Part shown: positions 1 through 64,000 of the stretch, piece by piece | Numbering within the stretch: position 1 is the first letter of the stretch | Layout of the letters: each line of letters starts with the position of its first letter | DNA from: Sulfurihydrogenibium sp. YO3AOP1 | GTDB taxonomy: Bacteria > Aquificota > Aquificia > Aquificales > Hydrogenothermaceae | Direction: 5' to 3' | DNA: 64,000 nt | Assembly: GCF_000020325.1 (NCBI RefSeq) | Contig: NC_010730.1 | Location: forward strand, 1,013,501 to 1,077,500 | Notes under the pieces: model-generated | Databases searched by the model: none | Seen by the model: only the letters and a program-made list of their open reading frames with translations | Told to the model about the DNA's origin: nothing | Made by a program: the position numbers and the translations under genes

Positions 1-379
1 TGGTCAACATGTAAACACTACCGATTCAGCTGTTAGAATTACACACATTCCCACAGGAATGGTAGTTACATGCCAAGATGAAAGGTCTCAGCTTCAAAAT
101 AAAATGAAGGCTATGCAGATTTTAAGAGCAAGACTTAAAGATTATTATGAAAGGCTTGAAAAAGAAAAGATTGCAAAGGAAAGAAAAGAACAGGTTGGAA
201 CCGGTGAAAGAAGTGAAAAGATAAGAACTTACAACTTTCCACAAAACAGAGTTACTGACCATAGAGTAAACTATACTTCTTATAGAATCAACGATATTAT
301 GGATGGGGATTTAGACGAAATTATAGATGTGTTGATCGCAAAAGAAAACGAAGAAAAATTAGCAAATTTAGAAATTTAA
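1..379 (+). CDS. prfA: Peptide chain release factor 1, C-terminal part (5' end outside window)
   Basis: The reading frame is open from the window edge and begins inside the GGQ loop (the residues GQHVN are visible), which reaches the peptidyl-transferase centre and triggers peptide release at UAA/UAG. The residues after it ([11 protein letters not shown], then CQDERSQ) are the RF1 version; RF2 has NRTES at this place. The tail [11 protein letters not shown] is also RF1-like. About 122 residues are visible. The protein acts in the cytoplasm on the ribosome. A tRNA gene follows 19 bases after the stop. The family is certain; only the N-terminal domains are missing, because of the window boundary. 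Confidence 0.95.
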
Positions 380-398
380 AATAAATTTTTAAATACAT

Positions 399-472
399 GC
401 GCCCATAGCTCAATTGGATAGAGCATGTGACTACGGATCACAAGGTTGGGGGTTCGAGTCCCTCTGGGCGCA
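399..472 (+). tRNA. tRNA-Arg (anticodon ACG)
   Basis: A complete 74-base cloverleaf can be drawn. The acceptor stem GCGCCCA pairs perfectly with TGGGCGC and the discriminator base is A. The D arm is GCTC/GAGC, the anticodon stem is TGTGA/TCACA with loop CTACGGA, and the T arm has loop TTCGAGT with one G-T pair. The anticodon ACG, read as ICG after deamination, decodes CGU/CGC/CGA. The 3' CCA is not encoded; the discriminator is followed by CTT. Confidence 0.96.
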
Positions 473-522
473 CTTATTACAGTGTAATATTTCCTAAACT
501 AATATGACTTTATACATTCACT

Positions 523-766
523 GAGGGTGCTTTAAAATTTTAACTAAGTCTAAAAATTGATTAACCTTTTGATCATTATTATAAAGCCGTGTAAAGAATC
601 TCCGCTTATGCCTCTACAGTGTCATTCTGAACGAAGTGAAGAATCTCCTGTTTTTCTCTTCAAAAAATCAAAAAAGTGATCCTTCGGACTTACGTCCTCA
701 GGATGATGAGAAAAAGTAAGTTAACATATACATTCTACAACTTACCAAAATTTTAGAACATTCTCT
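523..766. repeat. MITE-like repeat unit with hairpin cores
   Basis: The left end (GAGGGTGCTTTAAAATTTT) and the right end read in reverse (GAGAATGTTCTAAAATTTT) are imperfect inverted repeats. Inside lie two oppositely oriented copies of the dispersed core: GTCATTCTGA...GAAGAATCTC at 621-648 and, inverted, GATCCTTCGG...CAGGATGA at 678-705. The right end with its flank (AACTTACCAAAATTTTAG) matches, inverted, the left ends seen at 4141 and 53568. No gene was found here. It occupies most of the gap between the tRNA and the promoter at 775. Confidence 0.6.
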
Positions 767-774
767 ACATTCAC

Positions 775-802
775 TTGCAATATTCAAAATATAGTGTATA
801 CT
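775..802 (+). promoter_or_regulatory. Sigma-70 type promoter for the structured RNA / helicase transcript
   Basis: TTGCAA and TATACT are separated by 16 bases, close to the vegetative consensus. The expected start point near 808-810 lies a few bases before the closing stem of the structured RNA that follows, so the promoter position fits a transcript that begins with that stem. It sits immediately outside the repeat unit to its left. Confidence 0.65.
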
Positions 803-807
803 ATATA

Positions 808-975
808 GAGTGAAAAGAGGAAAGGAATCCTCTAAAAATAGGAAAATATTATGGAACCCGGGAGTCGGGATTTCGGAGCTTAAAATATAAAATATTATAA
901 AATCTTTCCAAATCCCACACTTCTAAGTCCTTACTAAAATCCTTAAAATCAGAGCATTTCTTTTCCTCTTTAAAA
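808..975 (+). ncRNA. Structured RNA, 6S-RNA-like rod (or long structured 5' leader of the helicase gene)
   Basis: A 14-pair helix with one G-U joins 814-827 to 958-971 and closes the whole region. Further in, 839-843 pairs with 940-945 and 853-855 with 928-930. A distal arm follows: 861-865 with 919-923, 867-873 with 910-916 (GGGATTT/AAATCCC) and 875-877 with 907-909. The result is an unbranched rod of about 165 bases with an asymmetric bubble next to the closing stem. This is the architecture of 6S RNA, the RNA polymerase holoenzyme inhibitor, and the length fits. A competing 6-pair hairpin (AGAGGA/TCCTCT, 816-833) could switch with the closing stem. The helicase Shine-Dalgarno begins only 14 bases after the closing stem, so a cis-acting leader is the main alternative. 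Confidence 0.5.
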
Positions 976-998
976 AAATTTTTTAAGGAGGCATTTTT

Positions 999-2216
999 AT
1001 GTCAAATCAAGGTAAAACATTCAAGGATTTAAATCTATCAAAGGAGACTTTAAAATCCTTAGACGAATTAGGTTATTCTAAACCTACAGAAATTCAAGAA
1101 AAAGCAATTCCGGCAGTTATGACCGGAAAGGATTTGGTAGCACAAGCACAAACAGGTACAGGAAAAACTGCAGCTTTTGGAGTACCGATTGTTGAAAAAG
1201 TAAATCCAAAACAAAAGAAAGTTCAAGCATTAATCTTGGTTCCTACAAGAGAGTTAGCAATTCAAGTAGCTAAGGAAATTAAAGAACTTGGAAAAAACAA
1301 AAAAGTTTATACCTTAGCAGTTTACGGCGGTAAATCTATTAGCCATCAAATAAACTTTTTAAAGAAAGGTTCGGATGTGGTAGTAGTTGGTACACCAGGA
1401 AGAGTTAGAGATTTATTAGAAAGAGGCGTTTTAAATCTTGATAATGTAAAAATGTTTGTTTTAGACGAAGCAGATAGAATGCTTGAAATGGGATTTATAG
1501 ACGATATTGAAGAGATTATGTCTTACCTTCCAGAAGATAGACAAAATTTATTATTCTCAGCAACTATGCCAAAAGAGATTTTAGATTTAGCTGAAGAGTT
1601 TTTAAATGAGAATTATGAAACAATAAGAGTTAAGCCAGATGAAGTGACTGTTGAAAAGATAAAACAAATCATTTACAGAGTAAATCCAAGAGATAAGTTT
1701 AAGAAATTAACAGAAGTTTTATCTCAAAATGAGGCAGAAAAAGTAATTATTTTTACACAAACTAAAATCGAAGCTGACGAGCTTGCAGAAAGATTGAATG
1801 AAGAAGGCTTTAATGCAAGTGCTATTCATGGTGATTTTTCTCAAAAGAAAAGAGAAACTGTTTTACATAATTTTAGAACAGGCAAATTAAAAATTCTTGT
1901 AGCTACGGATGTTGCAGCAAGAGGACTTGATATAAAAGGTGTTGACCTTGTTATAAATTATGGTTTACCAAGAGATGCAGAAAGTTATATCCATAGAATA
2001 GGCAGAACCGGAAGAGCAGGAAGAGAAGGGACAGCTATTTCTATAATGACTCCTTCTGAAGACAAACAACTTCAAAATATTCAAAAGAAAACAAAAGCGA
2101 ATATAGAAGTCATAAATGAAGCACAAGAAAAGAAACTTTCTTCAGCACAAAAAGATAAATCTTCTCAAAAAGAAAGGTCTTCAAGAAATCAAACAAGAAG
2201 AAGACAGAGAAGTTAA
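999..2216 (+). CDS. DEAD-box ATP-dependent RNA helicase
   Basis: An ATP-dependent RNA unwinding enzyme with two RecA-like domains. Motifs appear in order: Q-motif region FKDLNLS with PTEIQ; motif I AQTGTGKT (50-57); PTRELA; TPGR; motif II DEAD (156-159); SAT (187-189); ARGLD; and motif VI HRIGRTGR (332-339). The last 30 or so residues form a basic, Ser/Arg-rich tail that probably binds RNA. The start is supported by AAGGAGG seven bases upstream. At 405 residues it is a compact RhlE/CshA/DeaD-type enzyme; the exact subgroup cannot be fixed. Its position directly behind a long structured RNA with its own promoter suggests co-transcription or autoregulation. It likely acts in ribosome assembly or mRNA decay. 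Confidence 0.95.
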   Translation: MSNQGKTFKDLNLSKETLKSLDELGYSKPTEIQEKAIPAVMTGKDLVAQAQTGTGKTAAFGVPIVEKVNPKQKKVQALILVPTRELAIQVAKEIKELGKNKKVYTLAVYGGKSISHQINFLKKGSDVVVVGTPGRVRDLLERGVLNLDNVKMFVLDEADRMLEMGFIDDIEEIMSYLPEDRQNLLFSATMPKEILDLAEEFLNENYETIRVKPDEVTVEKIKQIIYRVNPRDKFKKLTEVLSQNEAEKVIIFTQTKIEADELAERLNEEGFNASAIHGDFSQKKRETVLHNFRTGKLKILVATDVAARGLDIKGVDLVINYGLPRDAESYIHRIGRTGRAGREGTAISIMTPSEDKQLQNIQKKTKANIEVINEAQEKKLSSAQKDKSSQKERSSRNQTRRRQRS

Positions 2217-2257
2217 AAATAGATAGAGGCTCGTAATACGCATCTGGTATATATTTA

Positions 2258-2325
2258 GAGTGAGGAAGCGAATAAGTGATTAATGAAGAATGATATATTG
2301 GGCAGTTCAAAAGCTGCCCATACAC
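2258..2325. repeat. Dispersed palindrome repeat (GTGAG arm + GGGCAG...CTGCCC hairpin)
   Basis: GGGCAG and CTGCCC pair across an eight-base loop. The preceding GAGTGAGGAAGCGAATAAGTGA and GATATATTGGGCA resemble, inverted, the repeat at 53880-53945, which carries the perfect palindrome version. No T-run follows, so it is not an obvious terminator, although it lies just behind the helicase gene. The rest of the 273-base gap to dsbC shows nothing else clear. Confidence 0.5.
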
Positions 2326-2489
2326 CATACATCAAAGGGGTTTGTGATTCGCTTCAAATAATGCGTTTTATTTCTCACATTTAAATGATTAACTCTAGAT
2401 ATTTCTGTTGTTCACAATTTATTTACAAATCTAATACTCAAGTTATTATATAATTATTTAAAGATAAAAAAAATTAAAAGGAGAAGTAC

Positions 2490-3374
2490 ATGAAATTAAA
2501 GTTATTTTTTGCAGGATTAATGTCTGCAGCATCATTAGTAATGGCAGCAGAAAGTTGTTTAGGTGGTGGTTCTAAAGTAAGTACATCAGAAGTTCAAAAA
2601 GCACTATCAGGTATACTTGGTAATGCAAAGGTTGTAAGTGTTTCAAATGCTCCAATTAGCGGTTTATATGAAGTTGTTATCGAAAGTGGTGGAAGAAAAG
2701 TACCAATCTATATTGATTGCAATTTAAAATACTTGGTGAATGGTGAAATAATAGATATTAATAAAAAAGTTAGCTTGACAAGAGAAAGGTTTCAGGCACT
2801 GCAATCACAAGCAAACTCAGAAAAAGAAACAAGACTTACTAAGATTTTAGGTAAAGATAAAGTTGAAATGTTAAAAAAAGAAGGTTTATTAGAATCTGTT
2901 AATATAGTAGATTTAAAGAATTTGCCAAAACCTAACGTAAGCTATGGAAATGGAAATATTAAAATCTATGTTATAACAGACCCTCAATGTCCATTCTGTG
3001 CAAAACTGCATGAAGAAATTAAAAAAGTCTTGGCTCAAAGAAAAGATGTTTCGTTTGAAATGATTATGTATCCATTGCCGTTCCATAAACACGCATCTGG
3101 AGTGGCTCAAAATATTATTTGTCAAAACGATAATACAGCAAAGCAAAAAACACTTGATGCTGCATTTTCTTATACTTTAAAAAATGATGAAAATGGGCTG
3201 GCATCTCTTGAAAAACCTTGTAATGCTGGAAAGCAAGCTGTAGATAACAATCTAAAATACGGTCAAGCTAATGGAATTAACGGAACACCAACGATAATCT
3301 TCCCTAAGGGTGTGGCAATATCCGGTGCATTACCTGCTGATAAATTAAATAAATTGATAGATATTTTAAAGTGA
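2490..3374 (+). CDS. dsbC: Thiol:disulfide interchange protein, DsbC/DsbG family
   Basis: A periplasmic disulfide isomerase/reductase. The N-terminus has a lysine-containing start and a hydrophobic stretch ending in AMAA-like residues (VMAA, about 17-20), a plausible signal peptide. Residues about 25-85 resemble the DsbC dimerisation domain. The thioredoxin-like domain has the active site CPFC (167-170) after DPQ and the cis-proline loop GTPT (265-268). The length of 294 fits the family with a long linker. The start is supported by AAGGAGAAG upstream. Its stop overlaps the GTG start of the next gene by four bases. Several exported proteins encoded here (six-cysteine pilins, PilY1) could be clients; that is inference. 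Confidence 0.88.
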   Translation: MKLKLFFAGLMSAASLVMAAESCLGGGSKVSTSEVQKALSGILGNAKVVSVSNAPISGLYEVVIESGGRKVPIYIDCNLKYLVNGEIIDINKKVSLTRERFQALQSQANSEKETRLTKILGKDKVEMLKKEGLLESVNIVDLKNLPKPNVSYGNGNIKIYVITDPQCPFCAKLHEEIKKVLAQRKDVSFEMIMYPLPFHKHASGVAQNIICQNDNTAKQKTLDAAFSYTLKNDENGLASLEKPCNAGKQAVDNNLKYGQANGINGTPTIIFPKGVAISGALPADKLNKLIDILK

Positions 3375-4153
3375 TAGAGGTTAAAAATTTAAAAGTTTCC
3401 TTTCAGATAGAAAATCAAGTTATAGAGGCTCTGAAAGGAGTCTCTTTTTCTTTAAATAAAGGTGAAATTGTAGCAATTGTTGGAGAATCTGGTTCCGGTA
3501 AGAGTGTTACATGTCAGGCTATCATGGATATTCTTCCAAGTTATGCTAAAAAAGAAGGTAAAATCATCGTTGATAATAAGGATTTAGATTCTTTATCCAA
3601 TGAAGAAAAAAGACAACTTAGAGGAAATAAAATATCAATGGTATTTCAAGAGCCATCTGCGGTACTAAATCCTTTAATGACAATTGGTGAGCAAATAGTA
3701 GAGACGATTTTGGCTCATAAAAACGTATCGAAAAATGAAGCAAAAGAATTAGCTTTAAGTGCTATGGAAAAAGTAAAGATGCCAAATCCAAAACAAAGGT
3801 TTAACCAATATCCTCACGAACTTTCCGGTGGACTAAAACAAAGAGCTGTAATAGCTATTGCCGTTGTAAATAATCCTGATTATCTTCTAGCAGATGAGCC
3901 AACGACTGCACTTGATGTTACAATTTCTTTACAGATATTAAATTTATTCAATGAGTTAAAAGAAACTTTAAACATGGGAATTCTTCTTATTACTCATGAT
4001 TTAGGAGTTGTAGCCCAGGTTGCTGATAGAGTCATAGTTATGTATAAAGGAGAGCTGTTAGAGGAAGGTAAAGCTTTTGAAATTTTTGACAACCCTCAGC
4101 ATCCATATACCAAAAAACTTTTATCATCAAGAATTTTTTTGGGAGTGTCCTAA
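3371..4153 (+). CDS. Peptide-type ABC transporter ATP-binding protein (DppD/OppD-like), C-terminally truncated
   Basis: A nucleotide-binding subunit of an oligopeptide/dipeptide-type importer. Walker A GESGSGKS (38-45), a Q-loop, signature LSGGLKQR (151-158), Walker B LLADEP and the switch THDLG are all intact. Dpp/Opp ATPases usually continue about 60 residues beyond the HPYTKKLL motif into the oligo_HPY domain. Here the frame ends eleven residues after that motif, and the final residues FLGVS and the stop are read from the left end of a dispersed repeat. The gene therefore looks cut by a repeat insertion. It starts with GTG, overlapping dsbC by four bases. No permease or binding-protein gene is nearby, so its partner is unknown and the protein may not work. 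Confidence 0.82.
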   Translation: MIEVKNLKVSFQIENQVIEALKGVSFSLNKGEIVAIVGESGSGKSVTCQAIMDILPSYAKKEGKIIVDNKDLDSLSNEEKRQLRGNKISMVFQEPSAVLNPLMTIGEQIVETILAHKNVSKNEAKELALSAMEKVKMPNPKQRFNQYPHELSGGLKQRAVIAIAVVNNPDYLLADEPTTALDVTISLQILNLFNELKETLNMGILLITHDLGVVAQVADRVIVMYKGELLEEGKAFEIFDNPQHPYTKKLLSSRIFLGVS

Positions 4154-4320
4154 AATTTTTGTAAGTTGTAAAATGCATCTGTAAATATAACTTTGCCTTT
4201 TCCTGTCATCCTGAAGACCTAAGTCCGAAGGATCTCCTCTTTTAAAAAGTCAGAAAGTGAGTAGAGGCAATTCATGAATTGCCCGTACAGTGAATAAGTG
4301 AGAGGTAAAAGTAAGAGATT
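4141..4320. repeat. Composite dispersed repeat (MITE-like left end, hairpin core, palindrome)
   Basis: The left end GAGTG-NNNN-AAAATTTTTGTAAGTTGTA is shared with 53568 and, inverted, with 721-766. Then come the core GTCATCCTGAAG...CCGAAGGATCTCC, a GTGAG segment, the palindrome GGCAATTCATGAATTGCC (4266-4283), and GTGAATAAGTGAGAGGTAAAA. It fills most of the gap before rng. The right boundary is unclear. Confidence 0.6.
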
Positions 4321-4416
4321 ACTCAGTATCTATAACATCTCACGGCTTACGTTTCATCTTTAAATGTCTGAAGAAAATCTTGAAGTGTTATAATTATATT
4401 TCAAAAATAAGTAGTA

Positions 4417-5841
4417 ATGAGGTATTTTTTGGATAGAAAGCTAATCGTCACTAAAGGCTTTAAAAATACATTTTATCTTATTTTAGAAGACAACATACCC
4501 GTTGAACTTAAGATAGAAGATATTGAGATATCTAAGCAAACTGGAAGTATTTATAAAGGTAAGGTTTTAAGATATAGTCAAGCGATGGAAGCTTTTTTTG
4601 TTGATATCGGAGAGGATAAAGAAGCTTTCCTGCCAAAAAAAGATATTTGCGAAGAAGTTTGTAAGAATATAGATAAAGGCTCTTCGATCTTGGTACAGGT
4701 AAAAAGGTCTCCGGTTAGTACAAAAGGAGCAAAACTTTCCTGTAAAATTTCTCTTCCGGGTAAATATTTGGTATTACTTCCCCAAAGCAAAGGCAAAATT
4801 TCTATTTCATCAAAATATGAAGATAATGATGAAAGGAATGAAATTAAAGAAAGAATAAAGAATCTATTGCATGAAATAAATCAAGAAAATTTTGGATTAA
4901 TCATTAGAACCGCTGCAAAGGATGCACCGGATGAAGCAATTTTAGAAGATTTTAAATTTCTGATAGAATTATGGAACCAAATCCAAAAAGATTATAATAA
5001 GAAAAAAGCTCCATCTGTAATATATGAAGAACCATTCAAAGCCTTTGCAATTTTAAGAGATTATGCAGGCTCATTTTCTGAAATAATCTCAGATGATGTG
5101 TCTATTTTAAAGCTGATTAAAAAGTTCGTCTTGGAAAATTTTACAAATGCAAACATTAAAATGACTCCTTACAGAAAAAGAAAAGAGTCGTTATTCTATG
5201 AATATGAGTTAGACAAGCTGATAAATAAAATCCTATCGCCATATGCATATCTAAAAAGTGGTTCCTATCTTGTAATTCAAGAAACAGAAGCGTTAGTAGT
5301 TATTGATGTAAACAGCGGAAGCTGTCATAAACAGAAAAATTTAGAAGAGACAGCATTTAGAATAAACTTAGAAGCAATTCCAGAAATTGTCAGGCAGATA
5401 AGACTTAGAGATTTAAGCGGAATAGTTGTAATAGATTTTATTGATATGATAAATCAAGAGCATAAAGAAGCAATTGTGGAAAGACTTAAAGAAGAATTTA
5501 AAAAAGATAAAAGACCTGTAAAGATTAAAGGATTAACACAGCTTGGACTTTTAGAACTCTCAAGAAAGAAGCTTGAAGAAAGTCTTATAAAACAGCTTTC
5601 AGATTACTGTCAGCATTGTTATGGAAGAGGATATATAAAATCTCAAGATGTAGTGATATTTGAGCTTGAAAAGACAATTAATAAACTAAAACCATTTGCA
5701 AAAATGAAAATTATTATCAATCCAAAGCTTTCCAAAGCTGTAGATAATTTATTGGAAAATTTAAAGCTAAAAGAACTTGTAGAGATAGAGTATAATAATA
5801 AAATGCAGTTAGATAAATTTGAGGTTGAAAAAGTATTATGA
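4417..5841 (+). CDS. rng: Ribonuclease G/E family endoribonuclease
   Basis: A single-strand-specific endoribonuclease for 5S/16S rRNA maturation and mRNA turnover in the cytoplasm. An S1-type domain (about 42-115, GSIYKGKVL and FVDIG) is followed by the catalytic DNase-I-like domain with the metal-binding aspartates in DVNSG (D297) and VIDFIDM (D340). The zinc-link CQHC lies at 398-401. With 474 residues and no long C-terminal tail it is RNase G-like rather than RNase E-like. An in-frame TTG at 4429, preceded by GAGGT with good spacing, may be the true start, because the ATG chosen here overlaps that Shine-Dalgarno. It overlaps the next gene by ATGA. Confidence 0.9.
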   Translation: MRYFLDRKLIVTKGFKNTFYLILEDNIPVELKIEDIEISKQTGSIYKGKVLRYSQAMEAFFVDIGEDKEAFLPKKDICEEVCKNIDKGSSILVQVKRSPVSTKGAKLSCKISLPGKYLVLLPQSKGKISISSKYEDNDERNEIKERIKNLLHEINQENFGLIIRTAAKDAPDEAILEDFKFLIELWNQIQKDYNKKKAPSVIYEEPFKAFAILRDYAGSFSEIISDDVSILKLIKKFVLENFTNANIKMTPYRKRKESLFYEYELDKLINKILSPYAYLKSGSYLVIQETEALVVIDVNSGSCHKQKNLEETAFRINLEAIPEIVRQIRLRDLSGIVVIDFIDMINQEHKEAIVERLKEEFKKDKRPVKIKGLTQLGLLELSRKKLEESLIKQLSDYCQHCYGRGYIKSQDVVIFELEKTINKLKPFAKMKIIINPKLSKAVDNLLENLKLKELVEIEYNNKMQLDKFEVEKVL

Positions 5842-6773
5842 AAAGATTTGTTGTATTTTTAATTTCAGGATTGGTAATAATTTCTTGTGCAGATAAAGGG
5901 CAAAAACTCTATGAAGGGCAGGAAAAACTAAGTAAAGGTCTTGAACTTTATAAAAAAGGTGAGTATAAAAAGGCAAAAGAAGAGCTTAAAAATGCAATCT
6001 TTAAATCTCAAGGTTTAACACCTGCTCAAATCATGGAAGCAAGATTTGCATTAGCAGATTCTTACTACAACAGAGAAGAATACATAGATGCAATAGTAGA
6101 ATTTGAGGAGTTTATAGCACTATTTCCAACATCTCCAAGAATGCCAGAAGCTTTATATAAACTTGCCATGTCTTACCTTTTTGTATCCCCGGACTATAAA
6201 AGGGATATGACCTATGTTAACAAAGCACAAGAAAAAGCGGAAGAGATAATTTCAAGCTATCCAGACAGTAAGTATGTTAAAGCAGCAAAAGAGATTTTAA
6301 AGAAAATAAATGAAATAAAAGCTAAACATACCTTGTATATTGCAGAAACATATGAAAAGTATGGAAAGCCATACTCAGCTTCTGTATACTATCAGGAAGC
6401 TTATACAAACTATAAAGATTACATAGAAAAAGACTATGTAGCATACAAACTTGCATATAATTTAATCAATGCAGAAAATCAGTATGTAGGAGAAATAAAC
6501 GAGCTAAGACAAAAAATAAAAGAATTAGATAAAAAAATCAATGAAGAGAAAGATTTAGAATCTAAAAACATACTTATAAACAGAAAAGCGATTCTTGAGC
6601 AAGAACTAAATGTATATCTAACAAGAATAGAAGAATCAAAGCAGAGAGCAAAAGAGATTATAGAAAACTTTCCAAAAGCATTTCCAGATTCTAAGTACTT
6701 AGCAGAAGTCAAAAACCTTGAAAAAAGTAGTAATTTGCAAAAATTATTAAGAAAAATAGATATCTTTAATTAA
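5838..6773 (+). CDS. bamD: Outer-membrane assembly lipoprotein BamD/ComL-like, TPR repeats
   Basis: The N-terminus is a lipoprotein signal with hydrophobic GLVIIS followed by Cys17 (lipobox-like). Residues about 30-150 contain tetratricopeptide repeats (GLELYKKGEYKKAKEEL; ALADSYYNREEYIDAI; EFIALFPTSPRMPEALYKL), as in the outer-membrane lipoprotein BamD, a partner of the beta-barrel assembly machine. The C-terminal third is helical with coiled-coil character and is longer than in E. coli BamD. The start overlaps the rng stop by four bases, so translation is coupled. Because other TPR lipoproteins share this layout, the BamD assignment is probable, not certain. Confidence 0.75.
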   Translation: MKRFVVFLISGLVIISCADKGQKLYEGQEKLSKGLELYKKGEYKKAKEELKNAIFKSQGLTPAQIMEARFALADSYYNREEYIDAIVEFEEFIALFPTSPRMPEALYKLAMSYLFVSPDYKRDMTYVNKAQEKAEEIISSYPDSKYVKAAKEILKKINEIKAKHTLYIAETYEKYGKPYSASVYYQEAYTNYKDYIEKDYVAYKLAYNLINAENQYVGEINELRQKIKELDKKINEEKDLESKNILINRKAILEQELNVYLTRIEESKQRAKEIIENFPKAFPDSKYLAEVKNLEKSSNLQKLLRKIDIFN

Positions 6774-6782
6774 AGAGGTGAG

Positions 6783-7145
6783 ATGGAAACATTAGAGATT
6801 GTAAAAAAGATAATTGAAAAAGCTGAAGAGAAAAAAGGCGAAGATATTGTAGCTCTTGAGATAGGAAAGATCAATCCTATCATTGCAGATTACATGATTA
6901 TTATAACAGGGACAGTACCGATACATACGAGAGCAATTGCAGATAATATTATAGGTGGTTTAAAAGAATACGGAGTAATACCTCACCATTTGGAAGGATA
7001 TACAGAAGGAAGATGGATTGCCGTAGATTACGGAGATATTATGATTAACATATTTCTGCCTGAGCTTAGAGATTATTATAAGCTTGAGTGGTTATGGTCT
7101 GATGCTCCACGGGTAGAATATACAGCAGAAGGAATAAAACAATAA
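6783..7145 (+). CDS. rsfS: Ribosomal silencing factor RsfS (Iojap family)
   Basis: Small cytoplasmic protein that binds uL14 on the 50S subunit and blocks subunit joining in starvation. The 120 residues carry the family hallmarks DIVALEI, ADYMIIITGT, the central EGYTEGRWIAVDYGDIMINIF and a terminal region LRDYYKLEWLW. The length is typical. GAGGTGAG upstream supports the start. The stop codon is directly followed by the murI ATG. It belongs to the tight run rng-bamD-rsfS-murI-pseudouridine synthase. Confidence 0.93.
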   Translation: METLEIVKKIIEKAEEKKGEDIVALEIGKINPIIADYMIIITGTVPIHTRAIADNIIGGLKEYGVIPHHLEGYTEGRWIAVDYGDIMINIFLPELRDYYKLEWLWSDAPRVEYTAEGIKQ

Positions 7146-7928
7146 ATGCCAATTGGTATATTTGATTCAGGGATAGGTGGACTTACCGTATTTAAAGAGA
7201 TAGCTGCAAGCTTTCCAAAGGTAGATTTATACTATCTTGGAGATACAGCAAGAGTTCCATATGGAAACAAATCAAAAACGACGATTATCAGATATTCTGT
7301 AGAATGTGCTAGTTATCTGTATCATAACTATAATGTAGATGCGATAGTAATAGCCTGTAATACAGCCTCTTCATATGCACTTGATACATTGAGAGAAATA
7401 TTACCGATTCCTGTAATAGGCGTAGTTCAGCCGGGAGCAGAATCGGCAGTAAAAGTAAGTAAAAATAAAAAAATTGGTGTGATAGGTACATCAGCAACTA
7501 TAAAGAGCAATTCTTACTTTGAGACTTTAAAAAGCTTAGATAAGGATTTAGAAATCTATCAAAAAGCTTGTCCGTTGTTTGTTCCGCTGGTAGAAGAAGG
7601 CTGGATAGATAATGAAGTAGCAAAGTTAACAGTTAAAGAGTATCTTGACGACCTTGTTAAAACAGGAATTGATACGCTTATACTTGGATGTACCCATTAT
7701 CCACTTTTGAAAAACACAATAAAAGGTTTGTATCCACATTTAAATATAGTTGATTCGTCTGTCGCGATAGTTGAACATCTAAAAAACATAAAACTAAATA
7801 TTGAAGAGACAGGAAAAAGAAAGATTTTTATAACCGATGAGTCTCATGCTTTTGATAAGTTGAAAAATATGCTTGTTGGAGATATTAAGACAGAAAAAAT
7901 AGAACTTTCAGACCTATGCTCTCTCTAA
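7146..7928 (+). CDS. murI: Glutamate racemase
   Basis: Converts L- to D-glutamate for peptidoglycan. The N-terminal IGIFDSGIGG contains the conserved Asp7-Ser8. The two catalytic cysteines are in ACNTAS (Cys71) and LGCTHYP (Cys182). The length of 260 residues is normal. The ATG abuts the rsfS stop without a gap, which indicates translational coupling. No special regulation is visible. Confidence 0.96.
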   Translation: MPIGIFDSGIGGLTVFKEIAASFPKVDLYYLGDTARVPYGNKSKTTIIRYSVECASYLYHNYNVDAIVIACNTASSYALDTLREILPIPVIGVVQPGAESAVKVSKNKKIGVIGTSATIKSNSYFETLKSLDKDLEIYQKACPLFVPLVEEGWIDNEVAKLTVKEYLDDLVKTGIDTLILGCTHYPLLKNTIKGLYPHLNIVDSSVAIVEHLKNIKLNIEETGKRKIFITDESHAFDKLKNMLVGDIKTEKIELSDLCSL

Positions 7929-7943
7929 ATTCAAGGAGAAAAA

Positions 7944-8756
7944 ATGCTTAAAAGATACACAGTAAACTCACCAAAAACATTAAAAGATTTTATAGCTGAA
8001 AGCTTAAAAATTTCAAAAAATCAAGCAAAAGATATTATCGACAGTAGAAATGTTATTGTAAACAACAAAAGAGTTTGGATAGCATCACATAATCTAAAAC
8101 CGGGAGATGTAGTTGAGATAGTTCAAAGTGAGTTAAAAAATGATTTAAAAATACTATATGAAGATGATTATATCATTGCAATTGATAAGCCACCAACAAT
8201 CGTAAGTGATAAAGAAAGTTCATCTGCAGAAGATATACTTAGAAAGAAATTAAAAAACGATAAAATAAAAGCAATTCATAGACTTGATAAGGAAACATCC
8301 GGTGTTTTACTTTTTGCAAAAGATTATAAAATCTTTGAAAAGTTTAAAGAGATATGGGAAGATAAAAACGTTTTAAAAATTTACTTAGCTATATCTCATA
8401 ACGAAGCAAACTTTAAAGACTTTACAATCAATCAAGATATAGATGGAAAACAGGCTATTACTCATTTAAAAGTTTTAAACAAAGGAAATGGTTTTACATA
8501 CTTTCAAGTAAGAATAGAAACTGGAAGAAAACATCAGATAAGAAAACATCTTGCAAGTATAAGACATCCTATCGTTGGAGATAAAATTTACAGTATTAAA
8601 AAGTTTGAGAATAATTTAGTAAAAAGAGTAACAAGACAGATGCTCCATTCATACAAATTAGTGTTGACACACCCTTATTTAAATAAAAAAATAGAAATAA
8701 CCGCACCACTTCCATCAGATTTTAAGAATGTTTTGAATTATTTGAATGAGAGATGA
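7944..8756 (+). CDS. RluA-family 23S rRNA/tRNA pseudouridine synthase
   Basis: Isomerises uridine to pseudouridine in structured RNA. An N-terminal S4-like RNA-binding domain (about 12-60) precedes the catalytic domain, whose signature HRLDKETSG carries the nucleophilic Asp115. The later RKHQIRKHLA segment matches the family's RTHQIRVH motif. AAGGAG lies upstream of the ATG. Target specificity (RluC, RluD or other) cannot be decided. It is the last gene of the rng-murI run; repeats and a dead IS cluster follow. Confidence 0.9.
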   Translation: MLKRYTVNSPKTLKDFIAESLKISKNQAKDIIDSRNVIVNNKRVWIASHNLKPGDVVEIVQSELKNDLKILYEDDYIIAIDKPPTIVSDKESSSAEDILRKKLKNDKIKAIHRLDKETSGVLLFAKDYKIFEKFKEIWEDKNVLKIYLAISHNEANFKDFTINQDIDGKQAITHLKVLNKGNGFTYFQVRIETGRKHQIRKHLASIRHPIVGDKIYSIKKFENNLVKRVTRQMLHSYKLVLTHPYLNKKIEITAPLPSDFKNVLNYLNER

Positions 8757-8789
8757 GAAGGAATCCTTCCTTGAATGTTTTTTAAAAGA

Positions 8790-8955
8790 AAAAGGGGATT
8801 ATTTGAACGGCTACAGAATGACGGAATAAGGTTATCCTTCCTTTAATGTTTATCATTCAACCTTTTCCTGTCACCCTGAACGTAGTGAAGGATCTCATTT
8901 TTTAATGTTTTTTGAAAAGAAAAACAGGAGATTCTTCGCTTACGCTCAGGATGTT
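8790..8955. repeat. Composite dispersed hairpin repeats left of the IS cluster
   Basis: The partial core CGGCTACAGAATGACGGAAT is followed by the spacer AAGGTTATCCTTCCTTTAATG and ATTCAACCTTTTCCTGTCA. That spacer is the reverse complement of one at 11112-11160 and 25261-25310. Next come GTCACCCTGAACGTAGTGAAGGATCTC and the inverted core GAGATTCTTCGCTTACGCTCAGGAT. The same modules recur right of the IS cluster (11112-11222) in the opposite order, so the IS cluster lies between two related repeats. Confidence 0.65.
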
Positions 8956-8967
8956 CTATGTTAAATG

Positions 8968-9096
8968 TCAAGTACAAAAATTTTCATCAAATGGTCTTCT
9001 GCTTTTTAATACACCATATGCCTGCCTTAATAACTTATGTGCTACAGCCACTAATGCTAACTTTTTAGCCTGGAAGTTAAAATAATGTTGTGTCTA
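8968..9096 (-). pseudogene. IS110-family transposase, C-terminal fragment
   Basis: On the minus strand the frame reads HYFNFQAKKLALVAVAHKLL, then RQAYGVLKSRRPF, ending DENFCT-stop. The motif KLALVAVAHKLL near the C-terminus is typical of the Transposase_20 domain of IS110 enzymes. Upstream the frame runs into a stop in DNA belonging to the IS256-type element. It is about 43 codons long, not translated as a unit, and pairs logically with the N-terminal fragment at 10368-10851. Confidence 0.75.
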
Positions 9097-10367
9097 AATA
9101 AAATTATAAGGAGTAGTGGTAATGAATAAAAAAGAATACTTTAAAAAATATTAGACAGATCAACTGAAGGATTAGTAAAAGAACTTTTCCCAAACGGTAT
9201 AACAACTCAAGAAAAGATAGGCATAAGAAAACTTTTAGAATCTGTTGTGGAACTGATTATGAATCAGGAAAGAAATTTCTTTCTTGAAAATGATAAAGAC
9301 AACAAAGCAAACGGATAATATGAAAGAAGTCTAAATACAGGTTCTTTCAAGCTTAACATAAATGTTCCAAGAGATAGAAAAGGTAAATTTAGACCACAAA
9401 TATTACCTGGCCCATACAAAAGAGTTAATGAAGATTATTTAGACCTTCTTATGAGTTTAGTATCCAATGGATACTCAGAAAGCAAGATAGATTCTACATT
9501 AAAAAGCTTAGGCTTAAGCTATTCAAACAACATATGGATATAATTAAAAAACAGCTTATAGAAAGACTTGAGTGATTTCAAAACAAGAGAGCTTCCATCA
9601 GATGTATTTGTACTGTATATAGACGCATACCGCTGTGATATAAAAGAAAAAAACAAAATAAGAAAAGCTTCTGTCTATGTAGTTCTTGGAATAGATTTAC
9701 AAGGAAATAAGGATATATTTGGATTTTATACATTTTTCAGTAGTGAAAATAAAGCAGACTGGATAAAAGTATTCAATGATTTAATAGATAGAGGACTAAA
9801 AAGGGTAATGCTTATAGTAAGTGATGATTTTCCTGGAATATCAAAAGCCATAGAAACACTATTTCCTTTTACAGACCATCAGCTATGTTTAGTCCATTTA
9901 CAAAGAAATGTCAAAAGTCAAATGGGTAAGGAAGATTCGCAAACATTTAACAAAGAGCTGAAAAACATAAAAGAAAACAGCTTAGATTATGAAGATGGAT
10001 TAGAAAAATTAGATGATTTATGTAGTAGATTTAAATCTAAATATCCAAGCTTTATAAAACATATTCAATCTAACAAAGAGAGATACTTATGTTTTTTAAA
10101 ATATCCAGAGAGTCTAAGAAAACACATATACACAACAAATCCAGTTGAAAGTGTTAATAGCATGATAGAAAAGGTAAGAATAAATTTAGGTGGATATTTT
10201 CAATCTGTGGACATTCTTGAGATAAATCTGCTTATACAAAGAGACAATTTAAAGAATGGAAAATGGAAAAAGCCTATACCTGCTTTTAAAGGAGTCTCTT
10301 ATGAAATTTTACAATTGTTTAATAAAAAGTTTTCAATCCAGACACAAAATTATTGACAAGTCTCTTT
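9097..10367 (+). mobile_element. IS256 (Mutator)-family insertion sequence, inactive
   Basis: The left end AATAATGTTGTGTCTAAATA and the right end read inverted, AATAATTTTGTGTCTGGATT, share the inner terminal-repeat sequence. The right end then continues to GACAAGTCTC, the outermost part, which seems absent on the left. This suggests that the left terminus was lost by deletion. The element carries one transposase gene full of stops and shifts. It lies inside the IS110-family transposase gene on the opposite strand. Confidence 0.72.
9122..10356 (+). pseudogene. IS256-family transposase, frameshifted and with internal stops
   Basis: A start with good Shine-Dalgarno (AAGGAG) gives only ten codons before TAG at 9152. 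Another frame then continues as KILDRSTEGLVKELFPNG and hits TAA at 9316 where a Tyr codon is expected (NG-stop-YERSLNTG). It stops again near 9541 and shifts frame at least once more before DFKTREL. The C-terminal 260 codons are intact and contain the DDE catalytic core: YIDAYR, VSDD and NPVES. Transposase from this copy is therefore not expected, though the catalytic-domain frame is preserved. Confidence 0.85.
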
Positions 10368-10851
10368 TCATTGGTACATGACTTAATGATTCTCTTTTGT
10401 TTTTTAACATTGTAAGCTGCTGTTGTAAGTCTTCCAATATCTTTAGTTTTACTTCTATTTCTTTTTCTACATCTGATTTTGGTTTATAAAGCTCTCCATC
10501 GAAAAACGTTCTTCCATATTCTGCTATAAAGAATGAATCAGCTTTATCTGTTTTAACTCTTGTCATTTTAGCTTCCATAAATTTCTTTATTGAAAATGGA
10601 TTTATTACTGCTACATTATAGTCATTTTCATACAGATAATTAGCAAGCTTTAAATGGTAAACTCCCGTATGTTCCATTATGATAAGCATATCTGACTTTT
10701 TAAACTTCTTAAGGTAAGGCTTTACTTTCATTTCAAACTCTACCGGGTCAGATTTAACTTCAAAAGTTTCTTTCTTGTTATCATACAAAACTGTAGCAGT
10801 GAATGAGTTTTTAGATACATCAACTCCTATAACAATTTTGTAGCTGTTCAT
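10368..10851 (-). pseudogene. IS110-family transposase, N-terminal fragment
   Basis: The RuvC-like DEDD domain is clear: IGVDVSKNSF (first Asp), IMEHTGVYH (Glu) and VKTDKADS (Asp-x-x-Asp). The start is the ATG of MNSYKIV with AAAGGAGG upstream; an earlier in-frame ATG at 10869 lies within that Shine-Dalgarno. After about 160 codons the frame runs into the IS256-type right end (RDLSIILCLD-stop). The C-terminal Tnp domain with the catalytic Ser is missing, so this is a dead fragment. Confidence 0.85.
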
Positions 10852-10869
10852 AATAGTACCTCCTTTCAT

Positions 10870-11040
10870 AAAATACTTGACATGAAAGAAACTTCCTGAT
10901 AACCTATCATCGTAGTTAAATACAGGCTTAAAAGCCTAATGTTCTGATTCAGGTTTTAGGAAGTAGAGGAAGGACAGTCTAAAACATCCTGATCGGTCTT
11001 AAAAGACCAATGACAAACACTTGATCTGTCCTTCTTTTTT
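10870..11040 (-). ncRNA. Two-domain structured leader of the IS110 element, candidate bridge RNA
   Basis: Two similar imperfect stem-loops lie side by side upstream of the IS110 transposase start. Domain 1 has outer stem ACTTCCT (10891-10897)/AGGAAGT (10958-10964), second stem AACCT (10901-10905)/AGGTT (10951-10955), and inner hairpin AGGCTTAAAAGCCT (10924-10937). Domain 2 has outer stem GAAGGACAG (10969-10977)/CTGTCCTTC (11026-11034) and inner hairpin GGTCTTAAAAGACC (10995-11008). IS110-group elements are known to encode a bridge RNA with target- and donor-binding loops in this non-coding left end, and two looped domains in this place fit that. Boundaries and expression are inferred. Confidence 0.5.
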
Positions 11041-11111
11041 TCTCCCATGTCTATAATTATTATAAAACTTATTCTCTTATAGTTTAAAAAATTTTTAGTA
11101 TATTTAATATA

Positions 11112-11222
11112 CGATGACAGCGAAAGGTTGAATGATACGCATTAAAGGAAGGATAACCTTATATGTCATTCTGAGCGAAGCGAAGAATCTCCTGTTTTTA
11201 ATGAATTTTTCACCCGACGTAT
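11112..11222. repeat. Dispersed repeat, near-identical copy at 25261-25371
   Basis: Over about 110 bases, from GATGACAGC(G/A)AAAGGTTGAATGA through GTCATTCTGAGCGAAG to CACCCGACGTATA, this copy differs from the one at 25261 at only a handful of positions. It ends in TTTTTCACCCGACGTAT, the right end of the GGGTGAGAAATT-bounded unit; the left end is not seen here. It fills much of the gap between the IS remnant and the glycosyltransferase gene; nothing else is clear in that gap. Confidence 0.75.
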
Positions 11223-11321
11223 AAAATACTTATTTATCCCTCTTTACTTTTAACTTTCTCGCTCAAGATTTGGCATAAGTTATAATAATCCCAAATATCA
11301 TAAACAAATTGAGGGAATAGA

Positions 11322-12803
11322 ATGATAGCAAAAGTATCAGCTTGTATTATAGCCAAAAATGAAGAGAATAATTTGCCCAGGTTGCTTGAAAGTATAAAAG
11401 GGAAATTTGATGAAATAGTTTTAGTAGATACAGGTTCAACTGATAAAACTGTAGAGATTGCAAAAAGTTATGGAGCAAAAGTATTTTATAGAGAATGGAA
11501 TGGATTTGCAGATGCAAGGCAATATGCAGTAGAAAAAGCAACCGGAGAATGGATTTGGTTTTTTGATGCAGATTGTGAGCTTGAAGAAGATGAATATGAG
11601 AGATTCAAAAGAATATTGTTGTTAGTTCATGAGAATCCTGTAATAGAAGGAATTGGTGTTATTTATAAAAATATAGACATAAACGGACAAGTAAAAGGAT
11701 ATTCAAGTACTGTTCATATTCATAGAAAAAAACCAGAGCTTGTATGGGAAGGTAAAATTCATGAAAGAGTTGTGAACAAAAACACCGGAACAATAATTAT
11801 TCCACCATTTTCCGTTTACGTTTTACATCATGGATATGCAGATTTAAAAACACAGCTTTGTAAAGCCAAAAGAAATTTAAAACTCATCTTTGAAGAATTA
11901 AGAAGGTCAAAATCTAATCAAAAAGAGTACTACTTAAATATTTTTTATGTTGTACAATCCTATCTTATTCTTTCTGCTGATGAAAATGGAAAAAAATATC
12001 TAAGAAAAAGTCTGAGATATATAAACAAGTTTTTAGAAAATAAAGATATTATTGAAAATGACAGTACTTTTAAAATACATTTTTATTCTTACGCATCACA
12101 AATATATAAACGATTGAATGAAACAGATAAAGCCTTAGAGCTAATAGATGAGGGGCTTAAATTAAAAGAGCTTTATCCTGACTTTCATTATTTAAAGTAT
12201 GAAATCTATAAAGAGAAAAAGGAAATGGAAAAAGCAATAGAAGAGGGAATTAAATTTTTACAAAGTGTTGATAGATATGGAAATAAAGTTATTACAGACT
12301 ATGTATTTATGAAAGATAATGTTTTAAATGAATTGGTAAATATGATTAATTTAGAAGAAAGTAAAGAGGAAATAATCCAAAAAATAAAAGAAATATACAA
12401 AAAACATAGAGGTTTATACATTAGCAGACTCTTGTTTTACTTAATAAAGGACAAAAACAAAAAAGAAGCAGAAAAAATAATTTTAAAATCTGCAATTTTA
12501 TACAATTCAGACCAAGCATATGCGGATATTGGATTATTGGCTTTAGAAAATAATGAACTTGAAAAAGCAAAAGAGTATTTTATAAAAGCCTTAGATATAA
12601 ATCCGTTTAACACTCAAGCCAATAAGTATTTGTATGAGATTTCAATTAGAGAGAACAATTTAAATAAAGCTTTTGAGTATCTTAAAAATTATGTTTTGTA
12701 TTCAAAAGATGCAAATTATCTTCCAAATTTAATAGAAATATCCGATAAATTAGGTTTTTCCGAATTTTCAAAAAAGTTAAAAGAAAGACTAAAAAATTTT
12801 TAA
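11322..12803 (+). CDS. Family 2 glycosyltransferase with C-terminal TPR-like repeats
   Basis: The N-terminal 230 residues are a GT-A domain: VSACIIAKNEENNLPRLL, VDTGSTDKTVEIA and the metal-binding FFDADCELE. They resemble SunS/WaaE-type transferases. The following 260 residues are helical with tetratricopeptide-like repeats (ALELIDEGLKLKELYP; ADIGLLALENNELEKAKEYF; FIKALDINPFN). It ends right at the flagellin promoter, so it is directly upstream of fliC on the same strand. Flagellin modification is therefore a reasonable guess but unproven. The start ATG follows GAGGGAATAG. Confidence 0.82.
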   Translation: MIAKVSACIIAKNEENNLPRLLESIKGKFDEIVLVDTGSTDKTVEIAKSYGAKVFYREWNGFADARQYAVEKATGEWIWFFDADCELEEDEYERFKRILLLVHENPVIEGIGVIYKNIDINGQVKGYSSTVHIHRKKPELVWEGKIHERVVNKNTGTIIIPPFSVYVLHHGYADLKTQLCKAKRNLKLIFEELRRSKSNQKEYYLNIFYVVQSYLILSADENGKKYLRKSLRYINKFLENKDIIENDSTFKIHFYSYASQIYKRLNETDKALELIDEGLKLKELYPDFHYLKYEIYKEKKEMEKAIEEGIKFLQSVDRYGNKVITDYVFMKDNVLNELVNMINLEESKEEIIQKIKEIYKKHRGLYISRLLFYLIKDKNKKEAEKIILKSAILYNSDQAYADIGLLALENNELEKAKEYFIKALDINPFNTQANKYLYEISIRENNLNKAFEYLKNYVLYSKDANYLPNLIEISDKLGFSEFSKKLKERLKNF

Positions 12804-12816
12804 AAACTCACGATAA
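12790..12816 (+). promoter_or_regulatory. Sigma-28 (FliA) promoter of the flagellin gene
   Basis: TAAAAAAT, 11 bases, then CACGATAA. This matches the sigma-28 consensus TAAA...N11...CGATAA in spacing and in the key bases. It overlaps the stop codon of the glycosyltransferase gene and lies about 35 bases before the flagellin ATG. The same arrangement precedes flgL at 43324-43350. Confidence 0.78.
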
Positions 12817-12851
12817 TAAAATTGAAAATAAATTTTTAGGAGGTAAAAATC

Positions 12852-13709
12852 ATGGCACTAAGAATTAACTACAACTACTCAGCAGACTTCACATTGGTTA
12901 ATCTTAACCAAACAGAAGCACAGCAAAACAAATCCTTAGAAAGATTATCTACAGGATTTAGAATTAACAGAGCAGCAGACGATGCAGCAGGTTACTTCAT
13001 AGCTAACCAATTAAAACAATATGCAGCATCATTGCAACAAGGAACAAGAAACGCTAACGATGGAATCAGCTTAGCCCAAATTGGACAAGGAGCATTGAAA
13101 GAAGTTTACAATATCTTAGTTGATATTAAAAGTAAAGTCATTCAGGCATCTAATACATCTGATGATACTTCAAGAGGACAAATCCAACAGGATATTAACA
13201 GCTTAGCAGATGCTATAGGTAAAATATTCAAAGATACGGAATTTAATGGATTAAACTTGTTTAGTGGAGCAGGACCAACTACTTTCACAATCCATTATGG
13301 TGGAAGAACAAACCAAGAATTAGTAATGACAACAGCTTCTGCTACAGTACAAGTTGGCACAGCAACAAATGCTCCATCTACAGTTGCAATTGGTGGAACT
13401 ACTTTTGCAATTGACGTAACTACTCAAGCAAATGCTAACGCGTCAGTATCAACTGTAGATGCTTTAATTAAAGCAGTAGACGATATGGCAGCTAAATTTG
13501 GTTCATACCAAATAGAGCTTGAAAAAATCATATCTAACAACGAAACAGCAAGAGTTAACACATCAGAAGCTGAAAGCAGAATCAGAAACGTAGATATGGC
13601 TAATGAAATGGCTAACTTTACAAAACTTCAAATCTTAATGCAATCTGGCACTGCAATGCTCGCTCAAGCTAACGCTAAAAATCAATTAGTATTACAATTA
13701 TTAAGATAA
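12852..13709 (+). CDS. fliC: Flagellin
   Basis: Filament subunit of the flagellum. The conserved N-terminal D0/D1 region (LNQTEAQQNKSLERLSTGFRIN, then AADDAAGYFIA) and the C-terminal region (NTSEAESRIRNVDMANEMANF to NAKNQLVLQLLR) form the coiled-coil core. The central variable part is short and rich in Thr/Ala/Val, so at 285 residues this is a small flagellin with many possible O-glycosylation sites. Strong AGGAGGT Shine-Dalgarno, a sigma-28 promoter upstream and a strong intrinsic terminator downstream indicate a highly expressed monocistronic gene. Confidence 0.97.
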   Translation: MALRINYNYSADFTLVNLNQTEAQQNKSLERLSTGFRINRAADDAAGYFIANQLKQYAASLQQGTRNANDGISLAQIGQGALKEVYNILVDIKSKVIQASNTSDDTSRGQIQQDINSLADAIGKIFKDTEFNGLNLFSGAGPTTFTIHYGGRTNQELVMTTASATVQVGTATNAPSTVAIGGTTFAIDVTTQANANASVSTVDALIKAVDDMAAKFGSYQIELEKIISNNETARVNTSEAESRIRNVDMANEMANFTKLQILMQSGTAMLAQANAKNQLVLQLLR

Positions 13710-13723
13710 TAATTTATAATATT

Positions 13724-13758
13724 AAACCTGGGGTTTTGCCCCAGGTTTTTATTTTTTT
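13724..13758 (+). terminator. Intrinsic terminator of the flagellin gene
   Basis: The perfect ten-pair stem AAACCTGGGG/CCCCAGGTTT has a five-base loop TTTTG and is followed by T-rich sequence (TTATTTTTTT). It starts 14 bases after the flagellin stop and separates fliC from flaG. Confidence 0.92.
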
Positions 13759-13838
13759 AAAGTTCTGGGTTCCAAAAGATAAGTATAAAAATACTTATGC
13801 TTTGGAACTTGGGCTGGTTAATAAGGAGGTGGTCAGAC

Positions 13839-14243
13839 ATGAATGTTAATAACATTAATCCTTTTTTGAATGATATAAATCAGAATGTTCAGCCTATAAA
13901 TCAAGATAGAAGACCTGAAAATATTGATAATTCTCAAACTTCAACTGCTATCAATATACAAAAGGCTGCAAATACAGATCAAAATCAGCTTGAAAATCAG
14001 TTAAAAGATTCTATAAAAAATGCAGAAGAATTAAAGAAAATTCTACAAGAGCTACAAAATAAGATTAGTTATTTAAATAAATCTCTTAAGATAGAATTAA
14101 ATGAAGAAATAAAGGAGCCTGTTGTAAAAATAATAGATATTACCAGCAACGAGGTAATCAGACAAATTCCACCTGATTATGTAATAAATATAATTAAAAA
14201 TATTAACAAGATGCTTGGTGCATTGGTAAACGAAAAAGTATAA
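13839..14243 (+). CDS. flaG: FlaG family flagellar protein
   Basis: The start was placed at the ATG preceded by AAGGAGGTGG; an in-frame ATG 42 bases earlier lies next to the flagellin terminator and has no ribosome site. The N-terminal 60 residues are Asn/Gln-rich and probably disordered. The C-terminal part carries the FlaG signature: VVKIIDITSNEVIRQIPPDYV. FlaG proteins influence filament length and are usually encoded between flagellin and fliD, exactly as here. Its own promoter is not clear; a TAAAGTTC...GATAA pair upstream has the wrong spacing. Confidence 0.85.
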   Translation: MNVNNINPFLNDINQNVQPINQDRRPENIDNSQTSTAINIQKAANTDQNQLENQLKDSIKNAEELKKILQELQNKISYLNKSLKIELNEEIKEPVVKIIDITSNEVIRQIPPDYVINIIKNINKMLGALVNEKV

Positions 14244-14247
14244 AAAA

Positions 14248-14371
14248 GTGAATAAGTGAGTGGGTGAATAAGTGAGTAGGTGGATGTGGTTTTATACATT
14301 ATTGAAAAATAAAAATATGTTAAACTAATTTCACTTATTCACTTATTCACTGTCTCACTTCCTCACTTCCG
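14248..14371. repeat. Octamer tandem repeats forming a long inverted repeat between flaG and fliD
   Basis: The left arm is five consecutive octamers: GTGAATAA, GTGAGTGG, GTGAATAA, GTGAGTAG, GTGGATGT. The right arm is five octamers of the complementary type: CACTTATT, CACTTATT, CACTGTCT, CACTTCCT, CACTTCCG. The arms can pair over roughly 40 bases around an A/T-rich loop of about 45. The structure ends just before the fliD Shine-Dalgarno. No T-run follows, so it is not a classical terminator. Confidence 0.75.
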
Positions 14372-14388
14372 ACTGAAAGGAGGCAATC

Positions 14389-15693
14389 ATGGCTGGAGAA
14401 CTTAATGTTACAGGCTTAGTTAATGGTTTTGATATGAATTCTATATTGCAACAAATTCAAGCGATAAAAAGTCAGCAAATTCTTATGCTACAGGGGCAAC
14501 AGCAGCAGATTTCTGATAAAAAAACTGTTATTTCAAACATTCAAAGTATTCTTAAAAATTTACAAAGTTCTATCAATAACATTTCTGACCCTTCTACAGT
14601 TAATGCAAAATCTGTGAATGTATCTAATCCTAATGTATTAACTGCATCTATAACAGACCCTACTAATGTATCAGAAGGAATTTATAATATAAACATATCT
14701 CAATTAGCTACAAATCAAGTTTATGCTTCAAATAATTCTTTTTCTGACAAAAACGCATCCTTGGGTTTAAATCCAGGTACTTTGACAATTTCAATGAATG
14801 GTAATAGCTATAATATTAACTATGATAACACAGATTCACTACAATCTTTAGCTGACAAAATTAATAATACTGCAAGTGCCAATAGTGGTAACTTTAGAGC
14901 CTCTATTATAAACGTTGGTACATCAAGCAATCCAAAGTATAAGTTAGTAATATCTGGGACTAAAACAGGAGCTGATAACTCATTTACGATATCTGATACA
15001 GGAAATGCTGTTTCTGTATTAGGTTTAACAAACATTCAAAATGCTCAAAATGGGGCAGCAACAGTAAATGGATTACAGGTACAAAGCGACACTAATACAT
15101 TTACAAACATACCTGGTTTATCTTTTACAGCATTTCAGACTGGTTCTACTGTTTTACAAATTCAAAAAGATAATAAGCCAATAACCGATACTCTTCAGGC
15201 AATTGTTAATTATTATAACCAGCTTGTAGATACTGTTAACAAAGAAACAGGCAAAGGTGGGAAATTAAGCGGTGAGTACGGTTTAAATCAAATTGTTAAC
15301 GGAATATTTAGCCAATTACAACCTCTTTTTACTGCAGATATTATAAACTTCGACAGAACATCCGGACATATTTCTTTAAATACATCAAAGCTAAATGATG
15401 CTTTGACTAATAATGGGGCAGATCTTCAAAATACTTTAAATAATATTAAAAATAATTTAACAACCTATCTAAATCCATATACTCAATTTAATGGCATATT
15501 AGACCAATACAATAAATCTTATGATAGTCAAATTCAAAATATTCAAAACTTAATAGATTTACAGACAAAAAGAGTTCAAATTGAAATTGAAACTTTAAAA
15601 AATCAATTCATACAAATGCAAATGCTACAGGCTCAAATGAACGATATTAGTGCAAGAATTCAGGCAACATTTGGCAATCAAAGCTCAAAATAA
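14389..15693 (+). CDS. fliD: Flagellar hook-associated protein 2 (filament cap)
   Basis: Cap protein at the filament tip that folds incoming flagellin. The N-terminal region (MAGELNVTGLVNGFDMNSIL with coiled coil to residue 60) and the C-terminal coiled coil (LIDLQTKRVQIEIETLKNQFIQMQ) are family hallmarks. The middle contains the beta-rich FliD domains, including LATNQVY and an SLADKIN segment. At 434 residues it is in the usual range. AAAGGAGG upstream supports the start. It is followed closely by fliS and a fliT-like gene, the usual order. Confidence 0.94.
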   Translation: MAGELNVTGLVNGFDMNSILQQIQAIKSQQILMLQGQQQQISDKKTVISNIQSILKNLQSSINNISDPSTVNAKSVNVSNPNVLTASITDPTNVSEGIYNINISQLATNQVYASNNSFSDKNASLGLNPGTLTISMNGNSYNINYDNTDSLQSLADKINNTASANSGNFRASIINVGTSSNPKYKLVISGTKTGADNSFTISDTGNAVSVLGLTNIQNAQNGAATVNGLQVQSDTNTFTNIPGLSFTAFQTGSTVLQIQKDNKPITDTLQAIVNYYNQLVDTVNKETGKGGKLSGEYGLNQIVNGIFSQLQPLFTADIINFDRTSGHISLNTSKLNDALTNNGADLQNTLNNIKNNLTTYLNPYTQFNGILDQYNKSYDSQIQNIQNLIDLQTKRVQIEIETLKNQFIQMQMLQAQMNDISARIQATFGNQSSK

Positions 15694-15708
15694 GAAGGAG
15701 ATTAATAA

Positions 15709-16074
15709 GTGAATCCATATGAAAGCTATTTAAAAACAGGCTTGGAAACAGCAAACCTTCCAAAGCTTATTTCTATGGGATATGAAAGGATTATATTAGA
15801 ACTAAAAGCTGCAATAGAAAGTATAAAAAATAATGATTTAAAATCAAAAATTAATCACATAAATAAAGCATTAGATATCCTTTTAACTTTAAAAACAGGT
15901 CTTGATATTGAAAAAGGTGGAGAGATAGCTCAGAATTTATATGAAATTTATAACTTTTGTGAGAAACAAATCATGCTTGGAAATTTAAAAAATGATGAAA
16001 ATACTTTAAATGAAGTTATTGATATTTTAAATACAGTTAGAGAAGGATGGGAGGAGTTATCATCAAAAGTTTAG
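15709..16074 (+). CDS. fliS: Flagellin export chaperone FliS
   Basis: Small helical protein that binds the flagellin C-terminus in the cytoplasm before export. The N-terminal NPYESYLKTGLETA matches the family's YxxYxxxxVxTA-type start, and LILELKAAIESI-like and LDI...NLYEIYNF helices follow. At 121 residues the length is typical. It starts with GTG after AAGGAG. Its end overlaps the next gene by 28 bases. Confidence 0.93.
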   Translation: MNPYESYLKTGLETANLPKLISMGYERIILELKAAIESIKNNDLKSKINHINKALDILLTLKTGLDIEKGGEIAQNLYEIYNFCEKQIMLGNLKNDENTLNEVIDILNTVREGWEELSSKV

Positions 16075-16364
16075 ACGATTTGTTAGCTGAATCTGAAAGG
16101 TTAGTCATTCTTCTTAATTCAAACGATTTTGATTCAAATATTTATAATTATTTGGAAAGTTTAATTAAAGACATTAATGATTTTTTAAGTCAAAATAGTA
16201 CATCACTTGTAAAACAGGAAAAAAAAATATCGCTACTGCAGGAGAAGGTAGACATAATATCAAATAGTTTGAGAGAAAAAATGGATTTAATTATAAATAA
16301 ATTAAACGATAAAAATAAAGAATTAGAATACTTGTATAATGCTAAGAAAATGTTGCTTGAATGA
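16047..16364 (+). CDS. Small helical protein, FliT-like flagellar chaperone candidate
   Basis: 105 residues, almost entirely predicted helix with heptad-like leucines (LLAESERLVILL; EKKISLLQEKVDIISNSL). No strong family motif is visible. The position directly after fliD-fliS, overlapping fliS, is that of fliT, the chaperone for FliD, so that role is inferred from context. The start is uncertain: the ATG used here is itself part of a GGGAGG ribosome-site-like stretch inside fliS, and no good alternative codon follows it. Confidence 0.6.
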   Translation: MGGVIIKSLDDLLAESERLVILLNSNDFDSNIYNYLESLIKDINDFLSQNSTSLVKQEKKISLLQEKVDIISNSLREKMDLIINKLNDKNKELEYLYNAKKMLLE

Positions 16365-16480
16365 TTGACGGTACCGGACTAAAGTCTTCAAGATGACAAA
16401 GAAAGTGAAAGAGCAAACATCGCACGTTAGTAGTTGCCTTATTTGCCTTTAAAAGCCGGCAAGAAGCCTCCACCTTTATA

Positions 16481-16643
16481 AGTGTTTTCCAAAATTTTTG
16501 TAAGCTTATCTTTTCTTATCATCCTGATGCTGTAAAGCCGAGGAATCTCTTCATTTAAAATTGAGTAAGAATGAGATTCTTCGCTTCGCTCAGAATGATA
16601 GACAAGGTAATACTTTTATCAAAAACTTTTTTAGAACAGTCTC
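16481..16643. repeat. MITE-like unit, first of two neighbours
   Basis: The left end GTGTTTTCCAAAATTTTTGTAAG and the right end TTTTTTAGAACAGTCT (inverted AGACTGTTCTAAAAAA) are related terminal inverted repeats. The interior holds a core with CATCCTGATGC...GAGGAATCTC and an inverted GAGATTCTTCGCTTCGCTCAGAATGA core. The stretch 16365-16480 before it holds only a weak core-like piece and no gene. Confidence 0.6.
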
Positions 16644-16677
16644 CTTTGATTTTCTCATCCGACATGATTAACAACAG

Positions 16678-16904
16678 AGACTGTTCCAAAATTTTTGCAA
16701 GTTTACCTTTTTGTCATCTTGATGATTTTAGCCCGAAGGATCTCATCTTTTGATTTTTTGAAATGACACTATTGGGTCGTTCTTTGTCATCCTGAGGCCG
16801 AAGGCCGAAGGATCTCATGTTCTAATGCGTTTAAAAGGAAGGAAACAAAAACAAAAGATTCTTCACCGGCCGCAGAATGACTGTGTAGATTTTTAGAACA
16901 GTCT
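16678..16904. repeat. MITE-like unit, second copy, best-preserved ends
   Basis: The left end AGACTGTTCCAAAATTT and the right end inverted AGACTGTTCTAAAAATC agree in the first nine bases and the AAAA block. The 227-base unit contains GTCATCTTGATG...CCCGAAGGATCTC, a GTCATCCTGAGGCCGAAGG-type core and a GATTCTTCACCGG...CAGAATGAC core. No coding capacity was seen. It ends 18 bases before the kdsB stop. Confidence 0.68.
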
Positions 16905-16922
16905 TGATTTATAACAAAATAT

Positions 16923-17663
16923 TTACCTTTCAATCTCTTTCTCTACCAAACTACAAAACTTTTCATAATCTTCTTTTGTATCAATGCCGACGGTATCCTT
17001 AGAAACTTTGGCAAGTTTTATTTTGTAGCCATTGTATAAAAATCTTAGCTGTTCTAACTTTTCTACTTCTTCTATTGGTGCAGGTTTGAGATTGTATGAA
17101 AAATCTATCAATGCTTTTTTATGATAGCCATAAATACCTAAGTGTTTTTTTGGAGTAAGTATTTTTAACATCTGATTAAAATCTAAATCTCTATAAAATG
17201 GAACTGGACTTCTTGAAAAGTAAATAGCAAAATCATCTTTATCGGAAATAACTTTGACTATGTTTGGATTTAAATAATCATCTTCTTTTTCTATCGGATA
17301 ATACAATGTTGCAACAGGAGAATTTTTTAACAGATCAAACAGTTTGACAATATCTCTTGGCTCAATTAATGGCTCGTCTCCTTGAACGTTGACTATATAG
17401 TCTAAATCTTTATCTTTTACTGCGTAAGCTATCCTGTCTGAGCCACTTTTTAGGTCAGATGGTGTAAGAATAATTTCAATTGGATAATCTTTTAAAATTT
17501 CTACAAATTCTTGACTATCGCAGGCAACTATTACAGGAATGTCCGTTTTAAGACAGTTTTCAACAGTCCAGGCAATTATAGGCTTTCCATTTACTGGCAA
17601 AAGTAGCTTATCTTTTAATCTTGTAGAACCTTTCCTTGCCGGTATAACGATGGCTTTTCTCAT
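16923..17663 (-). CDS. kdsB: 3-deoxy-manno-octulosonate cytidylyltransferase (CMP-KDO synthetase)
   Basis: Activates KDO with CTP for lipopolysaccharide inner core synthesis. The N-terminal AIVIPARKGSTRLKDK is the nucleotide-binding loop, and VNVQGDEPLIEP and SRSPVPF are family motifs. The 246 residues are the usual length. It is the last gene of a minus-strand operon and begins just after the stop of the GH57 glucanotransferase gene. The enzyme implies an LPS-bearing outer membrane. Confidence 0.95.
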   Translation of the reverse strand: MRKAIVIPARKGSTRLKDKLLLPVNGKPIIAWTVENCLKTDIPVIVACDSQEFVEILKDYPIEIILTPSDLKSGSDRIAYAVKDKDLDYIVNVQGDEPLIEPRDIVKLFDLLKNSPVATLYYPIEKEDDYLNPNIVKVISDKDDFAIYFSRSPVPFYRDLDFNQMLKILTPKKHLGIYGYHKKALIDFSYNLKPAPIEEVEKLEQLRFLYNGYKIKLAKVSKDTVGIDTKEDYEKFCSLVEKEIER

Positions 17664-17664
17664 T

Positions 17665-19683
17665 TTACAATACAGATAATTTAAACTTTATGTATAGATC
17701 TTTTTGAAAATCTGTTAAAAATCCAATTGTTAAGCCTTGGTTTGTAATATCAACACCTTTTTCCGATTGGCTGATTGTGTTGATTGGATAGCTAAAAATA
17801 TCACAATCCTTTACAGATTCTAAAACTATGGTTTTATTTGTAAACTCATCAAATATAGAAAATTTATTGCTTTTTCCATGATAGATTGGTTGTCTGAGCC
17901 TTTCTTCTAAATTGGCAAAATGGAAGTTAAATTCTAATAAGTATTTTAAAGGCTTTTCGTATTTTGTTGTAAGGTTTACAATATATTCTAATACAGTGCC
18001 TTTAATAAAGTATTTTTTAATAAGAGTTGAATCATATTTTTTGTCTAAGTAAATACCACCTTCTCGTTTAAAAATGATTTCTTCATTTATATATTCAATA
18101 TTAAATGACTGGTTTGCAAAATCTGAAAACTCTCTAAAATTACACCTATAAAAACTGTCCAAATTAAAGCTCTCATCTGTAACATGGTCTATAAATGAGT
18201 TTTTGTTATACCAATCGTAAATAAGTAAATCTTTTGATTTTTCTGGGTCTATCGTCGTTTGTATCTCGTGAATTGTTGAGATACCCTCATCGTCATGATT
18301 GTTTGATTGATTTGTTTGAAGTAGCTTATAGTGATATCCTTCTTTTCTTCTTGTTAGTGTGTTTTGAAAGTTAAACTCTTTATCTTTAATTGAAAGTTCT
18401 ATTAGTTGACCTGCTTCTTTGCTATCAAAAATTAATATCAAATTATCTGTATGAACTTTTACCTCTTCGTATCCATCGTAATTTATATCTTTAACTTCAA
18501 CTTTTTTATGCTTTTTTGTTATTTTTTCAATCTCTTTTTCTGCTTTTATGATAAATCTGTAAGCGTTATTTCTTAAGTTTGGAAGGTAAAGACCGCCAAA
18601 AATTCCATGCCATAAAACATCATTACATTGAGATTTTAAAAGATTGTCTAAAAAAGTTTGATTTTTCTTATAATCTCTGTAAGAGATTGATAAATCTAAA
18701 AATCTTTTATGTATCCTGTTTGATTCTGGATACTTTACCAAAAAGTTGTGCCATATGTTGCCTTTTACAAACTTTTCAAACTCTTGACTCATGTTGTTTT
18801 TTTCTAAAAATTCTTTTAATCTTTCAAACTCTTCAAAATCTTCTGCAAATAAACTCCATTCTCCCATTTCATGGTATGAAGTGATAGGAAGGTAAGCTAT
18901 TCCAAGTGGTTTTTGATTTTCTGAATATTCTTGGTAGTGGATAAATTCAATGTTCTTTGAATTTGAAATTTCGCTTAAAAAGTTTTCTAACCAACCTTGC
19001 TGATAAACCCACTGGTAAGTTTTTGGCCAAATTCCAAACTTTTCTCCATCGTCAAAAATTATTCCTGCTGGATTTTCAATATTTGGCAAAGTATACAGAT
19101 ATTCTTTTATTTTATCAACTGTTTTAAACGGAATTAAATATCTAAGATTTTTATTTATTGGAAAAAGCTTTACTTTGTAGCCGTTTGACTCTGTAATGTA
19201 ATATCCATAAAGATTTTCTTTTTTAAATCCTGCTGATAAGAAATGATAATCATCTACAATCACATACTCAATTCCAAGATTTGTAATATCTGGTATGATG
19301 CCACTGTCCCAAACCCTTTCTGTAAGCCATAATCCTTTTGGTGTCTGGTCAAAGTTTTCTTTGATAAATTTATTTAACTTCTCAATTTGATATTTTCTAT
19401 CATCTGATGGGATGGCTGCAAGGATTGGCTCGTAGTATCCACCACTGAAAAATTCTATCTGACCGTTAAGTGCTAAATCTTGAAGAAGTTTGAACGTTTC
19501 TTTACTATAATTTTTTATATACTCTAAAAGCCATCCTGAGTAGTGAACTGCAAACTTAAATTTTGGATATTTTTTAGCTGTTTTTAAAAAAGGTTTATAA
19601 GCCTTTTCTATAGCTTCATCGACTACTTCATAAAAGTTTTCAACCGGTTGATGACAGTGTATTCCAAATAGTAATTTAATCAT
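17665..19683 (-). CDS. GH57 4-alpha-glucanotransferase-type enzyme
   Basis: Retaining GH57 enzyme acting on alpha-1,4-glucans, resembling the Thermococcus litoralis 4-alpha-glucanotransferase. The barrel starts at once with LLFGIHCHQP. The nucleophile motif WLTERVW gives Glu122 and the acid/base region IIFDDGEKFGIWP gives Asp211/212. The C-terminal 350 residues form the beta-sandwich domains of this subfamily. The start was set at the ATG four bases from the preceding stop, because the fold begins there; an in-frame ATG 24 bases upstream lies inside the previous gene. It probably remodels glycogen or maltodextrins together with the neighbouring GH57 protein. Confidence 0.88.
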   Translation of the reverse strand: MIKLLFGIHCHQPVENFYEVVDEAIEKAYKPFLKTAKKYPKFKFAVHYSGWLLEYIKNYSKETFKLLQDLALNGQIEFFSGGYYEPILAAIPSDDRKYQIEKLNKFIKENFDQTPKGLWLTERVWDSGIIPDITNLGIEYVIVDDYHFLSAGFKKENLYGYYITESNGYKVKLFPINKNLRYLIPFKTVDKIKEYLYTLPNIENPAGIIFDDGEKFGIWPKTYQWVYQQGWLENFLSEISNSKNIEFIHYQEYSENQKPLGIAYLPITSYHEMGEWSLFAEDFEEFERLKEFLEKNNMSQEFEKFVKGNIWHNFLVKYPESNRIHKRFLDLSISYRDYKKNQTFLDNLLKSQCNDVLWHGIFGGLYLPNLRNNAYRFIIKAEKEIEKITKKHKKVEVKDINYDGYEEVKVHTDNLILIFDSKEAGQLIELSIKDKEFNFQNTLTRRKEGYHYKLLQTNQSNNHDDEGISTIHEIQTTIDPEKSKDLLIYDWYNKNSFIDHVTDESFNLDSFYRCNFREFSDFANQSFNIEYINEEIIFKREGGIYLDKKYDSTLIKKYFIKGTVLEYIVNLTTKYEKPLKYLLEFNFHFANLEERLRQPIYHGKSNKFSIFDEFTNKTIVLESVKDCDIFSYPINTISQSEKGVDITNQGLTIGFLTDFQKDLYIKFKLSVL

Positions 19684-19684
19684 C

Positions 19685-21709
19685 TTACACCATCCAATCA
19701 TAATCAAAATTTTCTGATATATCTAACATAATTATACTGTAAACAGGCAGCTTCTGTAAAAGCCGAGAATCTTTCAAGATTTCTATATAAAACTCAAACT
19801 TTTTCTCGTTTAAAAGATTTAAAGGTATTTTAATTTCAATTATTTTTTCGCATGCAGCTTCAACGCCGTTTTCATCTGTATACTTTTCATTTGAAATCGG
19901 GATGGAAAATGAAATTTCTTTATCTGTGATGAAATTTAGTCTTAATATATCATTTTTTATCTGATTAACACTGCCATCAAATCTAAGATAAAAGTTTTCT
20001 TTATCATAGCCATAGTAAAGTTTATTTAATAAAATCTCTGTGTTCATAGATGATAAATCAAAGGTTAGGTCTATCTCTCCTGAAAACAACCATTCAAAAT
20101 AGTTTGTAATCTTTCCATCAATTGTCGGTGTGATGTAGTTTTTCGGCTTTTTTATAATAGGTTGTTTGAATGTTTGTTTTATAGGTTTGCTTAGCTTAGC
20201 CGGTGGCTTTTTACCAAGAACATCATAAACTTTCATTAGATTAGACCTAAATAAAAGGTCAAATTTGTCTGCGTAGATGGTAAAATGGTCATCTCCATAC
20301 CACCAAAACCAATCGCTCCCTTCTGCTATGTAGATATATTCTATTGCCTTTTTATATAAATCATTTTCTTTTTCTGATTCTAAAAAGTTTCTTGTTTCTG
20401 ATAGGTACTCCCATGCTGTGTTTTTCTCCGGGTGTCCTACCCATGTTGTAAAATTTCCGTATATCCAACTACCGGCTTTTATTGATTCTAAATTTTCAAT
20501 TTCTACATTTTTCTCTAAGACTTCTGAAAATGTAATACATTCTATCCACTTTTGGTGGGAAATTTCAAAGTACAATCTATTGAAGAAATCTTTACCATTG
20601 TTTTTATAAAACTCCCAAGCATTTTCTCCATCAAGAATCACACTTACAACTTGACAGTGCTGAGAAGAATTATAGATTGACCTTAAATGAGATATAAAAT
20701 CATCCACCGCATTTTTTTCGTTCATGTTTTGATATCTAAATCCTATGCTATCACTTAAATATTTATCTCTAAAAAAAATGTAAATATCTTTATACTTGTA
20801 AATTTTATACTTATCTCTTTTTCCTGCCACGTTGTAAAGCACATCTTCATCTGTTGCTGTCCATTTTATTTTATGCTCTATAAATAAATCTAATGTTTGA
20901 TTTGATAAAGAACCTTCGGCCGGCCAAAGTCCATTTGGTTTTTTATCAAAAATACTTTGATACTCATCTAAAGCTGCGTTGAGGTGATAAACTGCATCTT
21001 CTTTAAAGTTTGCTGTAATCTTAGGTAGAGAGATGTCAGGTTTAGATTCTTTGGCTGATTCTATGTTTAAAAGTAAAGGTAAGATTGGATGGTAATACGG
21101 CGTTGTGGTAATCTCAATCTTTCCTTCGCTTTCGAGTTTTTTGTAATATGGAATGATTTCTTTTAAAAAGTCTAATAGAACATTTGTAAGCTTTTCTTTT
21201 TCTGCTTGAGTAAAATTTTTTCCTTTTTCTAAAAGAGTTTTTATATAATGATTATTTTCTCTAAGATAATTACCTGTCCAAGATAGCAAAAAAAGAACTT
21301 GCAAATCTAAAAAATCTTGATTGGTTAAGTTTTGAGTAGTCATATACTTTTGATGAATCTGAAAGTATCTTGGAATTGGCTTTATCATAGTGGTAAGATT
21401 TGTATTGAAAAGTATTGTTAGAAGATAATCTTTTTCAGTATTAGAAATCTTATTTGCATCCTTCTTCAATAAGTTTAAGAATTTACAGCTTGAAGGATTT
21501 TCTGAATATATTTGAAGTTGTTTTATTAAAGAAGGAACTAAGTTAAACGTTGCTTTTATTTTTTTGTATCTTGAAACAAGCCATGGCATTTCGTAGTAGT
21601 CTTTTATTGCGTGTAAAAACACCCATGGCATTTCAAATTCTTGGGTAAATGGGTCTATATACCAAGGTTGGTGCATATGCCATAAAAAACAGAGGTATAG
21701 TTTTTTCAT
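19685..21709 (-). CDS. GH57 glycoside hydrolase (alpha-amylase/amylopullulanase type)
   Basis: The N-terminal LCFLWHMHQPWY is the GH57 entry motif. The probable nucleophile lies in LWPAEGS and the acid/base in VILDGENAWE; WFWWYGDDH near residue 470 is another conserved segment. A beta-rich C-terminal extension of about 170 residues follows. It lacks a signal peptide, so it should act on intracellular alpha-glucan. The start ATG overlaps the stop of the upstream Rpn gene by four bases. Substrate (amylase versus branching or debranching) cannot be decided from the sequence. Confidence 0.85.
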   Translation of the reverse strand: MKKLYLCFLWHMHQPWYIDPFTQEFEMPWVFLHAIKDYYEMPWLVSRYKKIKATFNLVPSLIKQLQIYSENPSSCKFLNLLKKDANKISNTEKDYLLTILFNTNLTTMIKPIPRYFQIHQKYMTTQNLTNQDFLDLQVLFLLSWTGNYLRENNHYIKTLLEKGKNFTQAEKEKLTNVLLDFLKEIIPYYKKLESEGKIEITTTPYYHPILPLLLNIESAKESKPDISLPKITANFKEDAVYHLNAALDEYQSIFDKKPNGLWPAEGSLSNQTLDLFIEHKIKWTATDEDVLYNVAGKRDKYKIYKYKDIYIFFRDKYLSDSIGFRYQNMNEKNAVDDFISHLRSIYNSSQHCQVVSVILDGENAWEFYKNNGKDFFNRLYFEISHQKWIECITFSEVLEKNVEIENLESIKAGSWIYGNFTTWVGHPEKNTAWEYLSETRNFLESEKENDLYKKAIEYIYIAEGSDWFWWYGDDHFTIYADKFDLLFRSNLMKVYDVLGKKPPAKLSKPIKQTFKQPIIKKPKNYITPTIDGKITNYFEWLFSGEIDLTFDLSSMNTEILLNKLYYGYDKENFYLRFDGSVNQIKNDILRLNFITDKEISFSIPISNEKYTDENGVEAACEKIIEIKIPLNLLNEKKFEFYIEILKDSRLLQKLPVYSIIMLDISENFDYDWMV

Positions 21710-21939
21710 TTAATATTTTCTAACTCCTCAATACTTTTAGCTAAAGCTACTTTTGTAAAAATTTTGTCTAACTCTTCTATCTCTTTACACTGTTTTATTA
21801 TTTTTTCTAAACTCTCTGGAATAACTCCAAATTTTAGTTGAGTTAATTTTATTAAATCTTCCATTTTAGCTTCTAATTTACCTTCCAATTTTCCTTCTAA
21901 TTTTCCTTCCATTTTCCATTTTTCTGTTAAAGTCATCAT
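21706..21939 (-). CDS. Possible intragenic small protein, C-terminal part of the Rpn gene
   Basis: GGAGGTGA at 21947-21954 precedes two consecutive in-frame ATG codons by seven bases, giving a 77-residue product with the GKLE repeats and the helical tail. E. coli Rpn genes are known to make such a short C-terminal protein that inhibits the full-length toxin. Caution: the Gly-Gly-Asp codons would by themselves create this ribosome-site-like string. Expression is inferred only. Confidence 0.45.
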   Translation of the reverse strand: MMTLTEKWKMEGKLEGKLEGKLEAKMEDLIKLTQLKFGVIPESLEKIIKQCKEIEELDKIFTKVALAKSIEELENIK

Positions 21940-22629
21940 TTTTTCATCACCTCCGGCTACTTCTTTTAAAACTTCTTCTACTTTTTCAATATCCTTTTTT
22001 ACTAATACAATGTAGTCAAAAGCTAAATACAGACAATCTGATTTATATTCAATCATTAACTTAAAAATCGGTTTAAAGTTTTGGATATCCTTAAAGATAT
22101 GCTTCATAACAAGTAATGCTGAAATTGTGCATACATCTTGATATAGTCTGTTTTTCAAATCTTCATCTGATATTTGATTTAAATCTATAAGCAGGTAGTT
22201 TAACTTCAAGCTGTATTTTTCTAAATTTTTACTGCTTAAAACAGGCAGACTTGTAGATATATTCCATTTTCTTTCTCCGTGATAGAAAACTATGTTAATG
22301 ATTGGTGGGTAGTATTGTTTTTCTTTTGCTGTTTCTTGCCATATTACTGCGTTGTAGTGCAATAATTGAGATGGTAAGTCATAATCTATGTAAGATTTAT
22401 GCTCAAAAATCAGTCTAATAAATGCTTCTTGGTCTTTAACTTTACATGTGTATAACAAATCAAGCATAAACTTTTTAGATTTTTTAGAAAATTTTTCTGT
22501 GTTTACTATGTTAAGCTGCTGTACTTCTTCTGCTAAATCTGGAGCAAATATATCTAAAACAGTTTTCACGCTTTTTGGATTGGAAAATATTTGCTTAAAA
22601 AACCAATCATGTGGCTGGATATTTTCCAT
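21706..22629 (-). CDS. Rpn-family PD-(D/E)XK nuclease (transposase_31/PDDEXK_2-like)
   Basis: The N-terminal QPHDWFFKQIFSNP and the catalytic pattern Asp57 (MLDLLY), Glu77-x-Lys79 (FEHKS) mark the recombination-promoting nuclease family. The C-terminus has a short repeated GKLE motif (residues about 241-255) and a helical tail. About half of its residues match the paralogue at 56559-57497. It sits in the middle of a tight operon: three bases after the nucleotidyltransferase gene and overlapping the GH57 gene by ATGA. An internal GGAGGTGA and an in-frame Met-Met at codon 231 could start a short second product. Family members have been linked to DNA cleavage and phage defence. Confidence 0.88.
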   Translation of the reverse strand: MENIQPHDWFFKQIFSNPKSVKTVLDIFAPDLAEEVQQLNIVNTEKFSKKSKKFMLDLLYTCKVKDQEAFIRLIFEHKSYIDYDLPSQLLHYNAVIWQETAKEKQYYPPIINIVFYHGERKWNISTSLPVLSSKNLEKYSLKLNYLLIDLNQISDEDLKNRLYQDVCTISALLVMKHIFKDIQNFKPIFKLMIEYKSDCLYLAFDYIVLVKKDIEKVEEVLKEVAGGDEKMMTLTEKWKMEGKLEGKLEGKLEAKMEDLIKLTQLKFGVIPESLEKIIKQCKEIEELDKIFTKVALAKSIEELENIK

Positions 22630-22632
22630 TTT

Positions 22633-25119
22633 CTATTCCATCCATTTGTTTATCTTGTCGATATACTCATTTAAAACAGCTTTTGCTTTCTCTTCTTTGT
22701 CAGAATTGACATATAGATGTAAACTATCTGCATACTGGTCTGGAAGCATTAATATCCAAGTTTTCTTATCTATAAAGATTTTAACACCATCAACAAAAGA
22801 TGCATCTTTTCCTATCGCTTCTTCTGTGAATTTTCTCATCATCTTTCCTTTTAGATTAATAGGACAAGATACAACTTTATGCTCAAAATAATGGTTTGGA
22901 ATAATTTTCTGTATATCTGATATTTTTTGTTTTGTCTTGCTTAACATCTCAAGAATTTTAATAGATGCAAACATACCATCAAAGCTATAAGACATTTCTG
23001 TAAATGTATAATTTCCTTCAAGATTTCCAAAGAAGTAATAATCTTTTAAAAAGTTAGATTTTAGACCGATAGTTTTACCCCTTTCTACGATTATATTTTC
23101 AAACATCTCATCCATAACTTCAGGAACGTAGACAGGTAAGTAAACTTTAACTTGTCTATTGACTGTTTTATCTATCAAATAGAGTATTATCAAAATAGCT
23201 GTTTCATTGTCTAAAATTTCACCATTATCTGATATGATTACTACTCTTTGACCGTTTGGATACATTACAAATCCTATATCAGCAGATAATACATTGACCA
23301 TTTTCGAGATTTCTTCAGCGGATTTTTTATGAAGAGTTGAGATTTGAGACAATTTTTTCTCATCAAAATAAGCATTTAGAATAATGTTTTCTATTCCGAT
23401 TGTATTTACTATATCTGGATATATAATGGAAGTAGAACCATTTAGCAGGTCTGTAATGATTTTAAATTTATGACTTTTAATGCTCTCTTGGTCTATCAAT
23501 GATAAAAATTTTTCTTTGTAGGATTTTAATGGCAGTGGTTCATCTTTGATTTCTCCTATTTCATTATAATTTACTCTTCTAAAACTTTCTCTAAAGAATA
23601 TTCTTTCTATGAATTTTTCTGTATTTGTGTCTATCAAAAGCCCGTCGTTGTCGTAGAATAAAATCTCTGTGATTGTTGGATTTTCTGGAGATTGTCTGAA
23701 ATGTACTCCACCGATCGCATCGGTATTTGATAGTAAAAATCTCATAACTGGAAGTGGCATAAGTTTTAAATCTATAACGTTTAAACCTGAACCAAGCAGT
23801 CCACCAAGGAAAGACCTTTTTAACATTCTTGAAGCCCTATGATAATCTCTTGACATTAAAATTGTCTTTCCAAGTGGTAATATAGACCCAAAGCTTGCAG
23901 CAAGCTTGGCTGCCATTTCATTAGAAAGCTCAATATTGGTTCTTCCGGAGACTTTACCACCTTCAAACAATGAAGATTTCCATTTATCACCCCAAATAAG
24001 ATTGCTACTAATAATAGCGCCTTCTTCAATGAGTTTGTTTGGCCAAATAATAACATCTTTCTCAAATGCTACATTATCTTTTATCTCACAACCTTCTGCT
24101 ATGATGACTCCATGCTCGGCTCTTACATTGTTTTCTATAATGTTATTATTACAGATAACAGAGTTTAAAAATTTGCAGTTACTGCCAATTTTAACATCCC
24201 ACCATAAAACACTGTCTTTAATGTATGTATTTTTTCCTATATGACAGTTTTTGCCAACGACTACATTTTCAAGTATGATATTTTCTTCTAATTTTACATT
24301 TTCATCTAATACAACTTTACCAACGATTTCTAAACTTGCCGGTAAATCTTTTGTTTTTGTATATAAAACACCGGATGGATAAACGAGTTTTTCGCCTTCA
24401 AAATCTATCTTTACCTTTTCTTTTAAAATATCTTTATTTACTTCTCTATAACTCTCCGGATTTCCAACATCTCTCCAATAGCCTTTCGCATTATATCCGT
24501 AAAGTGTGATTCCTTCTTTCATAAGCTTAGGAAATAGGTCTTTACTAAAATCAAACGGAATATTATCCGGAATATAATCTAATATCTCTGGTTCAATTAC
24601 ATAAATACCGGTGTTTATCGTGTCGCTAAAAACCTCTCCCCATCCTGGCTTTTCTAAAAATCTAAGAATTTTTCCATCTTTATCTGTAATTACTACTCCA
24701 AACTGCAGCGGGTCTTCAACAGATGTTAAAGTGATTGTTAATTTAGAGTTAACAGCATCATGAAATCCGATTATTTCTTTAAAATCAAAATCTGTAACTA
24801 AATCCCCACTTACTACGATAAACCTTTCATCAAGATACTTTTGGGCTTTTTTTACAGCCCCAGCTGTTCCGTAATCATCATCCGGCAGCACATAGTTTAT
24901 TTTAATTCCAAAGTCAGAGCCATCTTTAAAGTAGTTCTGGATAACTTCTGGCTTAAAGTATAATAAGACAACGATTTCAGTGATGCCAACAGATTTGAGT
25001 TTTTTGATAATATGCTCCATCATTGGTTTGTTAAGGATTGGAAGCATCGGTTTTGGAATGCTGTTTGTTAATGGTTGTATTCTTGTACCAAATCCACCTG
25101 CCATAACAACTGCTTTCAT
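22633..25119 (-). CDS. Fused sugar-nucleotidyltransferase / phosphomannomutase-like protein
   Basis: Residues 1-230 are a nucleotidyltransferase of the mannose-1-phosphate guanylyltransferase/glucose-1-phosphate type (MAGGFGTRIQPLT, SGDLVTDF, EKPGWGEVF, NTGIY). Residues 250-375 are left-handed beta-helix hexapeptides. Residues about 390-828 resemble a phosphohexomutase, but the usual phosphoserine loop (TASHNP) reads FRQSPENP at 474-481, so the mutase activity is doubtful. It heads the minus-strand operon that continues with Rpn, two GH57 enzymes and kdsB. It likely supplies an activated hexose for alpha-glucan or surface polysaccharide. The exact substrate is not determinable here. Confidence 0.85.
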   Translation of the reverse strand: MKAVVMAGGFGTRIQPLTNSIPKPMLPILNKPMMEHIIKKLKSVGITEIVVLLYFKPEVIQNYFKDGSDFGIKINYVLPDDDYGTAGAVKKAQKYLDERFIVVSGDLVTDFDFKEIIGFHDAVNSKLTITLTSVEDPLQFGVVITDKDGKILRFLEKPGWGEVFSDTINTGIYVIEPEILDYIPDNIPFDFSKDLFPKLMKEGITLYGYNAKGYWRDVGNPESYREVNKDILKEKVKIDFEGEKLVYPSGVLYTKTKDLPASLEIVGKVVLDENVKLEENIILENVVVGKNCHIGKNTYIKDSVLWWDVKIGSNCKFLNSVICNNNIIENNVRAEHGVIIAEGCEIKDNVAFEKDVIIWPNKLIEEGAIISSNLIWGDKWKSSLFEGGKVSGRTNIELSNEMAAKLAASFGSILPLGKTILMSRDYHRASRMLKRSFLGGLLGSGLNVIDLKLMPLPVMRFLLSNTDAIGGVHFRQSPENPTITEILFYDNDGLLIDTNTEKFIERIFFRESFRRVNYNEIGEIKDEPLPLKSYKEKFLSLIDQESIKSHKFKIITDLLNGSTSIIYPDIVNTIGIENIILNAYFDEKKLSQISTLHKKSAEEISKMVNVLSADIGFVMYPNGQRVVIISDNGEILDNETAILIILYLIDKTVNRQVKVYLPVYVPEVMDEMFENIIVERGKTIGLKSNFLKDYYFFGNLEGNYTFTEMSYSFDGMFASIKILEMLSKTKQKISDIQKIIPNHYFEHKVVSCPINLKGKMMRKFTEEAIGKDASFVDGVKIFIDKKTWILMLPDQYADSLHLYVNSDKEEKAKAVLNEYIDKINKWME

Positions 25120-25199
25120 ATTCTCTCCCCCTATCTCAAAAAGGTTAAATAATTATAGCATTATTCAGGTATGCTAAAATAATACTAAAAGTAAACTCT

Positions 25200-25363
25200 G
25201 GGTGAGAAATTAGGAATTTATAGAATTTAAAAAGGAGATCCTTCGGACTTACGTCCTCAGGATGACAGCAAAAGGTTGAATGACACGCATTAAAGGAAGG
25301 ATAACCTTATTTGTCATTCTGAGCGAAGTGAAGAATCTCCTCTTTTTACTGAATTTCTCACCC
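25200..25363. repeat. Repeat unit bounded by perfect 12-base inverted ends
   Basis: GGGTGAGAAATT at the left and AATTTCTCACCC at the right are perfect inverted repeats around 140 bases. The interior carries an inverted GATCCTTCGGACTTACGTCCTCAGGATGAC core, the AAAGGTTGAATGA...GGAAGGATAACCTT spacer and a GTCATTCTGAGCGAAG core. Related ends occur at 11213, 42187, 43511 and 53978. It fills most of the gap between the divergent nucleotidyltransferase and aminotransferase genes. Confidence 0.72.
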
Positions 25364-25409
25364 GACGTATATAGTGGATTTTAATATAAAAAAGTATAAG
25401 GAGTATTGA

Positions 25410-26570
25410 ATGAACAAGGCAATAAAAAATCTTAAAAATTATCCTATGGAAGAGTTAAATAAAATTAAAGCATCGCTAAAAGAAAGAGGAATAAAAATTT
25501 ATGATTTTGGAACAGGTGACCCAAAAGAACCAACGCCAGAAATAATAAGAAATGCAATTAAAAATGCAATTCCGGAAGTTAGCCAGTATCCATCAGTTGC
25601 CGGAAGAAAAGAACTAAGAGATACAATTTCAAAATGGTTTGAAAATAGATTTTCTGTAAAACTAAATTCAGATACGCAAATAATACCATCGGCAGGCTCC
25701 AAGGAAGCAATTTTTCATTTTCCGTTGGTTTTTATAGACCCGGAGGAAGATAAAAAAAGAGTCATCTTTGGAACGCCGGCATATCCAGTATACGAAAGAG
25801 GAACGTTGTATGCAGGAGGGATTCCAACGCCTATAAAACTAAAAGAAGAAGACGGTTTTTTACTCAGACTTGATAAAATTGATAAAGAAATACTAAAAGA
25901 GACAAAGATTGTATGGATAAACTATCCACACAACCCAACCGGAGCAGTAGCACCTGCAAGCTATTTTGAAGAAACTATAAAAATTTGTCAAGAATATAAT
26001 ATTATTTTATGTTCTGATGAATGTTATACAGAAATATATTTTGAAGAAAAACCACATTCAGCTTTACAATTTGGCATGGATAATGTTGTAGTTTTTCATT
26101 CTTTATCAAAAAGAAGTGGTATGACTGGTTACAGGTCTGGGTTTGTTGCCGGAGATGAAAAGATTATAAGCTTTTATAAAAAAGAAAGGGCAAATTTTGG
26201 CGTTGCAAGTCCAGATTTTATTCAAATGGCAGCTAAGACAGCATGGGAAGACGAAAGCCATGTAATTGAAAGAAACAAAATTTTTAGAGAGAAGAGAGAT
26301 TTATTTTTAGAATTCTTAAATAAAAAAGGTTTTGAATATCTGTATCCAAAAGCCACTTTTTATATTTGGATTAAAGCTCCAAACGGAATCTCTTCAAAAG
26401 ATTATGCAAAGATTTTGTTAGAAAATGGTATTATAGTTTCTATCGGAGAAAATTTCTGTAGTAGCACAGAGATAAACGAAGGAACCTGCGAAAGTCAATA
26501 TTTTAGAATTGCATTAGTTCCAACCATTGAAGAATGTAAAGAAGCGTTAAAAATTTGGGAGAGTATATAA
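25410..26570 (+). CDS. Class I/II PLP aminotransferase, probable succinyldiaminopimelate/LL-DAP type
   Basis: A fold-type I aminotransferase with N-terminal YDFGTGDPKEPTP, the NPTG motif (YPHNPTGAV), the SDECYTEIYFE segment and the PLP-lysine in HSLSKRSGMTGYRSG. These features resemble DapC-like succinyldiaminopimelate transaminases for lysine and peptidoglycan synthesis. Aspartate or other amino donors are possible alternatives. It has 386 residues. AAGGAG lies upstream of the ATG. A membrane-protein gene follows two bases after the stop. Confidence 0.82.
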   Translation: MNKAIKNLKNYPMEELNKIKASLKERGIKIYDFGTGDPKEPTPEIIRNAIKNAIPEVSQYPSVAGRKELRDTISKWFENRFSVKLNSDTQIIPSAGSKEAIFHFPLVFIDPEEDKKRVIFGTPAYPVYERGTLYAGGIPTPIKLKEEDGFLLRLDKIDKEILKETKIVWINYPHNPTGAVAPASYFEETIKICQEYNIILCSDECYTEIYFEEKPHSALQFGMDNVVVFHSLSKRSGMTGYRSGFVAGDEKIISFYKKERANFGVASPDFIQMAAKTAWEDESHVIERNKIFREKRDLFLEFLNKKGFEYLYPKATFYIWIKAPNGISSKDYAKILLENGIIVSIGENFCSSTEINEGTCESQYFRIALVPTIEECKEALKIWESI

Positions 26571-26572
26571 AA

Positions 26573-27262
26573 ATGAGAGTTTTAGTAAAGATTAAACCAA
26601 AAAAAGCTGAAAATTTAAATGATATCTTTTTGATTTTGAAAAATTTTAACGTAAATACAGCCAACTTTTTTAAAGACCTTAAAGAGAAAAATTATTTTGA
26701 ATTTTATTTAGATGTTTCTACAATTGAAGACATAAAAAATAAACTTGAAGAATTAGCATATTTGGAAATAGAAGAACATAAGATTAAAGATAATATACAA
26801 GAGTTTAAACAACCAGAGTCTGTACCTTCAGATATAAATAGCCCCTATGCTTTTTTTACGATAGCTACTTTAGATGTTTTTATTTTGTTAGTCGTTATTG
26901 AAATTATCTTCAAAAGCCTATCCATGGAAAGTTTAATCAATGGTATTATCAACATTACTAAGCTTTCTATATTTTTGACAACATTATTAAAATTGGCGTT
27001 CTCTTTTCTATATTTTAGAGGTCTTTTGGATATTTTCCAATCTACATTAGTCGGCAGGTTGTTTAATGTAAAAATTTATGGTTTGAAACTAAACATTTTA
27101 TCTATTCTTCTACTTCCGATAATCGGTTTTTATTTCATTAATAATTCTGAAATTGGTTTTATATTTAAAATTTTTGGATTATTTTTGATAACATTTTTTG
27201 TCATTGCAACATTTATATCTTTTGAGTATCTTGGTATTTCTTTAAAAAGAAATAAAGATTAA
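26573..27262 (+). CDS. Membrane protein with a small soluble N-terminal domain, unknown function
   Basis: Not recognised. The first 80 residues alternate beta and helix (VLVKIKPKKAENLNDIF; YFEFYLDVSTIEDIKNKLEEL), reminiscent of a ferredoxin-like/ACT fold. Then come about four hydrophobic segments (FFTIATLDVFILLVVIEIIF; LTTLLKLAFSFLYF; ILSILLLPIIGFYF; FGLFLITFFVIATF). The start was set at the ATG with GGGAGAG upstream; an in-frame TTG at 26555 is less likely. Its last 50 bases overlap, tail to tail, the flippase gene on the other strand. Confidence 0.65.
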   Translation: MRVLVKIKPKKAENLNDIFLILKNFNVNTANFFKDLKEKNYFEFYLDVSTIEDIKNKLEELAYLEIEEHKIKDNIQEFKQPESVPSDINSPYAFFTIATLDVFILLVVIEIIFKSLSMESLINGIINITKLSIFLTTLLKLAFSFLYFRGLLDIFQSTLVGRLFNVKIYGLKLNILSILLLPIIGFYFINNSEIGFIFKIFGLFLITFFVIATFISFEYLGISLKRNKD

Positions 27263-28394
27263 TCATGAAAGAGATAAAGTGGAACAAAAATATGTATAGA
27301 ATGTATTGATAAACATCGTGAAAGTTTATCAGAATAAATCCAACGTAGTATAAAACCAAATTTACAATTACTAAAGCTTTAAATCTTTCCAAAGTTATGT
27401 TTGATGTAAAGATTACTAAGTTAAATATTAAAGGTACGATAGCTAATATATAAAAGGGTAAATATTGGTAAGCATCTAAAAATTTACTCCCAAAAAGCAT
27501 AAGAAAAATAGGTTTTCCTAAAATCAAAGTTCCAACAAAAGCTATCAGATTTATAGCTAAGAATAATCCAAGTGAGTAAAGTAGATACTTTCTATAGTTA
27601 GTTTTGTCTTCTGTCAGCTTAACAAAGATTACTGAAAATAAAGTCATACAAAACCAGATTAAAGCTTTTCCAAGTATGGATGCAGATGCATACAAACCAG
27701 CAGTTGTCGGGTCAAAAACTCTTTTGATAAAAAGGTCATCCGCATAAACAAACAGTCCAACCGGAACGGACAAGAAAGATGTTTTAAAAATATCTTTAAT
27801 TGGAATTTTTTTTATCTTTCCAAACAAATTTTTATTGATAAACAACACAATTATAAGCACTAACAATTCAGCAAACAATGACGAACCAACAGCACCGTAA
27901 ATATTTAATCCTATTTCTATTAAAAAAACAGCTATTATTAGGCGAAATGTTAATCCAAATGCATTTAAAAATGAATATTCTTTAAACTTTTCTTGAGCTT
28001 GCAAAAAGCCCTTTTCTACACTTAAAATAAAAACAACTAACCAAACCAACCCAACTATTATGATTGCAAGCTTATGAGTTATTTTAAAAAAAGATTGTAT
28101 AAAGGGTAAAGATATTATTAATCCAATGAAGAATATTAACCCTGTTAAACCGGCTATAATTCTGATAAATCTTAAAATCTCATACTTTTGTTCTTTATTT
28201 TCTAAAACGGCTTTTATGGTTAAAGTTGGATAGATATTAGATAGAAAACCAACTGTAAGCATGAGGGAGTATAAAACCATAAACTCGCCATATAGCTCCG
28301 GACCAAGCTTTCTACTTGCAATAAAATGGAATATGTAGCCAAGAATGTTTACGTAGAAAAACATCAAAGATAAATAGCTAAAATGTTTAAGCAT
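27213..28394 (-). CDS. Polysaccharide/oligosaccharide flippase (Wzx/MATE-like)
   Basis: Integral membrane protein of 393 residues with about 12 hydrophobic segments in the pattern of the polysaccharide transporter family: LGPELYGEFMVLYSLMLTVGFLSNI near the N-terminus and VFDPTTAGLYASASILGKAL in the middle. Such proteins flip undecaprenyl-linked oligosaccharides to the periplasmic face. It is the most downstream gene of a run with glycosyltransferases and pilus genes, which fits delivery of a glycan for pilin or surface decoration. It overlaps the upstream GT4 gene by eight bases. Confidence 0.82.
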   Translation of the reverse strand: MLKHFSYLSLMFFYVNILGYIFHFIASRKLGPELYGEFMVLYSLMLTVGFLSNIYPTLTIKAVLENKEQKYEILRFIRIIAGLTGLIFFIGLIISLPFIQSFFKITHKLAIIIVGLVWLVVFILSVEKGFLQAQEKFKEYSFLNAFGLTFRLIIAVFLIEIGLNIYGAVGSSLFAELLVLIIVLFINKNLFGKIKKIPIKDIFKTSFLSVPVGLFVYADDLFIKRVFDPTTAGLYASASILGKALIWFCMTLFSVIFVKLTEDKTNYRKYLLYSLGLFLAINLIAFVGTLILGKPIFLMLFGSKFLDAYQYLPFYILAIVPLIFNLVIFTSNITLERFKALVIVNLVLYYVGFILINFHDVYQYILYIFLFHFISFMINLYFFLKKYQDTQKI

Positions 28395-29460
28395 GATAGC
28401 TTAAAACTCTAAGTAAATAATCTTCAAACTCAGAGGCTATTTTGTCCCATGTAAACTTTTTAGCATATTCTATACCTTTTTTTCCCATTTTTAAAATTAA
28501 ATCTTCATTATTCCAAAGATAGTCTATTTTTTCTTTAAAGTCTTCTATATCTTCATTTTTAAAGCTTATTCCAAATCCATTTTCTACAACATATCTAAGC
28601 TCTGGGATGTCTGAGACTATCACAGACTTTCCCATAGATGCAGATTCTAATGCAACAATTCCCTGTCCTTCAAACCGAGAAGGCATTATTAAAAATTTAG
28701 CATTTTTTATCAAATCTAACTTTGTTTTTCCTGCAACTCTACCAATGTATTCAATATTAGAAATATTTTGTATCATTCTTAAAAAGTTATCTTTATCTTT
28801 GCCATCTCCAGCCACTACAAGTTTTATATTTTCTAATCTTTTAAATACTTCTATAATCAAATCAATACCCTTTTGATTTATATCTAATCTTCCTAAAAAT
28901 AATACATATTGACCTATTTTTAATTCTTCATCAACAAAATCTACTCCATTTGAGATCACCTTTCCCTTGAGCCCAAACTTTTCATTCAAGCTTTCAGACA
29001 CGGTAATTATATTTTTAAATTTGCGTGGATATTTTTTTTCTAAAAGAAAAAATGGGACGCCCAATATATTGTATTTTTTCAAAATATAAGATCCTAGAAA
29101 AACTTGAAGCTGTAGGACAATAGGTTTTTCAGCTTGGAATCTATATGAGAATATAGGATACCAAGGAACAAAATCTTCAACAACTATATCATAATCGTTG
29201 AAATATTTTCTTAAAAATTTATTCCCCTCATAAGCATATGAAAATATGCTTAAAACATAATTTTTAGAAGAACCTAAAAACTTAAATTCAAAATTTTCAT
29301 TCACTTTATAATCTGTTGCGCCAGGATAGTTTCCGCATATAACAGTAACTTTATGTCCCTTTTCAGAAAGCCTTTTATAAATCTCAAAAGCTCTAACTGC
29401 TACTCCACCACCAAACCAATAATTATTAATATGATCATAAGCAAAATGAAGAATTTTCAT
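28387..29460 (-). CDS. Family 4 glycosyltransferase
   Basis: GT-B fold. The N-terminal HFAYDHINNYWFGGGVAVRA contains the acceptor-side glycine loop. The C-terminal donor domain shows VLFLGRLDINQKGIDLIIE, VVAGDGKDK and the EX7E-like segment SRFEGQGIVALESASMG. It is cytoplasmic or membrane-associated and adds a sugar from a nucleotide donor to a lipid-linked glycan. It overlaps the genes on both sides by 4-8 bases. The sugar cannot be predicted. Confidence 0.88.
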   Translation of the reverse strand: MKILHFAYDHINNYWFGGGVAVRAFEIYKRLSEKGHKVTVICGNYPGATDYKVNENFEFKFLGSSKNYVLSIFSYAYEGNKFLRKYFNDYDIVVEDFVPWYPIFSYRFQAEKPIVLQLQVFLGSYILKKYNILGVPFFLLEKKYPRKFKNIITVSESLNEKFGLKGKVISNGVDFVDEELKIGQYVLFLGRLDINQKGIDLIIEVFKRLENIKLVVAGDGKDKDNFLRMIQNISNIEYIGRVAGKTKLDLIKNAKFLIMPSRFEGQGIVALESASMGKSVIVSDIPELRYVVENGFGISFKNEDIEDFKEKIDYLWNNEDLILKMGKKGIEYAKKFTWDKIASEFEDYLLRVLSYHA

Positions 29461-30185
29461 GGTTTTTTAGCTATTATATAGACTATTTTTCCTAAGATTT
29501 CACAGGGAATAAAAGAAAAATTGCTTGGAGTCAGTAAATTAAGAATAGGAAAAATTGGCAACAAAGGTAAATATTCCCACCATCTAATAATTCCAACTTC
29601 ATGAACCTCAAATCCACTCATTTCTGCTAAAGTAGATAAACTTTTTTTGGTCCAAGGTCTTACATGAGTTGGATCCTGATAAAAATTATAGCCATCAGGG
29701 CAAAAAACAGATGTATAATACTCAGTAACACAATAAAAATAACCGCCACTTTTTAATGTTCTAAAAGTCTCTGAAAAAAGATTTTGTGGATTTTTTAAAT
29801 GCTCTATAACAAAAGAAGATATAACGACATCAAACTCATTATCACTAAAAGGAAAAGTCTCAATATCCACATCACATCTTAAAAATTCTATTTTCTCAGA
29901 AAGTAAAGGATTTTTATCTAAATCTAAGCAGTAGAATTTTGCTTTAGGGTTTAAGAATCTACTTATATAATCAATAATATTGCCTGTACCGCAGCCTACA
30001 TCTAAAATTTTATCTGCATTTTTTATGTTTGGAACAGAAGATAACTTTTTTACCGGTATATTTGTTAGTCTCATAAATAATTTATAAAGAAAGTCATTTT
30101 TAAGTGCAAAACTTTTAACGTACTTTTTTAAACCTCTTTCTTTTTCTTTGGTTAAATAATCTTGATATCCTTTATACTTTCCCAA
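29457..30185 (-). CDS. Class I SAM-dependent methyltransferase
   Basis: A Methyltransf_11-type domain: motif I KILDVGCGTGNIIDYI, an acidic loop FYCLDLDKNP, then DVVISSFVIEHLKNP and LKSGGYFYCVTEYY. The substrate is unknown; in a glycan cluster, sugar or lipid-carrier methylation is plausible. Overlaps of 4 bases (downstream) and 14 bases (upstream) with glycosyltransferase genes show it is part of the operon. Confidence 0.86.
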   Translation of the reverse strand: MGKYKGYQDYLTKEKERGLKKYVKSFALKNDFLYKLFMRLTNIPVKKLSSVPNIKNADKILDVGCGTGNIIDYISRFLNPKAKFYCLDLDKNPLLSEKIEFLRCDVDIETFPFSDNEFDVVISSFVIEHLKNPQNLFSETFRTLKSGGYFYCVTEYYTSVFCPDGYNFYQDPTHVRPWTKKSLSTLAEMSGFEVHEVGIIRWWEYLPLLPIFPILNLLTPSNFSFIPCEILGKIVYIIAKKP

Positions 30186-30888
30186 ACTTCAGCCTCCATA
30201 CCATGATAGCAGCCTCTAATGCTATTTTTTTGCTCATTTTAGAAGACCCACCATTTCTTTCATAAAAGATGATCGGAATTTCTCCAATCTTACAACCTTT
30301 TTTAAAACATCTGTAAACCATCTCAATTTGAAAAGCGTATCCATTAGATTTAATCTTATCTAAACCTACAGCTTCTAAGCATTTTCTACTATAAACTCTA
30401 TATCCACTTGTTATATCTGTAAGATGTTTCAGTCCAAGAATTGTAGTAGCATACCAATTGGCAAACTTAGAAAGTAAAAGTCTTTTAAAATCCCACCCAA
30501 CAACGCTTATAGTATTATTCATATATCTTGAGCCAATCACAACATCACAGCCATTTTTTAAAGCTTCTATAAACCTTGGAATATCGTCAGGATTATGTGA
30601 TAAATCTGCATCCATTTCAAAAAATGCTTCATAATCTCTTTTTAATCCCCATTTAAAACCGTCTACGTAAGCTGTACCAAGTCCAAGCTTTCCCGGTCTT
30701 TCTAAAATATGTATCTTTGGATTATTTTTTATCCACTGATAAACTTTTTCTCTTGTTCCATCTGCCCCGTTATCATCAACTACTAAAATATCTAAAAAAT
30801 CTAAAAAATCATACTTTGTTAATCTTTCTAAGATTTTATCTATATTCTCAGCCTCGTTATAAGTTGGTAAAACCACTAATGATTTCAT
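30172..30888 (-). CDS. Polyprenol monophosphomannose synthase-like GT2
   Basis: GT-A domain close to dolichol/polyprenyl-phosphate mannose synthases: VLPTYNEAENIDKIL, ILVVDDNGADGTREKV, the DADLSHNP metal site, and VIGSRY, then ITSGYRVY. The 238 residues carry no C-terminal membrane helices. It would make a polyprenyl-phosphate-hexose from a nucleotide sugar. That is exactly the donor used by membrane mannosyltransferases of the GT-C type such as the DUF2723 protein in this cluster, so the two may act together. Confidence 0.88.
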   Translation of the reverse strand: MKSLVVLPTYNEAENIDKILERLTKYDFLDFLDILVVDDNGADGTREKVYQWIKNNPKIHILERPGKLGLGTAYVDGFKWGLKRDYEAFFEMDADLSHNPDDIPRFIEALKNGCDVVIGSRYMNNTISVVGWDFKRLLLSKFANWYATTILGLKHLTDITSGYRVYSRKCLEAVGLDKIKSNGYAFQIEMVYRCFKKGCKIGEIPIIFYERNGGSSKMSKKIALEAAIMVWRLKFGKV

Positions 30889-31946
30889 TTTTCAAATTCC
30901 TTTATAGCTTTTATAAATTCTTCCTTTGTTTTATCCCAAGAAAAGTTTTTAGCCCAATTTAAAGCATTTTGGCATAGCTTACTATACTCTTGTTTATTAT
31001 TCCAAATGTCTATAATCTTTTTCACAGCTTCATCTTCAGAATTTACTAAAAAACCTGTTTCATTGTCTTTTATGCTATCAACAAGACCATGAACCCTATA
31101 GCCAACTGCCGGCGTTCCAAAAGCGTTAGCCTGTATTACAACCTGCCCCCACCCCTCCCGAATACTTGGAACAATCAAAAAGTGAGACTGTTTTATTAAA
31201 TTTATCTTTTCTTCTTCCGAGACATAACCTAAAAATTTTATTCCTTCAATATTTGAATACTTATCTTTTAAATAATCCAACAAAGGACCTGTACCGGCAA
31301 CAAAAAGATTTGCATCTTTTATACGCTCTTTCACTTTTAAATATTTTTTGATTGCAGATTCTGGATTTTTTGTTTTTTTCAGCCTTCCAAGATACAGCAA
31401 TGTTAGATTTTCATTTTTCTTTGGCACCTCTTCTAATGGTTGATATTCTAAGCCGTTATAAACTATTTGTATATCCTTAAATCCAAGGTTTTTTAAATCT
31501 AATTGGGTTGATGGTGAGACCGTGATAGTTTTTTTGTTTTTGTACAATCTTAAAAATATCTTTTCTAAAAATCTTGGGATGTAGCCAATAAATCCAAGCT
31601 CTGTGTTCCAAAACTCTTCATACAGCTGATGTATAAGCAATATTGAGTTTTTCTTGAAGAATGTAAAATATCCTACGCCGTTAAACTCATCTATGATTAG
31701 CCAATCTTGATTTTTGTTTAGCATATACATAAATCCATAAAAATGAGTTGTAAGCTCGTTTCCTTTACGAATAAACTTTATACCATCAATTACTTCCTCA
31801 TTTTTTAATTCTTTTGTCTTTGAAGAAAACCACTCAACGCTGTATCCAGCTTCTATTAAGCCTCTTGCGATATGGTATGTATAATTTTCAGCTCCGCCCT
31901 TTTCAGGATGTTTTATACATCTTCTGTTTAAAATTAAAACTTTCAT
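30885..31946 (-). CDS. Family 4 glycosyltransferase
   Basis: GT-B fold with N-terminal RRCIKHPEKGGAENYTYHIA and a C-terminal donor domain with LLYLGRLKKTKNPESAI, LFVAGTGPLLDYLK and the segment SIREGWGQVVIQANAFG. 353 residues. It differs clearly from the GT4 protein at 28387-29460 and overlaps its neighbours by four bases on both sides. It is probably one step in assembly of the same glycan. Confidence 0.88.
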   Translation of the reverse strand: MKVLILNRRCIKHPEKGGAENYTYHIARGLIEAGYSVEWFSSKTKELKNEEVIDGIKFIRKGNELTTHFYGFMYMLNKNQDWLIIDEFNGVGYFTFFKKNSILLIHQLYEEFWNTELGFIGYIPRFLEKIFLRLYKNKKTITVSPSTQLDLKNLGFKDIQIVYNGLEYQPLEEVPKKNENLTLLYLGRLKKTKNPESAIKKYLKVKERIKDANLFVAGTGPLLDYLKDKYSNIEGIKFLGYVSEEEKINLIKQSHFLIVPSIREGWGQVVIQANAFGTPAVGYRVHGLVDSIKDNETGFLVNSEDEAVKKIIDIWNNKQEYSKLCQNALNWAKNFSWDKTKEEFIKAIKEFEK

Positions 31947-32545
31947 GCTTTATATAAACTTACAATCCAAAGTGAGAAAAATACTATAAATATTAGAGAG
32001 TATAATAAAATCTGCTTTTTGTTGTTTGCTTTCCAGATAAACAATAGCACTGAAGAAATCCAGCCTATCAAAGATAAAACAACTATTAAACTCCAAAAAT
32101 CTGAAGGCTTATTATCATAATTTAATACCTGCATTTGTGCATTGTATAGTTTTTTATAGTCTGCCATTGTGTAGTTGTTAAACTCCCAATTGATAGATTC
32201 TAAAGCTCTTAACTTTGCAATTTCAGGATTAATCTTTTCTAAATACTCTGTATATGGTCTTGTGATTGGGTTTTGTATTTGGTATATACTTGTTCTAAGA
32301 GTTTCTAAGCAGTATAATCTTTCATCATCTTTTTTAAATGTATGGCAGTATAGGTATAATTCTTCTACAGCTTTTGAGCCAAGCGGACTAAATGGTACAT
32401 AAGATAAAATTACTTTTTCATATGCTTTGACTTTTGCTATCCCGTCTTGCTGTTTTGCAGAATTATAATGTTTATATTGGTAGATCAGGTTTTTGATGAT
32501 AAAAAATAAAAATATGACAATAAGTAATATAACTAACTTTTTCAT
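31943..32545 (-). CDS. Membrane protein of unknown function
   Basis: Not recognised. A hydrophobic N-terminus (VILLIVIFLFFIIKNLIY) is followed by about 115 polar residues with two Cys (YLYCHTF and RLYCLETL) and two C-terminal membrane segments. The polar part would be periplasmic. The start was moved to the ATG preceded by GAGG; the first ATG lies on that ribosome site. It lies between the DUF2723 gene and a GT4 gene with overlapping or touching ends, so a role in the same glycan pathway is likely. Confidence 0.65.
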   Translation of the reverse strand: MKKLVILLIVIFLFFIIKNLIYQYKHYNSAKQQDGIAKVKAYEKVILSYVPFSPLGSKAVEELYLYCHTFKKDDERLYCLETLRTSIYQIQNPITRPYTEYLEKINPEIAKLRALESINWEFNNYTMADYKKLYNAQMQVLNYDNKPSDFWSLIVVLSLIGWISSVLLFIWKANNKKQILLYSLIFIVFFSLWIVSLYKA

Positions 32546-32553
32546 AAAAAACC

Positions 32554-34458
32554 TCATTTAACATTTTTTTCTAATTCTTCAGGTATTAAATAGCTTTGTG
32601 AATAATCATTATAGGCTCGTATAGCTTTAAACATTTCTAAGAAACTTTGATTTTGTGGTGAAACATAAATCGTTAATTTAAAAGGTGCTTTAAAGCTTCC
32701 ATAACTAATATCTGCATCAACTACAAGCTCATTTAGTCTTATGGTAGGTTTGATAGAACTTGCCATGACTAAATAAGAATTTGAAAAGAATTTACACATT
32801 TCAAAAGTAAAAATATCATCTGTATTGTGGTTTAGACAAACTTTAGGAGTTAAAAATTTAAACTTAGAAATATTTAGATTATCAAACCATTCTTCCTGTG
32901 TATTATCATCTTTCTTTAACCAAAAGAATGCATACAATAAAGGTTTAATTTTAACAAAATTATAAAACGGATGCTCTGGAGCTAAGTTAACACTTGATAA
33001 AAATCTTTTCTTCTCCATAATGGATTGTACATTACCTTCAAAAAATTCAGGAATATCACTTTTATAAATATCTTTTGGTTTGCATCCTTCTATTCTCCAA
33101 TTTGTATTATTATAATAATGCGATGTTAAATGACAGATATCATCTCTAAACCTTCCTAAAATTTTAACATACCATAATTCAAAAGTATGATTATCTCCAT
33201 ATGTTGAAAATATTGAAGAGATTGGAGTTATTGCTAATAAATCCTTTCCATGATAATAAGGAACCCAGTTGTTAAAGTTATTAGTTTCATTTAGCCTGCC
33301 AATTAATAAAACTAAAGGAAAAACAACTAAAATTTTAGGAACAAATTTATATGTAAACTCCATTTTTTGATTTTTTATAAAAATAAAACCATAGTAAATT
33401 CCCAAGCCTGAGATAATTGAAAAAAATGCCAGAGCTGGTAAAAAATATTGATTAGCAGCGACATAGAGTATACCTATTGTAAATGGTCCAGATAATGTTA
33501 TTTTTGCCAAGATTAAAGAGTACATTATAAATGCTATTAAAGTATATAGAAATATTTTTTTACTCTTTCTAAAAAGAGCGATGAATCCTAAAAGTAAAAA
33601 AAAGATAAATGCAAAAGAAAAGTTTATATTAAATAGATAAAGAATATTTTTTAATGAATAATATAAACCCTCTCCTGTGCCCAATGCTGAAACAGGTGCA
33701 TCTAAGGAAGAGCCAGAGCCATAAAATTTCCTTAAAATCATAGCAACAAATTTTTCAAAATTTTCAGCCTTATGTGCTGCTGTGAAAGTATCAACTTGAC
33801 TTCTTATGTAAAGATGTAAATTTACAAGGAATCCAAGAGCAAAGAATGAAACAGCAGGAAGAAGCCACTTGATGAAATTTTTAAAATAAATAAAACCTAC
33901 AAATAACAAAGATAGAGATATCAATAGACTTGTATGGTGTATTGAAGCACCTAAACCTAAAAGAAATGATGCTGTTAGCACATACTTATAATTTAAATTT
34001 CTTTCTATTAAAGATTTAAGACCTATGTAAAATAAAACTAAGATAAGAAATAAGTTTAATGTATAAAACTTTATAACAACAGAGTTAAAATAATAAGAAT
34101 AAGAAACAGCAAGAAAGACTACAGGAATTACAGAAAAAATCTCAATGTACTGTTCATCATTAGTTATTTTTATTATAAGAATTTTTGTTATTAAATAAAC
34201 CATATAAAGAGAGAGTATTGAGAATAAAACAGATATTAATGCAATTCTTGACCCTATATTTCCTACTGGTATAAAGGAAAATAATTTACCTAACTCTATA
34301 TAGAAAGGATATCCTGGTGGATGGGCTATACCAAGCATATATGCAGAAACAGTTAAGCCTCCTCCGTCACCAGTAGAGAATACAGGATAAAGAGATATTA
34401 AATAAATAAATGAAAAGAAAATGAGAATTAAATGAATTAATTTTATTTTACTGAACAT
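32554..34458 (-). CDS. DUF2723-family membrane protein, probable GT-C protein O-glycosyltransferase
   Basis: 634 residues, with about ten hydrophobic segments in the first 400 and a periplasmic C-terminal third. The first loop reads FSTGDGGGLTVSAYMLGIAHPPGYPFY, the DUF2723 signature (acidic residue plus HPPGYP), a family related to TMEM260/protein O-mannosyltransferases. Such enzymes use polyprenyl-phosphate sugars. Its start codon lies 16 bases inside the pilin gene upstream, so the two are translationally coupled. Together with the polyprenol-phosphate-hexose synthase 1.7 kb downstream, it is a candidate pilin glycosyltransferase (inference). Confidence 0.82.
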   Translation of the reverse strand: MFSKIKLIHLILIFFSFIYLISLYPVFSTGDGGGLTVSAYMLGIAHPPGYPFYIELGKLFSFIPVGNIGSRIALISVLFSILSLYMVYLITKILIIKITNDEQYIEIFSVIPVVFLAVSYSYYFNSVVIKFYTLNLFLILVLFYIGLKSLIERNLNYKYVLTASFLLGLGASIHHTSLLISLSLLFVGFIYFKNFIKWLLPAVSFFALGFLVNLHLYIRSQVDTFTAAHKAENFEKFVAMILRKFYGSGSSLDAPVSALGTGEGLYYSLKNILYLFNINFSFAFIFFLLLGFIALFRKSKKIFLYTLIAFIMYSLILAKITLSGPFTIGILYVAANQYFLPALAFFSIISGLGIYYGFIFIKNQKMEFTYKFVPKILVVFPLVLLIGRLNETNNFNNWVPYYHGKDLLAITPISSIFSTYGDNHTFELWYVKILGRFRDDICHLTSHYYNNTNWRIEGCKPKDIYKSDIPEFFEGNVQSIMEKKRFLSSVNLAPEHPFYNFVKIKPLLYAFFWLKKDDNTQEEWFDNLNISKFKFLTPKVCLNHNTDDIFTFEMCKFFSNSYLVMASSIKPTIRLNELVVDADISYGSFKAPFKLTIYVSPQNQSFLEMFKAIRAYNDYSQSYLIPEELEKNVK

Positions 34459-34853
34459 TCAATACCTTTTGCGTTTAAATAACATGATGCTTTATATTCT
34501 TCAATACTATCAAGTTTGCCACTTATTGTTCCATCGGAAACGTATCCACTACTATCACATGTAACTGAGCCACTTATGTTTATTGTTAAACTTCCACCAG
34601 GAACAATTGTACTTTCACAATTTTTTAATCCATTTAATGATAAAGTAGTAGATGATGAAATATTTATCTCTTGACATAGACCTGCCGCATCGTATGCGCA
34701 TGCTTTAACCATTGGTAAAGCATATGAAGTTACTTTTGCTTTATTTTGATATTTCATATATATAGGTATCGAGATAGAGGCTAATAAAGAGATTATAGCG
34801 ATAACAACTATTAACTCTACTATTGTAAAAGCTTTTATTGTTGATGTATTCAT
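34443..34853 (-). CDS. Type IV pilin-like protein, second pilin
   Basis: A type III (prepilin) signal: an eight-residue leader ending in Lys-Ala, then FTIVELIVVIAIISLLASIS with Glu5 of the mature protein. The residue before the cleavage site is Ala instead of the usual Gly. The C-terminal head of about 95 residues has six cysteines, each matched in the pilin at 34933-35397, so the two are paralogues. It lies behind a hairpin terminator and overlaps the DUF2723 gene. Minor pilin or alternative major pilin are both possible. Confidence 0.85.
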   Translation of the reverse strand: MNTSTIKAFTIVELIVVIAIISLLASISIPIYMKYQNKAKVTSYALPMVKACAYDAAGLCQEINISSSTTLSLNGLKNCESTIVPGGSLTINISGSVTCDSSGYVSDGTISGKLDSIEEYKASCYLNAKGIECSVK

Positions 34854-34880
34854 TTAAGCCTTTTCCCCAGCAATTTTAAG

Positions 34881-34912
34881 AAAATAGGATGGGCAGAAAT
34901 TTTAACCCACCC
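34881..34912 (-). terminator. Hairpin terminator/attenuator between the two pilin genes
   Basis: On the minus strand GGGTGGG (one G-T pair) pairs with CCCATCC across a 12-base loop and is followed by TATTTT. It lies 20 bases after the main pilin stop. The T-run is short, so partial read-through into the second pilin gene is likely. Confidence 0.6.
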
Positions 34913-34932
34913 TTAATATATTTAATATATTA

Positions 34933-35397
34933 TTATTGAACTGTACACTTAAATCCGTTATTTATTACAGTACATGATGCAGTATAATCACTTATATTTC
35001 CAAGTGTTGCAGTAACGCTACCTGCTGTAATAGATCCTGTATTATCACACACAAACCCGCCACCATTAAGATTGACTGTTCCCCCTGGTGTAACTGTTGT
35101 TGTTGTACAATTTTTAGCTATTGTAGAATCAATTGACAAAGTTGCACTTGGATTCTCAACGCAATAAGCAGCTAAGTCCATCAAACATGCCCTTGCTATT
35201 GGTTCTGCGTAAGAGCTAACTTTAGCTTTCCTTTGGTACTTCATGTACTGTGGAATAGCGATAGATGCAAGGATCGCAATGATAGCGATAACGATGAGCA
35301 ACTCAATGAGTGTAAAACCTTTTTCCTTTCTTCTCTCACCTTCAATTTTTGCTGTGAGAGACATTGCTTCTGCAATTGACTTAAAAATTCTTTCCAT
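34933..35397 (-). CDS. pilA: Type IV pilin, probable major subunit
   Basis: Mature N-terminus FTLIELLIVIAIIAILASIA with Gly-1 and Glu5, followed by IPQYMKYQRKAKVSSY, as in type IVa pilins. The leader is 27 residues, unusually long; GGAGGT seven bases before this ATG supports it. The head is Thr/Gly-rich with six cysteines, more than the two usual in type IVa pilins. A near-consensus promoter upstream and a hairpin downstream mark it as the strongly expressed unit of the pilus cluster. pilA is used as the generic name. Confidence 0.9.
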   Translation of the reverse strand: MERIFKSIAEAMSLTAKIEGERRKEKGFTLIELLIVIAIIAILASIAIPQYMKYQRKAKVSSYAEPIARACLMDLAAYCVENPSATLSIDSTIAKNCTTTTVTPGGTVNLNGGGFVCDNTGSITAGSVTATLGNISDYTASCTVINNGFKCTVQ

Positions 35398-35431
35398 GAC
35401 TATTACCTCCAGATAAATTTTTCTAATACTA

Positions 35432-35460
35432 ATTATAATGAAAAATTTTTAAAAAAGCAA
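35432..35460 (-). promoter_or_regulatory. Sigma-70 type promoter of the pilin gene
   Basis: Read on the minus strand: TTGCTT, 17 bases, TATAAT. The spacer is A/T only but for one C. The start point would be about 30 bases before the pilin ATG. It lies in the 81-base gap after the pilX-like gene, so the pilin gene can be transcribed independently of the minor pilin operon. Confidence 0.72.
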
Positions 35461-35478
35461 TACTTTTTCACATTTTTT

Positions 35479-35982
35479 TTATCTTACATACGATGCTTCA
35501 ATTCTAACCTTTGTATTGTTTGGCCCATAGGCTTCTGAAACTATTGAGTAAATTTCTCCTTTACTACCAGCAATAGTTTTAGAATAAGCAACACCTTGAG
35601 CTTCAAATCCTGGACGAGATTCATAGCCGAGAAGACAAATTTGAATACTTGCTGTATATATATCATTACTTCCAAAAAGTTTGTACTTCATAGTATATGG
35701 ATTAGCAGTACATTTACCCGGCATGCCTGCTCCATCATTGTAAGGCTTATTTTGATTTATTAAAACAACCCCATATTTTACAGCCGATTCTGCTGCTTCT
35801 TTTACGCTTGTGTAGGTTTTAATATCCTGCGAGGTTTGAAAAGCCCTTGTTAGCATATAGTATATCCCACCTAAAACGATCAAGACTATAATTGCAACTG
35901 CGATAGCAAATATTAACGTTGCACCTTTTTCTTTATTTATCTTATATTCATTAATGGGATTACTTGCTCTATTACCGCCCAT
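35479..35982 (-). CDS. PilX-like minor pilin
   Basis: Prepilin-type leader ending EKG, then ATLIFAIAVAIIVLIVLGGI. The residue at mature position 5 is Phe, so the Glu5 used for pilin assembly is absent, as in PilX/GspK-type tip pilins. The start was moved to the ATG seven bases after GGAGGT; a longer in-frame start overlaps more of pilW. About 167 residues, with cysteines in GKCTANP and IQICLLG. It is part of the fimT-pilV-pilW-pilX order typical of type IVa minor pilin operons. Confidence 0.75.
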   Translation of the reverse strand: MGGNRASNPINEYKINKEKGATLIFAIAVAIIVLIVLGGIYYMLTRAFQTSQDIKTYTSVKEAAESAVKYGVVLINQNKPYNDGAGMPGKCTANPYTMKYKLFGSNDIYTASIQICLLGYESRPGFEAQGVAYSKTIAGSKGEIYSIVSEAYGPNNTKVRIEASYVR

Positions 35983-36866
35983 CTGTAATACCTCCAATCA
36001 TTGTTTGAATAGTTAAATTGATCACAACCACCAGCTTGTGAATAGTTAGGTGGATTATCTGGTACAGACTGTCTTCCACCAACCTGGACTATCATACATA
36101 GTTTTATTGCTGATAATTCATTTAAGTTAGTTATTGAAGTTGCTACTGTGTTATCTGTTTTTACATATTTAACTTGAAAATCTAATACACATGATATTAC
36201 TGGAGATGAGCTTGTCCCTATAGTTTTCTGTAAATTAGAAGTTCCTTGGGCACATTCTCTTGGTAAATTTGTATTGTTTAGATTATAAATTATTTTGAAA
36301 TCATTTGGATATGTATTATTTCCTACATAAAATGCATAGGAATTGCTTTTTGAAGAATCAGGATTGTTAGGATCATATGTAAAGGTTTCTAATAAGTATT
36401 TTGATGTATTAAGTCTAATATATTTACCAGCAATTGGCTGACATAGTTTATTTAAATAGCTATATGAAAGATTTTTGTTATCCACAGTCATCTTTAACGC
36501 ACCTGTACTATCAATAAAACCCCAGCATCCAGCATATTGATCTTCAGAACCTGCTAAGCTTAAATAAGCTAATTGTTTTTGTGTAGAGCAGTATGTTAAA
36601 AATGGATTGTTTGTATCATCTAAATCACAAGCCGTACCACCATTTATTTTCAATCTATCTGCATCAACGCCAAAACCAATTGTAGATAAATCTTTAACAA
36701 TTTGATTTGCAAGAATAAAAGCGTCCTGCTCTTGTTTAGCTATAGTGCTTTTACTGATATTTTCTTTAATAACAGTATTATAAAAAGTATAAAAAGCAGC
36801 CCCAATTATCAATGAAATTGCTATGACAACAAGAAGTTCAAATATTGTATATCCTCTATTTTTCAT
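35937..36866 (-). CDS. pilW: PilW-like minor pilin
   Basis: A five-residue leader ending in Gly is followed by YTIFELLVVIAISLIIGAAF with Glu5. The 309-residue length with a large Cys-containing head (GTACDLDD; TYCST; GGCDQF) fits PilW/PulJ-type minor pilins, which prime pilus assembly with PilV, PilX and PilY1. It overlaps pilV by four bases and pilX by 46. Assignment rests on order and size more than on sequence. Confidence 0.78.
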   Translation of the reverse strand: MKNRGYTIFELLVVIAISLIIGAAFYTFYNTVIKENISKSTIAKQEQDAFILANQIVKDLSTIGFGVDADRLKINGGTACDLDDTNNPFLTYCSTQKQLAYLSLAGSEDQYAGCWGFIDSTGALKMTVDNKNLSYSYLNKLCQPIAGKYIRLNTSKYLLETFTYDPNNPDSSKSNSYAFYVGNNTYPNDFKIIYNLNNTNLPRECAQGTSNLQKTIGTSSSPVISCVLDFQVKYVKTDNTVATSITNLNELSAIKLCMIVQVGGRQSVPDNPPNYSQAGGCDQFNYSNNDWRYYRWAVIEQVIPLMNIR

Positions 36867-37498
36867 TGGGTTTTCTCCTTGAACACTATAGTATGTACAG
36901 ATTTGTATTTATTTGTGTTAGGATCAAAGTACCAAGTAATAACTCCTATCGCTATGCCAGATTCTAATGGTCCATTCATTATTTTTGCTGTTGTTATGGT
37001 TGTATAAATTCTAAATTTTTGTATATTTATATTATCTTTAAACGATATAATACAATTTGGTTTAGAAGTTAGGCTGTTTATTTGAGGAAGATTGGAATAA
37101 TCACAAGTTCCGTCGTTATTTGGTTTAACTGATAGCCAATTGGCAGTACTTAACGGATTTGTTTTAAAAGTATCATTATTTCCGTTATATGGGTCATAAA
37201 AATCTGGTATGTTATCTCCATCTGAATCTGTTTGAAGAAATGAACATGTACTATTTGTAGTGTCGCAGGTTTCATTTTGCCATTTCGGAAAATAATTAAT
37301 CTTGCTATAATCAATAGTTTGATAAAATTTTGCTACCATCAGATTGTATTCAGATGCTTTATCCTTCATTTTATTAGCAAGAGAATACTGCATAAAAAAT
37401 AAAACACCTCTCAGAAATCCAATTGTTACTATCATTATTATAAATGCAGCAATTAGAACTTCTATGATTGTAAAAGCTTTATTATTTTTTAATTGCAT
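36863..37498 (-). CDS. pilV: PilV-like minor pilin
   Basis: The leader ends Lys-Ala (not Gly), then FTIIEVLIAAFIIMIVTIGF with Glu5, the PilV/GspI-type start. A 211-residue protein with Cys pairs in the head (ETCDTTNSTCSF and GTCDYSN, NCIIS). DTDGD-like acidic runs (QTDSDGDNIPDFYDPYNG) look like a thrombospondin-type-3/EF-hand calcium site. It overlaps pilW by ATGA and fimT by ten bases. Confidence 0.78.
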   Translation of the reverse strand: MQLKNNKAFTIIEVLIAAFIIMIVTIGFLRGVLFFMQYSLANKMKDKASEYNLMVAKFYQTIDYSKINYFPKWQNETCDTTNSTCSFLQTDSDGDNIPDFYDPYNGNNDTFKTNPLSTANWLSVKPNNDGTCDYSNLPQINSLTSKPNCIISFKDNINIQKFRIYTTITTAKIMNGPLESGIAIGVITWYFDPNTNKYKSVHTIVFKEKTQ

Positions 37499-37980
37499 GG
37501 CACATCTCCATTTAAAACTCTAATCCTTCCATACCTGTCAACGCAAATTGTTTTAATGTTTCCGAATGTATTTTGAAGTTTTATATTAGCCATTCCAAGC
37601 CCACATGAAGCATTTCTTGGTAATCCCTTTCTATCAAAAAGAAAAAAAACATCATTTATAAATGTTATGCCCGATGGCAATACTATTGCTTTAACAACGG
37701 TATCTGAACCATTATTGTATGAGCAATTACCGTCGTTGTTTTGAAAAATAATATAATTATTTGTATTACTATTCGCTGTTATGCCCATTAGACTACTTTT
37801 AGAAATTGAATATATTTTAGCTTCGTTTAAATCTGAAACAACCATATTGACTGCTTCGTTTAGTCTTTGATTTGCAACAAAAACAAGAATAGGCCTTATG
37901 ACTAAAGCCATAAGGATTCCTATTATAACTAAAACTACCAAAATCTCAAAAATATTGTATCCTTTTATTTTTCTATCCAT
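37489..37980 (-). CDS. FimT/GspH-type minor pilin
   Basis: The leader MDRKIKG is followed by YNIFEILVVLVIIGILMALV with Glu5. The GspH-like domain follows (NEAVNMVVSDLNEAKIYSISKSS), and the end has FGNIKTICVDRYGRIRV, typical of FimT/GspH. 163 residues. First of the minor pilins after pilY1, whose end it overlaps by 16 bases. In some bacteria FimT binds DNA for uptake; that cannot be judged here. Confidence 0.8.
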   Translation of the reverse strand: MDRKIKGYNIFEILVVLVIIGILMALVIRPILVFVANQRLNEAVNMVVSDLNEAKIYSISKSSLMGITANSNTNNYIIFQNNDGNCSYNNGSDTVVKAIVLPSGITFINDVFFLFDRKGLPRNASCGLGMANIKLQNTFGNIKTICVDRYGRIRVLNGDVPCN

Positions 37981-40900
37981 AGTATAAACCTCGGTTGAGC
38001 AGAAGGTGTTGGTTGTTGAGTTTGTTTAATAACGACACCTGTTGAAACTTGAATGAATTTTTCATATCTATTTGTTGAGCTTTGGCTAACGCTAACTTGG
38101 AATGGATTACCAACAGGTGGTGCACCTCTTCCAAGGTCGATGGATTTGTATATAGTTACTTGTCCACTTGTTCCACTTGTAGCCTTAGGAGATAAAATTG
38201 ATGGAACAGGATAAGCAGTTCCTGATTTATAGTACAAAGCATATAGTTTAGAATTTCCTTCAAAAGCACAGATATCATTTGGTGGAACATAGGTTATGAA
38301 ATCAACAATTCCTCCAAAAACTATACCTTGAGATGTAACAGCTTCGTTTGTTAACTCTTGATACCACCCTTTATCTACTTCAACTGGTTGAGTGTAATTT
38401 GTAGTTCCTGTTACAACAGTCTTATTACTACATCCGCTACTATCACAGATACAGAGTTGCTGAGTGTTTGTTACTGTAGCTGTTACTGTTATATTTGTTT
38501 GATTAATAAAATCACCTTTTACAAAGGTAGTTGAACAAGAACCATTCCAGCACGGGTCTTTAAATCCTATAAAATAGTTATTATAATTTAAAACCTTGTC
38601 TCCTTCGCTTAAAAATCTTCCTGTTCCGAAAAATACCCACAAATTACCCTTTTCATCTTTTGAGAAAGTTGGTGCAGCAGTAACTGGTGGTGTTTGACCG
38701 TTATTTACAAAGCTTGATAGATCAACCGCAACAGATGGAGTATTTGAAAGAGAATCATTTAAAACAAGTCTATAAAAATTACCCCAATTATTCCAGCTAT
38801 TACCTTGTTTTTGTAATCCATATAATCCAAAATAAATAGCATCATCATTATAATCATCGTCAGCGTCTATTGGGAATGTATCAGCTACAGCTGCAACAGT
38901 GTTATTAGGTAGCGATATTTGTGTAGTTTTTACTAAATTCCCTGTCTTTAAATCAAAGAAATATACTTTTGGAGAGCTTGTATAATCGTTGCTAGACGAT
39001 GGATTTGGAGCTTTTGGTCCTGAACCAATTACTAAATACCAATTTCCGTTTTTATTTGCATCTCCTCTTCTTACGACCGATGGGAAGGACATTGTTAGTG
39101 TATTATCAGACAAAGTTTGTTCCCATAATAATGTTGGTGTTGTTGCCGTGCCATTTAGCCAATCAGTAAGGTCTAATGCAAATATAGACGAGCTATATGT
39201 AGTAGTACCGGCAGATAATGATTTTCCACCAAATCCCATAACACCAACTAATATAGTTCTCCAAGAATTTGATGTCTTATCGTCTGTTGGATTACCGTTT
39301 ATAGAAGCATCAAAAATTAAAACTCTACTATCAACTGTTGGAATATGGCAATAGTCTTTATGACCATACCATAATAAGTATGGAATCGCATTTTTCGGTA
39401 TAAAAGCAAATTCTTCTTTAGCTATTAAATCTGTTCCTGTATTGTTCGGTGAATTTTGGAGTACAGATGGATTATCAGGATCTGTTGAGGACTGGTCTTT
39501 TATGTATCCAAGTCTGAAGAAATGGAGCATACCATCGTTTGCTCCAACGATAATTCTTGACGCTCTGTTTTTGTATGACGCAGAATTTATATAATCATAG
39601 TATGTACTATCAGAATATCTTAAATGGAAATTGTTTATTGGTTCATTTCCAACTACTGCTGGTGTAGAATGGATTATATCTCCAAGCTTCCATGTTTTTA
39701 TGCCCGTAGAACCAGGACAGAATTCTGAAATATTAATTTTTAAATTTCTTTTTACATAATCAAAATTACAGTTTGAATCATTTGATACGTCTTCACCTCT
39801 TATATATCTAATTATACACGATGCAAGAGTTGAGCTAATTGAATTATTTGATGTGCTATCATCTACTAAATCCCATATATTTTTCAAATCGTTTACATTG
39901 GTAGTTTTAAATTCTTTTATGTTAGTGCCAGCAGAATAGTAAATATTTCTATTGTTAGGATCACAATTTCCAAGCCAGCAACCGCTATCAAAAACAGGTT
40001 TAAGGTCTTTCATATTAACAATAGAATCCATACTACATGTGCTTGTATCAGAAAGAAGAGCTGCTTTGGTTTCGTTATTAGTTAAATCATAGAATGTTTG
40101 GAATATTTTATCAACGCTTAAATTTAGTACTTTATTTTGGTTTGTATCTTCTCTTAAATCATTTTTTGGGTCAACCCAGAATGATCTTAAAAATCCTGGC
40201 CAGTTTACTGTGTTTCCTTGAGAGTCTGTATAAGTTGGATAGAAGAAAGGCTGAACTAATACAGAAGAAATTGCTGTTTTAGTTGATAATGTAGCAACTG
40301 TTGAACCAGCAGAAGCACGTTTAAGGATGTCTAAAATCGCCTTATACATGACATCTTTTATTTCTTTTGCATCTGACGCAGCAAAAAATGTATCTGGGTT
40401 TCCATCTCCATCTTTATCCCAATCTGGAGAAGAAGGTGGTAAGTTTGCACATGAACTACCTTTTCCACAATTAGAAGTATTACAACAATCGTCTATAGGA
40501 CCGCATGTAGCTTTAGGATAATCGGATAAATTATCAGGCCAATTTTTATATCTATCAAAAGAACCATACATAGCTACATTTTTTAATGACTTCTCTCCTG
40601 TACCACCAAGCCATAATCCAATTCCATATAAAGCCTCAACGTAAAAAGTAGATTGTCTATTATCAACTGGATTTGTAAAACCTTTTTTATGTAGCCAGTA
40701 AGCTGGAACAACTGGATCTGCTGAAGCATTCTCAAAATTGTTATCGATTGAGCAGGCAATTCCATTTCTACCAGTATTCCATTGACCATCTGTCAATAGA
40801 ATTACAAAGTTTTTAGCACAAGGTACCGGTTTAAGCTCATTACCTTGACAGTTTCCATCGTTATTCTCGTCAAAACATTGATAAAGTGGATTTTTCCATA

Positions 40901-41777
40901 CGTTTTGTCCTGTTTGTGGTTGTAATCCACCATATTGTGGCGCATTTTGAGCAAAATAATTGTATGTATCCCATAGAGCCAATGCAGTAGGAGTAGATCC
41001 TGATGGAGATTCATAATTTATAGCTGTAATTGTATTTTTGTATGGATTCACTCCGTCATAGTTAGCCGAGCCTACAAAATCACCTATATAAACACTGTTA
41101 TTTCTTACTCCTGACCCAGAAAAAAACATAACTCCAAATCGTGGCTTTAATGAAAGAGTCTTTAATTGAAAAAGTAAACCACCTTCAGTTCCAGTTATTC
41201 TATTCCATGGAACTTTTACTTTTGCACCAGAATCAGACCATAATATACAACCATAACTGTCGCAAGTTAACTGTGTATTTGGATATACTTCCGGATCGCA
41301 TTTTTGAATTTGATTATTATTACAACTATTCGGCTTTCCACCTGTTAAAGCCCATCTAATCAAATCTATACGTGTCATATAAAGGAAATTTAAACAACTG
41401 CCTTGATATAATTTAGCAGTATTGATATCAGATTTTCTTTTTGGGCAACTTTGTGGCGTTCCTGTAGTTTCTTCCCAGTAACCTTGTGATGAGTTGTATT
41501 TATAAACTTTGTCAGGTATAAAATAACCCTCTTCAGTTCCTTTATACGTCCATCCACATCCGCTTGAAGAATTACAACATCCACTTTTTGAGCTATCGGG
41601 GTTGTATGCACACCATGACATTGAACCGCTTACGTCAATATTCAACATTACGTTTGGAGACACAGATGTAGCAATTGTTGGTGGAGTATAGCAATAATCA
41701 CTCATATTAGCAGCTTTTGTATTATTATAGAAAAATATTAAAAGTAAAAATAATATAAAATTTTTAAAATTGAACAT
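37965..41777 (-). CDS. pilY1: PilY1-like type IV pilus tip adhesin/assembly protein
   Basis: A signal peptide (FILFLLLIFFYNNTKA) leads to an exported protein of 1270 residues. The N-terminal von Willebrand A-like domain has the metal site DVSGSMS near residue 50 and cysteine-rich loops (SGCCNSSSGCGW). The C-terminal half has the PilY1 beta-propeller (RASRIIVGANDGMLHFF; FAFIPKNAIPYLL). Together with the minor pilins it primes pili, exposes the tip and controls retraction. It lies two bases after a small secreted-protein gene and overlaps fimT. Its many Cys suggest that periplasmic disulfide enzymes are needed. Confidence 0.92.
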   Translation of the reverse strand: MFNFKNFILFLLLIFFYNNTKAANMSDYCYTPPTIATSVSPNVMLNIDVSGSMSWCAYNPDSSKSGCCNSSSGCGWTYKGTEEGYFIPDKVYKYNSSQGYWEETTGTPQSCPKRKSDINTAKLYQGSCLNFLYMTRIDLIRWALTGGKPNSCNNNQIQKCDPEVYPNTQLTCDSYGCILWSDSGAKVKVPWNRITGTEGGLLFQLKTLSLKPRFGVMFFSGSGVRNNSVYIGDFVGSANYDGVNPYKNTITAINYESPSGSTPTALALWDTYNYFAQNAPQYGGLQPQTGQNVWKNPLYQCFDENNDGNCQGNELKPVPCAKNFVILLTDGQWNTGRNGIACSIDNNFENASADPVVPAYWLHKKGFTNPVDNRQSTFYVEALYGIGLWLGGTGEKSLKNVAMYGSFDRYKNWPDNLSDYPKATCGPIDDCCNTSNCGKGSSCANLPPSSPDWDKDGDGNPDTFFAASDAKEIKDVMYKAILDILKRASAGSTVATLSTKTAISSVLVQPFFYPTYTDSQGNTVNWPGFLRSFWVDPKNDLREDTNQNKVLNLSVDKIFQTFYDLTNNETKAALLSDTSTCSMDSIVNMKDLKPVFDSGCWLGNCDPNNRNIYYSAGTNIKEFKTTNVNDLKNIWDLVDDSTSNNSISSTLASCIIRYIRGEDVSNDSNCNFDYVKRNLKINISEFCPGSTGIKTWKLGDIIHSTPAVVGNEPINNFHLRYSDSTYYDYINSASYKNRASRIIVGANDGMLHFFRLGYIKDQSSTDPDNPSVLQNSPNNTGTDLIAKEEFAFIPKNAIPYLLWYGHKDYCHIPTVDSRVLIFDASINGNPTDDKTSNSWRTILVGVMGFGGKSLSAGTTTYSSSIFALDLTDWLNGTATTPTLLWEQTLSDNTLTMSFPSVVRRGDANKNGNWYLVIGSGPKAPNPSSSNDYTSSPKVYFFDLKTGNLVKTTQISLPNNTVAAVADTFPIDADDDYNDDAIYFGLYGLQKQGNSWNNWGNFYRLVLNDSLSNTPSVAVDLSSFVNNGQTPPVTAAPTFSKDEKGNLWVFFGTGRFLSEGDKVLNYNNYFIGFKDPCWNGSCSTTFVKGDFINQTNITVTATVTNTQQLCICDSSGCSNKTVVTGTTNYTQPVEVDKGWYQELTNEAVTSQGIVFGGIVDFITYVPPNDICAFEGNSKLYALYYKSGTAYPVPSILSPKATSGTSGQVTIYKSIDLGRGAPPVGNPFQVSVSQSSTNRYEKFIQVSTGVVIKQTQQPTPSAQPRFILWIEK

Positions 41778-41779
41778 TT

Positions 41780-42076
41780 TTAATCCTCCACCATGAAATA
41801 TTCTATAATCTTATGCTTTTCATTTTTTATACATTCTGAACTATCTATAATAAAGTTTAATTTCTTATTAATTATTCTTTCTCTTTGTAAATTTTTGCTT
41901 GAATTGATTATAAAAACCTTCTCACCTTCACATGAATTATTTTCAACCGATATTACTATTTCTTTTGTTTTTGGATTATAATCTTTTACTTTACCATAAA
42001 GCATTAATTCATCAATAGCAAATGATAAATTAAATGTTATCATTAAAAATAAAATAAAATATCTAAAAAGTTTCAT
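41780..42076 (-). CDS. Small secreted protein of unknown function upstream of pilY1
   Basis: Not recognised. A signal peptide (MKLFRYFILFLMITFNLSFA) precedes about 78 residues with two cysteines (NNSCEGE and SSECIKN) and mostly beta character (LYGKVKDYNPKTKEIVISV). The start follows GGAGGA with six bases; the earlier in-frame ATG is upstream of that site. It is first gene of the pilus operon on this strand, so a pilus-associated role is likely. Confidence 0.65.
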   Translation of the reverse strand: MKLFRYFILFLMITFNLSFAIDELMLYGKVKDYNPKTKEIVISVENNSCEGEKVFIINSSKNLQRERIINKKLNFIIDSSECIKNEKHKIIEYFMVED

Positions 42077-42184
42077 ATTTTTCCTCCATTTTAGCATGGT
42101 ATTTTAAATATACTCCCTTTTCGTGAAAAAATCATGATTATTTAGAAATTTGAGACAAAAAGTAGATTAAGCTTTATTAATGGT

Positions 42185-42235
42185 TAGTGAGAAATTCAAA
42201 AAGTATGAGATCTGTAGCTTAAGAATGACAAAAAA
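42185..42235. repeat. Partial dispersed repeat
   Basis: AGTGAGAAATTCAAAAAGTATGAGAT and a degenerate CTGTAGCTTAAGAATGAC match the left half of the repeat at 43511-43557. No more of the unit is recognisable. The rest of the gap between flgL and the pilus operon holds nothing clear. Confidence 0.4.
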
Positions 42236-42346
42236 GCAAAAATAGCATTCTTATCACAAATGCAAAATGTTAGTATGCAAATAAGAATTTTTTAGCAGTA
42301 CTATTATTAACCTCTGATTGTTTTTAAAAGGAAATGTTAATTTTTA

Positions 42347-43288
42347 TTACTTAAAAAACTCAAGCAAAGACAATTGTCTGTTTTGATTGTATGTCGCTAT
42401 TAATGCTTGATATGCTGTTTGGGCTTTTTGAAGATTCGTTATAGCTTCTGCAGTATCTACATCTTGAAGATTAGATATTAAATTATTGTTAAAGACTTTA
42501 TTTTTCTCAAAGCCAGATTTTAAATCATTGATAATTTTAACTTGCGTTCCTATGATAGATGTGTATTGTAAAACATTGTTCAATCCTACATCAAAAGCTT
42601 CAAGGATTTTTAAATTTTGTCCATTCACAGAAATGGTAGCAGTATTTAAATCTCCTAAGCTTCCTGTTCCTGCGATAGCGTTATCTATTATACTAACTAT
42701 CTTATCGATAGCTTCTGCCATAATCATTTTGTTTGAATCATTATTAACTCCAAGATAAACTTTCCCATTAAAGGTTGTGTTAAGCTCCACCCCAGGAGCA
42801 ACAGGAACTTTGGTTTCTGTAGTTTCTCCTTGATATGTGCCGTCAGGAGCAAATGGGTCTGTCTGGCTTTTTACTCCACCAAAAATTCTCGTATCACCAA
42901 TAGAGTAGTTAGCTTGCTTTATAATATAATCTTTCATGTTGACAAAATAATCTCTTAAAACTTTCGCATCTTCTTTATCTAAAACACCTGTATTTAATAA
43001 TCTAATAATCTCAACTCTCAACTCTTGTCCTGCTTTTGATATATTACTTAAAGTACTTTCTGCTTGGTCTAAAACGTTTGATACAAAATCCATATTTCTT
43101 AAGTAAGTGTCTATGTTTTGATTGATTGTTTTTAATCTTAATGATGCAACAGTTGCAACAGTGTCATCAGATGGAGAAAGTAATTTTTTTCCTGTTGCTA
43201 TCTGCTTGCTGTATTTTTCTATCTCATTTTGTCTAATTTGGTCATTCTTTATGTAATTGTCATATTTAATCAAATCCGTAATTCTCAT
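42347..43288 (-). CDS. flgL: Flagellar hook-associated protein 3 (hook-filament junction)
   Basis: Flagellin-like N- and C-terminal coiled coils: NDQIRQNEIEKYSKQIATGKKLLSPSDD at the start and NLQDVDTAEAITNLQKAQTAYQALIATY at the end are FlgL signatures. The 313 residues are normal. GGTGATG precedes the ATG. A sigma-28 promoter lies 36 bases upstream, as for flagellin, so it is a late flagellar gene although located about 26 kb from the fliC-fliD block. flgK was not found in the window. Confidence 0.93.
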   Translation of the reverse strand: MRITDLIKYDNYIKNDQIRQNEIEKYSKQIATGKKLLSPSDDTVATVASLRLKTINQNIDTYLRNMDFVSNVLDQAESTLSNISKAGQELRVEIIRLLNTGVLDKEDAKVLRDYFVNMKDYIIKQANYSIGDTRIFGGVKSQTDPFAPDGTYQGETTETKVPVAPGVELNTTFNGKVYLGVNNDSNKMIMAEAIDKIVSIIDNAIAGTGSLGDLNTATISVNGQNLKILEAFDVGLNNVLQYTSIIGTQVKIINDLKSGFEKNKVFNNNLISNLQDVDTAEAITNLQKAQTAYQALIATYNQNRQLSLLEFFK

Positions 43289-43323
43289 GACATCACCTTA
43301 TACGTTAATGTTTGTTAAATTTA

Positions 43324-43350
43324 TTATCGAATATTTTAAAATATTTTTTA
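43324..43350 (-). promoter_or_regulatory. Sigma-28 (FliA) promoter of flgL
   Basis: On the minus strand TAAAAAAT, 11 bases, TTCGATAA, the same box and spacing as the flagellin promoter at 12790-12816. It is positioned 36 bases before the flgL ATG. Confidence 0.78.
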
Positions 43351-43364
43351 GTTGGAAGAAATAG

Positions 43365-43665
43365 AAGTGAGAAAGTGAGAGGTGAGAAAATGAGAAGGTG
43401 ATATTTCAAAAATTTCAAATACATCATACTTTTTGTCATCCAACAGCGTAGTGAAGAATTTCATCTTTATTAAATTTTTAAATTTTCCCAAGCTGGTATG
43501 ACCTACAGTGAGAAATTCAATAAAAGTATGAGATTCTTCGCCGGCTGCAGAATAACAAATAAGGTTATCCTTTCTCTGATGCTTATCTTTTAACCTTTGG
43601 CTGTCATCTACAGCGTAGTGGAATTTTGTCTTAATAGATTTTAAATTTTCCAAAACTGGTATGAC
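43365..43665. repeat. Degenerate composite of dispersed repeats
   Basis: GTGAG-type repeats (AGTGAGAAAGTGAGAGGTGAGA) are followed by a degenerate core GTCATCCAACAGCGTAGTGAAG. Then come CAGTGAGAAATTCAATAAAAGTATGAGATTC, TTCGCCGGCTGCAGAATAAC, the AAGGTTATCCTTTC spacer and another GTCATCTACAGCGTAGTGGAA. A block TTTTAAATTTTCC(C/A)AA..CTGGTATGAC occurs twice (about 43478 and 43638), suggesting internal duplication. No gene was found in this 440-base gap apart from the flgL promoter. Confidence 0.55.
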
Positions 43666-43728
43666 TTGCATATACCTAAGATATAAATGTTAAAATATTT
43701 AAAAAATCATACAAAAGCAGGATAGTCT

Positions 43729-44457
43729 ATGTTTTTTATAAAGAAGCTAATTACTTTTTTTATTATACCACCCGGATTGTTTGTTCTTATATTTCTAATC
43801 ATCGCTTATTTTTCAAGAAATAATAAAAGAGTTTTGACCATCTCGTTAGCTTCAGCTATTTCAATTTATTTAATCTCAATAGAACCTGTTAAAGATTTTC
43901 TTCTAAAACCTCTTGAGGCAAAATTTCAACAGCCAAAAAATATAAGTGGAGATGTTATAGTTGTTTTGGGTGGTGGTAGTTATAATACTGGAATTCTAAC
44001 AGAAGACTCTTTAAAAAGAGTTCTTACAGGTTTTGTTCTTCATAAAAGATTAAACGTTCCAATTATCTTATCCGGTGGGTCTGCCATTACAAACTTACCA
44101 GAATCAGAAGCTATGAAATCTTTATTAGCAGAGCTTGGAATTGATAAAAAAATGATTTTTACAGATGTTCAAAGCAGAGATACATTAGAAAATGCATTTT
44201 TTACAAAGAAAATCTGTAAAAAGTATGGATACAAGACTGTTATTTTAGTTACTTCTGCTTATCATATGCCAAGGTCTTACATGACTTTTAAGCAGGCAGG
44301 ATTGAATGTAATTCCATATCCAACAGATTTTAAGATGGATAAAAAGTATACAGTTTATAGCTACTTTCCGAAAATGAACGTTCTTCAAGATTCAACAAAA
44401 GCAATCAGAGAGTATATAGGACTTTTTGCTTACTATTTAAGATTCTCCTTCAGATGA
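43729..44457 (+). CDS. YdcF/ElyC-type DUF218 membrane protein
   Basis: Two N-terminal membrane segments (LITFFIIPPGLFVLIFLIIAYF; VLTISLASAISIYLISI) precede a DUF218 domain with VIVVLGGGSY, PIILSGGSA, SRDTLENAFF and VTSAYHMPRS. ElyC/SanA/YdcF proteins affect envelope integrity and peptidoglycan or enterobacterial common antigen lipid-carrier use; the reaction is unknown. 242 residues. Its last 21 bases overlap, tail to tail, the gene on the other strand. Confidence 0.86.
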   Translation: MFFIKKLITFFIIPPGLFVLIFLIIAYFSRNNKRVLTISLASAISIYLISIEPVKDFLLKPLEAKFQQPKNISGDVIVVLGGGSYNTGILTEDSLKRVLTGFVLHKRLNVPIILSGGSAITNLPESEAMKSLLAELGIDKKMIFTDVQSRDTLENAFFTKKICKKYGYKTVILVTSAYHMPRSYMTFKQAGLNVIPYPTDFKMDKKYTVYSYFPKMNVLQDSTKAIREYIGLFAYYLRFSFR

Positions 44458-45039
44458 TACAGTTTCTTGTCTGTCTTTTTTCATTATATAAATGTATTTT
44501 GGAATGATTATAATGCCGTTTTCTGTTTCTTCATTTTCAAATCTATTGTTATAAAAGCTGTATCCGGCAAAAGATAGTATTACCGCATCTATCTCTTTTG
44601 CAATAAGCTTTTTGTTTTGAGATAGCAATCTTTTATTCAATCTAATGCCTGTTTTAGGTAAGTTATACAATCTTTGTTCTAAGCCTTCCGGTGTTTCGGC
44701 TGGAAGAATTTCTTTTCTTATGATTTTCTTCCAAAACTCCTCAAGGTCGGATTTTAAGGTTCTTTTTTCCTTTTCTTTAAAAGACTTTCTATCAACTTCT
44801 GTGTATTCGAATTGCTCGATGATCGATTTATATAAATTTGAAGATGCCTTATTTGTTAAAGCTATTTTTGACCTTACTGGAAAGTCATAACTTACAGCAA
44901 TGATATTTGGATTATAATGGTCGATAAACCATAAAAGACCTTCTTTATAAAATTTAAAAATCGCTTTAACTGTTTTATTTTCATCCATGAGGCTAACTAA
45001 AAATATATTATCAACACACTCTATGCCAGCAAACAACAT
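44437..45039 (-). CDS. Conserved hypothetical protein, RNase H-like fold (DUF429-like)
   Basis: Pattern suggests a nuclease-like RNase H fold: FAGIECVDNIFLVSL, then NIIAVSYDFPV, the block ILPAETPEGLEQRLYNLPKTGIR and finally KEIDAVILSFAGYSFYNNR. DUF429 proteins share this arrangement, but the assignment is tentative and the first acidic position is Glu-Cys rather than Asp. 200 residues. The ATG overlaps the DUF190 stop by one base, so it is coupled to the crcB operon. Confidence 0.6.
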   Translation of the reverse strand: MLFAGIECVDNIFLVSLMDENKTVKAIFKFYKEGLLWFIDHYNPNIIAVSYDFPVRSKIALTNKASSNLYKSIIEQFEYTEVDRKSFKEKEKRTLKSDLEEFWKKIIRKEILPAETPEGLEQRLYNLPKTGIRLNKRLLSQNKKLIAKEIDAVILSFAGYSFYNNRFENEETENGIIIIPKYIYIMKKDRQETVSSEGES

Positions 45040-45377
45040 TAGTCTCCTTTTGCAGAGTATTTTAAAACTTTAACTTTTTCCATCGTAATCAAACCATTTT
45101 CTATCAAAGGCTCAATTTTCGGCAAAACTGCTTTTATTTTATCTTCATTTTCTACAACTTCAACAATTATTGGTAAATCCTCAGATAAATCCAATATTGA
45201 TGCTGCATGAATTCTTGTAGATTTACCAAATCCAAGTATGCCTCTTAAAACTGTTGCTCCGGCTATATGATTTTCTCTAAGAATTTCAACAATTTTTTTG
45301 TATAAAGGTTTTCCTTCGTATCTATCTGCCTCGCCTATATGTATTCTAAGTAAAACAGCTTCTGTTTCGATTTTCAT
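45039..45377 (-). CDS. DUF190 family protein associated with CrcB
   Basis: 112 residues with the DUF190 pattern: LLRIHIGEADRYEGKPLYKKIVEIL, then AGATVLRGILGFGKS and PIIVEVVENEDKI. The fold is PII/CutA-like. It is very often encoded beside crcB, as here, where it starts ten bases after the crcB stop with GGAGGTG upstream. It may modulate the fluoride channel; no activity is established from this sequence. Confidence 0.87.
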   Translation of the reverse strand: MKIETEAVLLRIHIGEADRYEGKPLYKKIVEILRENHIAGATVLRGILGFGKSTRIHAASILDLSEDLPIIVEVVENEDKIKAVLPKIEPLIENGLITMEKVKVLKYSAKGD

Positions 45378-45387
45378 GATACACCTC

Positions 45388-45762
45388 CTATAACATCCTT
45401 GCTAATACTATTCCTGCAAATGCTGACAAAAAGGATAGTCCAAAGTTTAAAGCAATATTTAGTAAAGCTCTTACATAATCTCCATCCATTACTATTGATA
45501 AGGTTTCGTAGGTTATGGATGATAACGTAGTATAACTTCCACAAAAACCAACTGCTACAAACAGTCTCCAAAGTGGGTCTAAAGACAGTTTTTCTAAAAA
45601 CAGTATCATAAAAAATGAGAGAATAAATGAACCAACAACATTAACTATAAGCGTTCCGTATGGTAGCCATGTTCCAAAAAATTTTGCAGAGTATACACCT
45701 GTTAAGTATCTAAGAATTGCTCCAATGCTTCCACCTACTGCAATAACTAAATACTTCTCCAA
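45388..45762 (-). CDS. crcB: Fluoride ion channel CrcB/FluC
   Basis: A 124-residue protein with four membrane segments. The family motifs GGSIGAILRYL, PYGTLIVNVVGSF and VGFCGSYTTLSS (with the conserved Asn and the aromatic/threonine box) are all present. Fluc forms a dual-topology dimer that exports fluoride. No fluoride riboswitch could be recognised in the 5' region; there is an inverted repeat TATGGTA...TACCATA at 45777-45809 of unknown meaning. Confidence 0.93.
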   Translation of the reverse strand: MEKYLVIAVGGSIGAILRYLTGVYSAKFFGTWLPYGTLIVNVVGSFILSFFMILFLEKLSLDPLWRLFVAVGFCGSYTTLSSITYETLSIVMDGDYVRALLNIALNFGLSFLSAFAGIVLARML

Positions 45763-45880
45763 TTACTTACTCCAAGTTATGGTATTTTAGGATAGTAAAA
45801 TTTTACCATACGTTAAATAAAAATTTAATTAAGCATAGAGAGTCTTCTTAAATTTTTTGTAAGTTGCAAGGCGTACATAG

Positions 45881-46045
45881 AGACTGCTCCAAAATTCTTG
45901 TAAACTTACCTTTACGTGTCATCCTGAGGCTGTAAGCCGAAGGATCTCCTCTTTTAAATAAAGTGAGAAGGCGAGTAAGTGAGAGGTAAAAGGAGGAGAT
46001 TCTTCGCCGGCTGCAGAATGACGTGTTGGTTTTTGCAAGCAGCCT
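45881..46045. repeat. MITE-like unit with dispersed hairpin cores
   Basis: The left end AGACTGCTCCAAAATTCTTG and the inverted right end AGGCTGCTTGCAAAAACC are related. Between them lie GTCATCCTGAGGCTGTAAGCCGAAGGATCTC, GTGAG octamers and GGAGATTCTTCGCCGGCTGCAGAATGAC. A second left-end-like piece (AGTCTTCTTAAATTTTTTGTAAG) is just upstream at 45841, suggesting one unit inserted in another. The interior is very similar to 48770-48890. Confidence 0.65.
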
Positions 46046-46075
46046 CAGCACTTTCATTGAGTATATAAGCATGCC

Positions 46076-46918
46076 TTACTTATTCATTGCCATAAACTGC
46101 TCTTGTGCATTAAAAGAACTTCTTACCAATATGCCAGAAAATACATACTTAAAACCTATCTTATAGCCTATTTCTTCAAACTCTTTAAACTCTTCTTCTG
46201 AATAATATCTGTATACAGGTAAATGGTTTTTTGATGGCTGTAAATATTGACCGATTGTTAGTATTTCTACGTTATTTTTATACAAATCTTCCATTAAATT
46301 TATTATCTGTTCTTTCGTCTCTCCAAACCCTACCATAAAGCCGGATTTTGATATAGTTTTTGGACTTATTTCTTTTATTGATCTTAATATTTTTAACGAT
46401 TTCTCATAATTTCCCTGTGGTCTTATAATTTTATAAAGCTCTTTTACGGTCTCTATATTGTGATTTACAACCTCCGGATTTGCATCTAATACCGTTTTTA
46501 AAGATTCTATACTTCCTTTAAAGTCTGGTATCAAGACTTCTATTGTTATACCCGGATTTATTTCTCTTACTTTTTTTATAACGTTTGCAAAGTGAGACGC
46601 TCCGCCGTCCGGAAGGTCATCTCTATCAACTGATGTAATTACAACATGTTTTAACCCAAGTGTTTTTACAGCATTTGCTACATTCCCAGGCTCTTGTGGG
46701 TCTAAAGCTTGTGGTTTTCCGTGAGATACATTACAGTATGGGCAGTTTCTAGTGCAGACATCACCCATAATCATAAAAGTAGCTGTTTTTCTTGAAAAGC
46801 AGTTGCCAATGTTTGGACAATTAGCCTCCTCGCAAACTGTGTGTAGGTTCAGTCTGCGAAGAAGCTTTTTGATTTTAAATACTTTCGGTAAAAGTGGAGA
46901 CTTTACTTTTGGCTTCAC
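46076..46918 (-). CDS. lipA: Lipoyl synthase
   Basis: Radical SAM enzyme inserting two sulfurs into octanoyl-protein. The auxiliary cluster cysteines are in CEEANCPNIGNC and the SAM cluster in CTRNCPYC; the C-terminal RSSFNA motif supplies the final serine ligand. 280 residues, normal. It follows glyA directly on the minus strand, in the run rpiB-glyA-lipA. Lipoate serves 2-oxoacid dehydrogenases and the glycine cleavage system, so pairing with glyA is sensible. Confidence 0.97.
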   Translation of the reverse strand: MKPKVKSPLLPKVFKIKKLLRRLNLHTVCEEANCPNIGNCFSRKTATFMIMGDVCTRNCPYCNVSHGKPQALDPQEPGNVANAVKTLGLKHVVITSVDRDDLPDGGASHFANVIKKVREINPGITIEVLIPDFKGSIESLKTVLDANPEVVNHNIETVKELYKIIRPQGNYEKSLKILRSIKEISPKTISKSGFMVGFGETKEQIINLMEDLYKNNVEILTIGQYLQPSKNHLPVYRYYSEEEFKEFEEIGYKIGFKYVFSGILVRSSFNAQEQFMAMNK

Positions 46919-48187
46919 TTATTCACCGTAGCCATAATCCTTAAACCAATCTGGATACAATGGATAGCTTGAGCATAAGGATAAAACATCATCTCTTGCT
47001 TCTTGGATAACTTTTTCATTATCAAGATTTTTCAATACCTTAACAATATTTTTTGCAATTCTTCTCATGTCGTTTTCTTTCATTCCTCTGGTTGTTAGTG
47101 CTGCTGTTCCAAGTCTTATTCCGGATGTTACTGTTGGTTTTTCCGGGTCAAATGGTATTGCGTTTTTATTAACTGTTATGTTAGCCTTTCCAAGAGCTTC
47201 TTCTGCTTGGTTTCCTTTTACGTTTAATGGTCTTAAATCAACAAGCATCATATGACTGTCCGTTCCACCGGATACGATTCTTAAACCTTCTGCCATTAGC
47301 TCTTCTGCCAATGCTCTGGCATTTTTTACTACCTGCTCTGCATACTTTTTAAAATCTTCTGTTAAAGCTTCACCAAATGCTACAGCCTTTGCAGCGATCA
47401 CATGCATAAGTGGTCCACCTTGTAATCTTGGGAATACCCATTTATCTATATCTTTTGCATACTCTGATTTACAAAGAATTACTCCACCTCTTGGTCCTCT
47501 TAATGTTTTATGGGTTGTGGATGTTACAAACTGAGCATACGGGACAGGATTAGGATATACTCCACCGGCTATTAATCCTGCGTAGTGAGCCATATCAACC
47601 ATTAGCAATGCGCCAACTTCATCGGCTATCTCTCTAAATTTTGCAAAGTCAATAACTCTTGAGTATGCTGACGCACCTGCTACAATCATTTTTGGTTTAT
47701 ACTCTTTTGCAAGGCGGTAGACTTCATCATAATCAATAAGTTCTGTTTGTGGATTTAATCCATACTGAACAGAGTTAAAAACAATTCCAGAGACGTTTAC
47801 CTTAGCTCCGTGTGTAAGGTGTCCGCCATGGTCTAATCTCATTCCAAGAATTGTGTCGCCCGGTTGGAGCTGAGAGAAAAACACAGCTTGGTTTGCCTGT
47901 GAGCCAGAGTGTGGCTGAACGTTTGCATACTCTGCTCCAAACAACTTTTTAAGTCTTTCTATTGCAAGGTCTTCAACTATATCAACATACTCACATCCAC
48001 CGTAGTATCTTTTATGGGGCAAACCCTCTGCGTATTTGTTTGTAAGCACGCTTCCTTGAGCTTCCATTACAGCCTGAGATGTATAATTTTCAGAAGCTAT
48101 CATCTCTAAATGTTCTTCTTGTCTTTTAAACTCTTTTGAGATTGCACTGTAAACTTCAGGGTCTACATTTTTTAGATGATTTAACAA
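46919..48187 (-). CDS. glyA: Serine hydroxymethyltransferase
   Basis: PLP enzyme interconverting serine and glycine with tetrahydrofolate. Family signatures include [29 protein letters not shown] and the PLP-lysine in [15 protein letters not shown]. 422 residues. It starts 15 bases after rpiB and ends next to the lipA start, so the three genes form an operon. No riboswitch is visible before it. Confidence 0.97.
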
Positions 48188-48202
48188 TTTAAAACCTCCT
48201 AC

Positions 48203-48649
48203 TTAGATTATTCCTTTTTCAATATCTAAAATTAATTTAACTCTTCTTTCATGTCTTCCGCCTTCAAAAGGTGTTTCTAAAAATACATCTATGATTGCAA
48301 GAGCATGGTCTAAACCTATTACTCTTTGACCAAGGGCTAAAACGTTAGCATCGTTATGAGACCTTGCCATTCTTGCCATAAATTCGTTTGTGCAAAGAGC
48401 CGCTCTTACCCCTTTAATTTTATTAGCTGCAATAGATATTCCTATTCCGGTTCCACAGATGATTATTCCTCTATCAGCTTCGCCAGATTGAACGCTTTTA
48501 CCAACTTCTTCACCAAAGTAAGGATAATCAACAGGTTCAGGAGAATAAGTTCCTTTGTCTATAACTTCATATTTTTTTGATTTTAGATATTCTTTTATTT
48601 TTTCTTTGTAGAAAAAACCACCATGATCGCTACCGATTGCTATTTTCAA
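48203..48649 (-). CDS. rpiB: Ribose-5-phosphate isomerase B
   Basis: Interconverts ribose-5-phosphate and ribulose-5-phosphate. GSDHGGFFYKE at the N-terminus and IIICGTGIGISIAANK with the catalytic Cys match the RpiB/LacAB family, as does ARSHNDANVLALG. 148 residues. It is the first gene of the rpiB-glyA-lipA run, directly downstream (in transcription) of a repeat-filled gap. Confidence 0.96.
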   Translation of the reverse strand: MKIAIGSDHGGFFYKEKIKEYLKSKKYEVIDKGTYSPEPVDYPYFGEEVGKSVQSGEADRGIIICGTGIGISIAANKIKGVRAALCTNEFMARMARSHNDANVLALGQRVIGLDHALAIIDVFLETPFEGGRHERRVKLILDIEKGII

Positions 48650-48747
48650 AAATCATCCTCCTGAAAAAATAATATTTTTAATTTTATCATAATTGAATAT
48701 GACAGAGTGATGAGTTATACGAAATAATTAAATAAACTTATGTCCTT

Positions 48748-49016
48748 GATTGTTACAAAATTCTCGTAAGCTTACCTTTCCGTGTTATCCTGAGGCTGTA
48801 AGCCGAAGGATATCCTCTTTTAAATAAAGTGAGAAGGTGAGTAAGTGAGAGGTAAAAGGAGGAGATTCTTCGCTCAGAATGACAATGTTGATTTTTGCAA
48901 GTAGCTTCAACAGGAGATTTTTCACCGGCTGCAGAATGACATCCAAGGTTATCCTTCCTTTAATGCTTATTAATCAGCCTTTCGCTGTCATCCTAAGGAC
49001 ATAAGTCCAAAGGATC
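48748..49016. repeat. Composite dispersed repeats
   Basis: A degenerate left end (GATTGTTACAAAATTCTCGTAAG) is followed by TATCCTGAGGCTGTAAGCCGAAGGATATCC and GTGAG octamers with AGGTAAAAGGAGGAGATTCTTCGCTCAGAATGAC. GTTGATTTTTGCAAGTAGCTTC is the right end. A second partial unit then runs from GAGATTTTTCACCGGCTGCAG over the AAGGTTATCCTTCC spacer to GTCATCCTAAGGACATAAGTCC. No gene found in this 461-base gap. Confidence 0.62.
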
Positions 49017-49110
49017 TAATTATCAATTTCATAATAAAAACCATTAATTTCCTACCATCAATTATATGATAAAATTAGAATATTCAAAATTTAATGATGA
49101 CCAGAGGTAA

Positions 49111-50517
49111 GTGTTTGAAACAATGAAAAATAAAAAGATATCCTTATTGTTAATACTTATTCTATCTTTATTTAAACTTTCATATTCAGAAGAAGATTTG
49201 TTTAAGATCGCAAAGATAAGAGCATCATCAAAAACTACAGAAAAGAGTATCAGCTCTGCATTAAAGTTTTATAATGATGGATTATACTCAAAGGCAATAG
49301 ATACAGCTTCAAATTTATTAAACAATGAAACCTTGGACGATTTAAACTATGAGCTTGTTAACTTTATTTTAGTACATTCCTTGTATAAAAACAGACAAGA
49401 AGAAAAAATGCTTGAATATGTAAAAAATGTCAACTTTGATAAAATTTCTCAATACGGTAAATATAGAATCTATCAAGTTGCAATGCTTTTATTCTTAGAA
49501 AGGAAGTATAAAGAAGGTCAAGATTATATACTTGAAAAATTGGGAATTTTAAACAATGGCTTTAAATCCTTAGCTCAAGAAAATGAAAGCGATGAAATTC
49601 AAGAAATTATCCTAAAGAAGACGGGCAATAAGAAAGAAAAAGTTAAAAAGTTAGTTTATTCAAAAGATATAAAATTTTTTGGTGAAAATACGAAGCTTAT
49701 AAATTACAAAGGGGTAGATTTTATCTTTAATAAAGATATTTTTAAACTAGACCCAGCAGTACCTGTTATTGGTGAGCTAAGCATTTATATAGCTGAAAAA
49801 GACCAAACAATGTTCGAGCTGGCAAAAACTCTTGACCTTGGATACTACGAACTAAAAAATGCCAATCCGCTGCTGGACCCTTTTGATATAAGAAAAAATC
49901 AAATTGTAGTTGTACCGCTAAAAAGAATTTTACCCGTTAAAGATTTCAAATATGGAATGATTTATATTAATATTTATGAAAAAAGACTTTATTATCCAAT
50001 AAAAATTAATGATGAAAGTTATGTAATTACTTATCCAATAGGTATAGGAGCAGACGAGGCGCAATCTCCAATAGGTGAATTTAAAATTTCTCAAAAAAGA
50101 AAAGATCCTGCTTGGTATCCACCTGAAAGCATAAGAAAGGAACAGCCTGATTTGCCTCCGGTTTTTCCACCCGGACCGGATAATCCACTTGGTACAAGAG
50201 CGATGAGGCTTGGAAATACTTCATTTTTAATGCATGGAACAAACAAAGAGTATGGAATTGGAATGAAAGTCAGTCATGGATGTATAAGAATGTATAACGA
50301 AGATGTTGAAAAACTTTTTGAAGTTGTGGACATCGGTACACCGATCGTAAGTAGAGAAATTCCTTATAAAATATTTGTAAATTCAGAGAAGGCTGTTGAG
50401 GCCTTTGATGATGATGCAATAAAGGAGCTTGAAAAGAGTAATATTGTTAGCAAAAGGTTTTTGGAATTTTATAAAACAGATTTATTTGGAAAAAGTTTTG
50501 CTATAAAGGCATGGTGA
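49111..50517 (+). CDS. L,D-transpeptidase (YkuD) with helical N-domain and LysM
   Basis: Exported or membrane-anchored (KKISLLLILILSLFKLSYS). A helical, TPR-like region (30-190) is followed by a LysM-like motif (AEKDQTMFELAKTLDLGYYELKNANP) and a YkuD domain with LMHGTN and SHGCIRM, whose Cys391 is the nucleophile. Such enzymes form 3-3 crosslinks in peptidoglycan or attach proteins to it. The start is uncertain: GTG close behind GAGGTAA was used, and an ATG four codons later is possible and would give a cleaner signal peptide. It is followed three bases later by bioA. Confidence 0.87.
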   Translation: MFETMKNKKISLLLILILSLFKLSYSEEDLFKIAKIRASSKTTEKSISSALKFYNDGLYSKAIDTASNLLNNETLDDLNYELVNFILVHSLYKNRQEEKMLEYVKNVNFDKISQYGKYRIYQVAMLLFLERKYKEGQDYILEKLGILNNGFKSLAQENESDEIQEIILKKTGNKKEKVKKLVYSKDIKFFGENTKLINYKGVDFIFNKDIFKLDPAVPVIGELSIYIAEKDQTMFELAKTLDLGYYELKNANPLLDPFDIRKNQIVVVPLKRILPVKDFKYGMIYINIYEKRLYYPIKINDESYVITYPIGIGADEAQSPIGEFKISQKRKDPAWYPPESIRKEQPDLPPVFPPGPDNPLGTRAMRLGNTSFLMHGTNKEYGIGMKVSHGCIRMYNEDVEKLFEVVDIGTPIVSREIPYKIFVNSEKAVEAFDDDAIKELEKSNIVSKRFLEFYKTDLFGKSFAIKAW

Positions 50518-50520
50518 AAA

Positions 50521-51885
50521 ATGGAAGATAAAGAGATTTTAAAGCAATGGGATAAGGAATATTTTTGGCATCCTTTCACACAGATGAAAGTTTATAGAGA
50601 AGAGGATAATGTTATTGTTGAAAGAGGAGAAGGAAATTATATAATTGATATTTATGGAAATAAATACTTTGATGGCGTTTCTTCCTTATGGTGTAATGTT
50701 CATGGACATAATCATCCAAAATTAAATCAAGCTATCTGTGAGCAAGTAAATAAAATATCTCATTTTACAACCCTTGGAGCATCAAATATACCAGCCATAA
50801 AACTTGCTAAAAAGCTTGTAGATATCACTCCAGAAGGTTTAAATAAGGTTTTTTACAGTGAAGATGGTTCTGAAGCAATGGAAATTGCTATAAAAATAGC
50901 CTATCATTATTGGCATAATAAAGGAATGAAAGAAAAAAACAAGTTTATAACACTGAGTGAAGCTTATCACGGCGATACAATAGGCAGTGTTAGCGTTGGC
51001 GGCATTAATATTTTCCATGAAAAATACAGACCTCTTCTTTTTGATATTTATAAACTACCTTCTCCTTATTTACAAGCCGTAAAATTAGCCGGTAGAGAAA
51101 AAGCTTTAATGGAGGAAACTACAAAAAAATTAATAGAAGAAGTAGAAGAGTTTGTTTTTAGGCATCATCAAACAGTTGCAGGATTTGTTTTAGAGGCCGG
51201 CGTTCAAGGTGCAGCCGGTATTTTACCATTTCCAAAAGGATATTTAAAAGAAATAGAAAGAATTTGTAGAGAATACAACATTTTAATGATTGTTGATGAA
51301 GTTGCAACAGGATTCGGTAGGTCTGGAAAGATGTTTGCATGTATAAAAGAAGATGTTAAACCAGACATAATGGCTCTTGGAAAGGGAATAACAGGAGGAT
51401 ATTTACCATTGGCAGCAACTTTAACAACAGATGAAATTTTTAATGAATTTCTTGGAGAATTTGGAGAAGCTAAACATTTTTATCATGGACATACGTACAC
51501 AGGGAATCCGGTGGCTTGCAACGTAGCATTAGCAAACATTCAGCTTTTTGAAGAAGAAAAAACATTAGAAAAATTACAACCAAAGATTAAATTATTAGAA
51601 GAAAGACTAAAAGAATTCTTAGAGTTAAATCATGTTATTGATGTAAGACAGTATGGATTTATGGCCGGTGTTGAGCTTGTAAAAGATAAAGAAAAAAAAC
51701 AGCCTTATCCATACGGAGAAAGGACAGGATTTAAAGTGGCAAAAGCAATGCTTAAAAGAGGAATATGGGTAAGACCACTTGGTGATGTAATGGTAATCAT
51801 GCCACCATTATCAACAACGGAAGAGGAGCTTGATTATTTCTTAGATAGTTTAAAAGAAAGTATTATTGAAGTCTGTGGAAATTAA
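50521..51885 (+). CDS. bioA: Adenosylmethionine-8-amino-7-oxononanoate aminotransferase
   Basis: Class III PLP aminotransferase of biotin synthesis. N-terminal FWHPFTQMKVY is characteristic of BioA, followed by DGVSSLWCNVHGH, VDEVATGFGRSGKMFAC and the PLP-lysine in LGKGITGGYLPLAATL. 454 residues, typical. It lies between the L,D-transpeptidase and mqnD genes with very short gaps; other bio genes are not in the window. Confidence 0.95.
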   Translation: MEDKEILKQWDKEYFWHPFTQMKVYREEDNVIVERGEGNYIIDIYGNKYFDGVSSLWCNVHGHNHPKLNQAICEQVNKISHFTTLGASNIPAIKLAKKLVDITPEGLNKVFYSEDGSEAMEIAIKIAYHYWHNKGMKEKNKFITLSEAYHGDTIGSVSVGGINIFHEKYRPLLFDIYKLPSPYLQAVKLAGREKALMEETTKKLIEEVEEFVFRHHQTVAGFVLEAGVQGAAGILPFPKGYLKEIERICREYNILMIVDEVATGFGRSGKMFACIKEDVKPDIMALGKGITGGYLPLAATLTTDEIFNEFLGEFGEAKHFYHGHTYTGNPVACNVALANIQLFEEEKTLEKLQPKIKLLEERLKEFLELNHVIDVRQYGFMAGVELVKDKEKKQPYPYGERTGFKVAKAMLKRGIWVRPLGDVMVIMPPLSTTEEELDYFLDSLKESIIEVCGN

Positions 51886-51900
51886 TAAATGGAGGATAAA

Positions 51901-52728
51901 ATGATAATAAGAGTTGCTCACAGTCCAGATTCTGATGATGCATTTATGTTTTATGCAATCAATACAAAAAAGATTGATACTAAAGGCTATGAATTTATAG
52001 ATATACTTTCAGACATAGAAACATTAAACAAAGAAGCATTAAAAGGAACCTATGAAGTTTCAGCAATATCAATACATGCTTTTCCATACGTTGCAGATAG
52101 GTATGCTTTGTTATCATCCGGAGCAAGCATGGGAGATAATTACGGACCTATGGTGGTAGCAAAAGAAGAGTTTCCGGTTGATGAATTAAAGAACAAAACA
52201 ATAGCTGTTCCCGGCACGTTAACGTCTGCGTTTTTAGCCTTAAAACTTTTTGAGCCGGATATAAATTATGTCGTACTTCCATTTGACCAAATTATAAATG
52301 CTGTAAAGGAAGGAAAGGTTGACGCTGGGCTAATCATTCACGAAGGACAGCTAACTTACCAAGATGAAGGTTTAAAATGTATAGTTGATTTAGGAAAATG
52401 GTGGTATGAAAAAACAGGCGGTCTTCCACTTCCACTTGGTGGCAACGTAATCAGAAAAGACCTTGGAATTGAAGCAATGAAAGAAATTTCCGAAATATTA
52501 AGGGAAAGTATAAAGTACTCCTTAGCCCATAGAGATGGAGCAGTTGAATATGCATTAAAATACGCAAGAGGAATGACAAAAGACAAAGCAGATAAATTCA
52601 TAGGAATGTACGTTAATGATTTAACAGTAGACTATGGAGAGAGAGGAAAAAAAGCAATAGAACTATTTTTAAAAGAAGCTTATGAGAAAAAATTAATTCC
52701 AGTTTTACCAGAAATTACTTTCATATAA
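51901..52728 (+). CDS. mqnD: Menaquinone synthesis protein MqnD (1,4-dihydroxy-6-naphthoate synthase)
   Basis: Periplasmic-binding-protein fold enzyme that makes 1,4-dihydroxy-6-naphthoate in the futalosine pathway. RVAHSPDSDDAFMFYAI and VDAGLIIHEGQLTY (with the catalytic His) are family motifs, and TGGLPLPLGGNVI follows. The start was set at the ATG eight bases after GGAGGA; the ATG four codons earlier overlaps that site. It indicates menaquinone made by the futalosine route. Confidence 0.92.
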   Translation: MIIRVAHSPDSDDAFMFYAINTKKIDTKGYEFIDILSDIETLNKEALKGTYEVSAISIHAFPYVADRYALLSSGASMGDNYGPMVVAKEEFPVDELKNKTIAVPGTLTSAFLALKLFEPDINYVVLPFDQIINAVKEGKVDAGLIIHEGQLTYQDEGLKCIVDLGKWWYEKTGGLPLPLGGNVIRKDLGIEAMKEISEILRESIKYSLAHRDGAVEYALKYARGMTKDKADKFIGMYVNDLTVDYGERGKKAIELFLKEAYEKKLIPVLPEITFI

Positions 52729-52741
52729 AGAGGTATTGGTC

Positions 52742-53212
52742 ATGAGAATATTATATTTAGGTGAGGATGAGGAAATATATATAATACTAAATGAAGTAGC
52801 TTCACTTAGCCAATCAGAAGTAATAAAAATAGAATCAATAAAGGAAGCATTAGATATTTTGGCAAAAGATAAAAATTTTCATGGAGTAATAGCACATCCA
52901 AAGATTGATAACATTCCTTCGCTTCAAGTTTTGGCATTTATGAAAAGAGATGAATCATTAAAAGATATTCCATTCATTATAATAATTGAGAATATAACAA
53001 AAGACGATATAGATTATTACAAAGCAATGGGTGTAGCTGAAGTTTTTGAAATACCTTTTAATCCTTTAGAAGTGTTTTTAGTAATTACAAATAAATTAAA
53101 AGATACAAAAGGCGAGGAAGTAGTCAAACAAATTCTTCATGAAGCTAAAAAAGATAAATCTATTTTATTAAAGATCATAGAGCTTATTAAAAAATTATTT
53201 GGAAAAAAGTAA
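52742..53212 (+). CDS. Degenerate response-regulator receiver domain protein
   Basis: CheY-like fold: MRILYLGEDEEI with the acidic pair, then alternating helices and strands up to FEIPFNPLEVFLVI. The phospho-acceptor strand reads GVIAHPKID, with no Asp at the usual end of strand 3, and the conserved Lys before Pro-Phe is replaced by Ile. Phosphorylation is therefore unlikely. A C-terminal basic helix (LLKIIELIKKLFGKK) could be amphipathic. The start was taken at the ATG with AGAGGT seven bases upstream. It overlaps the Toprim gene; the function is unknown. Confidence 0.7.
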   Translation: MRILYLGEDEEIYIILNEVASLSQSEVIKIESIKEALDILAKDKNFHGVIAHPKIDNIPSLQVLAFMKRDESLKDIPFIIIIENITKDDIDYYKAMGVAEVFEIPFNPLEVFLVITNKLKDTKGEEVVKQILHEAKKDKSILLKIIELIKKLFGKK

Positions 53213-53558
53213 GTTGAGTGAGTTCCAAGACTTTGAAAATTGGAAAGAAAAGCTCAGAGAAGAGTCTTTAAAATCGGACGTATGCGTTTTGGTAGAAGGA
53301 ATTAACGATTTAAGAAAATTATCAAACTATGGAATACAAAATATAATCGTTCTGAAAGGTCAGAGATTTTATGATGTTGCCGAGGAAATCTTAGAAAAGT
53401 ACAATAAAGTAATAATACTTTTTGATTTAGACAAACATGGGAATAAAATGGTTCAGCAGTTTAAAAAGATTCTTGAAAATGAAGGTATAGAAGTAGATTT
53501 ATCTTTTAGAGAGTTTTTAAAAGGTTTAAATGTTGAAGAAATAGAAAATTTACCGTAA
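53199..53558 (+). CDS. Small Toprim-domain protein
   Basis: 119 residues forming a single Toprim-like fold: the acidic strand VCVLVEGINDLRKL with Glu, and VIILFDLDKHGNKM with the DxD metal site. Similar stand-alone Toprim proteins resemble RNase M5 or primase fragments. It may nick or process nucleic acid, but this is not demonstrated. The start codon is TTG in either of two in-frame choices (53199, overlapping the preceding gene, or 53214), so the N-terminus is uncertain. Confidence 0.68.
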   Translation: MEKSKLSEFQDFENWKEKLREESLKSDVCVLVEGINDLRKLSNYGIQNIIVLKGQRFYDVAEEILEKYNKVIILFDLDKHGNKMVQQFKKILENEGIEVDLSFREFLKGLNVEEIENLP

Positions 53559-53567
53559 ATAATATTG

Positions 53568-53995
53568 AGAGTGGTGCAAAATTTTTGTAAGTTGTAGAAT
53601 GTATATGTAGATATAACTTTACTTTCATCACGTCATCCTGGGACTTTGGTCCGAAGGGTCTCCTCTTTTAAAAAGTGAGAAGTAAAAGGTAAGAAAGGGA
53701 TGAGATTCTTCGCTCGGCCGCAGAATGACAGTATTGACGATTTTTGCCATGCGGCAGCAAAGTGAAGGACTTTCTGTTATGAGTTTTTTGAAAAAGTAAA
53801 GAGTAAAAAACGGAGATTCTATACTATTCTCGGAATGAGCGGGAGTGATGGATAATAAATTAAATAGACGTCTCCCTCCTCTTACATACGGGCAATTCAT
53901 GAATTGCCCAATATCCATCAACCTCTCACTTTCTCACTTTTAACATCCTATGACCGAGTGTAGAATCTTGTAATCTTTTGAATTTCTCATCCAAG
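53568..53995. repeat. Long array of dispersed repeat modules incl. a perfect 20-base palindrome
   Basis: Order: left end GAGTGGTGCAAAATTTTTGTAAG (as at 4141), GTCATCCTGGGACTTTGGTCCGAAGGGTCTC, GAGATTCTTCGCTCGGCCGCAGAATGAC, a degenerate core with GCGGCAGCAAAGTGAAGGA, an inverted GAGATTCTATACTATTCTCGGAATGA, and the palindrome GGGCAATTCATGAATTGCCC (53890-53909). Then CTCTCACTTTCTCACTTTT and a TTGAATTTCTCATCC end. No gene found in this 487-base gap before hisF. Confidence 0.65.
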
Positions 53996-54045
53996 GTATT
54001 TTTTAATATGTTAAAATAACTATTTATTATAATAGGAGTTAAGAG

Positions 54046-54804
54046 TTGTTAGCCAAAAGAATTATACCATGTCTTGATGTTGATAAAGGAAGAGTTGTAA
54101 AAGGTGTTAATTTTGTAAATCTTATAGATGCAGGAGATCCTGTGGAAATAGCATCTGTATATGATAAAGAAGGTGCAGATGAGCTTGTATTTCTTGATAT
54201 AACCGCATCATCTGAAGATAGAAATATAATTTTAGATGTTGTTAAAAAGACAGCGGAAACTGTTTTTATGCCTTTAACCGTTGGTGGCGGTGTTAGGTCG
54301 TTAGAAGATATCAGAAAGCTTCTTGAAAATGGCGCAGATAAAGTTTCTATCAATACAGCAGCTGTAAAAAATCCATCTCTCGTAGAAAATGCAGCAATTA
54401 GATTTGGCTCTTCAACTATTGTAGTGGCGATAGATGCTAAAAAAGTAGGAGAAAACAAATGGGAAGTTTACATTCATGGTGGAAGGACTCCTACAGGAAT
54501 AGATGCGATAGAGTGGGCTAAAGCGGTAGAGAGCCTTGGAGCTGGTGAAATACTTCTTACTTCTATGGACAAAGATGGAACAAAAAGCGGATATGATATA
54601 GAACTTACAAAAGCCGTTTCAGAGGCTGTTAAAATACCTGTTATCGCATCCGGTGGGGCCGGCAACGTTCAGCATTTTTATGAAGCATTTGAATATGGAA
54701 AGGCCGATGCATGTCTTGCTGCATCTTTATTTCATTTTAAAGAAATAGAGATTTCTGAGCTTAAAAACTATCTAAAAAACAAAGGTATAAATGTGAGGTT
54801 GTAA
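54046..54804 (+). CDS. hisF: Imidazole glycerol phosphate synthase subunit HisF
   Basis: Cyclase subunit of histidine synthesis. The barrel motifs [15 protein letters not shown] (catalytic Asp11), [28 protein letters not shown] (second Asp near 130) and IASGGAG are all present. 252 residues. TTG start preceded by AGGAG. No hisH nearby. The stop is one base before the cimA start, which links it to citramalate synthase. Confidence 0.96.
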
Positions 54805-54805
54805 A

Positions 54806-56389
54806 ATGGAAAAGAAAGTTTTAATATACGATACAACGCTGCGAGATGGGACCCAAGCTGAAGGTGTTAGTGTTTCTGTTGAAGATAAATTAAGAATAGC
54901 AGAAAAACTTGCAGATTTTGGTGTTCATTATATAGAAGGCGGATGGCCAGGCTCTAATCCAAAAGATATGGCATTTTTTAAAGAGGCAAAGAAGCTAAAT
55001 CTTAAAAACACAAAGCTAACAGCATTTGGTTCTACAAGAAGAACAAACTTAAAGGTCGAAGATGATCCGCAGATTCAAGACCTGATAAAGGCAGAAACAC
55101 CTGCTATTACAATTTTTGGAAAATCATGGGATCTACATGTTACTGAAGCACTTAAAACAACCTTAGAAAAAAATCTTGAAATGATTTACGATTCTATTGT
55201 CTATTTAAAAAAATACACTAACGAAGTAATATTTGATGCTGAACACTTTTTTGATGGATTTAAAGAAAATCCTGAGTATGCAATTAAAGTTTTAAAAACA
55301 GCACAAGAAGCAGGAGCAGATTATTTAATACTTTGTGATACAAACGGTGGAAGCCTTCCAACAGATATAGAAAAAGCTTTTAAAGTCGTAAAGGATGCCG
55401 GAATCACTGCAAAACTTGGAATTCATGCTCATAATGACTCAGACACAGCTGTTTGGAACTCTATAGTTGCAGTCTTAAATGGAGCTATTCAAATTCATGG
55501 AACTATAAACGGTATTGGTGAAAGATGCGGAAATGCAAACCTTTGTTCTATCATACCAAACCTTATGTTAAAACTTGGATATGAGGCAATACCAAGAGAA
55601 AATCTTAGAAGATTAAAAGAAATTTCAAACTTTGTTTCTGATATTGTAAACATGCCTGTCCCTAAGAATATGCCGTATGTAGGAGATAGTGCGTTTGCTC
55701 ACAAAGGCGGTGTCCATGCATCAGCTGTTCTTAAAAATCCAAGAAGTTATGAGCATATTTTACCGGAAGAAGTTGGAAACAGAAGAAAAGTTCTTGTTTC
55801 AGACTTGGCAGGTAAGAGCAACATTATTTATAAAGCAAGAGAAATAGGTATAGAAATAGATGAAAAAGATGAAAGATTAGCTTCTCTTGTTCAAGAAATA
55901 AAAGAGCTTGAGAATCAAGGATATCATTTTGAGGCAGCAGAAGCATCCTTAGAATTACTTATAAGAAAACATCTTGGAACGCTACCAAAGTATTTCGACC
56001 TTGATGCTTATAGAGTTTTAATAGCACGCAGATATACAGACAAAACACCTATATCCGAAGCTACTGTAAGAATAAAAATAGAAAATCATTATGAGCATAC
56101 GGCATCTCTTGGACATGGACCGGTTAACGCACTTGATAATGCTTTAAAAAAAGCTTTAATATCTAAGTATCCATCTTTAGCAGAGGTTGAGCTTATAGAC
56201 TACAAAGTTAGGATCGTGAATGAAAGTGGTGGAACAGCAGCAAAAATAAGAGTGTTGATCGAAAGTAGAGATAAAACAAAAAAATGGGGTACTGTTGGAG
56301 TTTCGGATAACATTATAGAAGCATCTTGGCAGGCTGTTGTAGATAGCTTTATTTATAAATTGGTCAGGGATAACATACAACCAGCATGA
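54806..56389 (+). CDS. cimA: (R)-citramalate synthase
   Basis: HMGL-like domain enzyme condensing pyruvate and acetyl-CoA for isoleucine synthesis. [36 protein letters not shown] and [16 protein letters not shown] contain the metal and catalytic residues. The C-terminal 140 residues are the LeuA-type allosteric domain (feedback by isoleucine in the family). 527 residues, as usual for the CimA type (TIGR00977 group). It starts one base after hisF. A 170-base gap separates it from the second Rpn gene. Confidence 0.95.
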
Positions 56390-56558
56390 AAAAGTAAAAT
56401 GAGAGATTTTTAGTTTTCGTGATGAGATTTGTTTTAATTTTTTCATTTCTAAAGGTATTAAAATTGGAGGCTTAGGCAAAACATATAAGGCATTGGGCTT
56501 GTTAATTTTTGTGTAAAAGAATGAAAAACTCAAAACGACAAACAGGATAGGAGTTAGA

Positions 56559-57497
56559 GTGAAAAACAAAGAAAGTATACAACCTCACAATTGGTTTTTT
56601 AAGCAAGTATTCTCAAACTCAAAAAACGTCCAAGACTTTCTTAGTATATTCTTATCTGACCTATCTCAAAAAATACAGCTAAGCTCCTTAGAGTTAGTGC
56701 CATCAGAAAAATTCTCAAACAATCAAAAAAAACATTTTCTTGACCTGCTTTACAAATGTAAACTAAACGACAAAGAAGCATATATAAGATTAATATTTGA
56801 ACATAAATCATACGTAGACAAAAAACTACCACTTCAACTTATGCAGTACAACGCCGTTATTTGGGAAGAAGCATTAAAAGAAAAAGATTACTATCCACCA
56901 ATCATAAACATAGTCTTTTATCATGGACAGGCAAAATGGAACTTTCCGACAACCATTCCAGATATAGAAGATGAAGAGTTAGACAAATACATCCAAAAAC
57001 TCAACTATATCCTCATAGACCTAAACGAAATAGAAGATGAAAATCTAAAAAGGTACTTAAAGAAAAATGTTGATTTAATCATGGAAATGTTGATAATGAA
57101 GCACATTCACGATAGGTTAGAAAGGATAAAAACTTTACTCAAAGATGTAATAGATGAATGTTCAGAAGATTGTTTTGTTATAATTCTTAATTATCTTGTA
57201 TTAGTAAAAAAAGATTATGAAAAAGTCAAAGAAGTTTTTAAAGAGATAATAGGAGGTGAAGAAAAAATGATGTTATTCACTGATAAATTAAAAATGGAAG
57301 GAAAAATGGAAGGAAAGATAGAAATTTTAAGAGAGAATATAATAGATTTGATAGATGTAAAGTTTGGAGTAGTTGATAAATCTATAACAGAAAAAGTTAA
57401 TCAAATAGATAATATAGAAACTCTAAAGCAAATTTTAAGAATAGTTGGAAAAAGTCAAAGCTTGGATGAAGTAGGAGAAAAGCTAAATAGTTTATAA
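56559..57497 (+). CDS. Rpn-family PD-(D/E)XK nuclease, second copy
   Basis: The paralogue of the gene at 21706-22629, with the same QPHNWFFKQVFSN start and catalytic Asp62, Glu81-x-Lys83 (FEHKS). The C-terminal GKMEGKIE repeat is shorter than in the other copy. It starts with GTG after GGAGTTAGA and stands alone between cimA and an RNA methyltransferase gene. In-frame AGGAGGTGA and Met-Met at codons 237-238 would allow a 76-residue second product. Known family members cut DNA, raise recombination and act against phage. Confidence 0.88.
   Translation: MKNKESIQPHNWFFKQVFSNSKNVQDFLSIFLSDLSQKIQLSSLELVPSEKFSNNQKKHFLDLLYKCKLNDKEAYIRLIFEHKSYVDKKLPLQLMQYNAVIWEEALKEKDYYPPIINIVFYHGQAKWNFPTTIPDIEDEELDKYIQKLNYILIDLNEIEDENLKRYLKKNVDLIMEMLIMKHIHDRLERIKTLLKDVIDECSEDCFVIILNYLVLVKKDYEKVKEVFKEIIGGEEKMMLFTDKLKMEGKMEGKIEILRENIIDLIDVKFGVVDKSITEKVNQIDNIETLKQILRIVGKSQSLDEVGEKLNSL
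57267..57497 (+). CDS. Possible intragenic small protein, C-terminal part of the second Rpn gene
   Basis: AGGAGGTGA at 57251-57259 lies seven bases before two consecutive in-frame ATG codons, giving a 76-residue helical product. It has the same layout as in the other Rpn gene. It would correspond to the short antitoxin-like form known from E. coli rpn genes. The codons for Gly-Gly-Glu themselves create the string, so coincidence is possible. Confidence 0.48.
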   Translation: MMLFTDKLKMEGKMEGKIEILRENIIDLIDVKFGVVDKSITEKVNQIDNIETLKQILRIVGKSQSLDEVGEKLNSL

Positions 57498-57559
57498 ATG
57501 ATTAGAATTGAAAAGTCAAAAATAGCTCAAAGCAATATGAAAAATAAATGGAGGACAAA

Positions 57560-58132
57560 TTGACAAACGATAATGTTTACATTTCTGTTGTTCATTATCC
57601 GGCAAAGAATAAAGAAGGAAGATGGATATGTACATCTTTTACAACATTAGACTTTCATGATGTAGCAAGACCCGCAAGAACATATGAACTCCAAGCATAT
57701 TACATAGTCCAACCATTAGAAGCTCAGCAGTTTATCATCAAAGAACAGCTTAAATACTGGACAGAAGGATTTGGCTCTGAATTTAATCCAAAAAGGTCTA
57801 TGGCTGGTAGTATGGTAAGAGTTGTCTCATCTATTACACAGATGCTTGAAGAAATAAAAAAAGAAAAAGGAAAATATCCAAAGTTAATAGCTACATCAGC
57901 AAAAAAATATCCACAAACTGTAAGTTATGGTGAGATGAGAGAAATTTTAAAAAATAAAGATGAAATATTTTTAATACTTCTTGGCACAGGTTGGGGAATG
58001 CCTGAGGAGTTAGTTTCAAGCTGTGATTATGTATTAGAACCTATTTTAGGTCCGGGAGATTATAATCATCTTTCTGTAAGAAACGCCGCCGCAATAATAT
58101 TAGATAGATTATTTTCAATAAATAGATGCTAA
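57560..58132 (+). CDS. SPOUT-like RNA methyltransferase (Methyltrn_RNA_4 type)
   Basis: Matches the SPOUT domain that is stand-alone or fused to TrmD in some thermophiles: VYISVVHYPAKNKEG and TTLDFHDVARPARTY near the start, then the knot region LILLGTGWGMPEELV, ILGPGDYNHLSVRNAAAIILDRL. Probably methylates tRNA or rRNA using SAM; the target is unknown. The start was taken at TTG five bases after GGAGG; the ATG at 57548 overlaps that site. mraY follows nine bases after the stop. Confidence 0.78.
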   Translation: MTNDNVYISVVHYPAKNKEGRWICTSFTTLDFHDVARPARTYELQAYYIVQPLEAQQFIIKEQLKYWTEGFGSEFNPKRSMAGSMVRVVSSITQMLEEIKKEKGKYPKLIATSAKKYPQTVSYGEMREILKNKDEIFLILLGTGWGMPEELVSSCDYVLEPILGPGDYNHLSVRNAAAIILDRLFSINRC

Positions 58133-58141
58133 GGAGAGGTC

Positions 58142-59209
58142 ATGTTTTATCATTTATTTTATGAACACTTTGATATTAATCTGTTTAAATACATAACATT
58201 TAGAGGTTTTTATGCGTTAATTACTGCATTTTTTATTTCATTGCTCATTGGTCCTTATGTAATTAATAAATTAAAAATTTTTCAAAATAAGCAAGGTGGT
58301 TATGTAAGAGAAGATACGCCAGACTGGCATCAGATGAAAAAGCACACACCAACAATGGGCGGTGTGATGATTTTGATTGTTGTAAGTTTAACATCTTTAT
58401 TATGGTGTAGATTGGATAATCTATATGTATGGCTTTTAATCTTAACATTTTTATCATTTGGACTGATTGGATTTATCGATGATTATAAAAAGATAAAAGA
58501 CAAAAAAGGACTATCTTCAAAAGCCAAGTTTTTCATGCAACTTTCGGCGGCTTCTATTGTAGCTTTTATTCTTTATACTTATCCAAAATTTAATACAATT
58601 TTATATGTTCCATTTTTTAAGAATTTATCTATTGATTTAGGAGTGTTTTATCTATTTTGGATGATTTTTATAATCGTTGGAACGTCCAACGCGGTAAATT
58701 TAACAGATGGTCTTGATGGCTTGGCAATAGGTCCTTCTTTGATATCTGTTGCAACGTTTTCAATCTTTGCATACATAACCGGTAACGCGGTTTTATCAAA
58801 ATATTTGTTTATACCTTACATAGATGGTAGTGGAGAGATAACGGTTTTCTTAATGGCTTTGTTGGGCGGTGGTCTTGGTTTTCTGTGGTTTAATTCTTTT
58901 CCGGCTGAAATGTTTATGGGAGATGGTGGGTCATTATCAATTGGAGCAGTTTTAGGATTAGCATCTATAATTACAAAACAAGAACTAATTCTTGCAGTCG
59001 TAGGAGGTATCTTTGTAATAGAAACTTTATCGGTAATTACACAGGTAGCATATTTTAGATTAACAGGTGGTAAAAGACTGTTTAAAATGGCTCCAATTCA
59101 TCATCATTTTGAATTGGCAGGACTTCCAGAACCAAAAATAGTTGTTAGAGTATGGATAATTTCTTTACTATTATCAATTATAGCACTATCAACACTAAAG
59201 ATAAGATAG
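58142..59209 (+). CDS. mraY: Phospho-N-acetylmuramoyl-pentapeptide-transferase
   Basis: Integral membrane enzyme making lipid I from UDP-MurNAc-pentapeptide and undecaprenyl phosphate. Ten membrane segments with the family motifs HTPTMGG, GFIDDYKK, NLTDGLDGLAIG, FMGDGGSLSIG and the histidine loop APIHHHFEL. 355 residues, typical. GGAGAGG lies upstream. Unusually, it is not inside a large mur/fts cluster here; the neighbours are an RNA methyltransferase and, convergently, a Lon-like protease. Confidence 0.97.
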   Translation: MFYHLFYEHFDINLFKYITFRGFYALITAFFISLLIGPYVINKLKIFQNKQGGYVREDTPDWHQMKKHTPTMGGVMILIVVSLTSLLWCRLDNLYVWLLILTFLSFGLIGFIDDYKKIKDKKGLSSKAKFFMQLSAASIVAFILYTYPKFNTILYVPFFKNLSIDLGVFYLFWMIFIIVGTSNAVNLTDGLDGLAIGPSLISVATFSIFAYITGNAVLSKYLFIPYIDGSGEITVFLMALLGGGLGFLWFNSFPAEMFMGDGGSLSIGAVLGLASIITKQELILAVVGGIFVIETLSVITQVAYFRLTGGKRLFKMAPIHHHFELAGLPEPKIVVRVWIISLLLSIIALSTLKIR

Positions 59210-59435
59210 GTTAGATTTGTGAGTAAGCGGGATAGAAACAGTGCTTTAACTTAATTTACAAATACCTATCTTGGGTTTAAAATTACCACGTGAGAAGTGT
59301 TAGTTTTATATATTACTTAAAACTCTCAGTTCTTTGTCATAAAGCGGGGTAGCAAAAAATCCAAAATCTCGATTTATTAAAATCTTTTCAAGTTATCATA
59401 ACCTATGCTTTTGTATACAACAGATAATTTAAAAT

Positions 59436-61763
59436 CTATTTTTTTAATCCTTTAATAGAATTTTTATAAAAATCTTCAAGTCTTACCTTTACTTCTCTAT
59501 GAAATTCCAATGGGTCCATACCTGTCAAAATATAAATTGCTTCATCTACATTATCAACTAAGTATATATGGAAAAGATTTTTTTCTATTGCTTCAATTAC
59601 TTCTTCGTCTAAAATAATATTGTCATAATTTCTTTTTGGTACAATTACTCCGTGAGATCCATTTAAGCCTTTTATCTTGCAAATTTTGAAAAATCCACTT
59701 ACCTTTTCCTTAATTCCACCTACTGGCTGAACGTTTCCATGCTGGTCAACAGAACCTGTTATTGCAATACTTTGCTTCACTGGAATTTGTCCTATTTCTG
59801 ATAAAACAGCTATAAGCTCAGCTAAGGATGCGCTATCCCCTTCAACTTCTCCATAAGACTGCTCAAAGGTTATACTACAAGACAAAGATAATGGAAAATC
59901 TGTTCCATATTTTCTCCCGAGATATCCAGAAATAATTAAAACGCCTTTATCATGAAATGGTCCGCTTAGTTCTACTTCTCTTTCTATATTTATAATTCCT
60001 TTTTCTCCAATATAAGCCGAAGCGGTAATTCTGCTTGGTTTTCCAAAAGAATACTCTCCTACCTCATATACAGATAACCCATTTACTTGACCAATTCTGC
60101 CACCTTCTATTTCAACTATTATTTTCCCTTCATCTATAAGCTCTGTAATTTTTTCATCTATTAAGTTTTCTCTAAATATTTGTTCATTGATAACTTCCTT
60201 TATTTCTCTCTTTGTTATCAAGTCACTATTTGCCTTTATTTCAGCCTCTCTAAGAACATCTGTCAGATAGCTAAAATTAAGATAGATTTTATTCTTATTT
60301 TCAGATAGTTCGACCATATATCTAAACAATTCTTCCAAACCATCGGAAGATACATCTTTAAGATTTTCCGATTCAATTATATTTTTTACCAAAATTGGAA
60401 AATTATTTATTACATCTTGATTTATTTTAGCAATATTATTAAACTCTGCTTTGACTTTAAAGATTTTTTTAAAATCATTGTCAAACTCAGAAAGTAAATT
60501 GTATGTATATTCATCTCCAATAAGTATAACCTTTACAATACCCGGAACTGGACTTGGTGTTAATCCTACCGATAATGAGAAAATTCCTAAAATATCCGTT
60601 CCATTAATATAAATTTCTTTATTGACAATTGATTTTTTTAATAATTCCCAAAGCAAAATATCTTTAAGTAAATCTTTTATATATAAAACTAAAAACCCGC
60701 CTCTTGCTTTATGAAAGCTTCCCGCAAAAATGTTAGTGTGGCTTGTAAATAATATCCCCATTTCAGCTTCAAAATTTATTCCACCAAATAGATTTTTAAA
60801 ACTTGGATTGGTTTCAAATATAACCGGAGCATGATTAAGATTAGAGTTATCAACAAATATGTTTATTTTAAATTTCTTTATCCCCTGCTCCAAACTTCTA
60901 TAAAATAATGAGTTTTTTTCAGCAAATCTAAGCTCAATGAAAAGGTCTATATTAATTAAAACATTCTCTTTATGATATCTTAAAAACTCTAATATTTCTT
61001 TATGCTCTTTAAATTCTTTTTCATGCTTATAGTACAAGCTATCAAGTTTAAATTTTGAAATCTTTAATTTTAAATCCTTTAACACACCATCAAGATATTC
61101 ATCAATTTCCCTTAATTGTTGAACATAATCTAAGAATTTATCATCAAATTTATTAAGATTTTCTTGATATTCCTTATATTGCTTGTCAGTCAATATATTT
61201 AAATTTGTAATGATTTTTCCATTTATAATAGGAACTAATTCTATTCCGTAAGATGTAAATAAAACTCCAAGATTATGCTTATTAGCGTCAGTTTTAAGTT
61301 TTTCTAAGATTTTTTCTCTTTTTTCTTCTGCATCTTTGATTAGTTTTAATTTTTCTTCTTCATACTCTTTGCTTTCAAAGACTTTATAAACTTCTTTCTT
61401 AAGCTTTTCAATTATTTCATTGATGCTTGATTCTAATTTTTTACCCAGACCAGATTTTACTATCAAAACTCTTGGTTTGTAAGGGTCTTCAAAGTTATGA
61501 TAATAGATAATGTCTTCAGGAACAGGAAGGTTTTTTGAATGTTCTTCAAGCTTCATTTTTGTGTAAGTTGTTCTTCCTATGCCATCTTCTCCTGAGACAT
61601 AAATGTTGTATCCCTCTTTATTTACTTTAAGTCCGGTTTCAAATGCTTTTTCTACTCTCTCTTGTGAGAAAAATATCGGTTTTGGGCTATATTCTTTTGT
61701 TGATTTATCAAATTTTATATTTATTATTAGGTCTTCAGCCTTTACTTTTGTTATGTTCATCAT
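59436..61763 (-). CDS. Lon-family protease with degenerate ATPase site (LonB/LonC-like)
   Basis: Residues 1-560 form an AAA_32-type region with a long coiled coil (about 100-250), and the C-terminal 200 residues are a Lon protease domain. The protease dyad is intact: GDSASLAEL gives Ser644 and GGIKEKV gives the Lys near 685-687. The P-loop reads GEDGIGRTT, with Arg in place of the Lys, and the Walker B stretch reads GGFLVLYIKDL, without the usual Asp-Glu. This resembles the ATP-independent LonC group. No membrane segments were seen. Its start overlaps the histidine kinase stop by four bases. Confidence 0.83.
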   Translation of the reverse strand: MMNITKVKAEDLIINIKFDKSTKEYSPKPIFFSQERVEKAFETGLKVNKEGYNIYVSGEDGIGRTTYTKMKLEEHSKNLPVPEDIIYYHNFEDPYKPRVLIVKSGLGKKLESSINEIIEKLKKEVYKVFESKEYEEEKLKLIKDAEEKREKILEKLKTDANKHNLGVLFTSYGIELVPIINGKIITNLNILTDKQYKEYQENLNKFDDKFLDYVQQLREIDEYLDGVLKDLKLKISKFKLDSLYYKHEKEFKEHKEILEFLRYHKENVLINIDLFIELRFAEKNSLFYRSLEQGIKKFKINIFVDNSNLNHAPVIFETNPSFKNLFGGINFEAEMGILFTSHTNIFAGSFHKARGGFLVLYIKDLLKDILLWELLKKSIVNKEIYINGTDILGIFSLSVGLTPSPVPGIVKVILIGDEYTYNLLSEFDNDFKKIFKVKAEFNNIAKINQDVINNFPILVKNIIESENLKDVSSDGLEELFRYMVELSENKNKIYLNFSYLTDVLREAEIKANSDLITKREIKEVINEQIFRENLIDEKITELIDEGKIIVEIEGGRIGQVNGLSVYEVGEYSFGKPSRITASAYIGEKGIINIEREVELSGPFHDKGVLIISGYLGRKYGTDFPLSLSCSITFEQSYGEVEGDSASLAELIAVLSEIGQIPVKQSIAITGSVDQHGNVQPVGGIKEKVSGFFKICKIKGLNGSHGVIVPKRNYDNIILDEEVIEAIEKNLFHIYLVDNVDEAIYILTGMDPLEFHREVKVRLEDFYKNSIKGLKK

Positions 61764-63727
61764 ACCTCCATATTTAACTCTATTACAAATATACCACCTT
61801 CAGAAGATGGTACTGCATAGATTTTACCTTTGTGTTTTTCTACAACTTCTTTTGCTATTGATAGTCCAAGTCCACTTCCTTTTGGTTTTTTAGAGTAGTA
61901 AGGTAAGAATATTTTGTCAGCATCTTCTTTGCCAATACCTTTTCCATTGTCTTTGAAGATAATTTTAATCTTGTTGTCTTCTTTATAAACAGAGATTCTT
62001 AAACTGCTTGCCTCTTCATAGCTATTTTGGACGATATTTATAAACGCTTGTTTTAAAAGCTTTAAATCTCCTTTTGTCTTAAAATTATCCTCACACTCAA
62101 TAGAAATACTAAATTTTTCATCTTTATAGCTTTCCGTAATCTCTCTTAGAAGGTTGCATAAATCAATTTCTTGAAGGTTTAATCCAGACAAAGAATTTCC
62201 AAACTGATTAAACTCTCTTACAAGATTTGATAAATAGTCTGTCTCTTGATTGATTATTTTTACCGAATTTTCAACGATTTCGTCAAAGTTTGGATTTTGT
62301 TTTTTCCAGCTTCTTAGTATTCTTTCTGCTGATAGCTTTATTGGGGTCAATGGATTTTTGATCTCATGGGCTATTCTTTGTGCCACATCTTTCCACATAC
62401 TTAGCTTTTGTGCTGCGATTATATCTGTAATATCATCAAAAACTATAACATAACCTTTATCTCTTATGTTGCTAACCTTAACTATAAGCGTTCTGCCGCC
62501 TTTTTCTATTATCTGCTCTTTTTTACTATCAAGATTTACATTTAAAAACTTTGCAAATTCCTGAATATCACTTTTTCTAAAATTTAAAACATCTTGACCT
62601 AAAATAATGGTTGCTGCATTGTTTATATTTTCAACTTTGCCATCTTCTGATGAGTATATTACTCCGGTGCTAATGTTATTTAAAATTGTTTCTAAATATT
62701 CTTTATTCTTCCTTAAGACAGCGTTCCTTTCTTCAAGTTTTTTATACAGTAGATTTAATCTTTCAACCATTCTATTGAATTCTTCAATCAAGATGCCAAA
62801 CTCATCTTGAGACTTAAGATTTATTTTTACGTTTAAATCTCCTTCTGAAAGTCTTTTTGCTCCTTCTACCAATGCTTCAACAGGTTTTGTGATGTTATTG
62901 ACAATAAACCTACTAAACCAAACAGTGGCAAAAATTACAGCCATTGTAATTGTAAGTAAAATTAAAATGTAGCTTATTCTTATTGGTGTTTTGTAGTTTT
63001 TTAGGTCATTATAAATCTGCAAAATTAAAGCTGTGTCTTCTTTTGACAATAAAAGCTCTTTTGGAAATTCATAAACAAGGATTATTTTCTGATTTGTTTT
63101 TAGTTTACCATTGAAAACTATTTTATTTTCATAAACGCTAAAACCTTCTTTGTACAATGCATCAAAAACTTCTTTATCGTAAGGCTTTCCATAAAATTGA
63201 ATCAATCTTCCGCCGGTGTCATAGATGGTTAATGTTCTTAGATTAAAGATATCAACTGCATCTTTTGGGTCTATTTTATTCTCATCAATTAGTCTATAAA
63301 CTCTGTAAAGCCAATCTTGATTGGATTGAATGTTTTGGCTTATTATCTCATCTAACTTCCCAAGGGCATTGCCAACTTTTCCGGCAAACCATAAGTTTGT
63401 TGCACTTGAAATTATTGATACCGACACTGTAAAAAGTATTAATGAAGGTATAACGACAAACGAGATTAAAATCAGTGTAAGTTTTATTTTTAACTTTCCT
63501 TTAATTCCTTCTTCAAACAGTATTTTTATAAGATATCTTAGAGTATACGCAAAAATGATGATAAAAAAGATTAGGTCAAGATTTAGTATGAAAAGAAAGA
63601 CATATGGATTTAAAACGTCTTTGACCTTTTCAAGCTTTCCAAAAATATAGTAATTGCCTGCTATAAAAAGAAATAAAGAAGCTGAAAATATTATTAAGTT
63701 TCTTTTTAGATTTTCTCTTTCAGTCAA
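61760..63727 (-). CDS. NtrY-like sensor histidine kinase
   Basis: Membrane sensor: N-terminal helices (IIFSASLFLFIAGNYYIF; VFLFILNLDLIFFIIIFAY; LTLILISFVVIPSLILFTVSV), a periplasmic part, and another helix at about 235-260. Then follow HAMP (ITKPVEALVEGAKRLSEGDLNV), PAS, HisKA (AQRIAHEIKNPLTPIKLSAERI) and HATPase (NIVQNSYEEA; DNGKGIGKED; GSGLGLSIA). The order matches NtrY. No ntrX or other regulator gene is next to it here. TTG start overlapping the upstream stop (TTGA). Signal unknown. Confidence 0.87.
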   Translation of the reverse strand: MTERENLKRNLIIFSASLFLFIAGNYYIFGKLEKVKDVLNPYVFLFILNLDLIFFIIIFAYTLRYLIKILFEEGIKGKLKIKLTLILISFVVIPSLILFTVSVSIISSATNLWFAGKVGNALGKLDEIISQNIQSNQDWLYRVYRLIDENKIDPKDAVDIFNLRTLTIYDTGGRLIQFYGKPYDKEVFDALYKEGFSVYENKIVFNGKLKTNQKIILVYEFPKELLLSKEDTALILQIYNDLKNYKTPIRISYILILLTITMAVIFATVWFSRFIVNNITKPVEALVEGAKRLSEGDLNVKINLKSQDEFGILIEEFNRMVERLNLLYKKLEERNAVLRKNKEYLETILNNISTGVIYSSEDGKVENINNAATIILGQDVLNFRKSDIQEFAKFLNVNLDSKKEQIIEKGGRTLIVKVSNIRDKGYVIVFDDITDIIAAQKLSMWKDVAQRIAHEIKNPLTPIKLSAERILRSWKKQNPNFDEIVENSVKIINQETDYLSNLVREFNQFGNSLSGLNLQEIDLCNLLREITESYKDEKFSISIECEDNFKTKGDLKLLKQAFINIVQNSYEEASSLRISVYKEDNKIKIIFKDNGKGIGKEDADKIFLPYYSKKPKGSGLGLSIAKEVVEKHKGKIYAVPSSEGGIFVIELNMEV

Positions 63728-64000
63728 AGCTCTCTTGGTGGGTTTCCTAAGTATTCTATTTCCGTTTCTTCATCAAGTCTTCTAAAAATAACTCCTTCTG
63801 TTAGCTCTTCAAATGCGTGTGCAACTAAACCGGGTATTCTTCCGATTATAAAAAATCCTTTTCCAAGTTTGTAATCAAAACCCATATCTGATGTAATGGC
63901 TGCAATTGCTCCATCTACGTTTAAAACAAGCTTTTTTCCTTTTATTTTTTCTATTGCATCTTCTAAGGCTACAGCAAACTCACAAAGTTTACCATAAAAT
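63724..64000 (-). CDS. Citryl-CoA lyase / ATP-citrate lyase C-terminal-type protein, partial
   Basis: Only the last 91 residues are in the window. They read KLVLNVDGAIAAITSDMGF, GKGFFIIGRIPGLVAHAFEE and FRRLDEETEIEYLG, the pattern of citryl-CoA lyase and of the C-terminal domain of ATP-citrate lyase, not of ordinary citrate synthase (which has NVDFYSG here). It would cleave citrate-derived citryl-CoA in the reductive TCA cycle. The stop TGA overlaps the TTG start of the kinase gene. Stand-alone lyase versus ATP-citrate lyase large subunit cannot be decided without the 5' part. Confidence 0.72.
   Translation of the reverse strand, partial: FYGKLCEFAVALEDAIEKIKGKKLVLNVDGAIAAITSDMGFDYKLGKGFFIIGRIPGLVAHAFEELTEGVIFRRLDEETEIEYLGNPPREL

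Follow-up and report, generated by a model that had tools for sequence, protein, structure and literature searches.

A probable intragenic Rpn antitoxin with a constrained internal ribosome site in the thermophilic Aquificota host Sulfurihydrogenibium sp. YO3AOP1

In Escherichia coli, rpn genes give rise to a full-length protein and to a short protein started inside the same gene, and the short Rpn proteins were shown to block the growth inhibition, SOS induction, and DNA cleavage caused by their full-length partners (PMC10327210). The nuclease kept in check in this way is toxic and takes part in phage defence. The internal start of RpnA (M244) and its Shine-Dalgarno (SD) site (K240, E241) were proven by mutation, and the crystal structure of RpnA-S (7TH0) was described as a bundle of helices, the first of them long (PMC10327210). 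Four-residue repeats that start 8–20 residues past the internal Met, and whose number varies between close relatives, were reported as a further hallmark of the family (PMC10327210). In the full-length protein, toxicity, SOS induction, and recombination were all lost in the RpnA-D11A variant (PMC5350276). The PD-(D/E)XK residues required in RpnA are D11, D63, E82, and Q84.

We analyzed a stretch of 64,000 nucleotides from the genome of the hot-spring bacterium Sulfurihydrogenibium sp. YO3AOP1 (NC_010730.1, positions 1,013,501 to 1,077,500; hereafter, the window), which contains two rpn genes (Table 1). The product of the gene at 56559–57497, referred to below as copy 1, matched PF04754 (Transposase_31 nuclease domain) over residues 8–197 (E 4.7e-37, 128 bits versus a cut-off of 21) and the NCBIfam model TIGR01784 of the Rpn family (E 6e-18, 65.6 bits versus a cut-off of 52.1), and by its nuclease domain it belongs to Rpn (PF04754/TIGR01784/COG5464). 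An initial annotation had placed an SD sequence seven bases ahead of two in-frame ATG codons in this gene and had proposed that they start a C-terminal antitoxin-like protein of 76 residues, with the same layout in both copies. These coordinates were found to be correct. The sequence AGGAGGTGA at 57251–57259, the sole exact copy on both strands of the window, is separated by 7 nt from an ATG-ATG pair (57267/57270) that forms codons 237–238 of 312 and is in frame, and translation of 57267–57497 gave the announced 76 residues. The second copy (21706–22629) does share the layout, with GGAGGTGATGAAAAAATGATG at the position matching AGGAGGTGA of copy 1, and with GGAGGTGA (21954–21947) followed by ATG-ATG at 21939/21936. 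The neighbors of copy 1 are cimA, an RNA-methyltransferase-like ORF, and mraY, which do not make up a defence island, and PADLOC returned no good match. The second copy (window 21706–22633) lies inside an operon, 3 nt from the upstream gene and with an ATGA overlap with a downstream glycoside-hydrolase-like gene; given this tight spacing, shared transcription with sugar metabolism genes is probable.

Table 1. Coordinates of the rpn features in the window, with the evidence attached to each.
Feature	Position	Strand	Evidence or remark
rpn gene (copy 1), GTG start; full-length product RpnL (312 aa) with a PD-(D/E)XK nuclease domain at the N terminus and a helical tail at the C terminus	56559..57497	+	PF04754, TIGR01784, AlphaFold model
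Weak SD (AGGAG) of the full-length start	56549..56553	+	Duplex -6.8 kcal/mol vs -14.5 at the internal site
Codon 11, AAT (Asn), equivalent to RpnA Asp11	56589..56591	+	Asp in 99/103 aligned relatives
Nuclease core D62 ... E81-x-K83, equivalents of RpnA D63, E82, Q84	56742..56807	+	Invariant or nearly so in two alignments
Internal SD site AGGAGGTGA, encoded by Gly-Gly-Glu codons	57251..57259	+	
Predicted internal gene rpnS, 76 aa, ATG 57267 or 57270, frame shared with rpnL	57267..57497	+	Model with four helices
4-residue (12-nt) repeats MEGK-MEGK, first helix of the tail	57294..57317	+	Count varies between orthologues
Second rpn copy, 307 aa, Asp11 intact	21706..22629	-	
Internal SD GGAGGTGA of the second copy	21947..21954	-	
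Predicted internal rpnS of the second copy, 77 aa, ATG-ATG 21939/21936	21706..21939	-	
4-residue repeats MEGK-LEGK-LEGK-LEAK of the second copy	21865..21912	-	

Window ORFs of 200 aa or more contain 194 internal in-frame ATGs. When these were ranked by SD duplex energy, the first four places went to both pairs of rpn ATGs (−13.6 to −14.5 kcal/mol), followed at a distance by a value of −9.6, and both rpn internal sites also surpassed all 42 ORF starts (best start, −12.1 kcal/mol). The 3′ end of the host 16S rRNA carries the matching anti-SD sequence GGATCACCTCCTT. The host genome (1,838,442 bp) contains six rpn copies, one of which is frame-broken, and all six keep the SD-ATG site. The arrangement GGAGGTGA-N5-8-ATG was found eight times over both strands of this genome, six times as the internal starts of the rpn copies and twice at true gene starts, those of groEL and of an ORF of ~75 codons. 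The internal layout of copy 1 is thereby confirmed as real and far beyond chance. In five host copies, the duplex energies ranged from −13.8 to −14.5 kcal/mol for the RpnS start versus −1.0 to −7.9 kcal/mol for the RpnL start, and an excess of RpnS is therefore predicted. RNA accessibility at the internal site was unremarkable, ranking 41 of 117 at 37 °C, and the SD region is not unusually unstructured. A scan for internal promoters showed one promoter-like site (57070–57097) upstream of the internal start and a total of 9 sites versus 5.9 ± 2.3 in shuffles; as these counts are near the shuffle expectation, the scan speaks neither for nor against an internal promoter such as that of E. coli.

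The alignment proposed in the initial annotation as a check of synonymous constraint did not reveal free variation destroying the ribosome site. In 30 Aquificota sequences that carry the motif, some of them broken copies, the first Gly is encoded by GGA in 29 cases and by GGG in one, and the second by GGT in 28 and by GGG in two. These two codons ranked first and second for least synonymous variation among 41 columns of at least 4-fold degeneracy in the 30 genes, and the odds of two preset columns holding both top ranks by chance are 1 in 820. In the same genes, three or four codons (GGA, GGT, GGC, GGG) are used at the other conserved Gly columns. Distant subfamilies in Aquificota spell the signal otherwise, as GAGGAGGTTAGGCACATG (Glu-Glu-Val-Arg-His-Met) or as AAGAAGGAGCCTAATATG (Lys-Lys-Glu-Pro-Asn-Met).

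The signal was also followed across phyla in 72 representatives below 70% identity, drawn from the genome contig scan and the Aquificota set, of which 70 had a suitable ATG in the C-terminal part. Each was compared with 500 synonymous shuffles that kept the protein and the codon pool, the threshold for the best internal SD being ≤ −10 kcal/mol. Some kinship among the representatives remains, and with this reserve 36 of the 70 reached the threshold versus 17.3 ± 3.0 expected (maximum 27). When Aquificota were left out, 20 of 50 reached it versus 11.5 ± 2.4 in shuffles (maximum 19), again with residual kinship. No SD excess was detected at N-terminal ATGs of the same genes (2 of 65 versus 1.3 expected). 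The SD core was found in three reading frames (33 genes of GG type, 17 of KE/EE/RE type, and 4 of GS/GR type), which argues for selection acting on the nucleotides and not just on the protein. As a positive control, the SD scoring was applied to E. coli K-12, where it ranked first the M244 of RpnA as well as RpnB M244, RpnC M241/242 (GGESMMTLAQW), and RpnE M244. The E. coli RpnC sequence is visibly the counterpart of GGDEKMMTLTEKW in the host, and the internal start described here is positionally homologous to the one proven in E. coli.

The repeats of copy 1 start 9 residues past the first internal Met. The three orthologues found at this genomic site share about 93–95% identity, and the only length differences among them are 12-nt units in these repeats, with the SD and ATG ATG unchanged; the same 12-nt stepwise variation, with the SD and ATG ATG again unchanged, was observed between the second copy and its own orthologues. 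The genome contig scan returned a 94% identical relative in S. yellowstonense. When the interval between cimA and the ORF at 57548 was compared in seven Sulfurihydrogenibium genomes (window 54806–58132), rpn was present in three and the interval was empty in four, as expected of a gene gained or lost as a single unit. This clean presence or absence beside cimA would allow the gene ends to be mapped in order to study rpn mobility. More broadly, rpn genes were found in only 16 of 136 Aquificota genomes, and the viral contig scan returned only one distant relative.

The description of the short product as mostly helical was borne out by structure prediction. An AlphaFold model built from 30 sequences (pLDDT 85) shows a long helix (residues 233–269) bearing the repeats, together with three short helices. 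Foldseek searches with the single-sequence tail model and the alignment-based full-length model gave no significant match to any solved structure, including 7TH0, and no solved chain was matched in the sequence search.

The nuclease part of copy 1 departs from its relatives at one residue. Position 11 is Asp in 99 of the 103 aligned relatives that have a residue there, including both copy-1 orthologues, and in the second copy, whereas it is Asn in copy 1. Since Asp is retained by the orthologues of two sister species, the substitution arose recently in the lineage of this strain. The full-length nuclease of copy 1 may, from its sequence, be weak or dead, an Asp-to-Asn change being milder than Asp to Ala, and the toxicity of this protein is uncertain as a result. 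The substitution bears on activity and not on Rpn ancestry. In S. yellowstonense, an intact rpn paralogue (L036/L062) carries a D62N change at the position of RpnA D63 and keeps the SD and the tail.

Several incomplete copies were also observed. In six frame-broken copies (L041, L043, L044, L045, L006, and L038), all breaks fall in the nuclease part, and the internal start and the tail are still open. Such a pattern is expected of a toxin-antitoxin pair, but the evaluable Aquificota cases number about six, too small a set for the pattern to rise above chance, so a prior decay of the toxin is not established. A search for a free-standing rpnS gene yielded, as best candidate, a locus with 59% identity (L050; G000:C1:1401554-1401766) that was rejected as a relic, with a 1-nt deletion just past the ATG-ATG and an eroded SD, GGACTTGAT. 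This orphan remnant of an rpn tail (1494–1800 of L050, minus strand) adjoins an IS transposase and recR, and gives a natural picture of the decay of the signal once the nuclease is gone. Another locus (L054 1240–1692; G000:C1:988879-989070, plus strand) contains a frame of 150 codons that follows proA and is rich in KGL repeats. This frame has an Rpn-like tail and no nuclease domain, and may be a truncated relative or a tail gene on its own.

Taken together, the constrained SD, its retention in all six copies, the homology of the start with that of E. coli, and the variation of the repeats support the initial interpretation of a C-terminal antitoxin-like small protein. We consider the locus to be an RpnL/RpnS gene-within-gene toxin-antitoxin with a probability of roughly 0.8. 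Judged from the sequence, translation from the internal start is very probable, and an antitoxin function of this family member is, by homology, likely. A single mRNA would carry two starts in the same frame. The weak GTG start at 56559 would give the full-length PD-(D/E)XK nuclease RpnL, and the very strong one (SD 57251–57259, ATG 57267/57270) would give RpnS, a helical tail of 76 residues that is probably made in excess. Because the short proteins of E. coli block their own long ones, RpnS most likely binds the RpnL tail, with which it is identical, and silences RpnL, presumably through the long repeat-bearing helix, so that the nuclease would stay inactive until its release, for example by infection. 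The number of repeats may decide which RpnS fits which RpnL, and six copies could thus coexist. The sequence analysis shows the site, how nearly unique it is, its conservation as nucleotides, its position relative to the E. coli start, and the repeat variation; initiation, RpnS excess, inhibition of RpnL, release, and phage defence are inferred, and for copy 1 the D11N substitution casts doubt on the nuclease step.

Two other explanations concern the ribosome site itself. The SD-like sequence could be no more than the look of Gly-Gly-Glu codons in an A-rich genome, within a conserved protein and without any start, since GGEEKMM is conserved as protein in Aquificota and these genes encode Gly most often by GGA and GGT. 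This reading is very improbable, as the other conserved Gly columns vary freely and the SD pair does not, synonymous shuffling falls short of the observed count, the same SD recurs in other subfamilies with different residues and in other frames, and the motif is otherwise kept for true starts in the host genome. The SD-like element might instead pause ribosomes, or drive a frameshift at the A-run before the ATG pair that would yield a tail-less nuclease. An SD upstream of an A-rich stretch (GAAGAAAAAATG) does resemble SD-stimulated frameshift sites, but the A-run is not conserved, with GATAAGAAAGCT, GATAAGAAGGTT, and GATATT also occurring, and for that reason we reject pausing and frameshifting; the SD and ATG are, moreover, kept at start-site spacing across phyla, which leaves this explanation the least plausible of all.

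The function of the short protein can also be read differently. Granting that internal initiation is real, the product could be a structural or stoichiometric subunit, like Cas11d for Cas10d, or a regulator. Internally started supporting subunits exist (cited in PMC10327210), and the D11N change of copy 1 would fit a non-toxic complex. We nevertheless regard this as unlikely in view of the blocking of full-length proteins by the short ones in E. coli (PMC10327210) and of the homologous start site found here. Copy 1 might, finally, be a toxin disarmed by D11N that has fully kept its antitoxin start. Instead of forming a toxin-antitoxin pair, it would then inhibit related Rpn nucleases, whether those of the host or incoming ones, or stand by as a spare; this is conceivable, with a small chance of being right.

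The RpnL/RpnS toxin-antitoxin reading would extend the reach of the intragenic Rpn antitoxin to thermophilic Aquificota. The nucleotide selection on the internal ribosome site, seen across phyla and in three frames, is added comparative evidence that we did not find in the text of PMC10327210, and with it what experiments had shown in E. coli and C. difficile comes to be expected of the whole family. The antitoxin start appears to be among the strongest initiation sites of the host genome, the exact signal being otherwise present at groEL and one other gene, and this strength makes the idea of a toxin/antitoxin dosage directly testable.

Compared with known systems, the locus is well supported as a new case of a known one, an intragenic Rpn antitoxin in a thermophilic Aquificota host. 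It resembles the RpnL/RpnS pairs (E. coli RpnA-E and RpnP2, C. difficile Rpn; Zhong et al. 2023, PMC10327210) in its PF04754 domain, in an SD and ATG placed in frame within the gene at the homologous position, in a tail of similar size with variable-number four-residue repeats in the first helix, and in its acquisition as a single gene. The likeness to E. coli RpnC extends to the start itself (GGESMMTL versus GGEEKMML and GGDEKMMTL in host copies). It differs by its thermophilic Aquificota host, by a much stronger internal SD that is nearly exclusive to rpn in that genome, by the Met-Met start, by the six copies, and by N11 in copy 1. In the nuclease, D62, E81, and K83 match D63, E82, and Q84 of E. 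coli RpnA (Kingston et al. 2017, PMC5350276), except that K replaces Q84 and that, in copy 1 only, N replaces D11, the second copy having D. Cas10d/Cas11d of type I-D CRISPR (as cited in PMC10327210) likewise has an in-frame internal start and a C-terminal protein that joins the full-length one, but it belongs to an unrelated family, and its short product, Cas11d, is required for activity instead of inhibiting it.
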